Assembly (NCBI GenBank): GCA_023256475.1
Contig: JAGDXP010000012.1
Span: forward strand, 124,001 to 188,000
Direction: 5' to 3'
DNA: 64,000 nt
From: Thermoplasmata archaeon
GTDB taxonomy: Archaea; Thermoplasmatota; Thermoplasmata; Thermoplasmatales; GCA-001856825
Below, piece after piece: positions 1 to 64,000 of the stretch. Under the pieces are notes generated by a model that worked only from the letters and a program-made list of their open reading frames with translations, was not told where the DNA came from and searched no databases. A program made the position numbers and the translations under genes. The number at the start of each line of letters is the position of its first letter. Within the stretch, counting starts at the first letter, position 1.

Positions 1-1083
1 CTTAAGGAATTCATGCAGAGCAATGAAAAGGCTAAAGAATATGGAAATTTGGTGGGTGAAAACATCCCTGCAATTCTAGATGCGAATGGAAATATCATAT
101 CCCTCCCTCCGATTTTGAATTCAAATATAACAGCATTGAAAGAGGGGGTTAAAGATTTCTTTATAGATGTGACAGGAATTGATTTATCTACAACTCAAAA
201 GGTACTAAATCTGTTGGTAGGCTCCTTATCTTACCCAAACGGTGAGGTTTTTGGAGTTAGCGTTTCCGGAATTAAATACCCAATCTTCACCAGAGATAGT
301 TGGAAAATAGATGAAAGCGAAGTTAGAGAAATAAGCGGCATGGAATTATCACATGAAGAAATCCAAAGATCTCTAATTAAGATGGGATACGAAGTTAAAG
401 ATCAAGTCGCCTATTCTCCAGAATACAGAATAGATATCTTTGGGAAGGTAGATTTCATAGAAGATGTATTGAAGGGATATGGCTATGAAAACATAAAAGA
501 ATCAAAGGAGGATTTCACAACAGTTGGAAAGGGGCATGGAATAAGAGATATGCAGTATAAATTAAGGGAGTTAATGGTTGGTTATGGATACGTGGAAACA
601 TCAAATTTTGCACTGATCAACGGATCTTACAATAAAATTTTTGGATTCTCTAACGAATACATAAAGATATTAAATCCCGTAACTCTTGAACAGGATGTCA
701 TAAGGCCAAGAATCTCCATATCACTTATTCAATCGCTCTTAAATAACACTAGGAACCCCTATCCTCAAAGGATATTTGAAGTTGGTACTGTTATAAGGAA
801 TGGAACTCAATATGAAAGCTTGGGAGCGGCAAGTTGTCACCGCCAAGCTTCATTTTCCGAGATTAAGGGTCTATTCATAGGCTTGCTTGAGGATTTAGGT
901 TTGGAGTATAAGATAGATAAGTTCGAGCACGAATTATTTGTGGAAGGCAGAGCTGCAAAAATATCAATTAGGGGGAATCAGGTAGGATTTCTCGGGGAAG
1001 TGCATCCAAGAATTCTAAAACAAATAGGTCTAAAAATGCCTTTGGCAATTGGCGAGATCGACATAACAGGTGGAATATTATGA
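1..1083 (+). CDS. pheT: Phenylalanyl-tRNA synthetase beta subunit, 5' truncated by window edge
   Basis: Frame is open to base 1 (LKEF before the first ATG); FIDVTGIDLS...ALNILVxxL-like B3/B5 features, RPRISISLIQSLLNNT and GEVHPRIL C-terminal motifs of archaeal PheT. Confidence 0.9.
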   Translation, partial: LKEFMQSNEKAKEYGNLVGENIPAILDANGNIISLPPILNSNITALKEGVKDFFIDVTGIDLSTTQKVLNLLVGSLSYPNGEVFGVSVSGIKYPIFTRDSWKIDESEVREISGMELSHEEIQRSLIKMGYEVKDQVAYSPEYRIDIFGKVDFIEDVLKGYGYENIKESKEDFTTVGKGHGIRDMQYKLRELMVGYGYVETSNFALINGSYNKIFGFSNEYIKILNPVTLEQDVIRPRISISLIQSLLNNTRNPYPQRIFEVGTVIRNGTQYESLGAASCHRQASFSEIKGLFIGLLEDLGLEYKIDKFEHELFVEGRAAKISIRGNQVGFLGEVHPRILKQIGLKMPLAIGEIDITGGIL

Positions 1084-2054
1084 TACCCTCGAGATTGCCA
1101 GGTATCCCAAGATCTCAAGAAATTATAGATAGAGCTTTCAGACAAAGCAATAGAATTCAAGATTTCTATAAAAAGGATTATCTAGAAAAAGACAAGATAA
1201 AGTCCATTCAGAAAATTCAAGTTATAGAGGCTGTAGCAAGGGCAACCCTTAAAAGGATTGTTCAGGGTTATCCTCAGAACAATGATCTAACCGATTTCGA
1301 AAGGAATATGGCATATCTGTTGTTCGATTTCGAAAGCTATGAAAGATCATTAAGAAGATTGAAATGGACCATGAATAAGATATCGGAATTGGCTACGGAA
1401 TACATCAGAAAAATAAAATCTGCAAGCGAGGTTGATAAGGTAGATACCCTAAGGAAAGCATTCTATGGAAGATTTTCCTCATATATTGAAGATTTAGAGG
1501 ATTATTTAGATGACTTAAGAGAAATAAGGCTGCTATTGAGAGAAATACCTTATATTGATGAAAAATTGCCCGTAGTTGTTATAGCCGGATTCCCGAACGT
1601 CGGGAAATCCATGTTAATATCTAAAATAACCCATCTTAAGCCTGAGATAGCAAGCTATCCATTTACCACTAAAAAAATAAACCTGGGGATTTTAGAGGGT
1701 AAACTGGGTAAGATTCAGGTATTAGATGTTCCAGGCATACTAAATAGAAAGAAGAGAAATGTTATAGAACGGAAGGCTTTAATAGCCATAGAAAAAGTTG
1801 CAAATTTAGTTATATTTATAATTGATCCATCAGAGACGTGTGGCTATCCAGTCGATGAGCAGGAAAAATTGCTGTCAGAAATTAAGGCCATAGGAAAGAG
1901 GGTTATCGAAGTAGAAAATAAGTCAGATATACTTAAGAGGAATAACGAAAGACTAAAGATTTCAGCTTTAACAGGGGAAGGAATTGACAGATTGATAAAT
2001 TTGGTGGAGGATGAAATAAATGATAGAGAAATTAAGGGCAATAGCGGCATATAA
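1080..2054 (+). CDS. Nog1-type GTP-binding protein
   Basis: N-terminal NOG1-like region; P-loop GFPNVGKS, DVPG, ENKSD; overlaps pheT stop (ATGA). Confidence 0.85.
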   Translation: MIPSRLPGIPRSQEIIDRAFRQSNRIQDFYKKDYLEKDKIKSIQKIQVIEAVARATLKRIVQGYPQNNDLTDFERNMAYLLFDFESYERSLRRLKWTMNKISELATEYIRKIKSASEVDKVDTLRKAFYGRFSSYIEDLEDYLDDLREIRLLLREIPYIDEKLPVVVIAGFPNVGKSMLISKITHLKPEIASYPFTTKKINLGILEGKLGKIQVLDVPGILNRKKRNVIERKALIAIEKVANLVIFIIDPSETCGYPVDEQEKLLSEIKAIGKRVIEVENKSDILKRNNERLKISALTGEGIDRLINLVEDEINDREIKGNSGI

Positions 2055-3675
2055 TGCATACGAACACGATGGGAAAGCAGAGTTGAAAGCGGTAGTCTCA
2101 AGATTTCTGGGATTGTTTCCAGATAAAAAAGGAAATCTGTCTGAGTTAATGCCACAAATAAAATCAGCGGTAGAAGAAATAAATAAGCTTACAAAGGAAG
2201 AACAATTAAAAATTGTAGAAGCCATTTTTCCAGAATGGCTAGAGAAGAAAAAAGTGGTTGAAGAAAAGAAACTCCCTGACCTTCCCAATGTGGAAATAGG
2301 TAAAGTGGTTATGAGGTTGGCACCATCTCCGTCAGGTCCGCTCCACATAGGTCATGCAAGGATGGCCATACTCAACGATGAATATGTAAAGAGATATAAG
2401 GGAAAGCTAATTTTAAGAATCGAGGACACAAATCCAGCCAATATATTGCCTGAAGCGTATAAAATGATAGAAGATGATCTTAAATGGTTGGAGGTGGATT
2501 ATCAAGAGGTAGTGATTCAATCAGATCGTTTTGAATTATATTATGACGTCATGGAAAAATTGATTATGATGGAGAAAGCATACGTTTCTACTACACCAAC
2601 TGAAATTTTTAAGGCTAAAAGGCAGCAATCAATTGCCATTAATGAGAGAAATGATCCTGCAGAGTCAAATTTGAGAAGATGGGATAAGATGCTCAATGGC
2701 GAATTTAAGAAGGGGGAAGCCTATGCCGTCATTAAGACAGATTTAACACACCCCAACCCTGCAATAAGAGATTTCATAGCATTCAGGATTATAGAAACCC
2801 CACATCCATTGAAAGGAAATAAATATAGGGTATACCCAATGATGAATTTTTCAGTTGCCACTGATGATCACTTTCTGGGCCTAACTCATGTTATCAGGGG
2901 CAAAGATCATTTGGCCAACACGGAGAAGCAGAAGTATATATTCAACTATTTTGGATGGTCCCTGCCATTTTACCTTCACTATGGAAAAGTTTCAATAGAG
3001 AACTCCATATTAAAGACTTCTATAATAAAAAAAGGCATCGCCAACGGAGAATTTAAGGGTTGGGATGATCCACGCCTTGGAACATTACTTGCTATGAAGA
3101 AGAGGGGAATAAATCCGAAGGCAATTAGAAGATATTGGGTGGAAACTGGAATCGGGGATGTAGATATAAAATTCTCATGGGAAAATCTGTACGCATTTAA
3201 TAAGCATATTATAGATCCTGAATCGCCGAGACATTTCTTTGTATTAAATCCTGTAAAATTGGAGTTGATATTAGAAGGTATTATAAAGGTAAAAATGCCA
3301 GTATATCCAAAAAAGGAAGATACTCCATTTAGGGAATACGAAATAAGAAAAGGTCAGGTTTACATAACCCAGGAAGACTACAATAAATTCATTGGAAAAG
3401 AAATCAGACTCAAAGATTTAGGTAATTTCAAATTGGAGGAGGGCAAGCTTCAATACATTGACAATGATCTTTCTAAAATCAAGCAGGGAATACCTATAAT
3501 TCACTGGCTGCAGAGTGATTTTGTAGATTTTGAGATTGTCAAGCCTGATGGGACAATAGACAAGGGAATACTTGAGAAACACGCGCTAAATTATATTGGC
3601 AAAGTTAACCAATTGGAAAGATATGGATATACAAATATATTAAATGAAAAATTAGGGTATTATACCCATCCCTAA
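2020..3675 (+). CDS. gltX: Glutamyl-tRNA synthetase (archaeal type)
   Basis: PSPSGPLHIGHARMAILN (HIGH), LRIEDTNP; 35-bp overlap with preceding GTPase gene. Confidence 0.93.
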   Translation: MIEKLRAIAAYNAYEHDGKAELKAVVSRFLGLFPDKKGNLSELMPQIKSAVEEINKLTKEEQLKIVEAIFPEWLEKKKVVEEKKLPDLPNVEIGKVVMRLAPSPSGPLHIGHARMAILNDEYVKRYKGKLILRIEDTNPANILPEAYKMIEDDLKWLEVDYQEVVIQSDRFELYYDVMEKLIMMEKAYVSTTPTEIFKAKRQQSIAINERNDPAESNLRRWDKMLNGEFKKGEAYAVIKTDLTHPNPAIRDFIAFRIIETPHPLKGNKYRVYPMMNFSVATDDHFLGLTHVIRGKDHLANTEKQKYIFNYFGWSLPFYLHYGKVSIENSILKTSIIKKGIANGEFKGWDDPRLGTLLAMKKRGINPKAIRRYWVETGIGDVDIKFSWENLYAFNKHIIDPESPRHFFVLNPVKLELILEGIIKVKMPVYPKKEDTPFREYEIRKGQVYITQEDYNKFIGKEIRLKDLGNFKLEEGKLQYIDNDLSKIKQGIPIIHWLQSDFVDFEIVKPDGTIDKGILEKHALNYIGKVNQLERYGYTNILNEKLGYYTHP

Positions 3676-3676
3676 A

Positions 3677-3931
3677 TTACTCAGAGGTAGAAACGGATAC
3701 GAAAGCTGGGAATCTCTTCAATAGTATTACATCCCCTACTGCCCTGACCCACCTATAGGGGACAAGTACTGCCACTCCATCTTCAACTAATCCCTCATTG
3801 GTTCTTTCAACATAAAGACCATATATTGACTGTGATTCTGTATCTAGCATAACATCATCCACTACTCCCAATTTATATCCCTTGTCAGTATAGATTTCCA
3901 GACCAATTAAATTTGTAACATCAGTTTCCAT
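3677..3931 (-). CDS. PRC-barrel domain protein
   Basis: NLIGLEIYTDKGYKLGVVDDVMLDTESQSIYGLYVE pattern. Confidence 0.8.
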   Translation of the reverse strand: METDVTNLIGLEIYTDKGYKLGVVDDVMLDTESQSIYGLYVERTNEGLVEDGVAVLVPYRWVRAVGDVILLKRFPAFVSVSTSE

Positions 3932-4063
3932 ATTGAATCAGGAAAATATGCTTAACTAATATTTAATTTTTAACATGATGGTATTGCTTAAAACTTCAAA
4001 ATTCAGCAAAATATTGTTTACCAATTCAAAAGGTAAATATTTCAAGAATATTTGAATTAACGG

Positions 4064-4774
4064 ATGAAAACATATATTGGAACATCTGGATGGTTTTATT
4101 TTCACTGGATCGGGAAATTTTATCCCAATGGGATGAAATCAAGTGAATATTTAAAATTCTACTCCTCGCAGTTCAATACAGTTGAAATTAATAGTACCTT
4201 CTATAGGATACCAAGGCAATCTACTATAAAAAGCTGGGTTAGAAGTGTAGGAGAAGATTTTGTATTTTCTATAAAGGTTAACAGGGAAATTACTCATTCC
4301 GGCAATTTTAAACGAGAAAGATTGGTAAATTTCATTTCCAATTTTAAAATAATAGATGAAAGGATTGAGTTTTATTTACTGCAATTTCCACCAAGCTTCA
4401 AATACTCAAAGGAAAATCTCGAGAATATAAGAGATATTTCGGCTATGGACAAGATAGCTGTTGAATTCAGACACAATTCCTGGCTCGAATCAGATCTATT
4501 GCAAGATATCTGGGAAGAAATAAACATCGTATACTCTGATTTTGACAAGCTCAAAAGAGTGGTGAAACCCGCGAAAGGTAAATTGTATGTAAGGCTGCAT
4601 GGACCTAATGGAAGGTATAAAGGGGAATATGGAAATAAAGTTATAGATTATATGAAAGAGATCCTGAAGCATTCAGGTGATATTGATAAATTATTTGTTT
4701 ATTTCAACAATGATTATGGTGGTGCTGCACCATCAGATGCCAAAATTGCATTGCGAGTGTTCACAGAGCTTTAA
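4064..4774 (+). CDS. DUF72 family protein
   Basis: GTSGWFYFHWIGKFYP...FNTVEINSTFYRIP...YVRLHGPNGRYKGEY. Confidence 0.85.
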   Translation: MKTYIGTSGWFYFHWIGKFYPNGMKSSEYLKFYSSQFNTVEINSTFYRIPRQSTIKSWVRSVGEDFVFSIKVNREITHSGNFKRERLVNFISNFKIIDERIEFYLLQFPPSFKYSKENLENIRDISAMDKIAVEFRHNSWLESDLLQDIWEEINIVYSDFDKLKRVVKPAKGKLYVRLHGPNGRYKGEYGNKVIDYMKEILKHSGDIDKLFVYFNNDYGGAAPSDAKIALRVFTEL

Positions 4775-4788
4775 GGAATTTAATAAAA

Positions 4789-5624
4789 TCATTCTTTTTT
4801 GCATTTCATATAGTGTCTTCTGAATTCGTATATTTCAAAGGGGAATCTCAATATATAAAAGGGATTAAGAAGTTTGCTTTTCCCATAAATTCTCTTATTA
4901 AATGTGATTGGTACCTCCGCAATCCTCAACCCGGGATTTTTAGAAACAATGAAGAGCAACGTCTTGCTACCTTTAATTGAGATATCTTCCACAGAAACTT
5001 TCTCGGAAATAGTGAAAAAGCCTGACGTAGTATCGCTCAAATTAGACGCGCATGGAAGCATAACTTTAATGTAAGCATTGGCCAATAGAGTAATAAACCT
5101 GCGATATGAAGATAAATTGAAACTGCTGCCGTCTAGGAACCTGGACCCAAAAACTATGTCCAATTGAATACTTAAATTTCCAATAATTTAATGATGTCCA
5201 TAAGAGAATGCTGAAGGTCGCAATCCATTACAACTCTCCAACCATATTTTGCCACTTTGAGGCCTATTAATTCAGATCTCAATAGTCGAGTACCAGGTAT
5301 CGCTTTTATAATTCTTATATTTAGATTGGAAAAGAGTTCTGGAAGCTTCTCGATAATTCTTTTGCTTTCGTTATCAGTGGATCCGTCAATCACTATTATC
5401 TCCAGATGCTTTACAGGAAAAATTTCTCTATCCATGTCTTCAATCATAAAAAGCAGCTTTTTTAGTAAAAATGAATCATTCTTGCACGGAAGAATGAGCG
5501 AAAATGGCCTATAAATTGGAGAATAAATCCCATTTAATTCCAAATAGACGTTCTGGATGGTATCATCGGCTATACATTCATTAGAATAATTCTCTTTGGC
5601 ATTGACCATAATCAAAATTTTCAC
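4789..5624 (-). pseudogene. Family 2 (DPM1-like) glycosyltransferase split by a frameshift near 5163-5175
   Basis: ORFs 5172..5624 (PFSLILPCKNDS..EIIVIDGSTD..VVMDCDLQHS) and 4789..5163 (DIVFGSRFLDGS...TTSGFF) join into one GT2 if one A is added in GGAAATTTAAG (..KLLENLSIQLDIVFGSRF..). Confidence 0.75.
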
Positions 5625-5667
5625 TTATCATTAAATTAAATTGAGTGGGGATTTATTTGAAATTGAT

Positions 5668-6109
5668 TTACTTTCTCGAGGCATTAATGATTATAGCTAT
5701 AATTAATTCCAGGATTATCATAGCAGTATATATGTCAAATAAACCAGGAATGTATGGCAGTGTATAAGGATACTTGGAAAGGCCAAATAAATAGTGTGCA
5801 AATTGCCCATAATTTGTTAATCCAACCGATTTGAATAGAATAAACACATCTATTATGATGAAGATTAATGGAATAGAGCCTCCCAGTATAGCTGAATATT
5901 TCCACAAGTTCCTATTCTCTGATAGAGTCAATATTCCGCATATTAAGGGTGAATAAAGTAAGAAATAGAAGACCATACCAGTGATAGTAATAAGGCTTTA
6001 CTACGCCAAAATCTGTTTGCAAATTTCTATCAGTTATCAGTATAATAATCGATATTAACGTTATAAGAAAAAATATACAGGAACCAGTAATCTTTTCCAT
6101 TTGGTTCAA
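5668..6109 (-). pseudogene. Small multi-spanning membrane protein, apparently split by a frameshift near 5955-5976
   Basis: ORFs 5912..6109 and 5668..5976 are both hydrophobic and overlap in two frames; hydrophobic reading continues from the first into the second. Confidence 0.5.
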
Positions 6110-6791
6110 CTATCAGCTAGGCCCAGCCAGAATTTTTCTTCATAATCCAAAATTTCCTTAGCACCCTCATAAAATTCATTTCTGGCTGTCAGGTCATTTA
6201 TATGCTCCCCTAGGACGTTTTCCATAGCTTCTTCATGGTGTATTTCCAGTTCTCTGTGGAAAGTGAAGTATTCAATGTCCATATTTTCATACTCCTTCCA
6301 GTTCCCTTTAATGTAATTAAATCCTGGAATCAGTTTATCCCACATTGGGATTGCCATGTTTTCAAGACCAAATTCGGCACCTAGCGCCTTGAAATGGCTA
6401 GAGGAAAAAAGTCTTCTCATAGCGTCTAACCAATCCCTTTTTGTATCTAGTTTCCTTCTGAATATGAATTCTTGTGGATTGAGACCAATAGATTTAAGAA
6501 ATTTCCTATAAAGCAGTTCGTGCCTTTTATTGGGATCGTCGTCACCAAGTTCGGAGACTAAAATTTTTGTTAAATTGTAAGCATCTGTTTCGTTTGGTTC
6601 ATTTACCAACAGTATTGCAAGGATGGAAGGCCACTCTCTTGTAAAATGATAGAATTCTATGGAGAATCTTTCAAATTCTCGGGGGTAATTCTCCCTTTGG
6701 AAAATCTGTTTATAAAGTCGTTATTCGTTGCAGGATGTTGCTTAACAAAACTGTTCAGCTGTGTATAAAAATTTTCAGAATTAAGGACCAT
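6106..6791 (-). pseudogene. TenA/PqqC-like (iron-containing redox / heme-oxygenase fold) protein with N-terminal frameshift
   Basis: ORF 6106..6609 lacks its N-terminus; ATG at 6791 reads MVLNSENFYTQLNSFVKQHPATNNDFINRFSKGRITP.. then a frameshift at a 5-G run (6681-6685, plus strand); the other frame gives EFERFSIEFYHFTREWPSILAILLVNEPNE. Confidence 0.7.
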
Positions 6792-6899
6792 AAATATAAT
6801 TTAGAATACTTAAATTTAAATCTTTCCTAGATTTGATTGCTAATATATAGGCCACCGTATAAAATAATCCATTTATTCAAGAATTTAATATTATACAAA

Positions 6900-7280
6900 A
6901 TGAAGCCGATTACATTAAAGTCCAAATATAACTTTCAAGAAACTTTAAAGAAATTGGAAGAGGTTATTATCCGAGATAATATGGTAATCGTATCAAGGAT
7001 TAATGCTCAAGAGAATTTGAAAAGGGCAGGATTTAGTATATCTGGCAGTTACATTTTTGAAATTTTCAGGCCTGATATAGCATTCCAAATGTTTTCAAGA
7101 AACCCGGCATCTGGAATTGACCCGCCCCTAAGGATTTATGTCTTCGAAAATGACGGGATTACCTATGTGGAATATTATAGACCATCCGATATATTTAAGA
7201 AATGGGAGGAATTTGACTTAGGAATAATGCTAGACAACATATTCGAGTCTATTATTTCTGAAGTCATTCATGATGAATAA
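6900..7280 (+). CDS. DUF302-like protein
   Basis: MKPITLKSKYNFQETLKKLEEVI...GFSISGSYIFEIFRPDIAFQMF; likely ATG at 6900 rather than the TTG at 6837. Confidence 0.6.
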   Translation: MKPITLKSKYNFQETLKKLEEVIIRDNMVIVSRINAQENLKRAGFSISGSYIFEIFRPDIAFQMFSRNPASGIDPPLRIYVFENDGITYVEYYRPSDIFKKWEEFDLGIMLDNIFESIISEVIHDE

Positions 7281-7292
7281 ACTTATAAAAAA

Positions 7293-7363
7293 TGCGAGTG
7301 CCGGGATTCGAACCCGGGTTAGAAGCTTGGGAAGCTTCTGTGCTACCGCTACACTACACTCGC
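7293..7363 (-). tRNA. tRNA-Gly (CCC)
   Basis: GCGAGTG/CACTCGC acceptor, GAAGC-TTCCCAA-GCTTC anticodon arm, CCGGG-TTCGAAT-CCCGG T arm; CCA not encoded. Confidence 0.95.
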
Positions 7364-7585
7364 GCAGAGCTCTCATAAATTTGCAGTACATTAATTTTAC
7401 CAATTGTAATAAAAAGGAGTTCAATGTTCTAACGTCGAATTTTCATTCATACTCTTTTTAGAAAGTATTATGTTACAATTAGGATTTTTCGGATTCTTAA
7501 TGTTTAATTAGGTATAATTAAGATTTTAATATAAATGACTATCGAGAAATACTTTTAAGATAGTATTTATACACCATTGATACCC

Positions 7586-7813
7586 ATGTATAGTCAAGTT
7601 GATGCATTATATGCCATTGCGGCATCGATTGCCATGGCTGGGGGATTGGTTGGAACCGGTATGGCACAGAGCGGAATTGGAGCATCCGGTATGGGGGTAA
7701 TAGCTGAGAAACCAGAGAAATTCGGTACAGTGCTTTTCTTCTTCGTTATACCAGAGACACTCTGGATAATCGGTTTTGTATTAGGTCTGATACTCCTGCT
7801 ACACATACTGTGA
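7586..7813 (+). CDS. atpK: A-type ATP synthase subunit K (proteolipid c)
   Basis: Two-TM hairpin, ALYAIAASIAMAGGLVGTGMAQSGIGASGMG, FFVIPETLWIIGFV; first gene of ATPase operon. Confidence 0.9.
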   Translation: MYSQVDALYAIAASIAMAGGLVGTGMAQSGIGASGMGVIAEKPEKFGTVLFFFVIPETLWIIGFVLGLILLLHIL

Positions 7814-7817
7814 GCTT

Positions 7818-8387
7818 ATGCCTCTCGAACAGATACTAAAGGAGATTGAGGAAGAAACAAAGAAGCAAGAAGAAGAGATACTAAAGGAGGCCAATTCACA
7901 GGCTGAGCAGATATTAAAAGAAGCAGAGCTTAAGGCCCAAAAGATAATTGAGGACTCAAAGAAGAAAGCTAAGATAGACGGGGATAAACTCAAAAGGCAG
8001 ATGATTTCAGCCGCAATGCTGGAAAATAGGAATAAATATGAAAGGGAAATCGAGCTAATCCAAGAAAACATTCTTATGAGCTTGAATAAAAAACTTCAAG
8101 AATTCATTAATTCCGAAGAATACGACAAATTTTTGCATGACAGGATTCAGAAAGGCTGGGAGACTCTCGGGCCAGGTTCAATTGTTTATGCAAATCAGAG
8201 AGATATCGAGAGAATCAAGAAGTTTTCATTTCCGCTCAATGTGATCCGAAAGGAAGTTGATCCATTAGGTGGTATAATAATTACAAGCGCTGACGGAAAG
8301 ATGGAAATTGATTATACCCTGAGTGAAATAATTAGGAACAGGATGGAAAAATTGAGGAAAATTATGAGGGATTATATATTAGGGTGA
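7818..8387 (+). CDS. atpE: A-type ATP synthase subunit E
   Basis: Coiled-coil N-terminus plus DPLGGIIITSADGKMEIDYTLSEIIRN. Confidence 0.88.
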   Translation: MPLEQILKEIEEETKKQEEEILKEANSQAEQILKEAELKAQKIIEDSKKKAKIDGDKLKRQMISAAMLENRNKYEREIELIQENILMSLNKKLQEFINSEEYDKFLHDRIQKGWETLGPGSIVYANQRDIERIKKFSFPLNVIRKEVDPLGGIIITSADGKMEIDYTLSEIIRNRMEKLRKIMRDYILG

Positions 8388-8391
8388 TAAA

Positions 8392-9459
8392 TTGAGATCA
8401 TTATATGGCCTTCCTTATGGAACACTCAAGGTAGAAAAACTGAATTTATTGACAAAAAAGGATTATGAGGATTTGCTCAAAGCCAATAATATAGGAGACA
8501 TAATATCTCTTTTAAGCGAGAAGGGCCTAAAGGATGAATTGAGTCAATATTCCAATCAGTATTCAGGTTTAGACCTAATAGAAATATCCAATAATTCATA
8601 TTTCGCCAGATTGAATAGATATGCCTTGAGTGTTACGCCATATAATGGAAAAGATCTTATTGTTTCATACCTTAGCAAGTGGGATTTGCTAAATTTGAAA
8701 ACCATAATAGCTGCAAAGTCCTCTAACAATAAGATTGAACAAACTCAAGTTTATTTGATCACATCTAAAAATTTGCCTGTAGGAATGTACGCAGGCCTTC
8801 TAAGTTATGAGGATTATAGAAACATCCTGTCAATGGAAAGCGTTGAAGATATTGTTTCTTATACGCTTAGATATGGCTATGGTAAAGCTTTACTATCATT
8901 TCTTGAGGACTATAAGAAAAGCAATAATGTTACGTCGTTGCTATTATCACTAGACTTATATTATTATGAATTGATGAGAGAGAAATTTAGATTTTTCAAT
9001 GGCTCTGAAGGGCCAATATATAGATATATAAAGAAGATAATTGATTCCAAAAACCTGATGACAATCCTCAAAGGTATCGAATACGGTAATGCTGAAGAAG
9101 TAAAAGATTTCATAATAAGGGGAGGCGGATTCACAGATCAGCAAATAGATGACTTAATAAAGAGTAATTCTGTTGAAGAAGTAATTCAGAAAGTTAAGGG
9201 GGTTTTTAATATCGTCACGGGTCTGGATTATTATAAGAATACCAGTTCACTCGTAGGAATTGAGACTGAAATAGAGCGAGCAATATATTGGGAATATCTT
9301 GAGATTTTTGAAATGAGTTCACTCTCAATAAATAATGTGATATCTTTCCTAATGAGAGCTGAGGCTCAATGGAAGGATATTAGAAGAATATCATCAGGTA
9401 AATTCTATAATCTATCAGAAGAAGAGATCTCAATGCTAATGATAAATAAGGTGGTTTAA
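8392..9459 (+). CDS. atpC: A-type ATP synthase subunit C
   Basis: Operon position; KWDLLNLKTIIAAK, IEIERAIYWEYLEI..FLMRAEAQWKDIRRIS. Confidence 0.85.
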   Translation: MRSLYGLPYGTLKVEKLNLLTKKDYEDLLKANNIGDIISLLSEKGLKDELSQYSNQYSGLDLIEISNNSYFARLNRYALSVTPYNGKDLIVSYLSKWDLLNLKTIIAAKSSNNKIEQTQVYLITSKNLPVGMYAGLLSYEDYRNILSMESVEDIVSYTLRYGYGKALLSFLEDYKKSNNVTSLLLSLDLYYYELMREKFRFFNGSEGPIYRYIKKIIDSKNLMTILKGIEYGNAEEVKDFIIRGGGFTDQQIDDLIKSNSVEEVIQKVKGVFNIVTGLDYYKNTSSLVGIETEIERAIYWEYLEIFEMSSLSINNVISFLMRAEAQWKDIRRISSGKFYNLSEEEISMLMINKVV

Positions 9460-9795
9460 TTGGAAGGTAAGCAAAAATTTGGAAAAATTGCATTCGTAGG
9501 TGAAAGGGAACTGGCCATAGGATTTAAGTTGGTGGGAATCGAAGACGTCTTCCCTGTGGGAGAAAAAGATTTTCAGGAAACATTAAAGCTAATTTATGGA
9601 AGTGGAGAATTCGGACTTATACTGGCATCAAATTCATTTATCAATTCTCTAGATAAGCGATTCCTAAATTTAATAGAGACGAGCGTATCGCCTCTTGTTA
9701 TTTTTGTTCCAGTTAATAAGTTGAAAGAGGAAGAAACTATTTCTGATTTAGCTAGAAAAGTGTTAGGATTGAAATTGAATATAGGGGGTATTTAA
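9460..9795 (+). CDS. atpF: A-type ATP synthase subunit F
   Basis: [25 protein letters not shown], small alpha/beta subunit in operon order; TTG start. Confidence 0.85.
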
Positions 9796-9797
9796 AA

Positions 9798-11552
9798 ATG
9801 GGAAAGATAGTTAGGATTGCTGGTCCAGTAGTGACTGCGGAAGATATACAGGGTGCCAAGATGTACGATGTGGTAAGGGTCGGCGAACTCGGCCTGGTTG
9901 GGGAAATCATAAGGATAGAAGGAAACAGATCCACAATACAAGTTTATGAAGATACAAGCGGATTAAGGCCTAATGAGAAGGTTGATACTACAGGCAGGCC
10001 ACTCTCGGTATTGCTAGGCCCAGGTATAATGAAATCTATTTACGATGGAATACAAAGGCCCCTGGACGTCATTAGATCTTCTGGTGGAGATTTCATAAGG
10101 AGAGGTCTATATCCAGATCCAGTTGATATGAATAAGTATTGGGATTTTATTCCCACTGCAAAGAAGGGAGAACACTTAACTGGTGGAGATATTCTCGGAA
10201 AAGTGCAAGAGACATCTTTGATTGAAAATAGGGTTATGGTTCCTCCGGGGATAGAAGGAGACCTTGTAAGTATAGATGAAGGAAAATTCAAGGCTTTGGA
10301 TACAATAGGTTATCTTTCCACAAAGAACGGCTTGGTGGAATTAAAATTATCCCACTATTGGCCAGTTAGGCAACCAAGGCCGGTTAAGGGTAAGCTACCT
10401 CCAAATATACCTCTAATTACTGGGCAAAGGGTCATTGACACATTTTTCCCTGTTGCTAAAGGTGGAACTGTTGCCGTTCCGGGACCATTTGGATCTGGAA
10501 AAACAGTTGTGCAACACCAATTAGCAAAATGGGCTGATTCAGACGTTGTGGTTTATGTTGGTTGTGGAGAAAGAGGTAACGAGATGACGGAGATACTTAC
10601 GACATTCCCGGAATTAACTGATCCAAAATCCGGCAAACCATTAATGGAAAGAACAGTTCTGATTGCCAATACATCAAATATGCCAGTGGCAGCAAGGGAA
10701 GCATCCATTTATACTGGTGTAACCATAGCAGAGTATTTCAGAGATATGGGATATGATGTAGCCTTGATGGCAGACAGTACATCTCGATGGGCAGAAGCCC
10801 TGAGAGAAATCTCAGGAAGGTTAGAAGAAATGCCTGGTGAAGAAGGCTATCCTGCTTATCTTGGAAGAAAGCTTGCAGAATTCTATGAGAGGGCCGGAAA
10901 TTCAATAATTCAGTCCAAACAGGAGAGAAGGGGTTCAGTCACAATAATAGGTGCAGTTTCCCCACCGGGGGGTGATATTTCAGAGCCAGTATCTCAAAAT
11001 ACCTTAAGGGTTACAAGAGTATTCTGGGGATTAGATGCAAGCCTTGCACAAAGGAGACATTTCCCCTCAATTAATTGGCTTACAAGTTATTCTCTGTATT
11101 CAACTGAACTGAGAAGGTGGTTTGAGGAGAAAGTATCTCCAAGGTGGTATGAGGTTTATGCCAAGAGTATGGAGATACTTCAGAAGGAAAGCGAATTGCA
11201 AGAAGTTGCACAACTGGTTGGTTATGATGCACTTCCGGAAAATGAGAAGGAAGTACTGGATGTGGCAAGATCCATCAGAGAAGATTTTCTGCAACAAAGT
11301 GCCTTTGATGAAGTAGATACTTATTGTCCGCTCAGAAAGCAGTACCTTATGCTGGATGCCATAATAAAAATGGATGAATTGGAAAGATATGCAGTCAGCA
11401 AAGGAATCACGGTATCGGAACTTCAATCGTTGCCATTTAGAGAGAAACTATCAAGGTTCAAAGAGGTAAAATATGATCAAGTTGAGGATTACTACAATGC
11501 ACTAATAAAGGAAATGCAGCAAGAGATTATGGGGAGGGCTGAGCAAAAATGA
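9798..11552 (+). CDS. atpA: A-type ATP synthase catalytic subunit A
   Basis: P-loop [50 protein letters not shown]; no intein. Confidence 0.97.
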
Positions 11553-12928
11553 GTGATATAATTTATAAAAATGTTACAAAGATTTCAGGTCCACTTCTAT
11601 TCGTGGAAGGAGTTGGGTCCGTAGGTTATAACGAACTTGTGGAAATAAGATTACAGAACGGTGAAAGGAGAACTGGCCAGGTTCTCGAATCAAGGAAGGG
11701 GCTAGCCATCGTTCAGGTATTCGGCCAGACAACAGGTCTTGACGTTGGGAACACATCAGTAAAATTTTTAGGAGAAACGGCAAGAGTCCCTGTTTCTGAT
11801 GAAATGCTAGGAAGAATATTCAACGGCATTGGGGAACCAAGAGATAATCTAGGTCCCATAATCGCATCTGAAAAGAGGGAAATTGTTGGGGAGGCAATAA
11901 ATCCATATTCTAGGGAAGAACCATCAGAATTCATAGAAACCGGTATATCCACTATAGATGGGATGAACACGCTTGTTAGGGGGCAGAAGCTTCCAATCTT
12001 TTCAGGTTCAGGGTTGCCACATAACAGGCTAGCAGCCCAAATAGCAAGACAGGCGAAAGTTTTGTCGTCAAGCGAAGGCTTCTCTGTGGTATTTGGTGCC
12101 ATGGGTATAACTTCTGAAGAAGCAAATTTCTTCATAGAAGAGTTCAGAAACACAGGAGCCTTGAATAGGTCTGTTCTGTTCTTGAACCTTGCCTCAGATC
12201 CTTCCATGGAAAGAATAATCCTCCCCAGAGTTGCACTGACAACAGCAGAATATCTTGCATATGAGAAAGATATGCATGTATTAGTTATTTTAAGTGATAT
12301 GACAAACTATTGCGAAGCATTGAGAGAAATATCAGCGGCAAGAGAAGAAGTTCCTGGCAGGAGAGGATATCCTGGCTACATGTATACTGACCTGTCTACC
12401 ATTTACGAAAGGGCAGGTAAGATAAGGGGAAGAAATGGATCAATTACACAGCTTCCAATCTTGTCAATGCCCTCAGATGATATGACTCATCCTATTCCTG
12501 ATCTGACAGGATACATCACAGAGGGGCAGATTGTTCTATCTAGAGATCTACACAGGAGAGGAATATATCCACCAGTTAATGTTCTTCCATCATTATCCAG
12601 GTTAATGAACCAGGGTATAGGAAAGGGGAGGACAAGAGAGGATCACAGGGGTGTTGCTGACCAGCTTTATTCATCTTATGGGAGAGGGGTTGATTTAAGG
12701 AGCTTAGCAGCTATAGTGGGGCAAGAAGCATTAGGCAAAGATGATAGGCTCTATCTGGAATTCGCAAATAAGTTCGAGGAGAAGTTTGTTTCACAGGGGT
12801 ATGATGAGGATAGAAGTATTGAGAGAACCCTGGAAATAGGGTGGGAGTTGCTATCAATGTTCCCAGAGAGGGAGCTCAAGAGAGTGAAGAAGGAGTATAT
12901 TGAGAAGTATGGAAAATTGGTGAAATAA
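11549..12928 (+). CDS. atpB: A-type ATP synthase subunit B
   Basis: [56 protein letters not shown] overlap with atpA. Confidence 0.97.
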
Positions 12929-13569
12929 TGGAGCTATCCAATATTAGACCCACCAGGATGGAATTACTGAGGACGAAGTCAAGAATAAGGTTAGCCAGAA
13001 GAGGACTAGAGCTTCTAAAGCTTAAAAGGTCTTCTCTAATAATGGAATTCTTCAAAATAGTAAGAGACGTTAAGGGCCTAAAATTGGATTTACATAATGA
13101 TGTAGTTAAGGCTATCAAGAGTGAGAGGCTTGCGGAAATAATGTCAAGTGCAATACTTATAGAGAGCCTTGTTCTTCTGCAGAAGCCTACTAACGTAAAT
13201 GTGGGAATTAAGAACGTCATGGGCGTAAGGATACCTGAGGTTTCAGTAAGATACGGAGAGACATTTATAAATAAATACTATGAAAATATTTCACTCCCTT
13301 CATCTCTATTGGAAACAAGGAGACAGTTTGAAAAGCTTTTACAGGAATTGATTGTGATCGCCGAAAAGGAAATAGCAATGCGAAAACTTCTACTGGAAAT
13401 TGATAAGACAAAGAGAAGGACTAACTCCATTGAAAACGTCCTGATCCCAAGATTAGTGGCAACCTCAAATTACATAAAGATGAGACTTGATGAAATGGAC
13501 AGGGAGATGTTCATAACACTGAAGCTCATAAAGGGTAAGATTGAAGAAAGGGGGGAGGTTATTGAATAA
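12928..13569 (+). CDS. atpD: A-type ATP synthase subunit D
   Basis: IRPTRMELLRTKSRIRLARRGLELLKLKRSSLI...RRTNSIENVLIPRL. Confidence 0.92.
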   Translation: MELSNIRPTRMELLRTKSRIRLARRGLELLKLKRSSLIMEFFKIVRDVKGLKLDLHNDVVKAIKSERLAEIMSSAILIESLVLLQKPTNVNVGIKNVMGVRIPEVSVRYGETFINKYYENISLPSSLLETRRQFEKLLQELIVIAEKEIAMRKLLLEIDKTKRRTNSIENVLIPRLVATSNYIKMRLDEMDREMFITLKLIKGKIEERGEVIE

Positions 13570-13672
13570 TGTTTCTAAATTCATGACCGTATATTATATA
13601 ATAATGGGAATAAACATAGCCACATTTTTAATGGCTATGATATTGATCTGGGGGTGGTTAATTGGGAAGTGA
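13562..13672 (+). CDS. Candidate 29-36 aa single-TM microprotein between atpD and atpH
   Basis: TTG 13562 (or ATG 13583): (M/L)NNVSKFMTVYYIIMGINIATFLMAMILIWGWLIGK*; overlaps atpD stop and atpH start. Confidence 0.5.
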   Translation: MNNVSKFMTVYYIIMGINIATFLMAMILIWGWLIGK

Positions 13673-13970
13673 TATTGATACTTTAAAGACTATTAAGTTA
13701 AAGGAGCAGGAAGCAGAGAAGAGATTGAATGAGGCGAAGCAAAAGGCTTTGAATATAGTAGAAGAAGCAAAACGCAGGGCAGATTCGATTATTAAAAAAG
13801 CCGAGGAAGAAGCAAATCAATATTATGATGAATATATGGTTAACGTTAGGAAGGAAGTGGAAGAGGAAGTCAAGAAAATAAATTTAGAGAACAATGAAAA
13901 ATTATCAAAACTCAAAAGAAATATAGATCCTGAGCTTTTGGAACAGCTTATTGAGATAATTGTGGGGTGA
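13662..13970 (+). CDS. atpH: A-type ATP synthase subunit H (peripheral stalk)
   Basis: Short coiled-coil protein KEQEAEKRLNEAKQKALNIVEEAKRRADSIIKKAEEEA; directly upstream of subunit I. Confidence 0.8.
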   Translation: MGSDIDTLKTIKLKEQEAEKRLNEAKQKALNIVEEAKRRADSIIKKAEEEANQYYDEYMVNVRKEVEEEVKKINLENNEKLSKLKRNIDPELLEQLIEIIVG

Positions 13971-15901
13971 GTGAAATAATACTACCAGCAAAGATGAAAA
14001 AGATAAGAATATTTGTGCCGAAATCCAAGCTTCCAAAGACATTGGAGGCTCTACATGATTTGGGGGTTTTGCAAATTGAGCCCATAACTCTTAACCTCGA
14101 AGGGCTGAAGAATGTTGAAGCCTCTCAATTGTACAACACTGTCAATGAGTATTATAGGAAAATCAAGGGTTTAGAATCCCTGCTAGTACCTGTGGAGAGA
14201 AAGGAAAAGATCAATTTCTCTAGTCTGAATGAACTTTTAGACAAATTTAAAAGTTTACCCATCTTCGAAACTGTAATGAATTTAGCTCAAAGGGAGCAGG
14301 ATTTAAAATCGAAATTGAAGTTTAATTCTGATACGTTGGATATCTTAAAAAAACTTTCATTCTATAAAGACGATTTATCTTACTTGTGGGGAGAAAATGT
14401 ATATAGCATTCTAATAAAGAACGATGAATCATTTCTAAGCGAGGTTAAGAAGATAGATGCTGCAATCATTCCAGGGGGTGAATATTCAATTGTTGTAGTG
14501 CCCCTGAATAAAGAATCACAGTTAGGCGATCTATTGAGAAAGTATAAGGTAGAATCTTATGAAATAAGGAAATTCGAAGGTACCGTAGCAGACAACATTA
14601 AAAGGATCGAGGACGAAATTAATAAGATTAACACAGAACTAAAGGAAATTAGAAGCGAAATTCAGAAGATTTCTGAGGACTATTACAATTTAGTTGCTGC
14701 AATTAGGGAACAACTGGAGATCGAATTAAGGAAGCTAGAGGTTGTTTCAAAACTACTTGGAACGAATACAATTGCAATTATAGAAGGCTGGACACCAGAA
14801 AACAATATTACTCGAATAGAGAGCGCATTAAATCAGATTACGGAAGGTTCCATGTTGATGTTCACGGTTGAAACTGATGAAACACCCCCCACATTACTTA
14901 ATAATCCAAAAAAGATCTCATTCTTTGAATTTTTCATAAGGTTTTATTCATTACCGCAGGCTACAGAAATTGATCCGACCCTAATATTTGCCATAGTCTT
15001 CCCAATATTCTTCGGATTTATGATAGGGGATGCCGGATACGGCATAATAATACTGGTATTATCTTTATGGTTGATCCATAGGGTAGATCACCCCCCTAAA
15101 AAATCACATATACCCAAAGCAATATCGAGGTTTATATTAAGCATGATGAGCAGACGGAGCCTTAAGATTTTAGGTAAAGCCATGCTGCCAGGCGCAATTA
15201 TATCAATTGCTCTTGGAATACTATTTGATAATTACTTTGGTTTCCAATTAAATTACCCTCACTTTGAAGTCCTAAGCTCATTCGGTCTTATGAAGCTGTT
15301 GCTTTTCTCCGGATACGTAGGAGTAGCCATGGTAGACCTGGGATTGGTATTCGGTTTCATAGTAAATTTTAGAAACGGTCATATGCGGGAGGCTATAGGG
15401 AAAATTGGATGGTTGTTAATTGCCATGGGCATAGTTATTTTAGGCTTGCAAGTATTAAGACATCAATTCTCCACTGGGAATATTTCATCAATAGCTTCAC
15501 TTGTCATGATAATAGCCGGTTTAGGTATCGTTGTATACGCTGAAAAATTCCAGGCATTATTGGAAGTAACTACTATAATAAGTCATATATTGTCCTATAC
15601 TAGGCTTGTGGGCATACTTTTGGCCTCTGTAACCCTAGCTCTCGTATTTGATAATATATTCGAGGGAACTATGGGACATGGATTGATGATCATCTTTGGA
15701 ATAATTATTCTGCTAGTGGGTCAGCTTTTAAATATAGTGATAGCAATATTTGAGCCCGGAATACAGGGTGCTAGGTTGATATACGTTGAATTTTTCAGCA
15801 AATTTTACAAAGGAAACGGGAAGGAATTTAAGCCATTTGGAGGTAAAAGATCGTTCACCCTATCAAGCCTAGAAAAAAATGGTTTTCAGGAAAAACAATA
15901 A
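13967..15901 (+). CDS. atpI: A-type ATP synthase subunit I (a)
   Basis: Cytoplasmic coiled-coil N-terminus and polytopic C-terminus; PIFFGFMIGDAGYGI, ILSYTRLVGILLAS. Confidence 0.93.
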   Translation: MSEIILPAKMKKIRIFVPKSKLPKTLEALHDLGVLQIEPITLNLEGLKNVEASQLYNTVNEYYRKIKGLESLLVPVERKEKINFSSLNELLDKFKSLPIFETVMNLAQREQDLKSKLKFNSDTLDILKKLSFYKDDLSYLWGENVYSILIKNDESFLSEVKKIDAAIIPGGEYSIVVVPLNKESQLGDLLRKYKVESYEIRKFEGTVADNIKRIEDEINKINTELKEIRSEIQKISEDYYNLVAAIREQLEIELRKLEVVSKLLGTNTIAIIEGWTPENNITRIESALNQITEGSMLMFTVETDETPPTLLNNPKKISFFEFFIRFYSLPQATEIDPTLIFAIVFPIFFGFMIGDAGYGIIILVLSLWLIHRVDHPPKKSHIPKAISRFILSMMSRRSLKILGKAMLPGAIISIALGILFDNYFGFQLNYPHFEVLSSFGLMKLLLFSGYVGVAMVDLGLVFGFIVNFRNGHMREAIGKIGWLLIAMGIVILGLQVLRHQFSTGNISSIASLVMIIAGLGIVVYAEKFQALLEVTTIISHILSYTRLVGILLASVTLALVFDNIFEGTMGHGLMIIFGIIILLVGQLLNIVIAIFEPGIQGARLIYVEFFSKFYKGNGKEFKPFGGKRSFTLSSLEKNGFQEKQ

Positions 15902-15956
15902 AGGAAAATCACAAACGCTACTAATAATTTATTAATTTATACATTTTTACCTGCCA

Positions 15957-17828
15957 ATGAATGCAAGCAAATACTATGAAATACATTCAAAGGACTTGGT
16001 AAAATGGAAATACTGGAATGACGAATCTCTAAATTTGGCCAAAGAAAGCGGTAAACTTCTCTTTATAACCATTGGCTATTCCACATGTCATTGGTGCCAT
16101 GTGTTTCAAGAGGAAAATTTCCTGAATTCCGAGGTTGCGGAGATATTAAACTCAAGCTATGTACCCATATTGGTAGACAGGGAGGACAGGCCTGATGTTG
16201 ATGCATTTTATATGAAAATGGCGCAAATTATGAATGGCGGAGGGGGATGGCCCTTGAATATTATTGCGATTCCCACAGGTGAACCAGTGTTCATTTCTTC
16301 ATACCTACCCCCGGTCAGAAGGGACAACTACCCAGGATTTATTGATGTGATCTCATATTTAAGAGATATGTGGGAAAAGGATAAGTATGGACTAATCCAA
16401 TCGGCGGAAAAGGCCATAAGTTATCTAAATCTTCAGGAAAGGGAAGTTCCATCGGAAGACATATATTCAGAAACCACCGAACTAATCTCAAATGTCTATG
16501 ATAGAGAATACGGGGGGTTTGGCCAAGAGCCGAAATTTCCTTCTTACCCAATCTTGAACTATTTAATTTCATATTCACAATTAGGAAATGATTACACTTT
16601 TATGGTGGAAAGAACAATTAGGAACATGAGATATGGGGGAATATATGATCAGATAGGTAATGGCCTTTTCAGATACGCTGTGGATAAAAGATGGCAAATA
16701 CCACATTTTGAAAAGATGTTATACGATCAAGCAATGCTTTTATGGACATTGATAAGAATAAATAAGATCAAAAAAGACAATTTTTATGAAAAAATCATAG
16801 GAGAAATCCAAGAGTTCCTTGAAAGCAGTATGAAAGACCAGAGATTGGGATTATACTATTCCTCTTTGGATGCAGACTGGCACGGAGAGGAAGGCGGATA
16901 TTATTTATGGACTTTAGAAGAAATAAAAGAGGCCCTGGGTGATAAGCACGAAAATCTAAAAAATTACTTCAGATATATCGAATTCGGTAACAAAATTTTA
17001 TTGATTCCTATTCCAGGTGTGAATCTGTTTAGCGATGATTTACTAAAATTAAAGGTAGAACTTGAAAATTATAGAAGCAGAAGGGAACCCTTGGGTACGG
17101 ATGATAAAATTTTATCGGGATTAAATGCTCTCATTATGAGGATAAAATTGGATCGGATCAACAATAATCTCGACAGCAAAGGAATTCTCAACTTCCTCGG
17201 TAATTTTGAATCAGGAAATGGGAGATTGGTCAGATATATAAGAGATGGTAAAAAGTATGGTAGGGGTGTACTGGAAGATTATGCATTTATGCTAGATCTT
17301 CTCATTAGTTCGTACAACTATGTAGGTGATAAGGAGATTCTTGGAAGGGCAGTGAAGATATGTAATTATTTGAATTCCAAATTTTATGATTATGAGAAGG
17401 GAGGATACTTTATAAGTGAAGGGGAAGACGGAAAATTACCACAGAAGATAATTGATGAGTACGATAGCGTTTATCCATCAGGGAATGCAATTATGATTTG
17501 GAACCTAGAAAGATTGAAAGTACTGTTGGAAACCAATGATTTTGATCCCTATATCTCAGGGATAAGAGAAAGGTTCAGCAAATCCATGAGCAGGAATCCA
17601 CTGGGTAACATCTCTAAGATCGAGTATTCACTACTTTCAACCAAAATTTTACAGTTGAAAGGTGATCAAGGCGAGGTTAAAAAAGCACTACAATTACTTA
17701 GAAATCCTCTCAATTTTGTCGCGACCTATGGAGGAGACGACAATCTATCCATCTGCGGAGAAGGAAAATGCCTTATAGTTAAGGAGCCGGAAAACATCAT
17801 GAATTATAAATTCCAAATAATATATTGA
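15957..17828 (+). CDS. DUF255/YyaL-type thioredoxin-domain protein
   Basis: KWKYWNDESLNLAKESGKLLFITIGYSTCHWCHVFQEENF; GGGGWPLNIIAIPTGEPVF; FEKMLYDQAMLL. Confidence 0.92.
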   Translation: MNASKYYEIHSKDLVKWKYWNDESLNLAKESGKLLFITIGYSTCHWCHVFQEENFLNSEVAEILNSSYVPILVDREDRPDVDAFYMKMAQIMNGGGGWPLNIIAIPTGEPVFISSYLPPVRRDNYPGFIDVISYLRDMWEKDKYGLIQSAEKAISYLNLQEREVPSEDIYSETTELISNVYDREYGGFGQEPKFPSYPILNYLISYSQLGNDYTFMVERTIRNMRYGGIYDQIGNGLFRYAVDKRWQIPHFEKMLYDQAMLLWTLIRINKIKKDNFYEKIIGEIQEFLESSMKDQRLGLYYSSLDADWHGEEGGYYLWTLEEIKEALGDKHENLKNYFRYIEFGNKILLIPIPGVNLFSDDLLKLKVELENYRSRREPLGTDDKILSGLNALIMRIKLDRINNNLDSKGILNFLGNFESGNGRLVRYIRDGKKYGRGVLEDYAFMLDLLISSYNYVGDKEILGRAVKICNYLNSKFYDYEKGGYFISEGEDGKLPQKIIDEYDSVYPSGNAIMIWNLERLKVLLETNDFDPYISGIRERFSKSMSRNPLGNISKIEYSLLSTKILQLKGDQGEVKKALQLLRNPLNFVATYGGDDNLSICGEGKCLIVKEPENIMNYKFQIIY

Positions 17829-17878
17829 ATCTATCAGTAAAGATTTTAATGCTAGTTTCTTTACACCTTGATATTTAG

Positions 17879-20800
17879 GTGGATTTAATGGGTGGTGCAG
17901 AACAAACTACTATGACAAGGATTGCAAGAATCAAATCATACATTGCCAAGAATTACATTGGAATTACCCTGGTGCTATCCTTCTTCTTATCCCTATTTCT
18001 CAGTTCATTTTATATAATAGGGGTAGCAGTTAAGGGGAATTTTGCGGTCTCAGGCGGTTCAGATGCATATTATAATATGAGGATAATACAATATATATTG
18101 GCGACGCACCACCAGCTTTTATTCGATCCATTATTGAATTATCCTATTGGATTGGAAAACCCGAGACCTCCGTTCTTCCACTGGCTCGCAGTGTTGCTAG
18201 GGTATGCTTTCTCTCCGTTTCTCGGAGGAGTTTATAAATCCACAATGACCATGTTCTTACTTGAGACAGCCATTGGAGGAGCGTTCATTGTTTTCCCTAC
18301 ATATCTTCTTGGCAAAGAAGTATTTAATAAAAAGGTAGGCCTAATCGGCGCTATTTTAGCTGCATTGAGCCCATTAACATTGATGAAATCCATAGCTTCC
18401 ATTGGGCTATTTGATATTTTTACAGCTTTATTTGCCATTATGATGATATATTTCTTTTTAAAGGCAGTAGACACATTCAAGGAGGTTGAGGGATCGAATA
18501 TTAGTATTAGGATAATCAAATCAATTAAAGCCAATAGAATATCAATTTTATACTCAATACTCGGGGGGGTTAGTCTAGCCGCCTCCATGTTGACATGGGT
18601 TGGAACCATATCAGTGGCGCTAATAATAGTTGGAGTAGGAATAATTCAATTGATAATTAACACTATTAGAAGAAAATCCAATCTTGCATTCTTTGTACCT
18701 TCATTGTTTTATTCAGTAGGATTCATTTTGGCACTTCCCTGGTATTACGAAACCGGATTCATTTTTAGGTGGACACCAGTATTTCTAGTCTGGTTGTTGC
18801 TCATAATATCATCATTATTTGTTATAATATTGGAAAAGAAACCTTGGATAATAACAATAGGAAGCTACATACTGCTGGTGGCAGCAGCAATTGTTATTGT
18901 ATACTTCAAGGATAATTCCCTATTGCAGAGCATTATTTCAGGGCAACACTATTTCATCAAGAACAAGATTTATGATACCATAGCTGAAGCACAGGCTTTA
19001 CCTCTTGGGGAAGATATAATGGAATTTGATCCTTTCATGTTCTTTGCATCCCTAGTTGCCATCGGCGTCCTTATATATAAATGGATAAAGATTAAGGATT
19101 TCAAGACGACGTTGATTTTGTTCTATTCAGCTGGAATTATATTTATATCCATGATAGCTTCTAAGTTCCTTTACTTTGGAGCATCCGCCACAGGAATATT
19201 AACTGCATATATGATAGTTGAAGGCTTCAATAAACTTGGCTGGCACGAATCATTGGATAAAGTCAAGGGCCGTGGTATCTCAAAGGCATCTCTCAAGGAG
19301 TTAAGATTCTCTCAAATAGTTGTGATTTTAATGGTTATATTCCTATTGATAGTTCCTGCAACGTTCTATGCCCTTGACTCAGGAATACCATATAATAACA
19401 AAACACAATATGACAGGCAGATTTATAACGCTACTCCTCCATTTTTAAGGCCACAAAACTATACGCCCCCCTATTATTTGGGTGCATTTGGAGTCTCATT
19501 GGATTTGCCAAACTCTCCATGGGTAAGGGCATTGGATTGGTTTAAAAATCAAGATGCCCAATATCCACCCAATGAGAGGCCCGCATTTATATCATGGTGG
19601 GACTATGGTTTCCAAACATTGGAGCAAGGGGATCATCCGGTGATGGCAGATAACTTCCAGGACGGTATTTATCCTGCAGCTCAAATTTTGATGGCCCAGA
19701 ATGAGAGTGAAATAATTTCAGTCATGATAGCTAGGATAATAGATTATTTCAATCAATATAATCAACTGAATAACTCCACACTTAAATCAATACTAATTCA
19801 ATATTTCGGTACTTCGGGGTACCAAAAGATCGTAAATTATGAATTAAATGGGCCCAATTATATCCCAGATATATATGCCAATAGGTCATATTATGGTCCA
19901 TATGAAGATATACAGCCAGGTGATGCGAAGTACATATTAATTGAGCATTATTTGGCGAATACATTCAGCCTATCAACCATTATAAATGCCTACCAAAGCC
20001 TTGAACTAGCAACAGGATTTTACATGAACTATATTGCCGTTGATTATAGGCTATTCCCGTTCTCAGGCGTAGATACAGGTATCTTTTATGCTCCAGCTTA
20101 CCTTGGTGATTTCCAGTATATTAACGTTCAGGGGGAAATAGTTCCTATAGATTTCTACAATATAACAGTAACAGATATAAACGGAAACACCTACCCGCTG
20201 CAAGATTTCCCACCCGGTGACACTGCGGTCAGTTACAACATAAATTATCAACCAATGTTTTATAATTCCACCGTTTATAGAGTCTTCATAGGATATCCTT
20301 CGTCTGTAGTTGGAGTAAACAATTCCATTCCTGGAATATCATCCAATCTCAGATATTACTATCCCATGCAGGCATGGGGAATGCCCAATTTCGAATTGGT
20401 GTATAAGACCGTTTTCTGGAATCCTTATACAGATTACCAGAACCATTCAAATGCCTGGCAGCCTGTTTCATTGGAACAGGGTTACTATTATCTGAAACAT
20501 CACATAGGAACTGTTGATTTGAATCCTCCCGCTTCAAGCGTACTACCCAGCGATGTGGTATTTGTGGAATATTATCCTGGGGCTATAATACAAGGGAGGA
20601 TAACTGACTCTTCAGGCATGCCTATAGCAGGTGTAAGGGTAACCATAGATGATCAATACGGCATACCTCATGAATCAGTCCTCACAAATTCATCAGGATA
20701 TTATCAATTATATGCAGTTGCTGGAAATGACACTATCGTTGTTTCCACAGGCTCCTACAATAGCTTGTTCATGGTTGGCAATAATATCTTGGAAACATAC

Positions 20801-23800
20801 AACATTTCAATTTCTCAATCCCAGGCTGATAGAACTGCCTATTCCAATACAGGACAGCCATTATGGATAATAGACAAGAACTTCCAGATCAGTGCTCATT
20901 CATTGGCCGGTACAGTATTTTACAATTTGGCCGGGATAAGCTCATTTATTCCTAATACAGATATCCCTGCCAATGCAACGCTGAAATTCTTCAATTCCAG
21001 TGAAAATTATTCTTTATCTGTTAAGACAGGTCTCAATGGTTCTTATTACATAGCAGACCTTCCACCATATGAATACAATATTTCAGCATATGTAGATGGA
21101 CAATGGTACTATGATGTTGCGAATGTGAACATTAATTCAAACTCCACATCGAAGGACATTCCAATTCCATATTCAAAAATAAATGTTAATTTCATCAATA
21201 ACTTCCAAACAAATGGTTTGAATATAATCAAGATAACAAGGGGCAACTTCAGTCAATTTATGAATATTTCTGGTTCGAATTCTAAGATTGTGTTGCCTAC
21301 GGGAATTTTCAATTTATCAGCGGAGAATGGTCCCTACAGATACAACACGATCTTAAATTTAGAAAACAAGGGGAATATTACATTAAATGTAACTTATGAA
21401 AAGTACTATTACTTGAATATAACAGAATCTGGAAGCTATAAGATAATTTCAGCAAGCTTCCAGGATCTACTGAATAATTCGTATTCAGGAGAGTTCAATG
21501 TATTGAACAATAGTTTATCCGCGTATTTGCCGCCCTCCATATATTTGATTACGTCAACATCCATAAGATCAGGTATTTATTATCTGAATGAAACAACTGT
21601 AGAACTCAATAATTCATTATCTATTGAACCAAGATTCCAAGAGGCTTCAATGGTTACAGGAACTGTATATAATGGTAATAAAACCCAGCCCGGTGTCCCG
21701 GTGGAATTCATAGGGAATGGGTTGATGCTACAATTTACTACAAATTCCACAGGTCAATTTAAGGCCTATCTGCCATATGGGAAATATTCAGTTACTGCGT
21801 ATTTCACCTATAACTCAAGTACATATGTTTCCAGCGGTCAATATTCAATATTTACGCCGGAGTATAATTTACAGATCTACTCAGTTCCAGGGTACACCGT
21901 AGCAGGTTACATAAAGACAACTAATCCAGGAATTATTACTGCCTATTCCAATGGAATTCCGATTTATTATGAAGTTCTCACAAAAGGGCAGAAATATTTG
22001 ATATACCTACCCAATGGAACCCAGCTTAATTCAATTACATTTAATTCCTTAGGTCAAAGCTATGTAGCTCAAGGATACAACATATCTACTATCCTATCTC
22101 CAGTGAATGTTAATTTCTTGATTGAATCAAACTACAATTATGTTTATTACATTCACCTAAAAGGTCCAAAAGATTACAATATCACAGCGCTAGGGCATCA
22201 AATACAAGCATTTGTGCAACCGGGTAGCTATGAAGTTTATCTAACCGGAAATGGCATAATCCCGGTGTCGAATGTTACATCAATTAATATTTTACCTGTT
22301 TACAATGGGCAAATTATCAAATTACCGGTTAATGTTTATATAAAGCTGAGCGTAAACACAAAAGGCAATGTAGAAATATTCAAGGATGGTAAGCTGGTTA
22401 GTCAGCTTCTAAATTCAACACTTACCCCAGGCAATTATACTATCTATTCGAACTATTATTATACATCAAATATAACAACTGTGAACATATCTGTCAATAC
22501 TACTTTCACACCAATCTTAGTTCAATCTTATTTCCTGAACATCATAAATAAGGTATCAAGCAACGCTTACATATCAGCCGGTGAAAATCTCATTAGTACT
22601 TCCACAGGAATTTACTTGCCTGCAGGTTATTATTACGTATATTCATTTAACAGGATAAATACCTCTTATGAGTACTTTGGAAGTTCAATGGTGAGCCTAC
22701 CTTCTCAGCAAACAGCATATTTGAATTCCAGCATAGTGGAACTTTTGGGTAATGTTAAATTTAGTACCTTCAATTCCACAACAAATTCTGGAGTTGTACA
22801 AATACAGCCTTTGAATTATACCGTTCCATTTAATTCATATGTTGAACTGCCCTATGGAAATTACAGTATTTATGCGGTTTCTGGCGGATTCGCATATATT
22901 GGAACTCTAAATGTAAACAACAAATGGGAAAATATTACCCTGAATCTTGTTAGGTCGTATCCATTGACATACAGTAGCTTTATTGAGGGTAATGCATACA
23001 ATAGTGATATCTACATAGCAGATATGGGCACTAAATTCTATGTTAAACCCATGGGAACCATTAATCTTCCCAACGGTTCCTATATTTTCCAGGGGGCTAC
23101 GAAGTTGATGAATTATGGGAGATACAACAATTATATCCTTGACCAGGAGGTTAATGTTACAGGACCAACCTATGCAACCCTTGAGTTTCAAATTGTGAAG
23201 AAAATAGATGTTCAAATATTCCCCATGGGAGGTCAGCTTACTGGGTTGCCTGGTCACAATGTTAGTTTTCCCATTCAAATAATTAGCAATTCCAACATTC
23301 CAATTTCATTCACATTAACAAACTCCTCTACTTTCAATGTTTACAACCAGTATCTTAATTTGACTCCATACTCCATGGGAATCATAAATGCAACTATAGG
23401 CGTTCCAAAGGGTCAGCCAGCCGGAAGCTATCAGATAGGAATGAATCTACAGTATCTTGGTATATATCATTATATAAGCGTCAATGTCACTGTTCCTACC
23501 TTGATATCTCTGAATGTTACGCTCAACAACAATTCAGGAAGTGTATTTGGAAATACTATATATTATGAGCTAAACATTAAAAATACAGGAAATTCAAAAC
23601 TAAATATTACCATAAGCGTGCTGAATAACGCCAGCTTGAAACAGGAAGGCATAAATGTTTCAGTAAACAACCGTTACTACTCAAGCATCCTACTTTATCC
23701 CAACCAATTTAATCAGACCAGTATAGGCCTGTCATTCCAGAATGGGATATACAACGTAAATACGCCAGTAGTAATAGAGGTAAAGTATGGAAATCAGAGC

Positions 23801-23983
23801 TATTTGTATAACCTTTACCCAACTATACCAGGGCTTGAGTTCAAAGCAATCCAGGCCAAGGGCTATGGTATTCAGAATTATAGCGCTCTGGTACAATATA
23901 GTTATATGGCCGGTGTTATAATATTTGTAGTAGCGCTCATAGTGGCTATAATGATTTCAGTAAGAAGGAGGAACAGAGCATGA
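17879..23983 (+). CDS. aglB: Oligosaccharyltransferase STT3/AglB with very long C-terminal repeat-rich extracytoplasmic tail and C-terminal TM
   Basis: GT-C polytopic N-terminus, GGSDAYYNMR, catalytic WWDYG at 19595-19609; tail with CarboxypepD_reg-like units (GRITDSSGMPIAGVRVTIDD..NSSGYYQLY; GTVYNGNKTQPGVPVEF..NSTGQFKAYLPYGKY) and TM near the end; GTG 17879 or ATG 17888. Confidence 0.88.
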   Translation: MDLMGGAEQTTMTRIARIKSYIAKNYIGITLVLSFFLSLFLSSFYIIGVAVKGNFAVSGGSDAYYNMRIIQYILATHHQLLFDPLLNYPIGLENPRPPFFHWLAVLLGYAFSPFLGGVYKSTMTMFLLETAIGGAFIVFPTYLLGKEVFNKKVGLIGAILAALSPLTLMKSIASIGLFDIFTALFAIMMIYFFLKAVDTFKEVEGSNISIRIIKSIKANRISILYSILGGVSLAASMLTWVGTISVALIIVGVGIIQLIINTIRRKSNLAFFVPSLFYSVGFILALPWYYETGFIFRWTPVFLVWLLLIISSLFVIILEKKPWIITIGSYILLVAAAIVIVYFKDNSLLQSIISGQHYFIKNKIYDTIAEAQALPLGEDIMEFDPFMFFASLVAIGVLIYKWIKIKDFKTTLILFYSAGIIFISMIASKFLYFGASATGILTAYMIVEGFNKLGWHESLDKVKGRGISKASLKELRFSQIVVILMVIFLLIVPATFYALDSGIPYNNKTQYDRQIYNATPPFLRPQNYTPPYYLGAFGVSLDLPNSPWVRALDWFKNQDAQYPPNERPAFISWWDYGFQTLEQGDHPVMADNFQDGIYPAAQILMAQNESEIISVMIARIIDYFNQYNQLNNSTLKSILIQYFGTSGYQKIVNYELNGPNYIPDIYANRSYYGPYEDIQPGDAKYILIEHYLANTFSLSTIINAYQSLELATGFYMNYIAVDYRLFPFSGVDTGIFYAPAYLGDFQYINVQGEIVPIDFYNITVTDINGNTYPLQDFPPGDTAVSYNINYQPMFYNSTVYRVFIGYPSSVVGVNNSIPGISSNLRYYYPMQAWGMPNFELVYKTVFWNPYTDYQNHSNAWQPVSLEQGYYYLKHHIGTVDLNPPASSVLPSDVVFVEYYPGAIIQGRITDSSGMPIAGVRVTIDDQYGIPHESVLTNSSGYYQLYAVAGNDTIVVSTGSYNSLFMVGNNILETYNISISQSQADRTAYSNTGQPLWIIDKNFQISAHSLAGTVFYNLAGISSFIPNTDIPANATLKFFNSSENYSLSVKTGLNGSYYIADLPPYEYNISAYVDGQWYYDVANVNINSNSTSKDIPIPYSKINVNFINNFQTNGLNIIKITRGNFSQFMNISGSNSKIVLPTGIFNLSAENGPYRYNTILNLENKGNITLNVTYEKYYYLNITESGSYKIISASFQDLLNNSYSGEFNVLNNSLSAYLPPSIYLITSTSIRSGIYYLNETTVELNNSLSIEPRFQEASMVTGTVYNGNKTQPGVPVEFIGNGLMLQFTTNSTGQFKAYLPYGKYSVTAYFTYNSSTYVSSGQYSIFTPEYNLQIYSVPGYTVAGYIKTTNPGIITAYSNGIPIYYEVLTKGQKYLIYLPNGTQLNSITFNSLGQSYVAQGYNISTILSPVNVNFLIESNYNYVYYIHLKGPKDYNITALGHQIQAFVQPGSYEVYLTGNGIIPVSNVTSINILPVYNGQIIKLPVNVYIKLSVNTKGNVEIFKDGKLVSQLLNSTLTPGNYTIYSNYYYTSNITTVNISVNTTFTPILVQSYFLNIINKVSSNAYISAGENLISTSTGIYLPAGYYYVYSFNRINTSYEYFGSSMVSLPSQQTAYLNSSIVELLGNVKFSTFNSTTNSGVVQIQPLNYTVPFNSYVELPYGNYSIYAVSGGFAYIGTLNVNNKWENITLNLVRSYPLTYSSFIEGNAYNSDIYIADMGTKFYVKPMGTINLPNGSYIFQGATKLMNYGRYNNYILDQEVNVTGPTYATLEFQIVKKIDVQIFPMGGQLTGLPGHNVSFPIQIISNSNIPISFTLTNSSTFNVYNQYLNLTPYSMGIINATIGVPKGQPAGSYQIGMNLQYLGIYHYISVNVTVPTLISLNVTLNNNSGSVFGNTIYYELNIKNTGNSKLNITISVLNNASLKQEGINVSVNNRYYSSILLYPNQFNQTSIGLSFQNGIYNVNTPVVIEVKYGNQSYLYNLYPTIPGLEFKAIQAKGYGIQNYSALVQYSYMAGVIIFVVALIVAIMISVRRRNRA

Positions 23984-24720
23984 AGCTAGTCCCATTCCTG
24001 CTTGCTTTTATTATATTGTTACCAGCACTTTCATACGCGGTTACAAACACTTATGGACCTGTGACCATAACAGGTCCCGAAAAGGTTGCCATAGGACAGA
24101 CATTCAACTATACAGTAAATGTGGAACAAATTTTCAACCATTACAAAATAGTCTTTTTACTTAGCGGATATAATTTGACTGGAGCATCTCCAATTTCACC
24201 GCAGTATCTGAACGGTACATTTACCCCACAGAACTTCACCATAACGGCTCCCTCTGTTCAGACAACTTTATTCCTGTTCTTCCAGATTATCGCCTATCTG
24301 AATGGACAGGTTTTCTATTACAATATAACCCAAACGGTTCAAGTGCTTAACTATACGGTTCTAAAGGTAAAAGTTTATAACCCAACTAAATTCATATTCA
24401 AGGATCTGAACGTCTCCTTCTATGTTAATGGGGAATACGTCGGAAGCTCTCAGTTAAACATTTCAGGGAACACAACAGAGAACGTAACTTATCAGTGGTT
24501 ATCTGGGACGCTGTCTCCGGGTATATATAACATTCAGGCAAAGATCAACAGCAGTGTCGTGAAACTCATAGGTGGCAAATATAGCATAGATATACAAGTG
24601 GGAAATCCGTATTTAGAGTATGTATATATAATAATAGCAATAGTTCTAGCTATGGTTGTGGTAATCGTTCTGATCACCGCCATATATAATAGAAGAAATA
24701 AACCTAAATGGAAGAAATAA
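23980..24720 (+). CDS. Exported single-pass membrane protein, translationally coupled to STT3
   Basis: Signal peptide, Asn-rich ectodomain with several N-x-S/T, C-terminal TM plus basic tail RRNKPKWKK; 4-bp ATGA overlap with STT3 stop. Confidence 0.75.
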   Translation: MKLVPFLLAFIILLPALSYAVTNTYGPVTITGPEKVAIGQTFNYTVNVEQIFNHYKIVFLLSGYNLTGASPISPQYLNGTFTPQNFTITAPSVQTTLFLFFQIIAYLNGQVFYYNITQTVQVLNYTVLKVKVYNPTKFIFKDLNVSFYVNGEYVGSSQLNISGNTTENVTYQWLSGTLSPGIYNIQAKINSSVVKLIGGKYSIDIQVGNPYLEYVYIIIAIVLAMVVVIVLITAIYNRRNKPKWKK

Positions 24721-24721
24721 T

Positions 24722-25288
24722 CTATCTCTTAATTTTTCTATTTCTCCTTTCAATTATATCGCTGCTAGTAGCTATTTTAATGGCAGCTTCCCAGTCCCTA
24801 CCTCTTTTAAGCGATTTAGAAGATCCATCTTCTCTAATTATTTCAAGATCGTAATTTTTCAGGGTTGTTATTATCTTTTCCCTGTTAGCTCTATCACCAT
24901 TACCAATTTTAATCCTCAATCTATCGTAATCACACTGCTGTGTCACGCTATCAACATATTTCAAAACATCGTTTAATTCATACAGATTCCTCGAATCTAA
25001 TACCTGGCCATCAGAAATTGTTGCTACCCCTGGGTTTGGGCCTGGATCTATTCCTATTATCAGCTCCTTAGCATGGCCGGATAGGAGCATTTGCCTTATC
25101 CAATATTCATTTTTTCCATTAGTCCTATAGCAGTTGCTGAAGTTCAACTCCATGTCCGAGAAAACTATATCATAATCGCTTATTCCGTCTGTGCTTATCA
25201 AAGAAGTAAAATTAATTCTCATTCCCTTCAAGATATTTACAAGTCTATAATAGACACGAAAGTCTGAAGTTATAACGCCAACCCGCAC
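24722..25288 (-). CDS. Archaeal protein with RNase H-fold/RuvC-like motif
   Basis: ELIIGIDPGPNPGVATISDGQVLDS resembles RuvC-fold first strand. Confidence 0.5.
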   Translation of the reverse strand: MRVGVITSDFRVYYRLVNILKGMRINFTSLISTDGISDYDIVFSDMELNFSNCYRTNGKNEYWIRQMLLSGHAKELIIGIDPGPNPGVATISDGQVLDSRNLYELNDVLKYVDSVTQQCDYDRLRIKIGNGDRANREKIITTLKNYDLEIIREDGSSKSLKRGRDWEAAIKIATSSDIIERRNRKIKR

Positions 25289-25351
25289 TGATAAGAATAT
25301 TGAAATTACTAATTAAAAATTTTTGCAATCAAAAAATGCTCTTAATTAATC

Positions 25352-25891
25352 CTATTTCACTACTAAAACAGATACATCTGAATTTGCGGCCACTCTCTGA
25401 GATACCGATCCCAAGAAGACGCCTTTTAGGAACCCCCTCCTTCTGTTACCTATAACTATGAGATCCGGTTTAACCGTTTTGGAGACATTCAATATTTCTT
25501 TTGCAGGGTCCCCCTGTTTTAGGAATGTTTCAACATTCATAACACCATTTGAAATAGCATAATTTTTGGAATTCTCCAATATTTGCTCCCCTTTCTCTTT
25601 TAATGTATTCATTCTATCTAAAAGTGTTATATCTCCTGTCGGATTTTCCCCCGTTACGTATTGAACAGGATAAGGAATGGCCATCACTATATATAATTTC
25701 ATATTTTTATTTAATTTGGAGAGAGATATGGCCATATCCAATGCTCTCATAGAGGGCTTAGAACCGTCAACGGCCACTAGAATCCTCTCGATTGGTAATA
25801 TGCCTCTCTCCTTCTTTTCCATAATAATATATGCAATAATTGCTATTAAAATTTTGCGAGTAAAGAGGAAAGGAAAAAGTGATTTATTCAT
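25352..25891 (-). CDS. Universal stress protein (UspA family)
   Basis: RILVAVDGSKPSMRALDMAISLSK...DLIVIGNRRRGFLKGVFLGSVSQRVAANSDVSVLVVK; true start may be internal. Confidence 0.9.
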   Translation of the reverse strand: MNKSLFPFLFTRKILIAIIAYIIMEKKERGILPIERILVAVDGSKPSMRALDMAISLSKLNKNMKLYIVMAIPYPVQYVTGENPTGDITLLDRMNTLKEKGEQILENSKNYAISNGVMNVETFLKQGDPAKEILNVSKTVKPDLIVIGNRRRGFLKGVFLGSVSQRVAANSDVSVLVVK

Positions 25892-25909
25892 AGTAAATTA
25901 GGTTCACCA

Positions 25910-26536
25910 TTGAAGAAAGAAGATTATGAAAAAGTAATGGAAAAGATGATGGCAGTCGTAAAACCACACGTGGGACTATGGGATGACCCATTTCACATAT
26001 TAATAACCACTATACTTTCAACAAGGACGAAGGATGAAGTTACTGACAGGGCAGCTTTGAAATTATTTTGTAAATGCCCGGATCCGCATAGTTTAGCCAA
26101 ATGCAGTGTAAAGCAAATATCTTCTTTGATTGAAGGAGTTGGATTCTACAGGGAAAAAGCAAGAAATGTAAAAGAAACTGCAAGAATCATTGTTGAGGAA
26201 TTCAAAGGAAATGTCCCAGATAACAGGGAGGATTTAATGAAGCTTCCAGGGGTGGGTCCCAAGGTTGCAAACATTGTTCTTACATTCGGCTTCAACAAAG
26301 ATTATATCGCGGTTGATACTCATGTTCATAGAATATTTAATAGGTTGGGAATTGTCAATACAAAAAATCCAGAGGAAACTGAAAAAATATTGATGAAAAA
26401 GATACCCAGGAAATACTGGAAACACATAAACTCATATGCGGTTGAATTTGGAAAGAATATATGCAAGCCTATAGGGCCAAAGTGCCAGGAATGCCCACTG
26501 AAAGAATGGTGTAGGTTTTATGAAAATAGTAGTTGA
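25910..26536 (+). CDS. nth: Endonuclease III
   Basis: HhH LMKLPGVGPKVANIVLTFGF, VDTHVHRIFNRLG, CKPIGPKCQECPLKEWC Fe-S motif; TTG start. Confidence 0.93.
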   Translation: MKKEDYEKVMEKMMAVVKPHVGLWDDPFHILITTILSTRTKDEVTDRAALKLFCKCPDPHSLAKCSVKQISSLIEGVGFYREKARNVKETARIIVEEFKGNVPDNREDLMKLPGVGPKVANIVLTFGFNKDYIAVDTHVHRIFNRLGIVNTKNPEETEKILMKKIPRKYWKHINSYAVEFGKNICKPIGPKCQECPLKEWCRFYENSS

Positions 26537-27017
26537 TGCCTCTGCCATATTCGCTGGTTTTACACCAGATGGTTCAAACGAATACATTACTACAACTGAT
26601 ACTATTTCAGAAGTAAAGAGTAGGAAGTTCAAGGAAACCATAGAGCGAACATTGATCTTATTTCAGATAAAAGAACCATCCGAAGCATTTCTGGAAAGGG
26701 TAATTGCAGAGAGCAAACAAACAGGGGACTTTCATCAGCTTAGTAAAAACGATTTAAAACTGTTGGCTCTTACATTGCAGGAGGATGCACTTCTTCTGAC
26801 CAATGATCTATCGATGCAAAATATGGCGCACGCTTTAGGACTTAAGTACAGGGAATTCAATTCCAGTGGTTTAAGAGATTTCATAATTTGGAAGTACAGA
26901 TGCATAGGGTGCAAGAGGGTCTTTAATAATCGCATTGAAATATGTCCCTACTGCGGAAGTCAGGTTAAAAAATTTCCAGTCAAGAAGAATCCATTGAAGG
27001 GTAAAAATTCCAATTAA
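26520..27017 (+). CDS. nob1: PIN-domain rRNA endonuclease Nob1 with zinc ribbon
   Basis: KIVVDASAIFAG, LLTNDLSMQNMA, CIGCKRVF..ICPYCGS. Confidence 0.88.
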   Translation: MKIVVDASAIFAGFTPDGSNEYITTTDTISEVKSRKFKETIERTLILFQIKEPSEAFLERVIAESKQTGDFHQLSKNDLKLLALTLQEDALLLTNDLSMQNMAHALGLKYREFNSSGLRDFIIWKYRCIGCKRVFNNRIEICPYCGSQVKKFPVKKNPLKGKNSN

Positions 27018-27135
27018 CACAATAATTTGGAATAACAATTTTTGGTTAAAATGGAATTTTCAATTTATCATCCTTAGATTTATTTCATTAGTCAGGCTGT
27101 TAAGATGTCTTTAGATGAATTATATGCAATATGTG

Positions 27136-27846
27136 CTATCTTATCCACTTGATGGACACGCATCTATGTTTATCTTTATACCCATAGCAGTAAATTAGAT
27201 CCTTCCTTACAGAATGTGCAACGCGGGCCCTGGCGATAATGGATTTGCAATCGTCTACATCTGTAACATTTACAAGAATGCTAGAATGCACTTCATTGTT
27301 TTTATAAACTCTATAATCGCATCCAAATTTTGAACCGCTTTTTACTATTATCTTGTTGTCTGCAATATCAGAAGCCGTATCTTTATCATGATACTTTTCC
27401 ACAAATTTCAGCAACCGCGGATTTCTCCTTTTTATTTCATAATATATTGCTTCATTGTCGGAGTCCACAATGGCTAAATAGCCAAGAATTAATTCTGAGA
27501 ATTTTATTTCGTCTCTATAAAATTTCACATTCACTCTCTTCCCGTTTAATAGAATTAAATTTCCATTAAAATAAGGTTTCTTTCCAAGGTCCCTCAATCC
27601 TTTATAGGCAATATAGAATATCTTATCTTTTTCCGAAAGTTTATCCCATAAATAATTGAAATTATGTTTATGCTGATCGAAGAAAACCTCAATTCTACCT
27701 TTTTCTATAAGATAAAGGGATGAAAACTTATCAAGTAAAAATCCATTTTTAGTCTTCCTTAACTTATACCCCTTATTTCTTAGGCGTGAGGCATCTGCTT
27801 CCCCTATGACTGTTGATAGGTCGGGCAGCAGTGTTGCTGAAATCAT
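27136..27846 (-). CDS. endA: tRNA-splicing endonuclease
   Basis: GSKFGCDYRVYKNNEVHSSILVNVTDVDD..IARARVAHSVRKDLIYCYG; duplicated N-terminal domain. Confidence 0.85.
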   Translation of the reverse strand: MISATLLPDLSTVIGEADASRLRNKGYKLRKTKNGFLLDKFSSLYLIEKGRIEVFFDQHKHNFNYLWDKLSEKDKIFYIAYKGLRDLGKKPYFNGNLILLNGKRVNVKFYRDEIKFSELILGYLAIVDSDNEAIYYEIKRRNPRLLKFVEKYHDKDTASDIADNKIIVKSGSKFGCDYRVYKNNEVHSSILVNVTDVDDCKSIIARARVAHSVRKDLIYCYGYKDKHRCVSIKWIR

Positions 27847-27847
27847 A

Positions 27848-28315
27848 TCATTTATTCACCATTCTGGCTGTTTCTAAAAATAAATCATTTATATTTTCAC
27901 CTGTCTTAGCAGAAACGGGAATTATCTTTATCTTGCCCTTAACCAGTTCCATCACATCTTCTACCCAGAAGGTAGCAAGATACTTCATGTCTGCTTTATT
28001 AAGTGCAATTACGATTTTCTTATTACCAATATTCTCAAGTATAAACGGTACTTCCTTTATATCAGATTCCCTGGTTGGATCCAAAACCACGATAAAACCC
28101 GCTGTATTTTCTGTTGTTGGAAGGTTTCTAACTTCTTTTAGAATGAATGAAAATTTAGAATTATCAATGTTGATCAGACCACTTCTATAAAATGCACCCT
28201 CATCCTGAGAGCACCCGTCCATGTTATCATAAATGAATCTACATATTATGGAACTTTTTCCCGAACCTCTGGTCCCTGTTACGAGCACTTTAATAATCTT
28301 GGATTGGACGGGCAT
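27848..28315 (-). CDS. Ras-like/MglA-like small GTPase
   Basis: GTRGSGKSS P-loop, ALNKAD, SAKTGENI; no evident DxxG. Confidence 0.75.
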   Translation of the reverse strand: MPVQSKIIKVLVTGTRGSGKSSIICRFIYDNMDGCSQDEGAFYRSGLINIDNSKFSFILKEVRNLPTTENTAGFIVVLDPTRESDIKEVPFILENIGNKKIVIALNKADMKYLATFWVEDVMELVKGKIKIIPVSAKTGENINDLFLETARMVNK

Positions 28316-28474
28316 TCAAGTTTCAATATCACCGCATATTTATTTTTTGCTAACAGCTATCATTTCAGTGGGAATTATACAATTTGAAATGGGAACAGCG
28401 GAGAACTTCCCGTCAATTCAACTTCTACAATGCACTGTTGAAAATTTTCCCAAAAAATTTAATCATGGGTTTTA

Positions 28475-29038
28475 ATGCACAATGGAACAAAAATGCTGAA
28501 TATGGTTCCTAGGAAGATTTTCTTTACCAAAGGGGTAGGACGCCACAAGAGTCAGTTGGGTTCATTCGAGAATGCGTTGAGAGATGCGGGTATTGCAAGA
28601 TTTAACTTGGTTGAGGTGAGTTCCATTTTTCCACCTTACGCTGAAATTGTGGACAGGGATGAGGGTCTAAGAGAGCTAAAATCGGGGCAGATCTTATTTT
28701 TGGTTCTCGCCAGAAACAGCTCAAACGAACTTAATAGGTTGATAACCGCATCCATAGGTCTTGCCATTCCAAGGAACAGGGAAAATTATGGATACCTTTC
28801 TGAATATCATACTTACGGAGAGCCGCCGGAAAAAGCCGGGGCTTTCGCGGAGAGTCTTGCAGCCGAAATGTTATCCTCCACTTTAGGTCTTGACAACTAT
28901 CTGGTAAAGGATGAGAGTACTGGTAGGTTCAGGTTGAACGATGCCATATTGCTAACCAGCAATGTAACTTCCTCAGCTGTGGTTGAAAAAGAAAATGAAT
29001 GGACGACAGTGGTAGCAGCTGCGGTTATGATAATCTAG
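28475..29038 (+). CDS. pdaD: Pyruvoyl-dependent arginine decarboxylase
   Basis: PRKIFFTKGVGRHKSQLGSFENALRDAGIARFNLVEVSSIFPP with SS self-cleavage site; GYLSEYHTYGE. Confidence 0.93.
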   Translation: MHNGTKMLNMVPRKIFFTKGVGRHKSQLGSFENALRDAGIARFNLVEVSSIFPPYAEIVDRDEGLRELKSGQILFLVLARNSSNELNRLITASIGLAIPRNRENYGYLSEYHTYGEPPEKAGAFAESLAAEMLSSTLGLDNYLVKDESTGRFRLNDAILLTSNVTSSAVVEKENEWTTVVAAAVMII

Positions 29039-29047
29039 GGTGATTGT

Positions 29048-31765
29048 ATGCCATATGATTTTGGCAGAATAGAGTCAAAGTGGCTACAAAGGTGGGAGGC
29101 GGACAAGATCTTTCAACCAACTGAGACAGGAAAGAAATACCTACTGACAGTCCCCTATCCTTATGCCAATGGTGCCCTACACATAGGACATGGGAGGACT
29201 TATACAATAGGGGATATAATGGCAAGGTACCTGAGAATGAAGGGATATAACGTACTTTATCCCATGGGTTTTCATATATCTGGAACTCCTATATTGGGTT
29301 TCGCTAAGAAAATTGAAAAGGGTGATAAGGCAACAATTGATCTGTACAAATCTTATCTGGAATTATACGGAGACAATCCAGATTTAATAAAGGAATTCAG
29401 CAAACCAGAAAATATTGCAAATTATTTCGCCAATAAGATAATAAGTGATTTTAGCAATATGGGTTTTTCCATAGATTGGTCCAGAGTATTCAATACCGGA
29501 GAGCCCATTTATAATAAGTTCATAGAATGGCAATTCAGAAAGCTACATTCTATGGGCTTAATAAAACAGGGGGATTATCCAATCCTATATTCTATTGCGG
29601 AAGGAAATCCAGTCGGAGAAGACGATATAGCAGATGGTGATGTAGATAAAGTCTCAATTCTTGAGTTTGTAACAGTATTATTCCAATTTGAGGATAAATA
29701 CTTGGGGGCATCAACTCTAAGGCCGGAGACATTGGAGGGCGTAACTAATCTATTCATAAATCCTAACGGAATGTACACAATCATAGAATTAGATGGAAGG
29801 AAGATTGTCGTTTCAAAAGAGGCTGCGGAAAAATTGCAATATCAAAGGCAAATTGAGATAGTGGGAAATATAGATCCCAAAGAGTTAATTGGGAAGATTG
29901 CCAAAGAACCTCTTCATGGAAGATCCATTCCTATCATAGGTGCTGAATTTGTAGATACCGATAACGCCACAGGAATAGTTTATTCTGTTCCAGCTCATTC
30001 ACTTCAGGATTACCTTGCATTAAGGGAGTCCGGAGATAACATAGAGCCTATACAGATTATAGAAGGTGTAAATGAGAGCGTTGAAGATGTTATTGAGAAA
30101 TTCAAAATTTCATCTATAGGGGAAACTGAAAAGATCGAGGAAGCTACCAAATATCTCTATGAAATGGAATTCTATCACGGTATAATAAGCAAGGGAAAAT
30201 ATTCAGGCAAGTTTATAAGAGAAGTAAAGGACGAGATAAAGAATGATTACATAAAGGATAAGATAGCATTCATATTTTATGAAACAAGCAGAAAGGCAGT
30301 GACCAGGGAGGGAGACAAGGTTATTGTTGCTATAATTAATAATCAGTGGTTTATTGATTATTCCAATGAACAATGGAAGAATAAAGTCAGAAACCTGTTA
30401 AATGAGATGCAATTGAAACCGGACTCGCTGAGGAATCAGTTCATGCAGGTTGTTGATTGGATAAGGGAAAGGCCCTGTGCTAGGAAGAGAGGTCTGGGCA
30501 CAAGATTGCCCATGGACAGAAATTGGGTTATTGAGAGTTTAAGCGACTCAACGATATATCCTGCGCTGTATACCATAATAAGGGAACTAAGGGAAATGGA
30601 TTTCAACGAAATTGATGATGCTATTTTCGATTTCATATTCTTTGGCAAGGGAGAATTGAAAGGAAAATCCAATGATACCATAGAATTGGCTAAAAGGGCT
30701 AGAAAGGAATTTGAATTTTGGTATCCAGTAGATTGGAGACATACAGGATATCCACATATATCAAATCATCTAACATTTTATCTTTTTAATCATGTTGCAA
30801 TATTCCCCGAAGAAGACTGGCCAAAAGGTGTATCCACTGGCGGAATAGTCCTCTCTGAAGGCCAAAAGATGGCGAAGAGCAAGGGCAATGTAGTTCCACT
30901 GCTGACAGTTAAGAGGAAATACGGCGCAGATCTTTTCAGATTATACTTTGCGACAAACGCCGATGTATGGTACGATGTGGACTGGAGATCATCCGAAGTA
31001 AACATGATGCAGAAGAAGCTTGAAAAGTTTTATGAATACTTGACAAATGCAATCAAGTATGAAGGTGAACCGGAAGAGAGGGACCTCTGGATAGTTGGGA
31101 AATTTAATGAGAGGCTAAAGCACGCAGATGAAGCATTCGGAGATATGAGAATCAGAGAAGCAGCAGTAGAGCTATTCTACAATATGATGAATGATGTTCA
31201 GGAATTAGAATCTATAGCGGGTAAGGACAGAACCATGAGGGCCATCAAGAAGTTTGGGAGAGATTGGGCGCTTTCATTGTCACCCATAATACCATTTATT
31301 TCAGAAGAAATTAATGAATTATACGGTGGATCTGGGTATGCATCATTGTCATCATATCCCAGCTATAATGAAAGCCATAAGCAAATACTGGAAGAATGGG
31401 AATATGTGGAAGGATTATTGGAAGATTTCAAAAATATAATTAAAATTTATCCCAACAAGCCGGGTAAAATGAGGATCTATGTGGCTGAAGATTGGAAGAG
31501 GGAAGCATTTAAAAAATTCAACGAATTGGGTATGAAAGAATTTATGAAGTCAGCTACCCCAGAGCAGAGAGAATTCATATTAACAATTACAAAGAGAAAG
31601 GACGCAAAGAACTTGAGATTAAATGTAAATGAGATAATGGTTCTCGAGAGATACAAGGAAGACCTGGAGAATTATCTAAAACTCAAAATAGAGATATTGA
31701 AAACGGGAGAAGATGATAAATCAAAGAAGTCACTGCCCGGAAAGCCAGCCATACTTTTGGAATAA
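29048..31765 (+). CDS. leuS: Leucyl-tRNA synthetase (archaeal type)
   Basis: VPYPYANGALHIGHGRTYTIGD, GQKMAKSKGNVVP (KMSKS), editing-domain TLRPETLEGVTNLFINP. Confidence 0.95.
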   Translation: MPYDFGRIESKWLQRWEADKIFQPTETGKKYLLTVPYPYANGALHIGHGRTYTIGDIMARYLRMKGYNVLYPMGFHISGTPILGFAKKIEKGDKATIDLYKSYLELYGDNPDLIKEFSKPENIANYFANKIISDFSNMGFSIDWSRVFNTGEPIYNKFIEWQFRKLHSMGLIKQGDYPILYSIAEGNPVGEDDIADGDVDKVSILEFVTVLFQFEDKYLGASTLRPETLEGVTNLFINPNGMYTIIELDGRKIVVSKEAAEKLQYQRQIEIVGNIDPKELIGKIAKEPLHGRSIPIIGAEFVDTDNATGIVYSVPAHSLQDYLALRESGDNIEPIQIIEGVNESVEDVIEKFKISSIGETEKIEEATKYLYEMEFYHGIISKGKYSGKFIREVKDEIKNDYIKDKIAFIFYETSRKAVTREGDKVIVAIINNQWFIDYSNEQWKNKVRNLLNEMQLKPDSLRNQFMQVVDWIRERPCARKRGLGTRLPMDRNWVIESLSDSTIYPALYTIIRELREMDFNEIDDAIFDFIFFGKGELKGKSNDTIELAKRARKEFEFWYPVDWRHTGYPHISNHLTFYLFNHVAIFPEEDWPKGVSTGGIVLSEGQKMAKSKGNVVPLLTVKRKYGADLFRLYFATNADVWYDVDWRSSEVNMMQKKLEKFYEYLTNAIKYEGEPEERDLWIVGKFNERLKHADEAFGDMRIREAAVELFYNMMNDVQELESIAGKDRTMRAIKKFGRDWALSLSPIIPFISEEINELYGGSGYASLSSYPSYNESHKQILEEWEYVEGLLEDFKNIIKIYPNKPGKMRIYVAEDWKREAFKKFNELGMKEFMKSATPEQREFILTITKRKDAKNLRLNVNEIMVLERYKEDLENYLKLKIEILKTGEDDKSKKSLPGKPAILLE

Positions 31766-31866
31766 GAATTTGTATCGTGTTGCAAAAAATTTGCTTCTAT
31801 TATTTTATTTTATAAATAAAAATAAGGATTTTATCCATTATAAATAAAATTCCATATTCACAATGA

Positions 31867-32592
31867 TTATCTCTTTCGGAATTTTTGCAGATACTCCCTT
31901 GCAGTGGGAGAAACCACAATTTTACCGAAATAAGCTGCTTCCAGATCTTCAGAATACACATCCTGAAGTAGCAGAAGTTTTATTTTTTCAATGGCCTCAG
32001 ATGAATAGCCTTTAAAATTCTGTGCCATGGCCATAGCATAGCTTTCAGGGTTATCATCCAGAAAGTTAACAAGTCCTATATTATAGGCTTCTTCTCCGGT
32101 TACATATTTTCCACTAATAAGCAAATATTTTCCGATTCCATTTCCAAGTATTCTTGATATTCTTTTTATTCCTCCCCAACCTGGGAAAATTCCCAGGGTA
32201 ACTTCAGGCAGTCCGATTTTTGCGGTCTTAGATGAAATTCTAATATCAGTGCTGAGAGCCAATTCCAAACCTCCACCAAGAGCACCTCCGCTAATTGCAG
32301 ATATTGTAACTCCAGGATATCTTTCAATCTGATTCATTAGGTTGTTACCCTTCAATGAAAATTCATAAGCAGTTTTCTCATCCATTGTGAAAAATTGATT
32401 AATATCAGCACCTGCTGAAAAAAATCCGCCATTCCCTTTAAAAATTATAACTTTAGCCCTGTCTTTCAAGGCGTTTTCCAATGATAATTGAATGCCATTC
32501 ATAACTTCCAGATTTATTGAATTCTTCTTCTCAGGGCGATTTATGGCAATTGTGGAAATGCCATCTTCAAATTTATATTCAATCTCAGGCAC
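31867..32592 (-). CDS. Enoyl-CoA hydratase/isomerase family protein
   Basis: FFSAGADINQF, AISGGALGGGLELALSTDIRISS, LPEVTLGIFPGWGG. Confidence 0.9.
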   Translation of the reverse strand: MPEIEYKFEDGISTIAINRPEKKNSINLEVMNGIQLSLENALKDRAKVIIFKGNGGFFSAGADINQFFTMDEKTAYEFSLKGNNLMNQIERYPGVTISAISGGALGGGLELALSTDIRISSKTAKIGLPEVTLGIFPGWGGIKRISRILGNGIGKYLLISGKYVTGEEAYNIGLVNFLDDNPESYAMAMAQNFKGYSSEAIEKIKLLLLQDVYSEDLEAAYFGKIVVSPTAREYLQKFRKR

Positions 32593-33172
32593 CCTGAGTC
32601 ATCTCCCCGAGTTTCAATTTAAAAACTAATGATTCTCCATCTTTTTTCTTATCTTCTATATTGATATTTTTATTCGAAAGATCAATTATAGCCTTAATAT
32701 ATCCCTCTGCCATGTTTAAAAATGGCTCTCCATTCTTCCTTGGAGTGACCCTTAATAACACAACATGTTTTGAAATATCGGAACTACTTGATTTCAGGTA
32801 TGGTATTGAAAATAGGATGTTATCTTCAATAGTTTTTATAACTTGCCTCGGGGTTGAAAGTTTTGTTATCAGCTTGAGAAGGTTCGCCCTGTCTCCAAGT
32901 GCATATCCAAGCTGATTCATTCTCTCATTAAAATCTCCACCCAATGCCTTTGCCACAGCTATTATCAATTTGGCATAAACGTCTTCCGGATAGCTCGATA
33001 AAGTGCCTATCTCGTCCAGATTGCTGATTACAACACCATTGGAATTCAATTCTTTTAACATGATCTTAATCCCTTGCATTCCCCTTTTCTGCTTTAGGTA
33101 ATTTATGAAGAATTTTAAATCGGCGCCGCTTGCTTCTTCCATATTATATCGAATTTCAATATATTTTGCCAA
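32585..33172 (-). CDS. Conserved hypothetical protein
   Basis: Intact ORF overlapping the enoyl-CoA hydratase gene; no family recognised. Confidence 0.7.
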   Translation of the reverse strand: MAKYIEIRYNMEEASGADLKFFINYLKQKRGMQGIKIMLKELNSNGVVISNLDEIGTLSSYPEDVYAKLIIAVAKALGGDFNERMNQLGYALGDRANLLKLITKLSTPRQVIKTIEDNILFSIPYLKSSSSDISKHVVLLRVTPRKNGEPFLNMAEGYIKAIIDLSNKNINIEDKKKDGESLVFKLKLGEMTQGA

Positions 33173-33199
33173 TTAAAATATTTTTTCTAGATTTCTATA

Positions 33200-34084
33200 T
33201 TAGAAAATATCCTGTACATTATACAGAGAACCTTTCAGGCCATCCAAGGCTATACCGCTACTAATAAAGAATGGATAAAAGTAGGTACCTTCAAATTTGA
33301 TCTTGATGCTTTCTTCCAATGGCTCAACTTTCTTCTTGATATAGATTAAGAAATATTTAGTTTCCTTTTCTTCAACTGTATATCCCATGTTATGCTGTGA
33401 GACCCATTTTTTGGCACCATGCATCGCTATGTCCGGCTCCCATTTAATATCCATTTCCTTATGCGGAAAGGGCCATTTATCAACAAGTTCAAATCCAGAA
33501 ACCGCTTCATCAGGCAACCCATTTAATGAATTAATCATCAATGCCCCATTTCTAGTAACGATCTTACCCTCCATGTTCACATCGCATTTGTATGAATAAA
33601 AATGGAATGGTATAAAATAAAGCTCTGATTTAACTCCTACCGAATCATTTATTTCATCTGTGGAAAGCTGAGGCTTAATAAATTTAGGTGTCTCACCAGT
33701 TTCAAGTCTAATGTAGATCGAATCATCCTCCTTATGTTCAACTTCTCTAGTTGTTTTAATGGGGTGCAGGCTGAGATCAATTACGCTCCTTCCTATTATG
33801 TTAATCAATTCATCTCTCTTTATGCAATTTATTTTCTTTGAAATGCAGTAGGAATAAATTTCTTGATCCACATCAACCAATGAGAAAACATATCTCTCTC
33901 CCGGGAAATCGCTGGTTGCGGAATTAAAATCTCTAACAAGGTCAATTTTATTTTCTGTTAGGAGCATTATAACTTCATTGGATCCATCTTGGTATTCAAC
34001 CCACAAGTATTTGTCAGGGTAACCTGGATAGATCCTGCCACCGGATGCAGAAACAATTTCTTCCAAAATGGACCTCAGGTTCAT
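33200..34084 (-). CDS. Hypothetical protein
   Basis: Long intact ORF with consistent codon use; no family recognised. Confidence 0.7.
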   Translation of the reverse strand: MNLRSILEEIVSASGGRIYPGYPDKYLWVEYQDGSNEVIMLLTENKIDLVRDFNSATSDFPGERYVFSLVDVDQEIYSYCISKKINCIKRDELINIIGRSVIDLSLHPIKTTREVEHKEDDSIYIRLETGETPKFIKPQLSTDEINDSVGVKSELYFIPFHFYSYKCDVNMEGKIVTRNGALMINSLNGLPDEAVSGFELVDKWPFPHKEMDIKWEPDIAMHGAKKWVSQHNMGYTVEEKETKYFLIYIKKKVEPLEESIKIKFEGTYFYPFFISSGIALDGLKGSLYNVQDIF

Positions 34085-34256
34085 CTTTCACTATTAATTT
34101 CATCATTGATTAAACAGTTTTCTGCGTGTCTTCAAAATTATTAACAAAACTTGCAACCCATATTGTGAGTTAAAATTAATTTTTTTTGTTTGTTCCAAAA
34201 TGATGAATTTGGTTATTTATTTATTTAATTTTTCAATTTGGGACTTGGGTAATAAG

Positions 34257-34811
34257 ATGTATGAAATACGTTTTCATGGAAGAGGTGGGCAGGGAGCTGT
34301 CACCGCATCCAAGATATTGGCTACCGCCGCCTTTAAAGAGGGAAAGTGGGTTACAAGTTTCCCCTTCTATGGAACAGAGCGCAGGGGGGCACCGGTTGCT
34401 GCTTTTACAAGGATTGATAATAATAAGGTTGAATTGAGGACGCAGATCTATAGTCCCGACACAGTAATACTTTTGGACAAATCATTGATGAATATAATCA
34501 ACGTAACAGATGGACTTAAAGAAAACGGTTTGATTCTCATTAACTCGAGGAAGAATGATGTGTTGAATCATCCAGAGCTGAAAAAATTCAAAGTTGCAGT
34601 TGTAGACGCTACATCAATAGCTATACGCAATAGGCTTGGAGATCCAGCACATCCCATAGTTAATACAGCTATTCTGGGTGCATATGCTAAAATATCGGGA
34701 ATTGTAAAACTGGAATCTATTATAGAAGCGACCAAGGATCTATCTCCTAGCAAGATAAATGAGAATATAAATGCAGTGAAACAGGCGTATGATGAAGTAG
34801 AGGTGATTTAA
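34257..34811 (+). CDS. porG: 2-oxoacid (pyruvate-type):ferredoxin oxidoreductase gamma subunit
   Basis: MYEIRFHGRGGQGAVTASKILATAAFKEGKWVTSFPFYGTERRGAPV; start placed at ATG 34257. Confidence 0.9.
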   Translation: MYEIRFHGRGGQGAVTASKILATAAFKEGKWVTSFPFYGTERRGAPVAAFTRIDNNKVELRTQIYSPDTVILLDKSLMNIINVTDGLKENGLILINSRKNDVLNHPELKKFKVAVVDATSIAIRNRLGDPAHPIVNTAILGAYAKISGIVKLESIIEATKDLSPSKINENINAVKQAYDEVEVI

Positions 34812-35105
34812 ATGGTTCTTGTTCCGACAGCATATGCCCCTTCAAGCAATAATAAAACTTCTTCCTGGAGAACCACAAAGCCGGTTATTGATTATGGGAA
34901 ATGCACCAGATGCATGATTTGCTGGAAGTTCTGTCCTGATGTTGCCATTGGTGTAACCCAAGGGATGAATCTTGAATTTCCCAATGAAAGGTTTGCCAAG
35001 ATGGAAGCCCCATACATTGATTACGATTATTGCAAAGGTTGTGGTATCTGTGCCAATGAATGCCCCTTCGATGCCATAGATATGGTTCAGGAGAGTGAGA
35101 TGTGA
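34812..35105 (+). CDS. porD: 2-oxoacid:ferredoxin oxidoreductase delta subunit (2[4Fe-4S])
   Basis: CTRCMICWKFCP and CKGCGICANECP. Confidence 0.93.
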   Translation: MVLVPTAYAPSSNNKTSSWRTTKPVIDYGKCTRCMICWKFCPDVAIGVTQGMNLEFPNERFAKMEAPYIDYDYCKGCGICANECPFDAIDMVQESEM

Positions 35106-36280
35106 TGAGAAATATGAATAAAAATTGGAATATAATGACTGGTAATGAAGCGGTAGCGTTAGCCACAAAATTGGCAGGAGTTAGGTTTGTTTCTGCCTAT
35201 CCGATTACCCCTCAAACCGCAATCGTAGAAAAGATAGCCGAAATGGTTGCAAATGAAAAGATGGATGCTAAATTCATTGAGGTGGAGAGTGAGCACAGTG
35301 CAATGGCTTCCGTTATGGGCAGCGAACTGGCAGGGGTAAGATCCTTCACGGCATCAAGTTCTCATGGAATTCTCTATATGCACGAAATGCTGAATTGGGT
35401 AGCTGGGATGAGGCTTCCAATTTTGATGGCAGTGGTTAATAGATCCATAGGCCCTCCCTGGAATATTTGGGCTGATCATTCAGACACAATGATACAAAGA
35501 GATACAGGCTGGATGCAGCTATATGGTGAATCAAATCAGGAGGCCATGGACACAATAATTCTCGGGTACAAATTGGCAGAACATAAGGATATACTTTTGC
35601 CCATAATGGTAATGCAGGATGCATTCACGCTTTCACATACATCTGAGCCAGTTGAGATTAGGGATGAAATGGTAGTCAGGGAATTTTTAGGTGACCTAAA
35701 TTTGCCTTTCAAAATAGACACCAATAGGCCAATGGGGTATGGTTCCCTGATGCCACCAGATGGGCCATTCATGGAATTAAAGATGGATATGAAGAAATCC
35801 ATGTACTCTGCAGTTGATAGATTTGTTGAAATAACCAAAGAGTTTAATGATCTATTTGATGCAAATTTTCCAGGACCAGTTGAAGGTTTTATGATGGAAG
35901 ATGCTGATTATGCTCTCATAACTCTAGGCTCCATATCCTCCACTGCAAAATATGTAGTTAGGAATCTTAGAAATCAGGGTAAGAAGGTTGGCCTATTGAG
36001 GATTCTACTTTATAGGCCATTCCCAAAGGATTTGGTAATAAGCTATCTTAGGGGTCTGAAAGGGTTCGGAGTTGTTGACAGGAGCTCTACATACGGACCT
36101 TACGGATCACTTTATATGGATGTGATTTCATCCATATATGGAAAGCTAGAGATTCCGGCTGCTAATTTCGTGGCAGGGCTGGGAGGACGTGATGTAAGGG
36201 TTAAGGACTTCGAAGAGATGTTCACGAAGATAATGGAGGGGGAAGAGGGCGAAATATGGATTAATGTGGGGGTGAAGTAA
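35102..36280 (+). CDS. porA: 2-oxoacid:ferredoxin oxidoreductase alpha subunit
   Basis: SAYPITPQTAIVEKIAE...EVESEHSAMASVMGSELAGVRSFTASSSHG. Confidence 0.93.
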   Translation: MMRNMNKNWNIMTGNEAVALATKLAGVRFVSAYPITPQTAIVEKIAEMVANEKMDAKFIEVESEHSAMASVMGSELAGVRSFTASSSHGILYMHEMLNWVAGMRLPILMAVVNRSIGPPWNIWADHSDTMIQRDTGWMQLYGESNQEAMDTIILGYKLAEHKDILLPIMVMQDAFTLSHTSEPVEIRDEMVVREFLGDLNLPFKIDTNRPMGYGSLMPPDGPFMELKMDMKKSMYSAVDRFVEITKEFNDLFDANFPGPVEGFMMEDADYALITLGSISSTAKYVVRNLRNQGKKVGLLRILLYRPFPKDLVISYLRGLKGFGVVDRSSTYGPYGSLYMDVISSIYGKLEIPAANFVAGLGGRDVRVKDFEEMFTKIMEGEEGEIWINVGVK

Positions 36281-37174
36281 ATGCCATTTTCTATTCCAAA
36301 GGAAGAGTACATGATGTCTGGTCATACTGCCTGCGCAGGATGTGGCGCAACTCTTGCAATGAGATATGTAATGAAAGCAATGGGAGAAAAGACTGTGGTG
36401 ACAGTTCCGGCATCATGCTGGGCAGTTATCCCTGGAAATTATCCAAATACCGCTCTTAAAGTACCATTTATTTATACTCCATTTGCAAGCACAGGCGCTA
36501 CTATATCTGGAATCAGGGAGGCGCTAAATGAAGAGGGAAAGGAAGATTATAACGTAGTAGGTTTTGCTGGAGACGGTGGTACTGCCGACATAGGTCTACA
36601 GGCATTGAGTGCTGCCATGGAGAGAGGACACAATGTGTTCTACATAATGTATGATAATGAAGCATACATGAATACTGGAATACAGAGGAGCAGCAGCACA
36701 CCATATGGTGCATGGACCACCACAACACCTGTTGGAAAGGACAGGGTTTACAAGAAGGAGAATAAAAAGGTGGTAGCAGATATGATGATGGCACAGAAGG
36801 TTCCTTATGTAGCAACTGCATCCATAGCATTCCCTGAGGATTTGATAAAAAAGATACAGAACGCAAAGAAGGTTAAAGGGCCAAAATTTATTCAGATCTT
36901 ATCTCCGTGCCCTCCAGGCTGGTATTTCAATTCAGAGAATACTGTTAAGATAGCAAGGCTAGCTGTAGAGACAAGAATCTTTCCTCTCTATGAATACATA
37001 GAGGGCAAATTCACCCTATATAAAAATCCAAATCCTCTGCCTGTCGAAAAATATTTAGAGATTCAGGGAAGGTTCGGTCATTTAAGCACGGAGGAAATAC
37101 AGAAAATTCAAGAAAATGTTAACAAGAGATGGGAAGAATTATTGGATAGAGAAAAGGGCAAAGTGATTACATGA
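36281..37174 (+). CDS. porB: 2-oxoacid:ferredoxin oxidoreductase beta subunit (TPP)
   Basis: GHTACAGCGATLAMRYV, GFAGDGGTADIGLQALSAAMERGHNVFYIMYDNEAYMNTGIQRS. Confidence 0.93.
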   Translation: MPFSIPKEEYMMSGHTACAGCGATLAMRYVMKAMGEKTVVTVPASCWAVIPGNYPNTALKVPFIYTPFASTGATISGIREALNEEGKEDYNVVGFAGDGGTADIGLQALSAAMERGHNVFYIMYDNEAYMNTGIQRSSSTPYGAWTTTTPVGKDRVYKKENKKVVADMMMAQKVPYVATASIAFPEDLIKKIQNAKKVKGPKFIQILSPCPPGWYFNSENTVKIARLAVETRIFPLYEYIEGKFTLYKNPNPLPVEKYLEIQGRFGHLSTEEIQKIQENVNKRWEELLDREKGKVIT

Positions 37175-38994
37175 AAGCTTCGGAACTGTTGGAGAAAAGT
37201 GAAAGGGTGCACTTCCTCCTAGGTAATGAAGCTGTTGTCAGAGGTCTCTATGAGGCGGGTGTCTCAGTAACTGCCACTTATCCTGGCACCCCTAGTTCTG
37301 AAATAGGTGACTTGTTATACGACGTTCATAATGATTTGGGTATATACTTTGAATATTCAGTTAATGAAAAAGTGGCCTTTGAGGTGGCTGCGTCAGCATC
37401 TTCACTTGGTAAGAGGGCTTTTGTGTTTATGAAGCACGTGGGTCTTAACGTTGCAATGGATTCTTTTGTTTCGTTGGGAATCTCTGGAGTTAAAGGAGGG
37501 TTCATTATTCTAAGTGCTGATGATCCATCTCTTTACTCTTCTCAAAATGAACAGGACAATAGGTACCTTGGAAAATTCGCAAAATATATAGTAATGGAAC
37601 CGTCTAATCCACAGGAGCTGAAGGATTTCGTTGTACAGGGATTTGATATATCTGAAGCCACTGGACAGCCTGTTTTGATAAGGAGCGTGACGAGGGTCTC
37701 ACACATGAGGTCAGTAGTAAGATATGGAAAGGTAAGAGAAAGGGAAAGTACTATCTCAAAGCCGGATAGGAGAAATACGGTTCTACTTCCAGAGAACTCA
37801 TTCAGATTGCAGCCGTTGGTGTTTGAGAGATTAAGAAAGGTAGTGGAGCAGGGTTTTTCAAGGAGCTTCATAAACATTGAAGGGCAAGGACAGGATTTGA
37901 TAATAACTTCTGGTTCGGCCTATAATTCTATTAAAGAAGCCCTGGAGATGCTCGGAATAAATGCAACGGTAATGAAAATAGGGATTTCATATCCCCTTGA
38001 CGCTGAATACATTTTTAGTCAAATTAAGAATTACAAAAGAATTATTTTAATTGAAGAGGGAGGTCCATTCATAGAAGAGCAAATAAATTCCATTATTGCA
38101 AGCAAGGGGCTGAAAAAGGAAATATACGGGAAAATAAGTGGGGATGTTCCACATAATTATGAGATGAATGTGGACAGAGTAAAGGGAATATTAGCAAAGA
38201 TATACGGGATTCCAGATAAATCCACCTTAATTAACATCGATTTGCCATCAAGGCCTCCTGAATTTTGCCCAGGATGTCCGCATAGGGCCTCCTATTATGC
38301 TGCCAAGATAGCGTTGAGGCAAAAGGGATGGAAGGACTATATATCTCCTACAGACATTGGTTGCTATACCCTGGGATATTATGATCCCTATGGCTTTGGA
38401 GATATGCTTCTATCCATGGGGTCTTCCATAGGAACTTCCAATGGATATTCAATTTTCTATGGAAAGAAGGTTATAACATTTATAGGAGATAGTACATTCT
38501 TCCACGCAGGAATTCCACCTATAATTAATGCTGTCCATAATAACCATCCAATGATCGTCGTAATCCTGGACAACAGCACCACTGCAATGACAGGTGGTCA
38601 GCCAACACCGGAGAACATGGGGATTAAGGTAAAAATTGAAGATGTTTTAAGATCCATAGGTATAAGGAATATCCACAGAACAGATCCTTATGATTTAAAA
38701 GGTACAGTGGAAACGTTTAAAAAAGCCATGGATGAAGAAGGCGTTTCCGTAATAATATCAGAAAGAGAATGCGCTCTAGAGGCTGACAGGAAGAAATCCA
38801 AGGATGAATTAAAAATTTTTCAGGTTAATCAAGATAAGTGCAAATTGTGTTACAATTGTGTAAGAAACTTCACTTGTGCAGCTTTCTATATAAAAGATAA
38901 GAAAGTTTACATAGACCCAGAATTGTGCGATGGCTGTTCGGTTTGCTCGGAGCCGCTCGTGTGTCCATTTGGAGCCATCGAGGTGGTGAAATGA
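37171..38994 (+). CDS. iorA: Indolepyruvate:ferredoxin oxidoreductase alpha subunit
   Basis: LLGNEAVVRGLYEAGVSVTATYPGTPSSEIGD, FCPGCPHRASYYAAK, C-terminal ferredoxin cysteines. Confidence 0.93.
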   Translation: MKASELLEKSERVHFLLGNEAVVRGLYEAGVSVTATYPGTPSSEIGDLLYDVHNDLGIYFEYSVNEKVAFEVAASASSLGKRAFVFMKHVGLNVAMDSFVSLGISGVKGGFIILSADDPSLYSSQNEQDNRYLGKFAKYIVMEPSNPQELKDFVVQGFDISEATGQPVLIRSVTRVSHMRSVVRYGKVRERESTISKPDRRNTVLLPENSFRLQPLVFERLRKVVEQGFSRSFINIEGQGQDLIITSGSAYNSIKEALEMLGINATVMKIGISYPLDAEYIFSQIKNYKRIILIEEGGPFIEEQINSIIASKGLKKEIYGKISGDVPHNYEMNVDRVKGILAKIYGIPDKSTLINIDLPSRPPEFCPGCPHRASYYAAKIALRQKGWKDYISPTDIGCYTLGYYDPYGFGDMLLSMGSSIGTSNGYSIFYGKKVITFIGDSTFFHAGIPPIINAVHNNHPMIVVILDNSTTAMTGGQPTPENMGIKVKIEDVLRSIGIRNIHRTDPYDLKGTVETFKKAMDEEGVSVIISERECALEADRKKSKDELKIFQVNQDKCKLCYNCVRNFTCAAFYIKDKKVYIDPELCDGCSVCSEPLVCPFGAIEVVK

Positions 38995-39581
38995 CATCTA
39001 TTGTTTTAGCGGGGGTTGGTGGCCAGGGTATTATTACTCTTGGAAAGATTCTCGGCGAGGCTGCCATATTAGAGGGGAAAAAGGCACTGATGACAGAGAT
39101 TCATGGCATGGCACAGAGAGGCGGAAGGATATCCGTGGACTTGAGAATTGGAGATTATGAAAGCGCTATAATCCCGAATGGTTCCGCGGACGCAATTCTT
39201 GGATTTGAATTAATGGAAACAGCGAGGAATACGTTTAAATTGAAGAGTAGTGGGGTTATAGTAGCTAACAGAAGAATGATACATCCCATGCCACTTATAA
39301 TGAAAGTACAGGAATATCCTGAAAAGGAAAGTGAAGAAATTATATCCAGGTTCAAGCACTATTATTTGAATGCGGATGAAGTTGCCATATCTGTTGGTGA
39401 AAAAAGGTCTCTGAATATGGTTATGCTAGGTGCACTTTATGGAGTAGGCATCTTAGATGTGAGTGAAGAATCGTTAAGGCAGGCTATAATGGCTTCATTC
39501 AGCAATACAAAAGTAGGGGAAATAAATGTGAAGGCATTCGAAGCCGGGATTGCTACAGTGAATGAGGAAAAAATCCTATGA
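38991..39581 (+). CDS. iorB: Indolepyruvate:ferredoxin oxidoreductase beta subunit
   Basis: MTSIVLAGVGGQGIITLGKILGEAAILEGKKALMTEIHGMAQRGG; ATGA overlap with iorA, start moved to 38991. Confidence 0.92.
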   Translation: MTSIVLAGVGGQGIITLGKILGEAAILEGKKALMTEIHGMAQRGGRISVDLRIGDYESAIIPNGSADAILGFELMETARNTFKLKSSGVIVANRRMIHPMPLIMKVQEYPEKESEEIISRFKHYYLNADEVAISVGEKRSLNMVMLGALYGVGILDVSEESLRQAIMASFSNTKVGEINVKAFEAGIATVNEEKIL

Positions 39582-40420
39582 AGATACAGATAATTGGGGC
39601 AGGGGCCATGGGTATGGTTCTTGCCCATTTTCTATCAGTAAAAAATGATGTAATTTTGGTTGTTAAAAAAAATTCACTGGAGAAATATAATGACATCAGT
39701 GTTTTGATTGATGGGAAAAAATACAGGTTAAATGTAAAGATTACAGAAGAGCCGGGGGATGCAGATTTAACCATAATTGCGGTTAAATCCTATGATTTAC
39801 CAGGTATAAGTAATATTAAAATAAAGGGGGATGTTTTATTCATTCAGAACGGCCTTACACACCTGAATTACAAGATGGGCCTGAGGAACTTTTATTGCGT
39901 GACAACATGGGCAGCCAGAAAAACGGATGAAAGGACAGCAGAATTAACAGGAAGGGGGTATTTCAGGGTAGGGTCAGAGGAAGGCAAACTGGATCTGAAT
40001 GTTTTTTTGGATGCTGGGATAAACGCTGAGTGGGTTGAGGATATAAAGAAGGAGCTGTTCAGAAAGGCGGGGATAAATGCAGTAATAAATCCCATAACTG
40101 CAATCTACAGAATTCAGAACGGTGCCATCGTTGAAAATAATTTTATCAATTTCGTATCAAAAAAAGTTGCAGCAGAAATACAAGCTTTATACGATAAAAT
40201 GGGTCTTGGAATAGGTGTTTGGGAAGATGTGGAACACACTGCCATTGTTACGCGAAGAAATTACAGCAGCATGCTTCAGGATATCCTCAGGGGAAAGAGG
40301 ACCGAAATTGATTCAATTACTGGAGAGTTGTTAAGGTATGCGTCTTTCTATAACATTGGAATGCAGTTGAATGAGATGCTTTATAATACTCTGAAAAGGC
40401 TGGAAGTTCAAAAAGATTAA
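39578..40420 (+). CDS. Ketopantoate reductase (PanE/ApbA) family
   Basis: KIQIIGAGAMGMVLAHFLS Rossmann motif, AVKSYD, INAVINPITAIYRIQNG. Confidence 0.85.
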   Translation: MKIQIIGAGAMGMVLAHFLSVKNDVILVVKKNSLEKYNDISVLIDGKKYRLNVKITEEPGDADLTIIAVKSYDLPGISNIKIKGDVLFIQNGLTHLNYKMGLRNFYCVTTWAARKTDERTAELTGRGYFRVGSEEGKLDLNVFLDAGINAEWVEDIKKELFRKAGINAVINPITAIYRIQNGAIVENNFINFVSKKVAAEIQALYDKMGLGIGVWEDVEHTAIVTRRNYSSMLQDILRGKRTEIDSITGELLRYASFYNIGMQLNEMLYNTLKRLEVQKD

Positions 40421-40443
40421 TAGAACAATTACACTATTCAACT

Positions 40444-41742
40444 ATGCCAGATGAACCTATTCTTCAGGTTGCATTGGACTTCGAAAATTTACACAGGGCA
40501 TTGCAAGTAGCTAAAGAAGCAGTTGAGGGTGGAGCAGATTGGATAGAGGTTGGAACTCCATTGATCAAGAGCGAGGGAATGAATGCCATAAGGGAGATCA
40601 AGAAGGCATTTCCTAACAAGATAATAGTTGCCGATATGAAGACCGCCGATGTTGGAGGTTTTGAAACAGAATTAGCTGCAAAGAGCGGGGCACAAATAGT
40701 TACTATATTGGGTATAAGCGACAACCCAACCATAACCGAGGCAGTCAAAGCTGGGAAAAAATATGGTGCGGAAATAATGATAGACCTTCTTAGGGTAGAG
40801 AATGTAGAGGAAAGAGCAAAAGAACTGGAAAGGCTTGGAGTTAAATATTTCTGTGTCCACGTGGGAATAGATATGCAGATGATAGGCAAAAATCCATTGG
40901 ACGAATTGGAGAAGGTGGTGAAAGCCACAAATCTTCCAGTGGCCGTAGCAGGAGGTCTGAATAAGGAAACCATTCCAGAGGTCATAAAGAGGGGCGCCTC
41001 AATAGTTATCGTGGGAGGTGCTATAATAAAGGCACCGAATGTGACAGAGGAAACAAGGGCCATCAAAAAGGTCATGAAAACCCTTGTTCCTGAAGTTTCA
41101 AACCTTTATAAGAAGTACTCTAAGAATGAAATAATCGACGCTCTTATGAAAGTTTCATCACCTAATGTATCTGATGCAATGCACAGGGGTGGAGCAATTC
41201 ACGGCCTAATACCACATATTGAGCCAGGAACGAAGATAGTGGGGAGGGCATTGACAGTTAAAACAGTTAATGGTGACTGGGCAAAACCAGTAGAGGCCAT
41301 AGATCACGCAAAACCCGGGGATATAATCGTTATTGATGCAGATGGTGGTGAAGATGCAGTTTGGGGGGAACTAGCATCATGGAGTGCAGTTATGAGAAAA
41401 GTAAAAGGTGTGATCATATGGGGGGCTGTTAGGGATCTGGACGACATCATGAAAATTCCTTTTCCGGTATTCTCAAGGTACGTGGCTTCCAATGCCGGCG
41501 ATCCAAAGGGTTATGGTGAGATCGGAGGTGAAATTGAGATAAATGGAAGGAAAATCAGAACAGGTGATTATATAATAGCAGATTATTCCGGGGTAGTAGT
41601 AATACCAGAAGAGGAGGCGCTGGAGATAGCAAATCGAGCTATAGATGTTATGGAGAGAGAAAATAGAATACGGGAAGAAATTAAAAGGGGTTCAACGTTG
41701 TCATCCGTCCAAAAACTGGAGAAATGGGAAAAAGTAGGTTGA
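40444..41742 (+). CDS. Fused 3-hexulose-6-phosphate synthase / RraA-like protein
   Basis: LQVALDFENLHRALQVA..VADMKTADVGGFE..VAGGLNKETIPEVIKRGASIVIVGGAI followed by ALMKVSSPNVSDAMHRGGAIHGLIPHI RraA-like domain. Confidence 0.92.
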   Translation: MPDEPILQVALDFENLHRALQVAKEAVEGGADWIEVGTPLIKSEGMNAIREIKKAFPNKIIVADMKTADVGGFETELAAKSGAQIVTILGISDNPTITEAVKAGKKYGAEIMIDLLRVENVEERAKELERLGVKYFCVHVGIDMQMIGKNPLDELEKVVKATNLPVAVAGGLNKETIPEVIKRGASIVIVGGAIIKAPNVTEETRAIKKVMKTLVPEVSNLYKKYSKNEIIDALMKVSSPNVSDAMHRGGAIHGLIPHIEPGTKIVGRALTVKTVNGDWAKPVEAIDHAKPGDIIVIDADGGEDAVWGELASWSAVMRKVKGVIIWGAVRDLDDIMKIPFPVFSRYVASNAGDPKGYGEIGGEIEINGRKIRTGDYIIADYSGVVVIPEEEALEIANRAIDVMERENRIREEIKRGSTLSSVQKLEKWEKVG

Positions 41743-43652
41743 GGATTTTCTTTGCTTTTTATTTCATACAAATTCATATAATAGCTTAAGTTACCAAGAC
41801 CCTTGCTTTCCAGATAATTATTAATGAAGGTCCAATTGAGTTCGAAAAGATAGCTGGTGTAATTGGAAATTAGGGAGGAATTCTCGTATTCCAATATGAA
41901 AGGTTCATGAAAGAACTTGGACATGGATGAATTGTTTAGGGAAATTGTGGGTTGATTGGGGTTGTTAGACCCATTGTAACCCCAAACACCATACTGTATC
42001 ATATTGGTATCCAGAATTACATAGCCAATAGGGGGGTAACTTCCATTCTCTCCCGTAATTTGATAAATCGCAAGAGTCCAATTGGTACTATTCCAGAATA
42101 AGGATAAATTGTTGAATGGAGAAACAAATCCATAGGAAGCCAATAAAATACCTATCTGGTGATCAGTGGCAACGGAAAATGACCTGTTTCCTGTAAGGTT
42201 CAGATATTGTATAACAGCATCATCCTGAAATGTTATGGCCTCACTGTGGGATGGGACGTAATTTGAAGGGATCACATAGGACATTATACCCAATAAGAGC
42301 ACAAGAACTACAACCGATATAACCAGTGTGTTTTCGGCAAAATATTTCTTACCATATCTCAAAGATGATTTAAATAGAACTTTAGATCCAGCATCTTTAA
42401 TTTCTAATTTGTGTCCTTTAATCTGCATGAGCCAATCAAATATTACGTAAGCAGCTACAATAGACATAGGTTCAACAATATATTCAATATGCCTGGCAGG
42501 CAACAATACGGTGTTCCTTGTAACCAATGAATAAATTAGAGAACCTATTAATGGTGAAAGCCAACCCAATAATATGATCTGTTTATCAATCAAGGAATAC
42601 TTGATTCCTATTATTCCAATGGACATAAATATAAAAAATGGTATTGAAATTATCACGGCGTTGTAAGTTATGAAGTAAGGGAGATATTTAAGATAAATCA
42701 GAACGGAAAGTATACCTATTATAGAAAGGGTTGTAAAGAATATTATCCACATATCCCTGATGTAGTTCTTCACTAAACCCAGTTTAATAATTAATCTATT
42801 TAGGAAAGCTAAGCTCCTTTGAACTTCTGCGCGATATGAGAGCAGTGAAAGTATCAGGGTTGAACCAAAGAAAACTATTATTATTCCATGATAGCCTGTA
42901 CCTAATAGTGCTCCATTCATCAGATTTCTAGAATTTGGAAGCCTCAACGCTATATAGGAAATGAAAAAAGCACCAGTTAACTCCAAGTAAATCATATTCC
43001 TCAGTAGATTTCCTTTCCAAACTTTATCGAAAAAACTGGCTGATATAATGATTCCTAGAGCACCAATGAAATAAAAGTAAGAAGATAATTGATGGCTTAA
43101 AATTAATAATACGGTGCTCAGAAAAGTAAGGTAATAGAATTTACCAGGCCTAATTTCACTCTGTGATTTTATTAAAAATAACAAGGATAGAAGAACAAAG
43201 AAGTGTCCAGTGGTTAGATAATTTGGTTGTGAAGTTTGATAAGCTTGTATGGGATCAACCGCTAGGAGCATACCTGCTATAAAAGACGTCAATTCAGACA
43301 ATTTTATTTCACGGGATATGAAATATACCAGAAGAGGGGTTAGCCCACCTAATATAGGGATCGAATAGTTCAGCGAAACATTTATGGGGATCCTAAAAAC
43401 TATATGGGTAAAATCAACTATCCAGTATGTCATGGGAAAATATTGATAACCATCTGTACCCCATGGAGAATTCGGGGGATAAACCAGTGCTTTCCCAGAA
43501 AGGAAAGCCTGACTCAGGTAGTAGTAAATTCCATAATCATTTCCCCATGCATAGTACATTACATTGGGAGCCAACCTTATGATTATTCCTGTCACAGCTA
43601 CGATTAAAGGATATATTAAGTTGGCTCTCTTCATATTATCCAAATAATTCAT
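41583..43652 (-). CDS. Polytopic GT-C-like membrane protein
   Basis: About 10+ hydrophobic helices in N-terminal two-thirds and Asn-rich C-terminal ectodomain; C-terminus overlaps the HPS-RraA gene antisense. Confidence 0.75.
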   Translation of the reverse strand: MNYLDNMKRANLIYPLIVAVTGIIIRLAPNVMYYAWGNDYGIYYYLSQAFLSGKALVYPPNSPWGTDGYQYFPMTYWIVDFTHIVFRIPINVSLNYSIPILGGLTPLLVYFISREIKLSELTSFIAGMLLAVDPIQAYQTSQPNYLTTGHFFVLLSLLFLIKSQSEIRPGKFYYLTFLSTVLLILSHQLSSYFYFIGALGIIISASFFDKVWKGNLLRNMIYLELTGAFFISYIALRLPNSRNLMNGALLGTGYHGIIIVFFGSTLILSLLSYRAEVQRSLAFLNRLIIKLGLVKNYIRDMWIIFFTTLSIIGILSVLIYLKYLPYFITYNAVIISIPFFIFMSIGIIGIKYSLIDKQIILLGWLSPLIGSLIYSLVTRNTVLLPARHIEYIVEPMSIVAAYVIFDWLMQIKGHKLEIKDAGSKVLFKSSLRYGKKYFAENTLVISVVVLVLLLGIMSYVIPSNYVPSHSEAITFQDDAVIQYLNLTGNRSFSVATDHQIGILLASYGFVSPFNNLSLFWNSTNWTLAIYQITGENGSYPPIGYVILDTNMIQYGVWGYNGSNNPNQPTISLNNSSMSKFFHEPFILEYENSSLISNYTSYLFELNWTFINNYLESKGLGNLSYYMNLYEIKSKENPQPTFSHFSSFWTDDNVEPLLISSRILFSLSITSIARFAISSASSSGITTTPE

Positions 43653-43777
43653 GATTATATTTTCATTTTTTGGTACATATTTCAGAGAATGAGATTACGC
43701 GAATGCACCATTAAATGAATTTGGAATTCATTAAATAAAAGATATAAATATTGATTAAAGGAACAGGTGCATATAAA

Positions 43778-44584
43778 TTGAAAATTGGATTCGTTTCACG
43801 ACCTGATTGCCCAAGGTGTTTAGATCTTATTGGAGTATTGTACAAATATCTTAAGCATGAGGGACACGAGATAATGGTAGAGCAATCAGCCGCCAGTGAA
43901 ATGAAAATACATGGCGTTCCTCTTGAAAAAATGAATGCGGAGATAATAATCACAGTGGGTGGTGATGGTACGGCCCTCTGGACATTAAAGAGGGTCAATA
44001 CAGCAATATTGCCCATAAATATGGGATCATTCGGTTTTCTATCAGAAATTGGTCCAACCAATGCCATTGCTGCCATGGGAAAGCTAACGCGCGGAGAATA
44101 TAAAGTTGAAGAGAGGTCAAGGATTAAAACAACTTTGAATGGGAAGAGGCTGTCAGATTCAGTAAATGAGGTTGTGGTAAAATCCGCCGAGATCTCTAAG
44201 ATAAGGTGGTTCGGTATCTACATAGATAACGATTTTATTCACAATGTGAGGGCTGATGGAATCATAATTGCATCTCCCACTGGTTCAACCTCATATTCCC
44301 TGAGTGTTGGGGGGCCAATATTGGATCCAAGAGTTAAAGCACTAATCATTTCTCACATAGCTCCATTCAAACTGAATGTGAGGAGTATAGTTGTTCCATC
44401 TGAAAGTACAATAAGAATATCCATATTGGAAAAAGGTAAAAGGCTCATAATGTCCCTGGACGGTCAGGAGGAAATAATAGTGGGCTATAATGACGAGATT
44501 TTAATAACCGAGAGTGAATCTCCGGCAAGATTTGTCAGATTTGAATCCGATTTCTACAGAAACATGAGGGAGAAATTTATATGA
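43778..44584 (+). CDS. nadK: NAD kinase
   Basis: TVGGDGTALWTLKR, NMGSFGFLSEI, DGIIIASPTGSTSYSLSVGGPI; start assigned at TTG 43778. Confidence 0.92.
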   Translation: MKIGFVSRPDCPRCLDLIGVLYKYLKHEGHEIMVEQSAASEMKIHGVPLEKMNAEIIITVGGDGTALWTLKRVNTAILPINMGSFGFLSEIGPTNAIAAMGKLTRGEYKVEERSRIKTTLNGKRLSDSVNEVVVKSAEISKIRWFGIYIDNDFIHNVRADGIIIASPTGSTSYSLSVGGPILDPRVKALIISHIAPFKLNVRSIVVPSESTIRISILEKGKRLIMSLDGQEEIIVGYNDEILITESESPARFVRFESDFYRNMREKFI

Positions 44585-44940
44585 GAATTAAAAAGGAGGT
44601 ACTCCAATTGATAATGGAGAGTGCCAAGGATAGCCTCCCCAACGAATTCGCTGCAATACTGAAGGCCAAACACAATCTGATATATGAAATTGCGATTGTC
44701 CCAGGTACAGTGGCCGGAGAGAGGAGTGCATTGTTTAAATTGTTTAATTTGCCTATAGATTATTCTTACGTGGGTACTGTTCATTCTCATCCTTCAGGTG
44801 TGTTAATACCCAGTGAAGAAGATTTAAGATTATTCTCTAACTTTGGAGCTATCCATATTATCGTAGGTTATCCGTTCAATATGGAATCATGGAGAGCATT
44901 CCTCAAGGATGGTAAAGAGACAAAAATTGAGGTGATTTGA
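44581..44940 (+). CDS. JAMM/MPN+ metalloprotease family protein
   Basis: VGTVHSHPSGVLIPSEEDLRLF (HxHPxG..PSxxD). Confidence 0.88.
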   Translation: MRIKKEVLQLIMESAKDSLPNEFAAILKAKHNLIYEIAIVPGTVAGERSALFKLFNLPIDYSYVGTVHSHPSGVLIPSEEDLRLFSNFGAIHIIVGYPFNMESWRAFLKDGKETKIEVI

Positions 44941-45590
44941 TGATAAGAATTTCGGACGGGAGATACATACAATCAATATTCGGGACTCCGGTGGCTGTTG
45001 ATATATTCAGAGCCACTTCCAACATAGTTTCCATGTTCATCAGCGGCATTGAGGAGGTTATACCGATCTCAACTTTAGAAGAAGGGCTAAAATACAAAGA
45101 AATGGGCTATCTCACATTCGGAGAGATGGATACCGAAAAAATAAAGGAATTCGACTACGGTAATTCTCCTACTGAAACACTTGAACTAAATTTAAATGGA
45201 AAGAAGGCCGTGATCTTAACTTCCAATGGTACAAAGCTAATCAGGAATTTGGGAGACGGTACGGTTATTGCCTCATTTTTAAATTTAAATGCGGTGGCAA
45301 AATCGTTAAGAAATAAGGAAGTTCATATATTTTTAGCTCATTCAAAGGAGGGTGTTCAAACAGAAGATACAGAATTTGCATACGCTTTAACTAAAAAAAT
45401 CTTAGATCCCAGCGCTGATATAACTATACACATTGAGAGATCCAGAAATGGAAATGGAGCCGTCAGGCTGAGGAATAAGGGTTTAGAAAAGGATATTGAA
45501 ACATGCCTAAAAGTTGACCTCACGGAGAATATACCCATATACAGACAGGGGAAAATAGTTAACATCAATTCGACTTATCATTTACTCTGA
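44937..45590 (+). CDS. 2-phosphosulfolactate phosphatase-like (ComB family)
   Basis: VAVDIFRATSNIVSMFISGIEEVIPI..FGEMDTEKIKEFDYGNSPTE..VILTSNGTKLI. Confidence 0.75.
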   Translation: MMIRISDGRYIQSIFGTPVAVDIFRATSNIVSMFISGIEEVIPISTLEEGLKYKEMGYLTFGEMDTEKIKEFDYGNSPTETLELNLNGKKAVILTSNGTKLIRNLGDGTVIASFLNLNAVAKSLRNKEVHIFLAHSKEGVQTEDTEFAYALTKKILDPSADITIHIERSRNGNGAVRLRNKGLEKDIETCLKVDLTENIPIYRQGKIVNINSTYHLL

Positions 45591-46815
45591 TAAATGAGAG
45601 CAGTCCTATTAGGACCACCAGGTCAGCCATGAGGAAGTCAACGCTGAATCCATATTTCAATACAATTAATCCTGTTAATGAGGATCCAACTATCACGCCA
45701 ATACTCTGCACTGCATTATAGGTTCCTGCTACAACACCCCTCTGCTCTGGTTTTGAAAGATTTGATGATAGCGTGGCAGTTCCAACAGATATGAACGACC
45801 ATAATGCTCCGAGGATTGAATAAACCAGCAAAAGCGAATCAAACAGAAGTGCCTTGTTGCTATGCAATAGAATAATAAGAAGTGTTGTACTGGGAAAAAT
45901 AATAAGCCTAGTTATTACAGCAAGGGATGTCACTTTCTTGTAACCAACCTTAGTAGCTATCTGACCAGAAAATGTAAATGTGATTGCCGCAAATATATAG
46001 TTTCCCAGATAAATCAGAAAGAACACAGTGTTATTAACTCCTATTTCTTTAAGCAGTATGGGGAAGGCAACAAAGTACAGCTGGAACCCCATCATCATGA
46101 TCATAAAGGAGATCAAGGTAATTCTGAGATTCTTATCAAAATTGGTGAATTTAAAATTCCAGTGGATCACATGACTTGGAAAATACCTGATCTTTTCAAA
46201 CACTCTGAAGGAGCGAATGTCCACTTTATTTCTATCAATTGTGTTCTTTGGTTCTGGTATGAGTAACCAGGCAGCAATCCCTGATATGAAGTACAGCACT
46301 GATGCTATATAGTAAAGCAACCTCAACGAAGAGCTCTGGAAGAAAATTATGGAAAGCCCTGCCGCCAGAAGGACACCGATTATCTGTCCAAGCGAAGCAT
46401 ATAGGGAAAATTTGGATATTTTATTGGACCAGTCCTTACGGTCTGATAGCTCCATTATTAAAACTGAAGCAATGGGAGCTGCAGCACTCCCAAAGAAACC
46501 GGAGAGGAACGAAACTCCCAGAAAGAACAATACATTGGGGCTCAATCCAAAAAGTATGCTGGTTATTCCTAAAGAAATGAATCCCAGAATTACGAAAATT
46601 TTTCTCTTTTTCAATTTATCTGATAGATAGCCCCAGAGGAATAGCCCTACTATTGTTGATATCGATGCAACTATTGTAAACAGGGAATATTCAACAACTC
46701 CTCCCAAGAGTATCTCAGTAATGAATAACGGAGCCAATGGGCTTACAAGTCCATTGGCAGAATTTACAGGCAGGTAGGCTAGAAACCATTTATCCCGTGC
46801 AACTTTTCTATCCAT
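45565..46815 (-). CDS. MFS transporter
   Basis: 12-TM pattern, GLFLWGYLSDKLKKRKIFVILGF motif. Confidence 0.88.
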   Translation of the reverse strand: MDRKVARDKWFLAYLPVNSANGLVSPLAPLFITEILLGGVVEYSLFTIVASISTIVGLFLWGYLSDKLKKRKIFVILGFISLGITSILFGLSPNVLFFLGVSFLSGFFGSAAAPIASVLIMELSDRKDWSNKISKFSLYASLGQIIGVLLAAGLSIIFFQSSSLRLLYYIASVLYFISGIAAWLLIPEPKNTIDRNKVDIRSFRVFEKIRYFPSHVIHWNFKFTNFDKNLRITLISFMIMMMGFQLYFVAFPILLKEIGVNNTVFFLIYLGNYIFAAITFTFSGQIATKVGYKKVTSLAVITRLIIFPSTTLLIILLHSNKALLFDSLLLVYSILGALWSFISVGTATLSSNLSKPEQRGVVAGTYNAVQSIGVIVGSSLTGLIVLKYGFSVDFLMADLVVLIGLLSFIRVNDKSN

Positions 46816-48015
46816 CTAATGATCAAATTTCTTTACTAATTCTATGAAAACCTCAGCATCCTTCTCCATGTTGGATATCTTGGCATATTCATTGGGCATA
46901 TGTTCCACTTCATCCAGAGTTCCCCAGACTATGGTGGGATAACCAGCCTTTCTAAAGAATGCTCCACATGTACCCCCACCTATACCTATTTCCTTGGGTT
47001 CAATCCCCCTCTTCTCCTTTATGATGTTTTTCAAGGTTTCTACGAATTTTTTGCCTTCTGGACCATTGAAGGACGGTTCCTCCATTTGCACGATTTCTAT
47101 TTTCACTGGAGCATCAAAATCTTTTGAGAATTCCTCACAAATCTTTTCAATTTCCCCATATACCTCCTTAACCCTATACTGGGGAATAATCCTCATATCG
47201 AAATAGAAAGATTCCTTTCCAGGAATTATATTTATAGAACTGGTTCCAGGCTCTACCTTGGTTGGTTCAAATGTACTGTAGGGAACCGTAAAAAGTTTGT
47301 CAATTCCATTGAATTTCCTATGCAGTGCCACGTCCAACCTTCTTTCCAGTTCCCTTGCTAATCTATGGGCATTCTTTCCTTTATTGGGAGTTGAACCATG
47401 GCACTGGATCCCCTCTACGTTGAATTTAAGCCACATAATACCCTTTTCTGCTACTTCAATCTCAGATCCGTCAGGTGTTCCAAAATCGGGTACGACAAAA
47501 TAGTCATTTTCGCTGAATTTCCTTTTGCTTAGTACATACTGAATACCATACTTGCTTCCTGCTTCTTCATCTGAAACAAGTATAACACCTATATTGTTTT
47601 TCATTTCATTGGGGTGATCTATGAAGTATTTTAATGCGAGTAGAGATGACATGATGCCTTGCCCATTATCACATGATCCTCTTCCGTATATGAGATCACC
47701 TACTACCGTCCCCTCAAAAGGTGGGTATTTCCATAGACTCAAATCGCCCTCGCTTACTGTGTCCATGTGGCCTACAAACCAGATATTTGTTCTCTTTCCA
47801 CCATCGAGGAGAAAAAGCAGATTTGGTCTCTTCAAACCGTTTGATTCTGCCACATATTCTTCAAATTTTAAATTCCTTGACCATGATAAAACTAGTTCTT
47901 TCAGAAAATTTGCCCTTTCAAATTCCCCATTCCCTCCACCTGAGGGATTAACGGCCTTTATGCTTAGCATCTTCCTATAAACCTGAATGAATTCATCTCT
48001 GTAATTTTCTATCAT
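46816..48015 (-). CDS. M20 family metallopeptidase/desuccinylase-like
   Basis: IWFVGHMDTVSEGDLSLW, YGRGSCDNGQGI, VSDEEAGSKYG. Confidence 0.9.
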   Translation of the reverse strand: MIENYRDEFIQVYRKMLSIKAVNPSGGGNGEFERANFLKELVLSWSRNLKFEEYVAESNGLKRPNLLFLLDGGKRTNIWFVGHMDTVSEGDLSLWKYPPFEGTVVGDLIYGRGSCDNGQGIMSSLLALKYFIDHPNEMKNNIGVILVSDEEAGSKYGIQYVLSKRKFSENDYFVVPDFGTPDGSEIEVAEKGIMWLKFNVEGIQCHGSTPNKGKNAHRLARELERRLDVALHRKFNGIDKLFTVPYSTFEPTKVEPGTSSINIIPGKESFYFDMRIIPQYRVKEVYGEIEKICEEFSKDFDAPVKIEIVQMEEPSFNGPEGKKFVETLKNIIKEKRGIEPKEIGIGGGTCGAFFRKAGYPTIVWGTLDEVEHMPNEYAKISNMEKDAEVFIELVKKFDH

Positions 48016-48782
48016 GGGAGTTCCTTACAGGATTTCTTACCTTTTAAAATACTTAACTTATGGATATCACCGCTTATATATATTGCTGCAACCATGTTTC
48101 CACACTTGCAGGCATCACTTAAATCGTATCCTAGACTTAGACCGTAATAGAGACCTGCCCTGAATGCATCTCCGGCACCTACAGTTGAAATGGCTTTTGT
48201 TCTAAAACCTTCAATTACTTCCCCATTGTATAGGCATCCTCTTTCTCCTAACGTCACAATCTTCTCTTTAAATCTGTATCTCTCCAAAATAGAATTTTCA
48301 CTTTCATTTACTATTACTAGATCCGCAATCCTAGATGCTTCTTCTAATCTGTCAGGAGACCATCTATATGAGAGCTCTTGTCCGGGATCAAATACCTTGA
48401 ATCCGCTGGCCATTTTCATCAAATTTAATATCCAATCTGGGTTGCCAGTAGCGAAATGAACGTATTCAGAATCTATTCTTCTCAACTTTCCAGGGGAGTC
48501 CATGGGACCCTGATACATGAAGGCAAGACTATCTTCATCCGATTCAACGATGTAGCATATTGGACCATATTCATCTGAAATTTCAAAATCTGTATCTACA
48601 CCAACATCTTCCATTAATTTTTTATATTCAGCAGGAAAATCCTTTGAAATCTTAGAGATCAATGTAGTCTTCACGCCAAGGATACCTGCTATCCTTGCTA
48701 TATTCCCTGCAGTCCCCCCCGGCTTAACCTCAACTCTTTTAACCGGAACCGTACCACTGGTAGGTATCTTGCTCACTCTCAA
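48012..48782 (-). CDS. PfkB-family sugar/nucleoside kinase (annotated start probably too far downstream)
   Basis: PGGTAGNIARIAGILG, STVGAGDAFRAGLYYGLSLG; conserved VVGHFNIDVIL is encoded upstream of the TTG at 48782. Confidence 0.88.
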   Translation of the reverse strand: MRVSKIPTSGTVPVKRVEVKPGGTAGNIARIAGILGVKTTLISKISKDFPAEYKKLMEDVGVDTDFEISDEYGPICYIVESDEDSLAFMYQGPMDSPGKLRRIDSEYVHFATGNPDWILNLMKMASGFKVFDPGQELSYRWSPDRLEEASRIADLVIVNESENSILERYRFKEKIVTLGERGCLYNGEVIEGFRTKAISTVGAGDAFRAGLYYGLSLGYDLSDACKCGNMVAAIYISGDIHKLSILKGKKSCKELP

Positions 48783-48833
48783 AATAACATCTATGTTGAA
48801 ATGTCCAACAACTGTTAAAAAATTAGAAATAAA

Positions 48834-49838
48834 TTACCAGCCTCTTCCCTGAATCTTTTCAATTTCCGGCATCTTTTCTACACTTCTGCCCTTCATTCCT
48901 GAGAGCCCCTTCGAAACCTCAACGAGTACTGATGGATCATCCCAGGAGGCAGTTGCCTGGACAATGGCACTTGCCATCTTCATGGGATCTGCACTCTTGA
49001 ATATCCCCGATCCAACAAAAATGCCGTCCACTCCATGCTCCATCATTAATACGGCATCTGCTGGACTTGAAACGCCTCCTGCAGCAAAGTTAACCACGGG
49101 CAATCTCCCCATTTTTCTTATTTCGAGAAGTACTTCATACAGCCCTTTCTTTATCTCGAAGTATGTATAATTGCCAAATAGGATATCTTCGTCCCTTATC
49201 ACCGGCTTCCCAAACAGCATCTCTCTTGTCTGGGTGATGAGCGTTTCATAGCTTTTGGCAATATTGGTTGCCATTTCCCATAGCTCATGGTCGTCAGATT
49301 GCTTTACCTCCTCTATCCCCTGATTCATGAGCCTTACATGTCTGACCGCCTCAATAATATCTCCAGTTCCTGCCTCTCCCTTGGTCCTTATCATTGCAGC
49401 TCCTTCCCAAATTCTCCTTACCGCCTCACCAAGATTTCTTGCACCGCAAACAAAAGGCACTTTGATTTCTCTTTTATCTATGTGGAAAAATGGATCAGCT
49501 GGCGTTAGTACCTCTGATTCATCGATCATATCAACACCAAGTGCTTCCAAAGCTTTTGCCTCTGCAAGATGCCCAATTCTAACCTTAGCCATTACAGGAA
49601 TGGTAACGGCATCCATGATTTCCTTGATCTTCAATGGATCTGCCATTCTTGCAACTCCTCCTTCGGCCCTGATATCAGCAGGAACCCTTTCAAGGGCCAT
49701 TACTGATATTGCTCCTGAGTTCTCCGCTATTTTTGCCTGCTCTGCAGTGGTAACATCCATAATAACTCCGCCTTTTGTCATTTTGGCGAAGCCCTTCTTG
49801 AGCAGGTCAGTTCCATATTTAGTATTTAACTCTACCAT
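48834..49838 (-). CDS. pdxS: Pyridoxal 5'-phosphate synthase lyase subunit
   Basis: [46 protein letters not shown]. Confidence 0.97.
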
Positions 49839-49953
49839 GTTACTTATATAGAAAACGGGGAAATATAGATTTCCGACATATAGGAATAAATCACATTAAT
49901 TTAGGTGAATTCATATTCGGAAATTCTTATTACATAATATGTGATTTTGCATC

Positions 49954-50844
49954 ATGGAATTATTGAGGAAGGGCAAAGTTAAGGAGGTGTATGATTTTGA
50001 TAATGAAAAACTGCTTTTCATTTTCACCAACCAAATTTCTGTTTTTGATAAAATAATTCCTTCTTTAATCCCAAAAAAGGGAGAATCATTAGCAAGAACA
50101 TCCGCATTCTGGTTCAACAAGGCTTCTAAGTTGGGCATAAAAAATCATTTTATCTCTCTTGAAAACGGAATTAATATGTATGTTAGGAAGTTTAAGATTC
50201 CTACTGGGCGAATATCCAAAGGGGATAAAGGTTATCTAATCCCCTTAGAGTTTGTTTGTAGATATTATGTTGCAGGCACACTTTATGACAGACTGAAGAA
50301 TGGTAAAACATCCTTTAGAGACCTCGGATTTAAGTCTATGCCAAGATATGGGGATAAGCTTCCTGAGCCATTATTTGAGATTACAACCAAATTTGAGAAA
50401 ACAGATAGACTGATAACGCAGGAAGAAGCAATGGAGATTGGCGGTCTGGAGAAAGTAGAAATTGAGGACATCTTTCAAATTATTTCTAGAATGGATGAAG
50501 AGATACAAAGCGAAGTAACTAAAAGAGGATTAATTCATGTGGATGGGAAAAAAGAATTTGCGCTGGATGATGAAAGATCCCCCTATCTGGTAGACACATT
50601 TGGTACCGCTGACGAGGACAGATGGTGGGATGCCGAGAGCTTTGAAAGAGGAAATATAAGGGAGTTGAGCAAAGAATTTGTTAGGCAGTATTACAGATCC
50701 ATTGGATATTATGACAAATTGATGGAGGCAAGAGTAAAAGGTTTTAAGGAGCCTGATATTCCACCTTTGCCACCAGACATGGTATTAAAGGTCTCTGACC
50801 TATATGTTGAAATGTATGAAAGGATTACCGGGCAGAAGTGGTAA
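49954..50844 (+). CDS. purC: Phosphoribosylaminoimidazole-succinocarboxamide synthase
   Basis: GKVKEVYDF, FVCRYYVAGTLYDR, DDERSPYLVDTFGTADEDRWWD. Confidence 0.9.
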   Translation: MELLRKGKVKEVYDFDNEKLLFIFTNQISVFDKIIPSLIPKKGESLARTSAFWFNKASKLGIKNHFISLENGINMYVRKFKIPTGRISKGDKGYLIPLEFVCRYYVAGTLYDRLKNGKTSFRDLGFKSMPRYGDKLPEPLFEITTKFEKTDRLITQEEAMEIGGLEKVEIEDIFQIISRMDEEIQSEVTKRGLIHVDGKKEFALDDERSPYLVDTFGTADEDRWWDAESFERGNIRELSKEFVRQYYRSIGYYDKLMEARVKGFKEPDIPPLPPDMVLKVSDLYVEMYERITGQKW

Positions 50845-50929
50845 GCGGAGGTTACCGAGCCAGGTCAAAGGTGCTAGATTGAGGGTCTAGTTCCGTAGGG
50901 ATCCGAGGGTTCAAATCCCTCCCTCCGCA
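50845..50929 (+). tRNA. tRNA-Leu (GAG)
   Basis: GCGGAGG/CCTCCGC acceptor, CTAGA-TTGAGGG-TCTAG anticodon arm, long variable arm, GAGGG-TTCAAAT-CCCTC T arm, discriminator A. Confidence 0.95.
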
Positions 50930-50935
50930 TCGTAT

Positions 50936-50982
50936 ATTTGCATGACATTCTTCGCAGTTGAATGGAACTGTCATGGTTGCAA
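50936..50982. other. Imperfect inverted repeat/hairpin downstream of tRNA-Leu
   Basis: TTTGCATGACA ... TGTCATGGTTGCAAA; CATGACA 50941-50947 pairs with TGTCATG 50969-50975, followed by A-run. Confidence 0.4.
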
Positions 50983-51195
50983 AAAAGGAAAAGGCAGTAC
51001 GATAGTTATAGCACAATTAAAGAATCAAATGAAGATGTAGAATTTCGCAACTTACATGAAATTATGTAAATGCTAGGAGCTATTTTTATGGTTATATATG
51101 AAGATATTAGAATTTCTAAAATGTTAAGATATACTTGAAAATTTTCCAATTTAGGAAATATAAATTAAATTGGTAAAATTGAAAGCGAAAAAAGA

Positions 51196-51206
51196 TTATA
51201 TATTTT
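51196..51206 (+). promoter_or_regulatory. TATA box of thermopsin-like gene
   Basis: TTATATATTTT centred about 25 nt before ATG 51225; preceded by purine-rich AAAAAAGA. Confidence 0.5.
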
Positions 51207-51224
51207 CTTTACAATATCTATACC

Positions 51225-54200
51225 ATGAGACAAAAATATGCAGTATTTGTGATTCTATTGGCGTTCTTATTCTTGATATCTTACGCCTATGCAGCCGTTC
51301 CAAATGATTCAAATGCTGCCAAAGCTCCAAATGTATTTAATCAGAACAGACAGTCATCAGTAACCGTAACACAGAGCTATTTGAAAACCCTAGAGAATAA
51401 AATTCTCACAAATATAAAAAATTCCAAAGTACCATTGAAATATGTGATGTTGCCGAACTTTAATCCGTCCGTATTAAATAAGCCCGGTGAACTGGTACAC
51501 CCAGGTTATGCTGTTGCTCCTGCTCCAATGGGTCTGGGGTTCTATGGTATTGTGAACCAATCTGGAACACTCGTCGGAAGCAATTATACATCACCTTCTT
51601 ATGAAGCAACAGTTTCATTGAGCAATCTCTCAGATTTCAATCTCGTGGATGATGGGCCTTATTCCGTAACATTCCAATTAAATGCAGTTCTTCATAATGT
51701 TACACTATTTGGAAATTCAAGCTATAATTTCTGGACACAGAATGTTGTTTTCTATTCTGCAAGGACGCACGAACTAACCTTCCTTGATAACATATGGAAC
51801 TTCTCAAGCCCAGCTTTCTACATGTCTCCAAATGTATTTTATGAGCACGGGCCAAATGGAACTCTATACCCACCAATATTCTATTACGCATTTGGCCCAA
51901 CATTTACAGTTCAATATCCGTTCAGCTTATCCCTCTATCTTAATTCAACGTTAATTAACGGAAGATCGACCATATTCTTCAATTACTCTCTCACAAGCAA
52001 TGGAAAGACTACATCAGGTTCATACGATTATGCGATTTTCAATTCAACTTATGGTCTGACCAATTACTCTGCCCCAGCCCCCACATATTTAGTTTCAGGC
52101 AATACGATAACACCTACCGGATTCATACCTTATGATGCAGAAATTATGATAGGAGGGCCCGGTGGAGGTTCAACGGCCGATATACTTAACATCAACGGCA
52201 CCATGTCCTTAAAGTACTGGACTTCTGCCGGCTATGTGAACGTACCATCCGCCTATGACATAGGCTCAGAGACCGGTGAAACCTCAACAGGTGTGGATGT
52301 GTATTATAAGACACCTGGCACAGCGGTATTAACTACAGGTCCGTCCTTTGTTTATGGGTTATGGGGAATGGGAAATACGGCATTCTACAATTATCACGGC
52401 TCCATATATCCATCAAATTCATTCCTATTTGTGACCCCAGGAAATCAGTTCAACTCAAGCCTAGCACAGTGGGCCCCCTTGACATTGCAGGGCTCCTATG
52501 ATTTCTATTTACCCGGGAATAATTACAATGCAACCGTAATGCTTTCAAATTACAATCCTGTGAGCACAAATCTCACTTCAATGAATGGCCAAATCGTTAA
52601 GCTCAGTTATAATAGTAGCATGGGAGTGTACACACCCTTAATGGCCATGGGCAACAGTCAATTGAAATATATAACCTATCCATCCTCAAATCCACTTTAT
52701 GGAACGACCCTTGATCCCATGGTTCTGTACAACAATAACGTCATGTTCAATCCCGTTTTCTCAATGGTAAATGATTATTCATTCCCTGTCTTCCCCGCTG
52801 TATGGCTCATGAACACAAATAAGTATGTGGTCATAGAAAATGAGCCCAGTTTCATCATACAGCCAAGTCTCTACACCTCATTGGTCTACAGCTTCTTTGG
52901 TATGCCAATGTATAATTCCCTAGGATACTGGTTGTACAATACATCAAATATTGAGCTCACCGGAAATTACATATCAGGTTTCTACTCTAAGGAATTGGGA
53001 GGGTTCCCTGCAGCCAATGTCATTATCTGGAATTCAACAAACGATGTTGTATTTGGTAATTATTTCAATGTGTCTGATAGTGCTCTCCTGCTATACAATG
53101 AAAACAGCACCATGGCAGGCAACGTTGTATCTCACAACTACTTTGTTGCCAATTTAATTGTTTACGAACCGGAATATTCGGCAGTAGATATGAACACCTT
53201 CACAGGGGGTTATCCAGTCGCGATCTATGCGTTTTCATCTGGCAACATGATATATGATAATTACTTCAGTGAACCACTTCTTGTGTTCAATTATCCATAC
53301 AATATTTACAATGGGTTTACAGCGCTCTATTATGACTTCTGGAATATAAGCTCCACAAAGGCGAGTCAGGTTGGTTCATACAACGGATTCAACATCAGCT
53401 CCTATGAGAATATTATAGGAGGGCAGTATGTATCAGGTAACTACTGGTGGAACTATAACGGATTCCTTCCATTCAATGATTCCGGATTGATATATCTTGG
53501 TGGCGATTATGCACCTGAACAGTTCCCATATACATTGACAGTTCAGGAAACTGGTCTGGGATCAAGCCCATTGTGGTATGGGGAAGTGCCAAATGCCCTC
53601 TATTCCACAATGTTCGGATACATACCGGAATTCATGGTAAGCACATATTCAAGCATAGCATTTGGTCTTAATAACGGTACATATGAGGTAATGGTTGGAA
53701 GCCCAGGATATACGGTTACGCAGAGTTTCCCCATAGTGAGGATAAACGGTCAAAGCCAGACCATCTATGCAACATTCACGCCAATTGAATATGCGGTGAC
53801 TTTCATGGAACAGGGCTTACCAACGGGTGAACAATGGAGCTTAACTGTAGGCGGAAGCACGTACACCACAACATCTTCCAACATAACAGTAATGCTTCCT
53901 ATGGGTACATACACATACAGTTATTCATCAGTAAGCGGGTATAAGTTGATAAATGGGACTGGAACAGTTAATGTAAACATGTCAGGCATAATGGTAACAG
54001 CTACATACATGCAGTTGATGTACCAGGTAACATTCATGGAATCCGGGCTAATGTCAGGTAATTCTTGGTCAGTCACATTTAACGGAATGACTCAGACGTC
54101 CACTGCAGCATCAATAAGCTTTATGGTTCCTAATGGAACGTACTTCTACCAAGTATCCAATGTAAACGGATATACTCTAGCCAACTCCCAAGGACTGGTT

Positions 54201-54617
54201 TCGGTTAATGGCAACAATATTACTGTGACAGTATCATACACACCACTGCCAGCTGCTCCCTCAAAGTACACAGTTGAATTTGTAGAAGTCGGGTTGCCGG
54301 CAAATACAACATGGAGCGTTACATTGAACGGTCAAACCTTGAGCACATCTTCATCTTCAGTAAGCTTCAATGAGGTAAATGGGATTTACACATATACAGT
54401 GGGTAGCGTTTCTGGATACTCTTTGAATTCAACATCAGGAGTGGTATCTGTCAATGGAAACAACATAGTTATCACGCTGTACTTCCATAAGGCTGCTCCA
54501 CCACCATCTTCACCATACACAGCACAGGGAATAATGGTAGGGTTCCTGTTCGGTTTCCTATTGACCATAATAGTTATGGCCATAGCCCTTGTTGCAGGGA
54601 GAAGGAAGAAGGAATAA
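51225..54617 (+). CDS. Thermopsin-like (peptidase A5) secreted acid protease with C-terminal repeats and TM anchor
   Basis: Signal peptide; MGLGFYGIVNQSG..., FQLNAVLHNVTLFGNSSYNFWTQNVVFY..LTFLDNIWNFS; C-terminal VTFxExGLPxGxxWSVTxNG repeats; terminal TM GIMVGFLFGFLLTIIVMAIALVAGRRKKE. Confidence 0.88.
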   Translation: MRQKYAVFVILLAFLFLISYAYAAVPNDSNAAKAPNVFNQNRQSSVTVTQSYLKTLENKILTNIKNSKVPLKYVMLPNFNPSVLNKPGELVHPGYAVAPAPMGLGFYGIVNQSGTLVGSNYTSPSYEATVSLSNLSDFNLVDDGPYSVTFQLNAVLHNVTLFGNSSYNFWTQNVVFYSARTHELTFLDNIWNFSSPAFYMSPNVFYEHGPNGTLYPPIFYYAFGPTFTVQYPFSLSLYLNSTLINGRSTIFFNYSLTSNGKTTSGSYDYAIFNSTYGLTNYSAPAPTYLVSGNTITPTGFIPYDAEIMIGGPGGGSTADILNINGTMSLKYWTSAGYVNVPSAYDIGSETGETSTGVDVYYKTPGTAVLTTGPSFVYGLWGMGNTAFYNYHGSIYPSNSFLFVTPGNQFNSSLAQWAPLTLQGSYDFYLPGNNYNATVMLSNYNPVSTNLTSMNGQIVKLSYNSSMGVYTPLMAMGNSQLKYITYPSSNPLYGTTLDPMVLYNNNVMFNPVFSMVNDYSFPVFPAVWLMNTNKYVVIENEPSFIIQPSLYTSLVYSFFGMPMYNSLGYWLYNTSNIELTGNYISGFYSKELGGFPAANVIIWNSTNDVVFGNYFNVSDSALLLYNENSTMAGNVVSHNYFVANLIVYEPEYSAVDMNTFTGGYPVAIYAFSSGNMIYDNYFSEPLLVFNYPYNIYNGFTALYYDFWNISSTKASQVGSYNGFNISSYENIIGGQYVSGNYWWNYNGFLPFNDSGLIYLGGDYAPEQFPYTLTVQETGLGSSPLWYGEVPNALYSTMFGYIPEFMVSTYSSIAFGLNNGTYEVMVGSPGYTVTQSFPIVRINGQSQTIYATFTPIEYAVTFMEQGLPTGEQWSLTVGGSTYTTTSSNITVMLPMGTYTYSYSSVSGYKLINGTGTVNVNMSGIMVTATYMQLMYQVTFMESGLMSGNSWSVTFNGMTQTSTAASISFMVPNGTYFYQVSNVNGYTLANSQGLVSVNGNNITVTVSYTPLPAAPSKYTVEFVEVGLPANTTWSVTLNGQTLSTSSSSVSFNEVNGIYTYTVGSVSGYSLNSTSGVVSVNGNNIVITLYFHKAAPPPSSPYTAQGIMVGFLFGFLLTIIVMAIALVAGRRKKE
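53529..54494 (+). repeat. Tandem Ig-like repeat units in thermopsin-like protein (4 divergent copies)
   Basis: Copies begin near 53529 (YTLTVQETGLGSSPLW), 53790 (YAVTFMEQGLPTGEQWS), 54021 (YQVTFMESGLMSGNSWS), 54267 (YTVEFVEVGLPANTTWS); spacing 231-261 bp. Confidence 0.85.
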
Positions 54618-54741
54618 ATTTTCTTATATCATTTTAATTTCTTTTTGATTTTTCTCTACAGATAGTATAGTTCTATGCGAGAATTTCTAAAACTTGCCTT
54701 CGGTTCAAGTAAAAGAATATTATCAGTAAAGATTTAATTAT

Positions 54742-55302
54742 ATGATATGTTTAATCATTATGCTATCCGTGAATGAGAGCGCAATTGGCAGGACAGCAAA
54801 AGTAGGTATTGTTGCTATAGTTCTGGTAGTACTCGTGATTGGAGCTGCCTTCTATTATATGCAATTGGAAAAAACAGGCGGGATAAAATCTTCCAAGCCG
54901 CAGCTTTCCGGAAATCTCTATCCAATAACTACTCTTGGTCAGCAGTTGATCCTGCAAATAAACTTAACATCCCCAACAAACTTAACTGGCGCTAGCTCTA
55001 TTGAGCTTCAACTGTCAGGAGGGGGAATTTCAGGAGTAATAACACTAACATATTCATCTACCACTGCCACTGTTTCTGGTGCCACTGTTTACTTCTATAA
55101 CTCTCAGAAAACTGTAGGCGCAAACATCGTTAACCCGGGAAATAAGGAGGTCGGCAGAAATGGAGTGAATTTCGTTGAAAACCATGCCTATTTGTATGTC
55201 TACTTGTCACCCAATGCCGGATTCTCCTCATGGGCAGGTGTACAGATTGCATTGATTGATCCAAACTACACAGGCACAATTGTTTACACAGTCCCCACTT
55301 AA
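54742..55302 (+). CDS. Exported/membrane-anchored hypothetical protein
   Basis: Single N-terminal TM (KVGIVAIVLVVLVIGAAFYYM) and beta-rich, Ser/Thr/Asn-rich ectodomain; start may be ATG 54760. Confidence 0.65.
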   Translation: MICLIIMLSVNESAIGRTAKVGIVAIVLVVLVIGAAFYYMQLEKTGGIKSSKPQLSGNLYPITTLGQQLILQINLTSPTNLTGASSIELQLSGGGISGVITLTYSSTTATVSGATVYFYNSQKTVGANIVNPGNKEVGRNGVNFVENHAYLYVYLSPNAGFSSWAGVQIALIDPNYTGTIVYTVPT

Positions 55303-55366
55303 TTTCTGAAATTTTTTAATTGTTCTATCATAGCAACCTTTTATTATTTATAAATCATAGGGGCGC

Positions 55367-56335
55367 ATGAAGGTCTTCAATAACATTCTAGAGACAATAG
55401 GAAATACGCCTATTGTTAAACTGAATAAAATTCCAGATAGAGATATGAAAATTTATGCGAAATTGGAATACTTCAATCCTAGCGGAAGCATAAAGGACAG
55501 AATGGCCCACTATATTATACAGAAGGCGGAAGAGGAGGGCAAGATTAATGGTATAATCGTTGAAAACAGTTCCGGCAACATGGGGGCATCATTAGCCATG
55601 ATTGGAGCAGTTAAAGGGTACAGGGTCATTATCACCATCCCAGATAAAATGAGCCAGGAGAAGATAAACCTTATGAAGGCGTTTGGAGCAGATGTGATTG
55701 TAACGAAAACCGATGTACCCTACGACTCTCCAGAGAGTTATTACTCCATGGCCAGAAAAATTTCTGAGGAGTTTGGTGCGTACTATCCAGATCAGTATAA
55801 CAACCCATACAATATAGAAGCGCATTACAGAATAACAGGACCAGAAATATGGGATCAGATGGATGGAAAAATCGACATTCTAGTGGCTGGTATAGGGACA
55901 GGTGGAACTATCTCAGGGGTTGGAAAATTTCTTAAGGAGAAAAATCCAGATATCAAGATAATTGGTGTTGATCCTGAGGGATCGGTATTCTATCACTACT
56001 TCAAGGAAAAGAAGCTTATTAAGCCTCATGTGTATAAAGTGGAAGGAATTGGTGAAGATTACCTTGTTAAGGATGTGGATTTCTCCGTGATAGATGATAT
56101 TATTCAGGTTAACGATAAGGAATCCTTCAATATGGCCAGAAGGCTTGCTTTCGAAGAAGGAATTTTTGCTGGAGGCTCATCTGGCTCGGCAATGGTCGCT
56201 GCGCTTCGGGTTGCAAAGGATAACAGGGACAAAAATATTCTGGTTATATTCCCGGATTCAGGGGACAGGTATCTGAGCAAAATTTACAACGATGAGTGGA
56301 TGATAAAAAACGGTTTCATGGAGGCAGATGAATGA
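55367..56335 (+). CDS. PLP-dependent cysteine synthase/cystathionine beta-synthase
   Basis: LETIGNTPIVKLNKI, NPSGSIKDRMA, ENSSGNMGASLA, GIGTGGTISGVGKFLKE. Confidence 0.93.
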   Translation: MKVFNNILETIGNTPIVKLNKIPDRDMKIYAKLEYFNPSGSIKDRMAHYIIQKAEEEGKINGIIVENSSGNMGASLAMIGAVKGYRVIITIPDKMSQEKINLMKAFGADVIVTKTDVPYDSPESYYSMARKISEEFGAYYPDQYNNPYNIEAHYRITGPEIWDQMDGKIDILVAGIGTGGTISGVGKFLKEKNPDIKIIGVDPEGSVFYHYFKEKKLIKPHVYKVEGIGEDYLVKDVDFSVIDDIIQVNDKESFNMARRLAFEEGIFAGGSSGSAMVAALRVAKDNRDKNILVIFPDSGDRYLSKIYNDEWMIKNGFMEADE

Positions 56336-57462
56336 AATTTACCACCACGATGATACACCAGGGGGAGGAACCTGATTATGGAAGATCAGGGGATGTAATA
56401 CATCCTATCCACCTATCCACAACATTTGCCAGAGTTGATCCTGAAAAGCCCACTGGTGGATTCGAATATACAAGAACCTCCAATCCCACAAGGATTCTGT
56501 TTGAGTCCAAAGTGGCAGCAGCGGAGAAAGGAAAATACGGGCTCGCTTTCAGTTCTGGCCTTGCTGCGGAAACTAATGTCATTGCATCTCTCCTTGAAAG
56601 GGGAAGCAGGATAATAGCGCATGATGACCTCTACGGTGGAACATCCCGTCTATTTGAGAAGGTGTTTTCGAAATTTGGAATAACATACGAAAAAGTCAAT
56701 TTGAAGGACCCTTCCAACTTATCATCAGTTAGAGGTAAATATAACATGGTCTGGTTTGAAACACCTTCAAACCCGCTTCTAGGAATTATAGATATAAAAG
56801 AAATATCCAGCATAGCTCATGAGAATGGTGCGTTGGTTGTTGTAGACAATACTTTTGCAACGCCAGCTCTTCAAAACCCGTTAGAATTGGGTGCAGATAT
56901 TGTATTGCACAGCACAACCAAATACATAAACGGGCACAGTGACTCCCTGGGCGGGGCACTGGTGTTGAATCGGGAAGATTTGTTTGAAAAATTAGTATTT
57001 CATCAGAATGCGATAGGCGCTGTAATGTCACCATTTGATTCCTATTTGAGTGCCAGAGGTCTTAAAACACTTGAATTGAGGATGGAAGCTCACAGCAGAA
57101 ATGCAATGGAAATAGCCAGATTCTTGAGAGACCACGAGAAAGTGGAGAAAGTCTATTATCCAGGTCTGGAAGATCATGAGGGGTATAACGTGGCTAAGGC
57201 TCAAATGAGAAAATTTGGGGGGATGCTGAGTTTTAGGTACAGAGGGGATGTGAAGGTATTCCTGAAAAGGTTGAGATATTTTCTGCTCGCAGAAAGTTTA
57301 GGGGGAATAGAATCATTGATTGAGGTACCCTATTATATGACCCATGCAAGTTTAAAAGAAGAGGACAGGAGAAAGCTGGGAATTGACGAAAAATTGATCA
57401 GAGTTTCGGTGGGAATCGAAAATATTGAAGATCTACTGGAAGATCTACAAAATTCTTTATGA
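56332..57462 (+). CDS. Cystathionine gamma-synthase/lyase (Cys/Met metabolism PLP enzyme)
   Basis: FEYTRTSNPTR, AFSSGLAAE, VVVDNTFATPALQNPLELGADIVLHSTTKYINGHSD. Confidence 0.95.
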   Translation: MKFTTTMIHQGEEPDYGRSGDVIHPIHLSTTFARVDPEKPTGGFEYTRTSNPTRILFESKVAAAEKGKYGLAFSSGLAAETNVIASLLERGSRIIAHDDLYGGTSRLFEKVFSKFGITYEKVNLKDPSNLSSVRGKYNMVWFETPSNPLLGIIDIKEISSIAHENGALVVVDNTFATPALQNPLELGADIVLHSTTKYINGHSDSLGGALVLNREDLFEKLVFHQNAIGAVMSPFDSYLSARGLKTLELRMEAHSRNAMEIARFLRDHEKVEKVYYPGLEDHEGYNVAKAQMRKFGGMLSFRYRGDVKVFLKRLRYFLLAESLGGIESLIEVPYYMTHASLKEEDRRKLGIDEKLIRVSVGIENIEDLLEDLQNSL

Positions 57463-57533
57463 TTTTCAGATTTTTAGATAAAAAGTCATTGATTGCCCCG
57501 GAAATATTTTTAGCCTAATGATAATCATACCCT

Positions 57534-58955
57534 ATGTCCAATGAACTTAGAAGAAACTCCATAGGTTTTTGGGGTGTGGTTTTCTACGCAGTCTCTGTTA
57601 TTTTTCCTGCGGGAGCTTTTGCAATTACTGGTGTAGCAGCAATGACCTATGCCGGAGAGACAGCACCGCTAGCATTTTTATTGGGTGGATTAACACTTTT
57701 CCTAGCCATTATACCAGTATACATATTTTCATCCAAAATTTCTAATGCAGGTGGATATTATAAATTTGTAGAGGCAGCAACTCAAGAAAAGTATATTTCA
57801 AAGAGCGTAGGTTTATGGCATGCGTTCTGGATAATTGGAGATATGATTGCAGCTTCAATTATAGTTGGCTGGTTTACTTGGGTTGGATTAAGCAGTCTGG
57901 TAGGATACAACCTCCCATTTTATATGGTGGTTCTTCTTTCCTTCATCGTTCCTGTACTATATCTCATAGTGGGATATTTTGGAATAAAATTCGCATCCTG
58001 GACAGCAATAACTGTGGGACTTGTGCAATTAGTATTTTTCACAGTTCTAGCTTTGATGTTGATATTCAAAACACACTACAATGGACTGCAATACTTCAAC
58101 ATTTCAAATTCCACTAATGGTCTTTATGGGTTCTTCTTGGCCATGGTAGTTGGAGCATTCCTTGCCTATGGTGGATACGGTTCTGTTGTTTCATTGGGTG
58201 AGGAGGCTAAGCTTTCAAAAAGCAGTATTAAAAAAGCCATAATTGTTTCCCTTTTGATAATGGTTACTTTTGACACTCTTGTTGTCTATAGTATAGTTTC
58301 AGCAGCAGGGCCTAACCTGTCCCAAGCGACTTCTTCCTTTGCCCCCGGGCTATATGAAGTAACCCTTTACTTCGGAACTGACTTAGCCATATTGTCATTT
58401 CTAATAGTAATTGTATCACAGGTATTTTCTCCGGTGATTTTCGGCAATAGCGGAGCCAGAACTTTATTCTCATTGTCAAGGGATGGGCTGCTACCAAAAA
58501 GTCTGTCAAAAGTCCATGAAAAGTATAGGAGTCCTCACATTGCAACGTTGGTTGTCTTTGCTATTCTAATTCTTGGAATTTTGTTGACGTTGGGACCTCT
58601 TGTATTGATATATGGTGAAGCAAATGGAAGCTTTTTCGCTTGGGTTATCTGGGGAACAGCCATAACAATCTTTACCCTGCTCTACCATATAGTTGTAAAC
58701 CAAACCCTACCATTGTTCCTGAAAAGACTCAGGGAAAAGTTCGATTTATTGAGGGTCCTATACGCGATAGTTGCTCCAACAGTCGCATCCATAATAATGG
58801 CCATAGCCATATATTATTCACTGGCAGGACTGACTTCTCCCCTCAATGTTGTTTATGTAATGATTCCATCATGGATCATTATATCACTTGCCATAATCTA
58901 TTTAAGAAGGAAGAGCACCAGTGTGGATCACTATGCAAGAATAATGGAGCGATAA
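57534..58955 (+). CDS. APC-superfamily amino acid permease
   Basis: Polytopic; ITGVAAMTYAGETAPLAFLLGGL, AFLAYGGYGSVVSLGEEAK, FGNSGARTLFSLSRDGLLPK. Confidence 0.9.
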   Translation: MSNELRRNSIGFWGVVFYAVSVIFPAGAFAITGVAAMTYAGETAPLAFLLGGLTLFLAIIPVYIFSSKISNAGGYYKFVEAATQEKYISKSVGLWHAFWIIGDMIAASIIVGWFTWVGLSSLVGYNLPFYMVVLLSFIVPVLYLIVGYFGIKFASWTAITVGLVQLVFFTVLALMLIFKTHYNGLQYFNISNSTNGLYGFFLAMVVGAFLAYGGYGSVVSLGEEAKLSKSSIKKAIIVSLLIMVTFDTLVVYSIVSAAGPNLSQATSSFAPGLYEVTLYFGTDLAILSFLIVIVSQVFSPVIFGNSGARTLFSLSRDGLLPKSLSKVHEKYRSPHIATLVVFAILILGILLTLGPLVLIYGEANGSFFAWVIWGTAITIFTLLYHIVVNQTLPLFLKRLREKFDLLRVLYAIVAPTVASIIMAIAIYYSLAGLTSPLNVVYVMIPSWIIISLAIIYLRRKSTSVDHYARIMER

Positions 58956-58956
58956 A

Positions 58957-60081
58957 ATGGTTAAACCAGAATTTCGAAGGCTACCCCTGGTTGTGGAGGG
59001 AACAAGGGGAAATTATATTATCTCAAATGGTAAAAGCTACCTGGATATATCAGGTTCTGCCATGACAGTGGGATACGATTTCTTAAATCAAATACCCTCC
59101 CCTGTCAGCCTATTGGTTTATGATAACATATACACAAGGGAGTTGACCGAGAGACTTAAAGAAATCAGCGGTTTTGAAAATGTAGCTTATTCTACTAGCG
59201 GGACAGAAGCCTGTGATGCTGCATTGTGGAGGCACAAAGGAAACATAATTTCATTGGAAGGGGGTTACCACGGGTTATCTAATCTGACATTCAAAGTTTC
59301 AAATGGCTCAGGAATAGATAAAACAAATTCCATCGTGCATCTAAAAGTAGACGGTAGGAGGGACGAAGTTGAAGATGTTATCAGTTATAACGAAAATTTA
59401 CTTGAAGATGCTCACCATCTGCTGAATTTAAGGAATTCAACCCTGATCCTAGAACTCATTCAATCTGACGGAGGCCTTTATGAACTTTCAGAGGATTTCC
59501 TTAAATATATAGAGGAAAAAATTGAAGAATATGAGCTCAGGTTGATAATTGATGAAGTGTATACCGGATTCGGACGTTCTGGGGAAATGCTTCTTTTCAA
59601 AAGGAAGAATATAAAGCCCGATATGGTCTGTTTGGGAAAAGGTATGGCGGCCGGTTTTCCCATGGGGGCAGTTTTATACAATGGTGACTGGGACTTGCCT
59701 TATCACGGAGCAATATCAATGCAAGGTGGTAACATGGCAACTTCTTTCGCCTCACTGAAGGTGATGGATTTCTTAACTGAGGAGAATTTAAGGATGGTCA
59801 GAGAAAATGGAGAAAGAATAATTAAAGAAATAAAAGAGATACAATCTCCCTATGTTTATGAGGTGAGGGGAAGGGGTTATATGATAGGCATAGAGATAGG
59901 CACAGAGAAAACATATGACCAAGAAAGAGCCGATGAAATCAGAAAAAAGCTCTATGAAAACGGTATAATAATTACCTTGGTGGGGAAACACAACAATGTG
60001 GTAAAGATAACCCCCCCTATAACCCTAACAGAAATTGAAATTGAAAGGCTTATTATGGGTTTGAAGAAAGCTCTTATTTAG
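58957..60081 (+). CDS. Class III PLP-dependent aminotransferase
   Basis: STSGTEACDAALWRHKG, LIIDEVYTGFGRSGEML, CLGKGMAAGFPMGAVL. Confidence 0.9.
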   Translation: MVKPEFRRLPLVVEGTRGNYIISNGKSYLDISGSAMTVGYDFLNQIPSPVSLLVYDNIYTRELTERLKEISGFENVAYSTSGTEACDAALWRHKGNIISLEGGYHGLSNLTFKVSNGSGIDKTNSIVHLKVDGRRDEVEDVISYNENLLEDAHHLLNLRNSTLILELIQSDGGLYELSEDFLKYIEEKIEEYELRLIIDEVYTGFGRSGEMLLFKRKNIKPDMVCLGKGMAAGFPMGAVLYNGDWDLPYHGAISMQGGNMATSFASLKVMDFLTEENLRMVRENGERIIKEIKEIQSPYVYEVRGRGYMIGIEIGTEKTYDQERADEIRKKLYENGIIITLVGKHNNVVKITPPITLTEIEIERLIMGLKKALI

Positions 60082-60235
60082 AATAATATTTTTGTCATAC
60101 TATAATATTATTTTTGTCTTATGAAAATTATCAAGAAAGTTAAAATTCCCTTCATCCTAGAGAAATTTTTAATCGTGTGACATTATAGAGCAATAATTCA
60201 TAAACTATTAATATATGGCTTTATCTACTTATTTC

Positions 60236-60241
60236 GGAGGT
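60236..60241 (+). promoter_or_regulatory. Shine-Dalgarno sequence of S-layer-like gene
   Basis: GGAGGT ending 9 nt before ATG 60251. Confidence 0.65.
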
Positions 60242-60250
60242 AAACTAATT

Positions 60251-63200
60251 ATGTCTAATTATAAAAGGGGGATTATCGTCATTGCTGTAATCTCTTTGAT
60301 GATTTTAGCCCCATTGATGGCCATCTTTCCCCTCACTAATGCACAAGGAACTTCGACAAGCCCTGTAGGTACAGTTACCCTAAATCCCTCAGCAGGTGCT
60401 TTTCCAGGACAGATAGTTACTTATGAGTGGTCTAACTTACCAACGAACCTAGTAGCTCCTGTATATGTTACAGTTTATCTGAACGGCGTCCCCTATTCAA
60501 CGGGTCTAGCAAATTATACAATTGGAGCATCAGGAGGTATCCTAAAAGGATCCTTTATAATGCCAAATGATCAGCCAGGAACACAATTTATGGTATCTCT
60601 AAGTTATAAAGATAGCGCCCAAAATTACGGAGTTTCTTCTGCATCCACTTCAACCGGAGCAGCGAATGCTTACAGCACACCTGTGGTGCCAGGAAGTACA
60701 GTTTCAACTAAACAGTCTTACAGTCTGCAAGGGATCCCATATTATGTAACAGCAAATCTTAATTTCAGCGGTTCTCACAACGTAAAATTCAATTTCCAGG
60801 GTATTAAGGGCTATGATGCAGGTTATCTTAATTCAACCTTCAATGCCAGCACAACCCAGAAGACAACTGTGTATCCAAAGGTTAACAATACTCTAGTTAC
60901 ATCCGAAACTGTAAATACTGTGTACGGGAATTTAATTCAGATTAAATCACAGAACAAAACACAGAATGTAACAGTTAATGCCACAGCATATGAATCAAAT
61001 AAGCAGTTGCAGCTATCTTTGGCAGCAACTTCCAACTTCAATTCAACATTTGCCGGAACATATAATGCCACCAAAAATATAGTTAATATTACATCCTTAC
61101 AGCTATTGGGATACATAAATCAGACCGTAGAAGGATTGCCTGTAGATTTTGAGGTTATAGCGACCTATACGAGCTTGATCAATTCTCCTGGCACTTATAC
61201 CGCAACTGGACAATTCTTAGCATTAAAGCCATCACAACTAGCAAAGAATTTCACTGGCTCCGCTGCAGTTTCATGGGATATTAAAGGTTTATCAGCAGTT
61301 AAGACTGCTTCATACACCTATGTCAATATATCCTTCACATTGTCCGTTAAAATCAATGGTAATACTCCAAATAATCTCGTTTATCTTAGCGCAAGCTACG
61401 TAAACGGTACAGCGATCAATTCAACCTATAAGACAACCGCAACAGCTAAAGGCTCATATAGTTCATACAAGGTTGACTCATTATCTGTACAATCAGGTTA
61501 CACATTCTATGGAGCAGAAGTGGATCTGCAAAATCCTGGAATATCTGGAACATTGGTAAATGAAATCGTTTATGGTTCCATGAATTCAGGATTAATTTAC
61601 AGCTCCTCATTCGCTAACTTCACAAGAGGGTCACTTTTAACATTGGGAGTACCGGGAAAAGAGATATACTTCAACCAGACCGGCAACACTGCGGTTTCGA
61701 TTGTGCTCAATCAAACATTAACCGGATATGTGAATGTGACGCTGGTCAGCAGCAGTTATTCATCCGGCATTGCATATATATCCAATGCGACATGGACATT
61801 CTCAATGTCTCTTACTTATAAGATAATGAATTCAACATCAGGAATATATTTCAATGGATCTCTATCCGCCTCTGGTGTACAATTGGTGGCTGGAAACACT
61901 TTGATCACGCAGGTGGCTTCAACCGGAACAAATCTACCTGTGAGCACGGCTGAAAAGCTATCCGGGGCTTCATATCTGTATGATAAGCTAGGCTATCCAT
62001 ATCTTACGGATTTGTCCGGAACTGTATCCTATCTATTAAATTATTCCGCAATGCAAGAGACCTCGCCAATAACCCAGACCTTTACTTTCACAGGTAATGT
62101 TAATCTGACATCGCCATCATCTTCCCCGTATACTGTTAAAACCTCATTGTCAGGTTTCAATACAACCCTTACTGGTAACGTAAATCTATATATCAATTCA
62201 ACAGGCAATTATGCACCAGTTCTATATGGATTCAAGAATAATCCAACGGGATATGCCAATGATTATCTAACGCTAAAAGGTGTTGTTTCATTTAATAAAT
62301 TCGTAACCGAAACATTCCAGTCCAACCTGACCTATAGCGGTGCCAAGACATTCTTATTCAACAACAGCTACGGCGCTACTTGGAATTATGCTTTGTCCAA
62401 TGGTACAAACGTGGCATACTCAATAGCGGACGTATGGGGAACAACGACTGGTTTCACAACGAAAGGATTCTCATCATTTGCTTACAGCCTGTACAATGGC
62501 TATGTTAATATTACAGGTAGATCATCCAGCAATTCACAAGCTCTTGAACTCTGGTTGCAAAATTCTGAAGCCAGTTCATCGGGAAAGATTACTTCCACAG
62601 TGGGATTCGGCAATACTTCAATATTGGGCTATTATAACACGACATATACTGTCATAAACTCTGTTCCCGCTCTGTACGGACTTGCCAGCATGAGCGGGCA
62701 AGCAACGATCGGTTTAGAGATAAGTATAATGAATCAGTCACATGCATTAAAGGTTGATCCATACTTCCAGGGTATGCAGAATGTTTCTCAGATAACAATC
62801 ACCATATATTCAGTCCAGAGTTCTGACAATCTGGCATACAATCAATCTGATACATCATCCAACCTCACAATAGTAGGAGTTGGATATTCGGGTTACCTGA
62901 ACAATTTGCAAGTAACATCATCGTTTGCCGTAACCGATAGTGCATACAATCTTACTAACTACTATAATTTGGCCGTTGTTGTGAATAAGGTTCCATTTGG
63001 ATCCACTTATTCAAATCCAGTAGTTTCATCTACCAATCTGACATTCGTTAAGGGAGACGTGTACACCTCGACAAATGATTCAACAACCTTGATCACCGCA
63101 GACGTAGGATCTCCATTACTTAACTTGACCCTTGAACCAACGGCGAAATTTGCAGTAAGTATTAGTTTCAGCGCTTCGGACTCATCAGGTAGCTTCTCAG

Positions 63201-64000
63201 TGTCAGGTAAGCTTACTTCAAGCACTTACCAGCTATTCATACCTTCAAGCAACAACTCCAAGCTATCATTCAATTCAATAGTGTCTGGATCATATAACGT
63301 AAGTATTATGACAGTTCCCGGCACCATAGTTCTGCAGGGAACCGTTGGACAACTGACCTATACCACATCGCCGTTCCAGGTATTCAACGACTCATCAATT
63401 CCAATATCTGGCACTGTAACATCCGAACATTCATCTGGTACGATAGCAGGTTGGTTCAACGTGACCAAATACTATCCAGTAAGTGGTAACATGAATTCAA
63501 CCATATGGGGCTCAGGATTCATAAAAGTTCAGGCTTTCAGTGCCAACGGAACACAATATTATGCAACAGTTCAACTTTCCCTGACGCCCATCCAGATTTA
63601 CGAGGAGAACTCATATGAAACTATGATCACAACCACGAATTCTCTATGGACATTCGCTGAAATGTCTAATACAGGCGTCTCAGCCTCCTACAGCTATTCC
63701 CTGCTCAATGGTACGGGTGCCATGATTCAGGGAGTCAACAGCACGTTGGTTGCAGAAATAGCCACATTAACAGGTAAATACGTCAACATGTCTCTATCTG
63801 AGCTAAATGCTAAGATAGTGGGAATATACAATGAGTTGAACAACACTTATGTAACCGTGAATACAAACTTTGGCGTCATGGAGGCTCAATTGAAATCAAT
63901 AAATGCAACTGTAACATCAATAAACAATGGAACAGCAACAATTGAGACATCACTTGGAACAATACAGACATCATTGAATACTCTGAATGCAAAGATTATA
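60251..64000 (+). CDS. S-layer-like surface glycoprotein, 3' truncated by window edge (1250 aa visible)
   Basis: ATG 60251 opens a frame to the window end (absent from ORF track for lack of stop): MSNYKRGIIVIAVISLMILAPLMAIFPLTNAQGTST..; signal peptide, dozens of N-x-S/T, C-terminal coiled-coil LNAKIVGIYNELNNTYVTVNTNFGVMEAQLKSINATVTSINNG. Confidence 0.85.
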   Translation, partial: MSNYKRGIIVIAVISLMILAPLMAIFPLTNAQGTSTSPVGTVTLNPSAGAFPGQIVTYEWSNLPTNLVAPVYVTVYLNGVPYSTGLANYTIGASGGILKGSFIMPNDQPGTQFMVSLSYKDSAQNYGVSSASTSTGAANAYSTPVVPGSTVSTKQSYSLQGIPYYVTANLNFSGSHNVKFNFQGIKGYDAGYLNSTFNASTTQKTTVYPKVNNTLVTSETVNTVYGNLIQIKSQNKTQNVTVNATAYESNKQLQLSLAATSNFNSTFAGTYNATKNIVNITSLQLLGYINQTVEGLPVDFEVIATYTSLINSPGTYTATGQFLALKPSQLAKNFTGSAAVSWDIKGLSAVKTASYTYVNISFTLSVKINGNTPNNLVYLSASYVNGTAINSTYKTTATAKGSYSSYKVDSLSVQSGYTFYGAEVDLQNPGISGTLVNEIVYGSMNSGLIYSSSFANFTRGSLLTLGVPGKEIYFNQTGNTAVSIVLNQTLTGYVNVTLVSSSYSSGIAYISNATWTFSMSLTYKIMNSTSGIYFNGSLSASGVQLVAGNTLITQVASTGTNLPVSTAEKLSGASYLYDKLGYPYLTDLSGTVSYLLNYSAMQETSPITQTFTFTGNVNLTSPSSSPYTVKTSLSGFNTTLTGNVNLYINSTGNYAPVLYGFKNNPTGYANDYLTLKGVVSFNKFVTETFQSNLTYSGAKTFLFNNSYGATWNYALSNGTNVAYSIADVWGTTTGFTTKGFSSFAYSLYNGYVNITGRSSSNSQALELWLQNSEASSSGKITSTVGFGNTSILGYYNTTYTVINSVPALYGLASMSGQATIGLEISIMNQSHALKVDPYFQGMQNVSQITITIYSVQSSDNLAYNQSDTSSNLTIVGVGYSGYLNNLQVTSSFAVTDSAYNLTNYYNLAVVVNKVPFGSTYSNPVVSSTNLTFVKGDVYTSTNDSTTLITADVGSPLLNLTLEPTAKFAVSISFSASDSSGSFSVSGKLTSSTYQLFIPSSNNSKLSFNSIVSGSYNVSIMTVPGTIVLQGTVGQLTYTTSPFQVFNDSSIPISGTVTSEHSSGTIAGWFNVTKYYPVSGNMNSTIWGSGFIKVQAFSANGTQYYATVQLSLTPIQIYEENSYETMITTTNSLWTFAEMSNTGVSASYSYSLLNGTGAMIQGVNSTLVAEIATLTGKYVNMSLSELNAKIVGIYNELNNTYVTVNTNFGVMEAQLKSINATVTSINNGTATIETSLGTIQTSLNTLNAKII

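Follow-up and report, generated by a model that had tools for sequence, protein, structure and literature searches.

A doubled-size STT3/AglB oligosaccharyltransferase with a tightly linked membrane partner across the class Thermoplasmata: a candidate two-subunit enzyme

A 64,000-nucleotide stretch of archaeal DNA (hereafter the window), taken from a draft genome that is 89% complete, encodes an STT3/AglB oligosaccharyltransferase (OST) of 2034 residues and, starting inside its stop codon, a single-pass membrane protein of 246 residues. This arrangement is no peculiarity of the window: a doubled-size STT3 with a linked partner is the norm across the class Thermoplasmata. The sequence signature of the catalytic domain, the architecture of the two proteins, their conservation throughout the class and the tight linkage of their genes are established below. 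From the linkage we infer that STT3 and partner are likely to form a physical complex. In reviews, the OST of archaea is a single-subunit enzyme (PMC7226087), archaeal homologues of the accessory subunits were not found by Lombard in 2016 (PMC4973528), and Ost1 and Ost3/6 have been predicted, among archaea, only in TACK and Asgard lineages (PMC11417166). No description of the giant STT3 form or of its partner was found in the open-access literature searched. The kind of enzyme is already known; its giant architecture and its partner are new.

Layout of the gene pair

The first-pass annotation had reported a 2034-residue STT3 frame with GGSDAYYNMR, a WWDYG at 19595-19609 and a terminal membrane helix with RRRNRA, followed by a 246-residue gene beginning within the STT3 stop codon. 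All of these elements were found where it had placed them, together with a TIAE motif; the WWDYG reads SWWDYG in context. The features of the pair are as follows.

17879..23983, + strand: gene of the giant oligosaccharyltransferase STT3/AglB, with a GTG start and a product of 2034 aa (ORF, Pfam, NCBIfam, homologues)
17879..19393, + strand: N-terminal multi-pass membrane domain, about residues 1-505 (hydropathy; PF02516 at 61-492; profile alignment to A. fulgidus AglB, 5gmy)
18053..18064, + strand: GGSD62, first DXD-type motif, counterpart of A. fulgidus AglB Asp47 (D62 invariant, 39/39; 5gmy alignment)
18407..18415, + strand: position of the second DXD motif, L177-F178-D179, degenerate (alignments)
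18977..18988, + strand: TIAE motif, residues 367-370, counterpart of TIXE Glu360 (T367, I368 and E370 invariant, 39/39)
19394..20563, + strand: extracytoplasmic AglB core and next conserved region, about residues 506-895 (Pfam, conservation profile)
19595..19609, + strand: WWDYG sequon-recognition motif, residues 573-577 (invariant, 39/39)
20561..23833, + strand: string of beta-sandwich (transthyretin (TTR)/Ig-like) domains, about residues 895-1985, rich in sequons (AF2 model, NOMO2 profile match, 51 sequons)
20588..20761, + strand: first CarboxypepD_reg/transthyretin-like domain, residues 904-961 (PF13620), one of the best-conserved parts of the protein
20651..20671, + strand: invariant D-x-Y-x-x-P-H motif (DQYGIPH, residues 925-931) in the first CarboxypepD_reg domain (39/39)
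23882..23974, + strand: C-terminal transmembrane helix of STT3, residues 2002-2032, then basic end (model, hydropathy)
23966..23971, + strand: AGGAGG, ribosome-binding-type site for the partner within the last STT3 codons, a few nucleotides 5′ of the partner ATG
23980..24720, + strand: partner gene, overlapping STT3 by 4 nt and encoding a single-pass membrane protein of 246 aa
23980..24039, + strand: partner signal peptide, about residues 1-20 (model helix 3-17)
24061..24348, + strand: partner Ig-like domain 1, residues 28-123 (AF2 model, pLDDT 88)
24352..24600, + strand: partner Ig-like domain 2, CARDB-like, residues 125-207 (AF2 model; CARDB in 31/32 members)
24607..24696, + strand: partner transmembrane helix, residues 210-239 (AF2 model)
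24703..24717, + strand: partner cytosolic C-terminal PKWKK (conservation)

The STT3 stop and the partner start share the sequence ATGA (23980-23983), hence the four-nucleotide overlap. Seventy of 83 distinct pairs have a Shine-Dalgarno-like 4-mer in the stretch corresponding to the AGGAGG. On the opposite (-) strand, a convergent gene of 188 aa without Pfam match occupies 24722-25288; convergent ORFs with similar starts lie downstream of the STT3-partner pair in families f1 and f2.

The catalytic core

Sequence evidence strongly supports the identification of the protein as an STT3/AglB oligosaccharyltransferase. The Pfam STT3 family (PF02516) matches residues 61-492 with 42.9 bits against a cut-off of 24.5, identifying the GT-C domain. 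The NCBIfam model archaeo_STT3 (TIGR04154, the archaeosortase A system-associated subfamily) matches residues 31-655 with 202.4 bits, under its curated cut-off of 450, a value reached in none of the 11 complete genomes of the order. GGSD (D62), TIAE (E370) and WWDYG, motifs whose catalytic roles in AglB have been described (PMC8342417), are invariant in 39 of 39 homologues, and a profile alignment places them opposite D47, E360 and WWDYG in A. fulgidus AglB (5gmy). This profile alignment covers profile positions 10-632 and stops at about residue 633, before the region of the DK motif (DxxKxxxM/I).

The second DXD site diverges. Alignment of homologues shows a D or H kept only at the second position of the motif, which reads L-x-D in the family of the window, G-x-D in f2, D-W-D in the DHVE2-type f3 and R-x-H in f6, the last in all 18 sequences of that family in the alignment. 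This metal-binding motif represents a catalytic metal site that swaps ligands between families. Even with the altered metal site, activity of the enzyme is very likely, because complete genomes contain no STT3 besides the giant form and N-glycans have been documented in Thermoplasmatales, the archaellins of Oxyplasma bearing eight each (PMC12448462). The former statement holds for 11 single-contig genomes of the order, where the other matches of the STT3 search were stretches of 50-90 residues in ORFs of about 560-670 aa.

Distribution and linkage of the pair

An STT3 match was obtained in 110 of 117 genomes, representing 31 of the 33 genera of the order, with intact ORFs mostly of 2030-2130 aa. 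When the wider class is included (111 ORFs), lengths cluster between 2033 and 2232 aa, a few ORFs being truncated or shorter. Scanning named genomes gave 575 confirmed loci, 80 of which were kept; Thermoplasma, Acidiplasma, Cuniculiplasma, Aciduliprofundum/DHVE2 and Methanomassiliicoccales are among them, and I-plasma (L074) is related to the window at the family level. The size of the protein, initially flagged as unusual, is so by comparison with characterised AglBs (875 aa in A. fulgidus) but is ordinary within the Thermoplasmata. That the tail was joined to the enzyme by fusion of two genes in a metagenome assembly could be suspected from the draft state of the source genome. The probability of such an artefact is negligible, as uninterrupted ORFs of 2030-2230 aa occur in many independent genomes. 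Of the 33 genera, 31 have a match, most with ORFs of 2030-2130 aa, and the long ORFs in single-contig genomes led us to reject it.

Relative to the STT3 stop, the partner starts at exactly -4 nt in 64 of 83 distinct pairs and between -7 and +7 nt in 82, the exception lying at +38. Where several in-frame starts were available the one nearest -4 was chosen, so the -4 count is biased in that direction; adjacency is independent of the choice. Every complete STT3 locus with enough downstream DNA has the partner (at L088 only 269 bases follow). Of 295 genomes drawn across the phylum, 108 belong to the class (a hand count from the resulting table), in 17 families; every one of them has the partner, with E values of about 1e-18 or better, and both genes are collinear in 20 of the 21 class genomes outside the order. 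The pattern expected if the first-pass proposal of a two-component OST were wrong, a partner absent from or unlinked in relatives, was therefore not seen. As to the proposal itself, genetic association holds in all 83 distinct pairs and 108/108 class genomes, and physical partnership is what these data suggest. A caveat applies here, as linkage and translational coupling can equally mark membership of a shared pathway. Distance-matrix correlations (core-partner 0.79, tail-partner 0.80, core-tail 0.88) do not discriminate, since vertical inheritance alone would give them.

Outside the class, the two genes are collinear in three genomes (G121, G131 and G140), and most other lineages match the partner only through the CARDB-like domain 2 of other proteins. 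STT3 ORFs there are between about 930 and 3124 aa long, the longest seen being at G149:C9:49573-51444. A classical-size AglB passing TIGR04154 was found in only three of these genomes (G127, G136, G142).

Two loci deserve separate mention. In L064 (G069:C2:265500-274000) the STT3 frame is split into parts of 1232 and 893 aa that overlap by 38 nt, through a frameshift, a programmed event or a true split. This locus was at one point a candidate for lacking the partner; the candidate was dropped when the partner was found directly downstream, just beyond the stretch first examined. The genome of the window also holds a second STT3 copy, cut by a contig end (L002, G000:C2:14432-15760); it is 65% identical to the copy in the window, and its identity to the sister genus is 64-69%. 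The ORF upstream of it resembles the DUF255 gene upstream of the window STT3. L002 may be a paralogous locus or sit on a foreign contig in the draft genome.

The C-terminal arm

The 1100 or so residues that follow the catalytic region contain three CarboxypepD_reg stretches by Pfam, the best at 904-961, bearing out the first-pass reading of this segment. An AlphaFold2 (AF2) model of the tail, built on 39 homologues, is entirely beta between residues 895 and 1985, approximately, and closes with a terminal helix. Its pLDDT of 81.6 with a pTM of 0.38 indicates that the domains are well formed and their mutual placement uncertain. The terminal helix is transmembrane by hydropathy, and a C-terminal transmembrane helix was found in 108 of 111 ORFs checked; the arm thus returns to the membrane and has no free outward end.

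Constraint along the arm is uneven. Mean conservation of the first TTR-like domain (residues 901-950) is 0.68, compared to 0.71 for the WWDYG block (551-600), and falls to 0.30-0.45 past residue 1000 or so. Within this domain, D925, Y927, P930 and H931 of the D-x-Y-x-x-P-H motif are invariant in 39/39 homologues. The constraint on the first tail domain nearly equals that on the catalytic core, which suggests that this domain probably packs on the core. The short forms of the protein (1425-1442 aa; L046, L123, L124 and L143, from Acidiplasma aeolicum and relatives) keep the partner and the C-terminal helix. L046, the one aligned in detail, lacks residues 1282-1886 or thereabouts, some 600 aa of the middle of the arm, and retains the first and last arm domains; arm length is therefore flexible and the ends are conserved. 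Such forms represent a natural deletion experiment.

The N-x-S/T sites remarked upon initially are indeed in excess: the arm (residues 881-1985) has 51 sequons versus 23.4 +/- 4.1 in shuffled sequences (median of 50 in 39 arms), and the partner ectodomain has 11 versus 3.1 expected. This excess suggests that both ectodomains are probably extracellular and themselves substrates of glycosylation.

Searched with the tail profile, solved structures yielded NOMO2 (9c7v_B) as the best match, with an E value of 6.8e-11 at the level of a single domain; bacterial adhesins, a sialidase and carboxypeptidases came next. Pfam recognises NOMO_5th in 8 of 39 tails and the EMC7 beta-sandwich in 6 of 39. NOMO and EMC7 are eukaryotic membrane-protein biogenesis factors, and these matches may reflect a shared ancient domain. 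A Foldseek search of the whole arm against the PDB returned generic multi-Ig proteins with low TM-scores, NOMO not being among the top 50 matches. No functional inference is drawn from Foldseek, for the arm or for the partner, because matches of both are generic tandem-Ig proteins with low TM-scores. We take the NOMO similarity as homology of single domains within a large superfamily, and use it as a functional analogy only. The label "adhesin-like" originally given to the tail proved too narrow for a series of transthyretin/Ig-like domains that opens with one constrained like the catalytic core.

The same annotation had suggested that the tail could serve as a tether between enzyme and S-layer, or bind glycan (taken here as surface glycans) or acceptor. 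Sequon-rich, adhesin-type beta-sandwiches would suit this role, and possible points of contact exist: two species are covered by a dense, unordered layer that is probably glycoprotein (PMC12448462), Picrophilus has an S-layer, and surface layers as well as S-layer-like genes, the latter in I-plasma among others, have been reported for some acid-mine plasmas (PMC3750248). Most Thermoplasmatales, however, have no S-layer (PMC12448462), and the architecture is class-wide, extending far beyond acidophiles to include Methanomassiliicoccales. Neither the membrane helix that ends the arm in 108 of 111 ORFs nor the core-like constraint on its first domain would be expected of a tether. The suggestion fared poorly against these data and we regard it as quite improbable.

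The partner protein

The AF2 model of the partner (pLDDT 88.2) comprises a helix at residues 3-17, beta-sandwiches at 28-123 and 125-207, a helix at 210-239 and the terminal PKWKK, in agreement with the signal peptide, ectodomain, membrane helix and basic tail first read from its sequence. P242, K243 and W244 are invariant among 43 members of the order, and PKW[KR] is present in the partner C-terminus of 67 of 83 distinct pairs. The last 15 residues contain on average 6.9 K/R and 0.1 D/E.

Comparisons with known subunits gave little. CARDB was recognised by Pfam in 31 of 32 partner homologues; ribophorin, OST48, Swp1 and Ost3/6 families were absent from their listed Pfam matches, and TRAP_beta matched just one of the 32, at a non-significant E of 0.01. 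Searching genomes for OST3/6 produced only short, thioredoxin-sized frames (127-171 aa). The possibility that the partner is a known OST or TRAP subunit was rejected on these grounds. Foldseek again retrieved generic tandem-Ig proteins from the PDB, with low TM-scores.

A CARDB-like domain 2 is common in other surface proteins of the Thermoplasmatota, and this, together with the sequon-rich ectodomain (11 versus 3.1), raises the alternative that the partner is a coexpressed exported protein with CARDB/Ig-like domains (a surface glycoprotein, a chaperone or a major substrate) and the STT3 tail a structural stalk of the enzyme's own. But the gene for a substrate or an adhesin would hardly stay at -4 nt behind STT3 throughout a class, and such a protein would not be expected to retain its single-pass topology or a cytosolic PKW motif that is invariant. 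We consider this alternative unlikely.

A proposed two-subunit enzyme

The interpretation we favour, and hold to be reasonably probable, is that of an obligate heterodimeric oligosaccharyltransferase of a Thermoplasmatales archaeon, made of the giant STT3 with its fused arm and of the partner as accessory subunit. The invariance of the motifs, the status of the giant form as sole STT3, the linkage, the short-arm forms that keep the pair, the models and the NOMO2 match all suggest it. Against it one can set the single-domain nature of the NOMO match, the generic Ig folds, the variable length of the arm and the degenerate second DXD.

In the heterodimer, the multi-pass STT3 domain would take the lipid-linked glycan and the WWDYG core would read the sequon, both as in AglB. 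The arm of transthyretin/Ig-like domains, about 1100 residues long, would fold back to the membrane through its last helix, with its first domain (the one bearing D-x-Y-x-x-P-H) packing on the catalytic core. The rest of the arm might act as a cage or holdase that covers the active site or the protein-export exit and holds unfolded acceptor chains there. Produced from the same message by translational coupling, the partner would stabilise the enzyme, exposing two Ig-like domains outside and, beyond its one membrane helix, a conserved basic tail inside, for which the ribosome, SecY or lipid head groups are possible docking sites. The specific jobs given here to the arm and to the basic tail are tentative. 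A bolder reading, which we deem rather unlikely, is that Thermoplasmata evolved a multi-subunit, translocon-coupled OST independently of TACK, Asgard and eukaryotes, with a built-in NOMO-like arm handling emerging acceptors and a TRAP/Ost1-like partner docking at the ribosome-SecY exit through its basic PKWKK.

If true, a class-wide partner outside TACK and Asgard would mean that a multi-subunit OST had been reached independently a second time, and would open to test what leads OSTs to acquire accessory parts, be it folding control, the holding of substrates or coupling to ribosome and translocon. It would also help explain how a single enzyme N-glycosylates the surface proteins of archaea that mostly lack an S-layer, some of them living near pH 1.

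Comparison with known systems

The window STT3 shares with archaeal AglB (A. fulgidus AglB-L, 5gmy/3waj/7e9s; TIGR04154) the multi-pass STT3 domain, the first D motif, TIXE and WWDYG. A. fulgidus AglB differs in being 875 aa long, without such a beta-sandwich arm or a C-terminal transmembrane helix, in having an intact second motif (D161-x-H163) where that of the window STT3 is degenerate, and in having no described partner subunit. The multi-subunit OST of eukaryotes, TACK and Asgard (Ost1/ribophorin I, Ost3/6) likewise combines a catalytic STT3 with accessory membrane proteins, and Ost1 has a cytosolic ribosome-binding part (PMC11417166), whereas Ost1, Ost3/6, OST48 and Swp1 do not figure among the Pfam matches listed for 32 homologues of the window partner. 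TRAP alpha and beta, situated at the translocon beside OST (PMC11186639), resemble the partner in their signal peptide, Ig-like lumenal domain, one transmembrane helix and cytosolic tail. The partner differs from them in having two Ig-like domains and no significant TRAP_beta match. NOMO, of the BOS complex in the multipass translocon, is like the arm a long chain of transthyretin/prealbumin-like domains, and has a single C-terminal transmembrane helix. At the ER translocon, NOMO forms an elongated arm (PMC11186639). The likeness between the two is at the single-domain level and, unlike NOMO, the arm of the window protein is fused to an STT3 catalytic domain.
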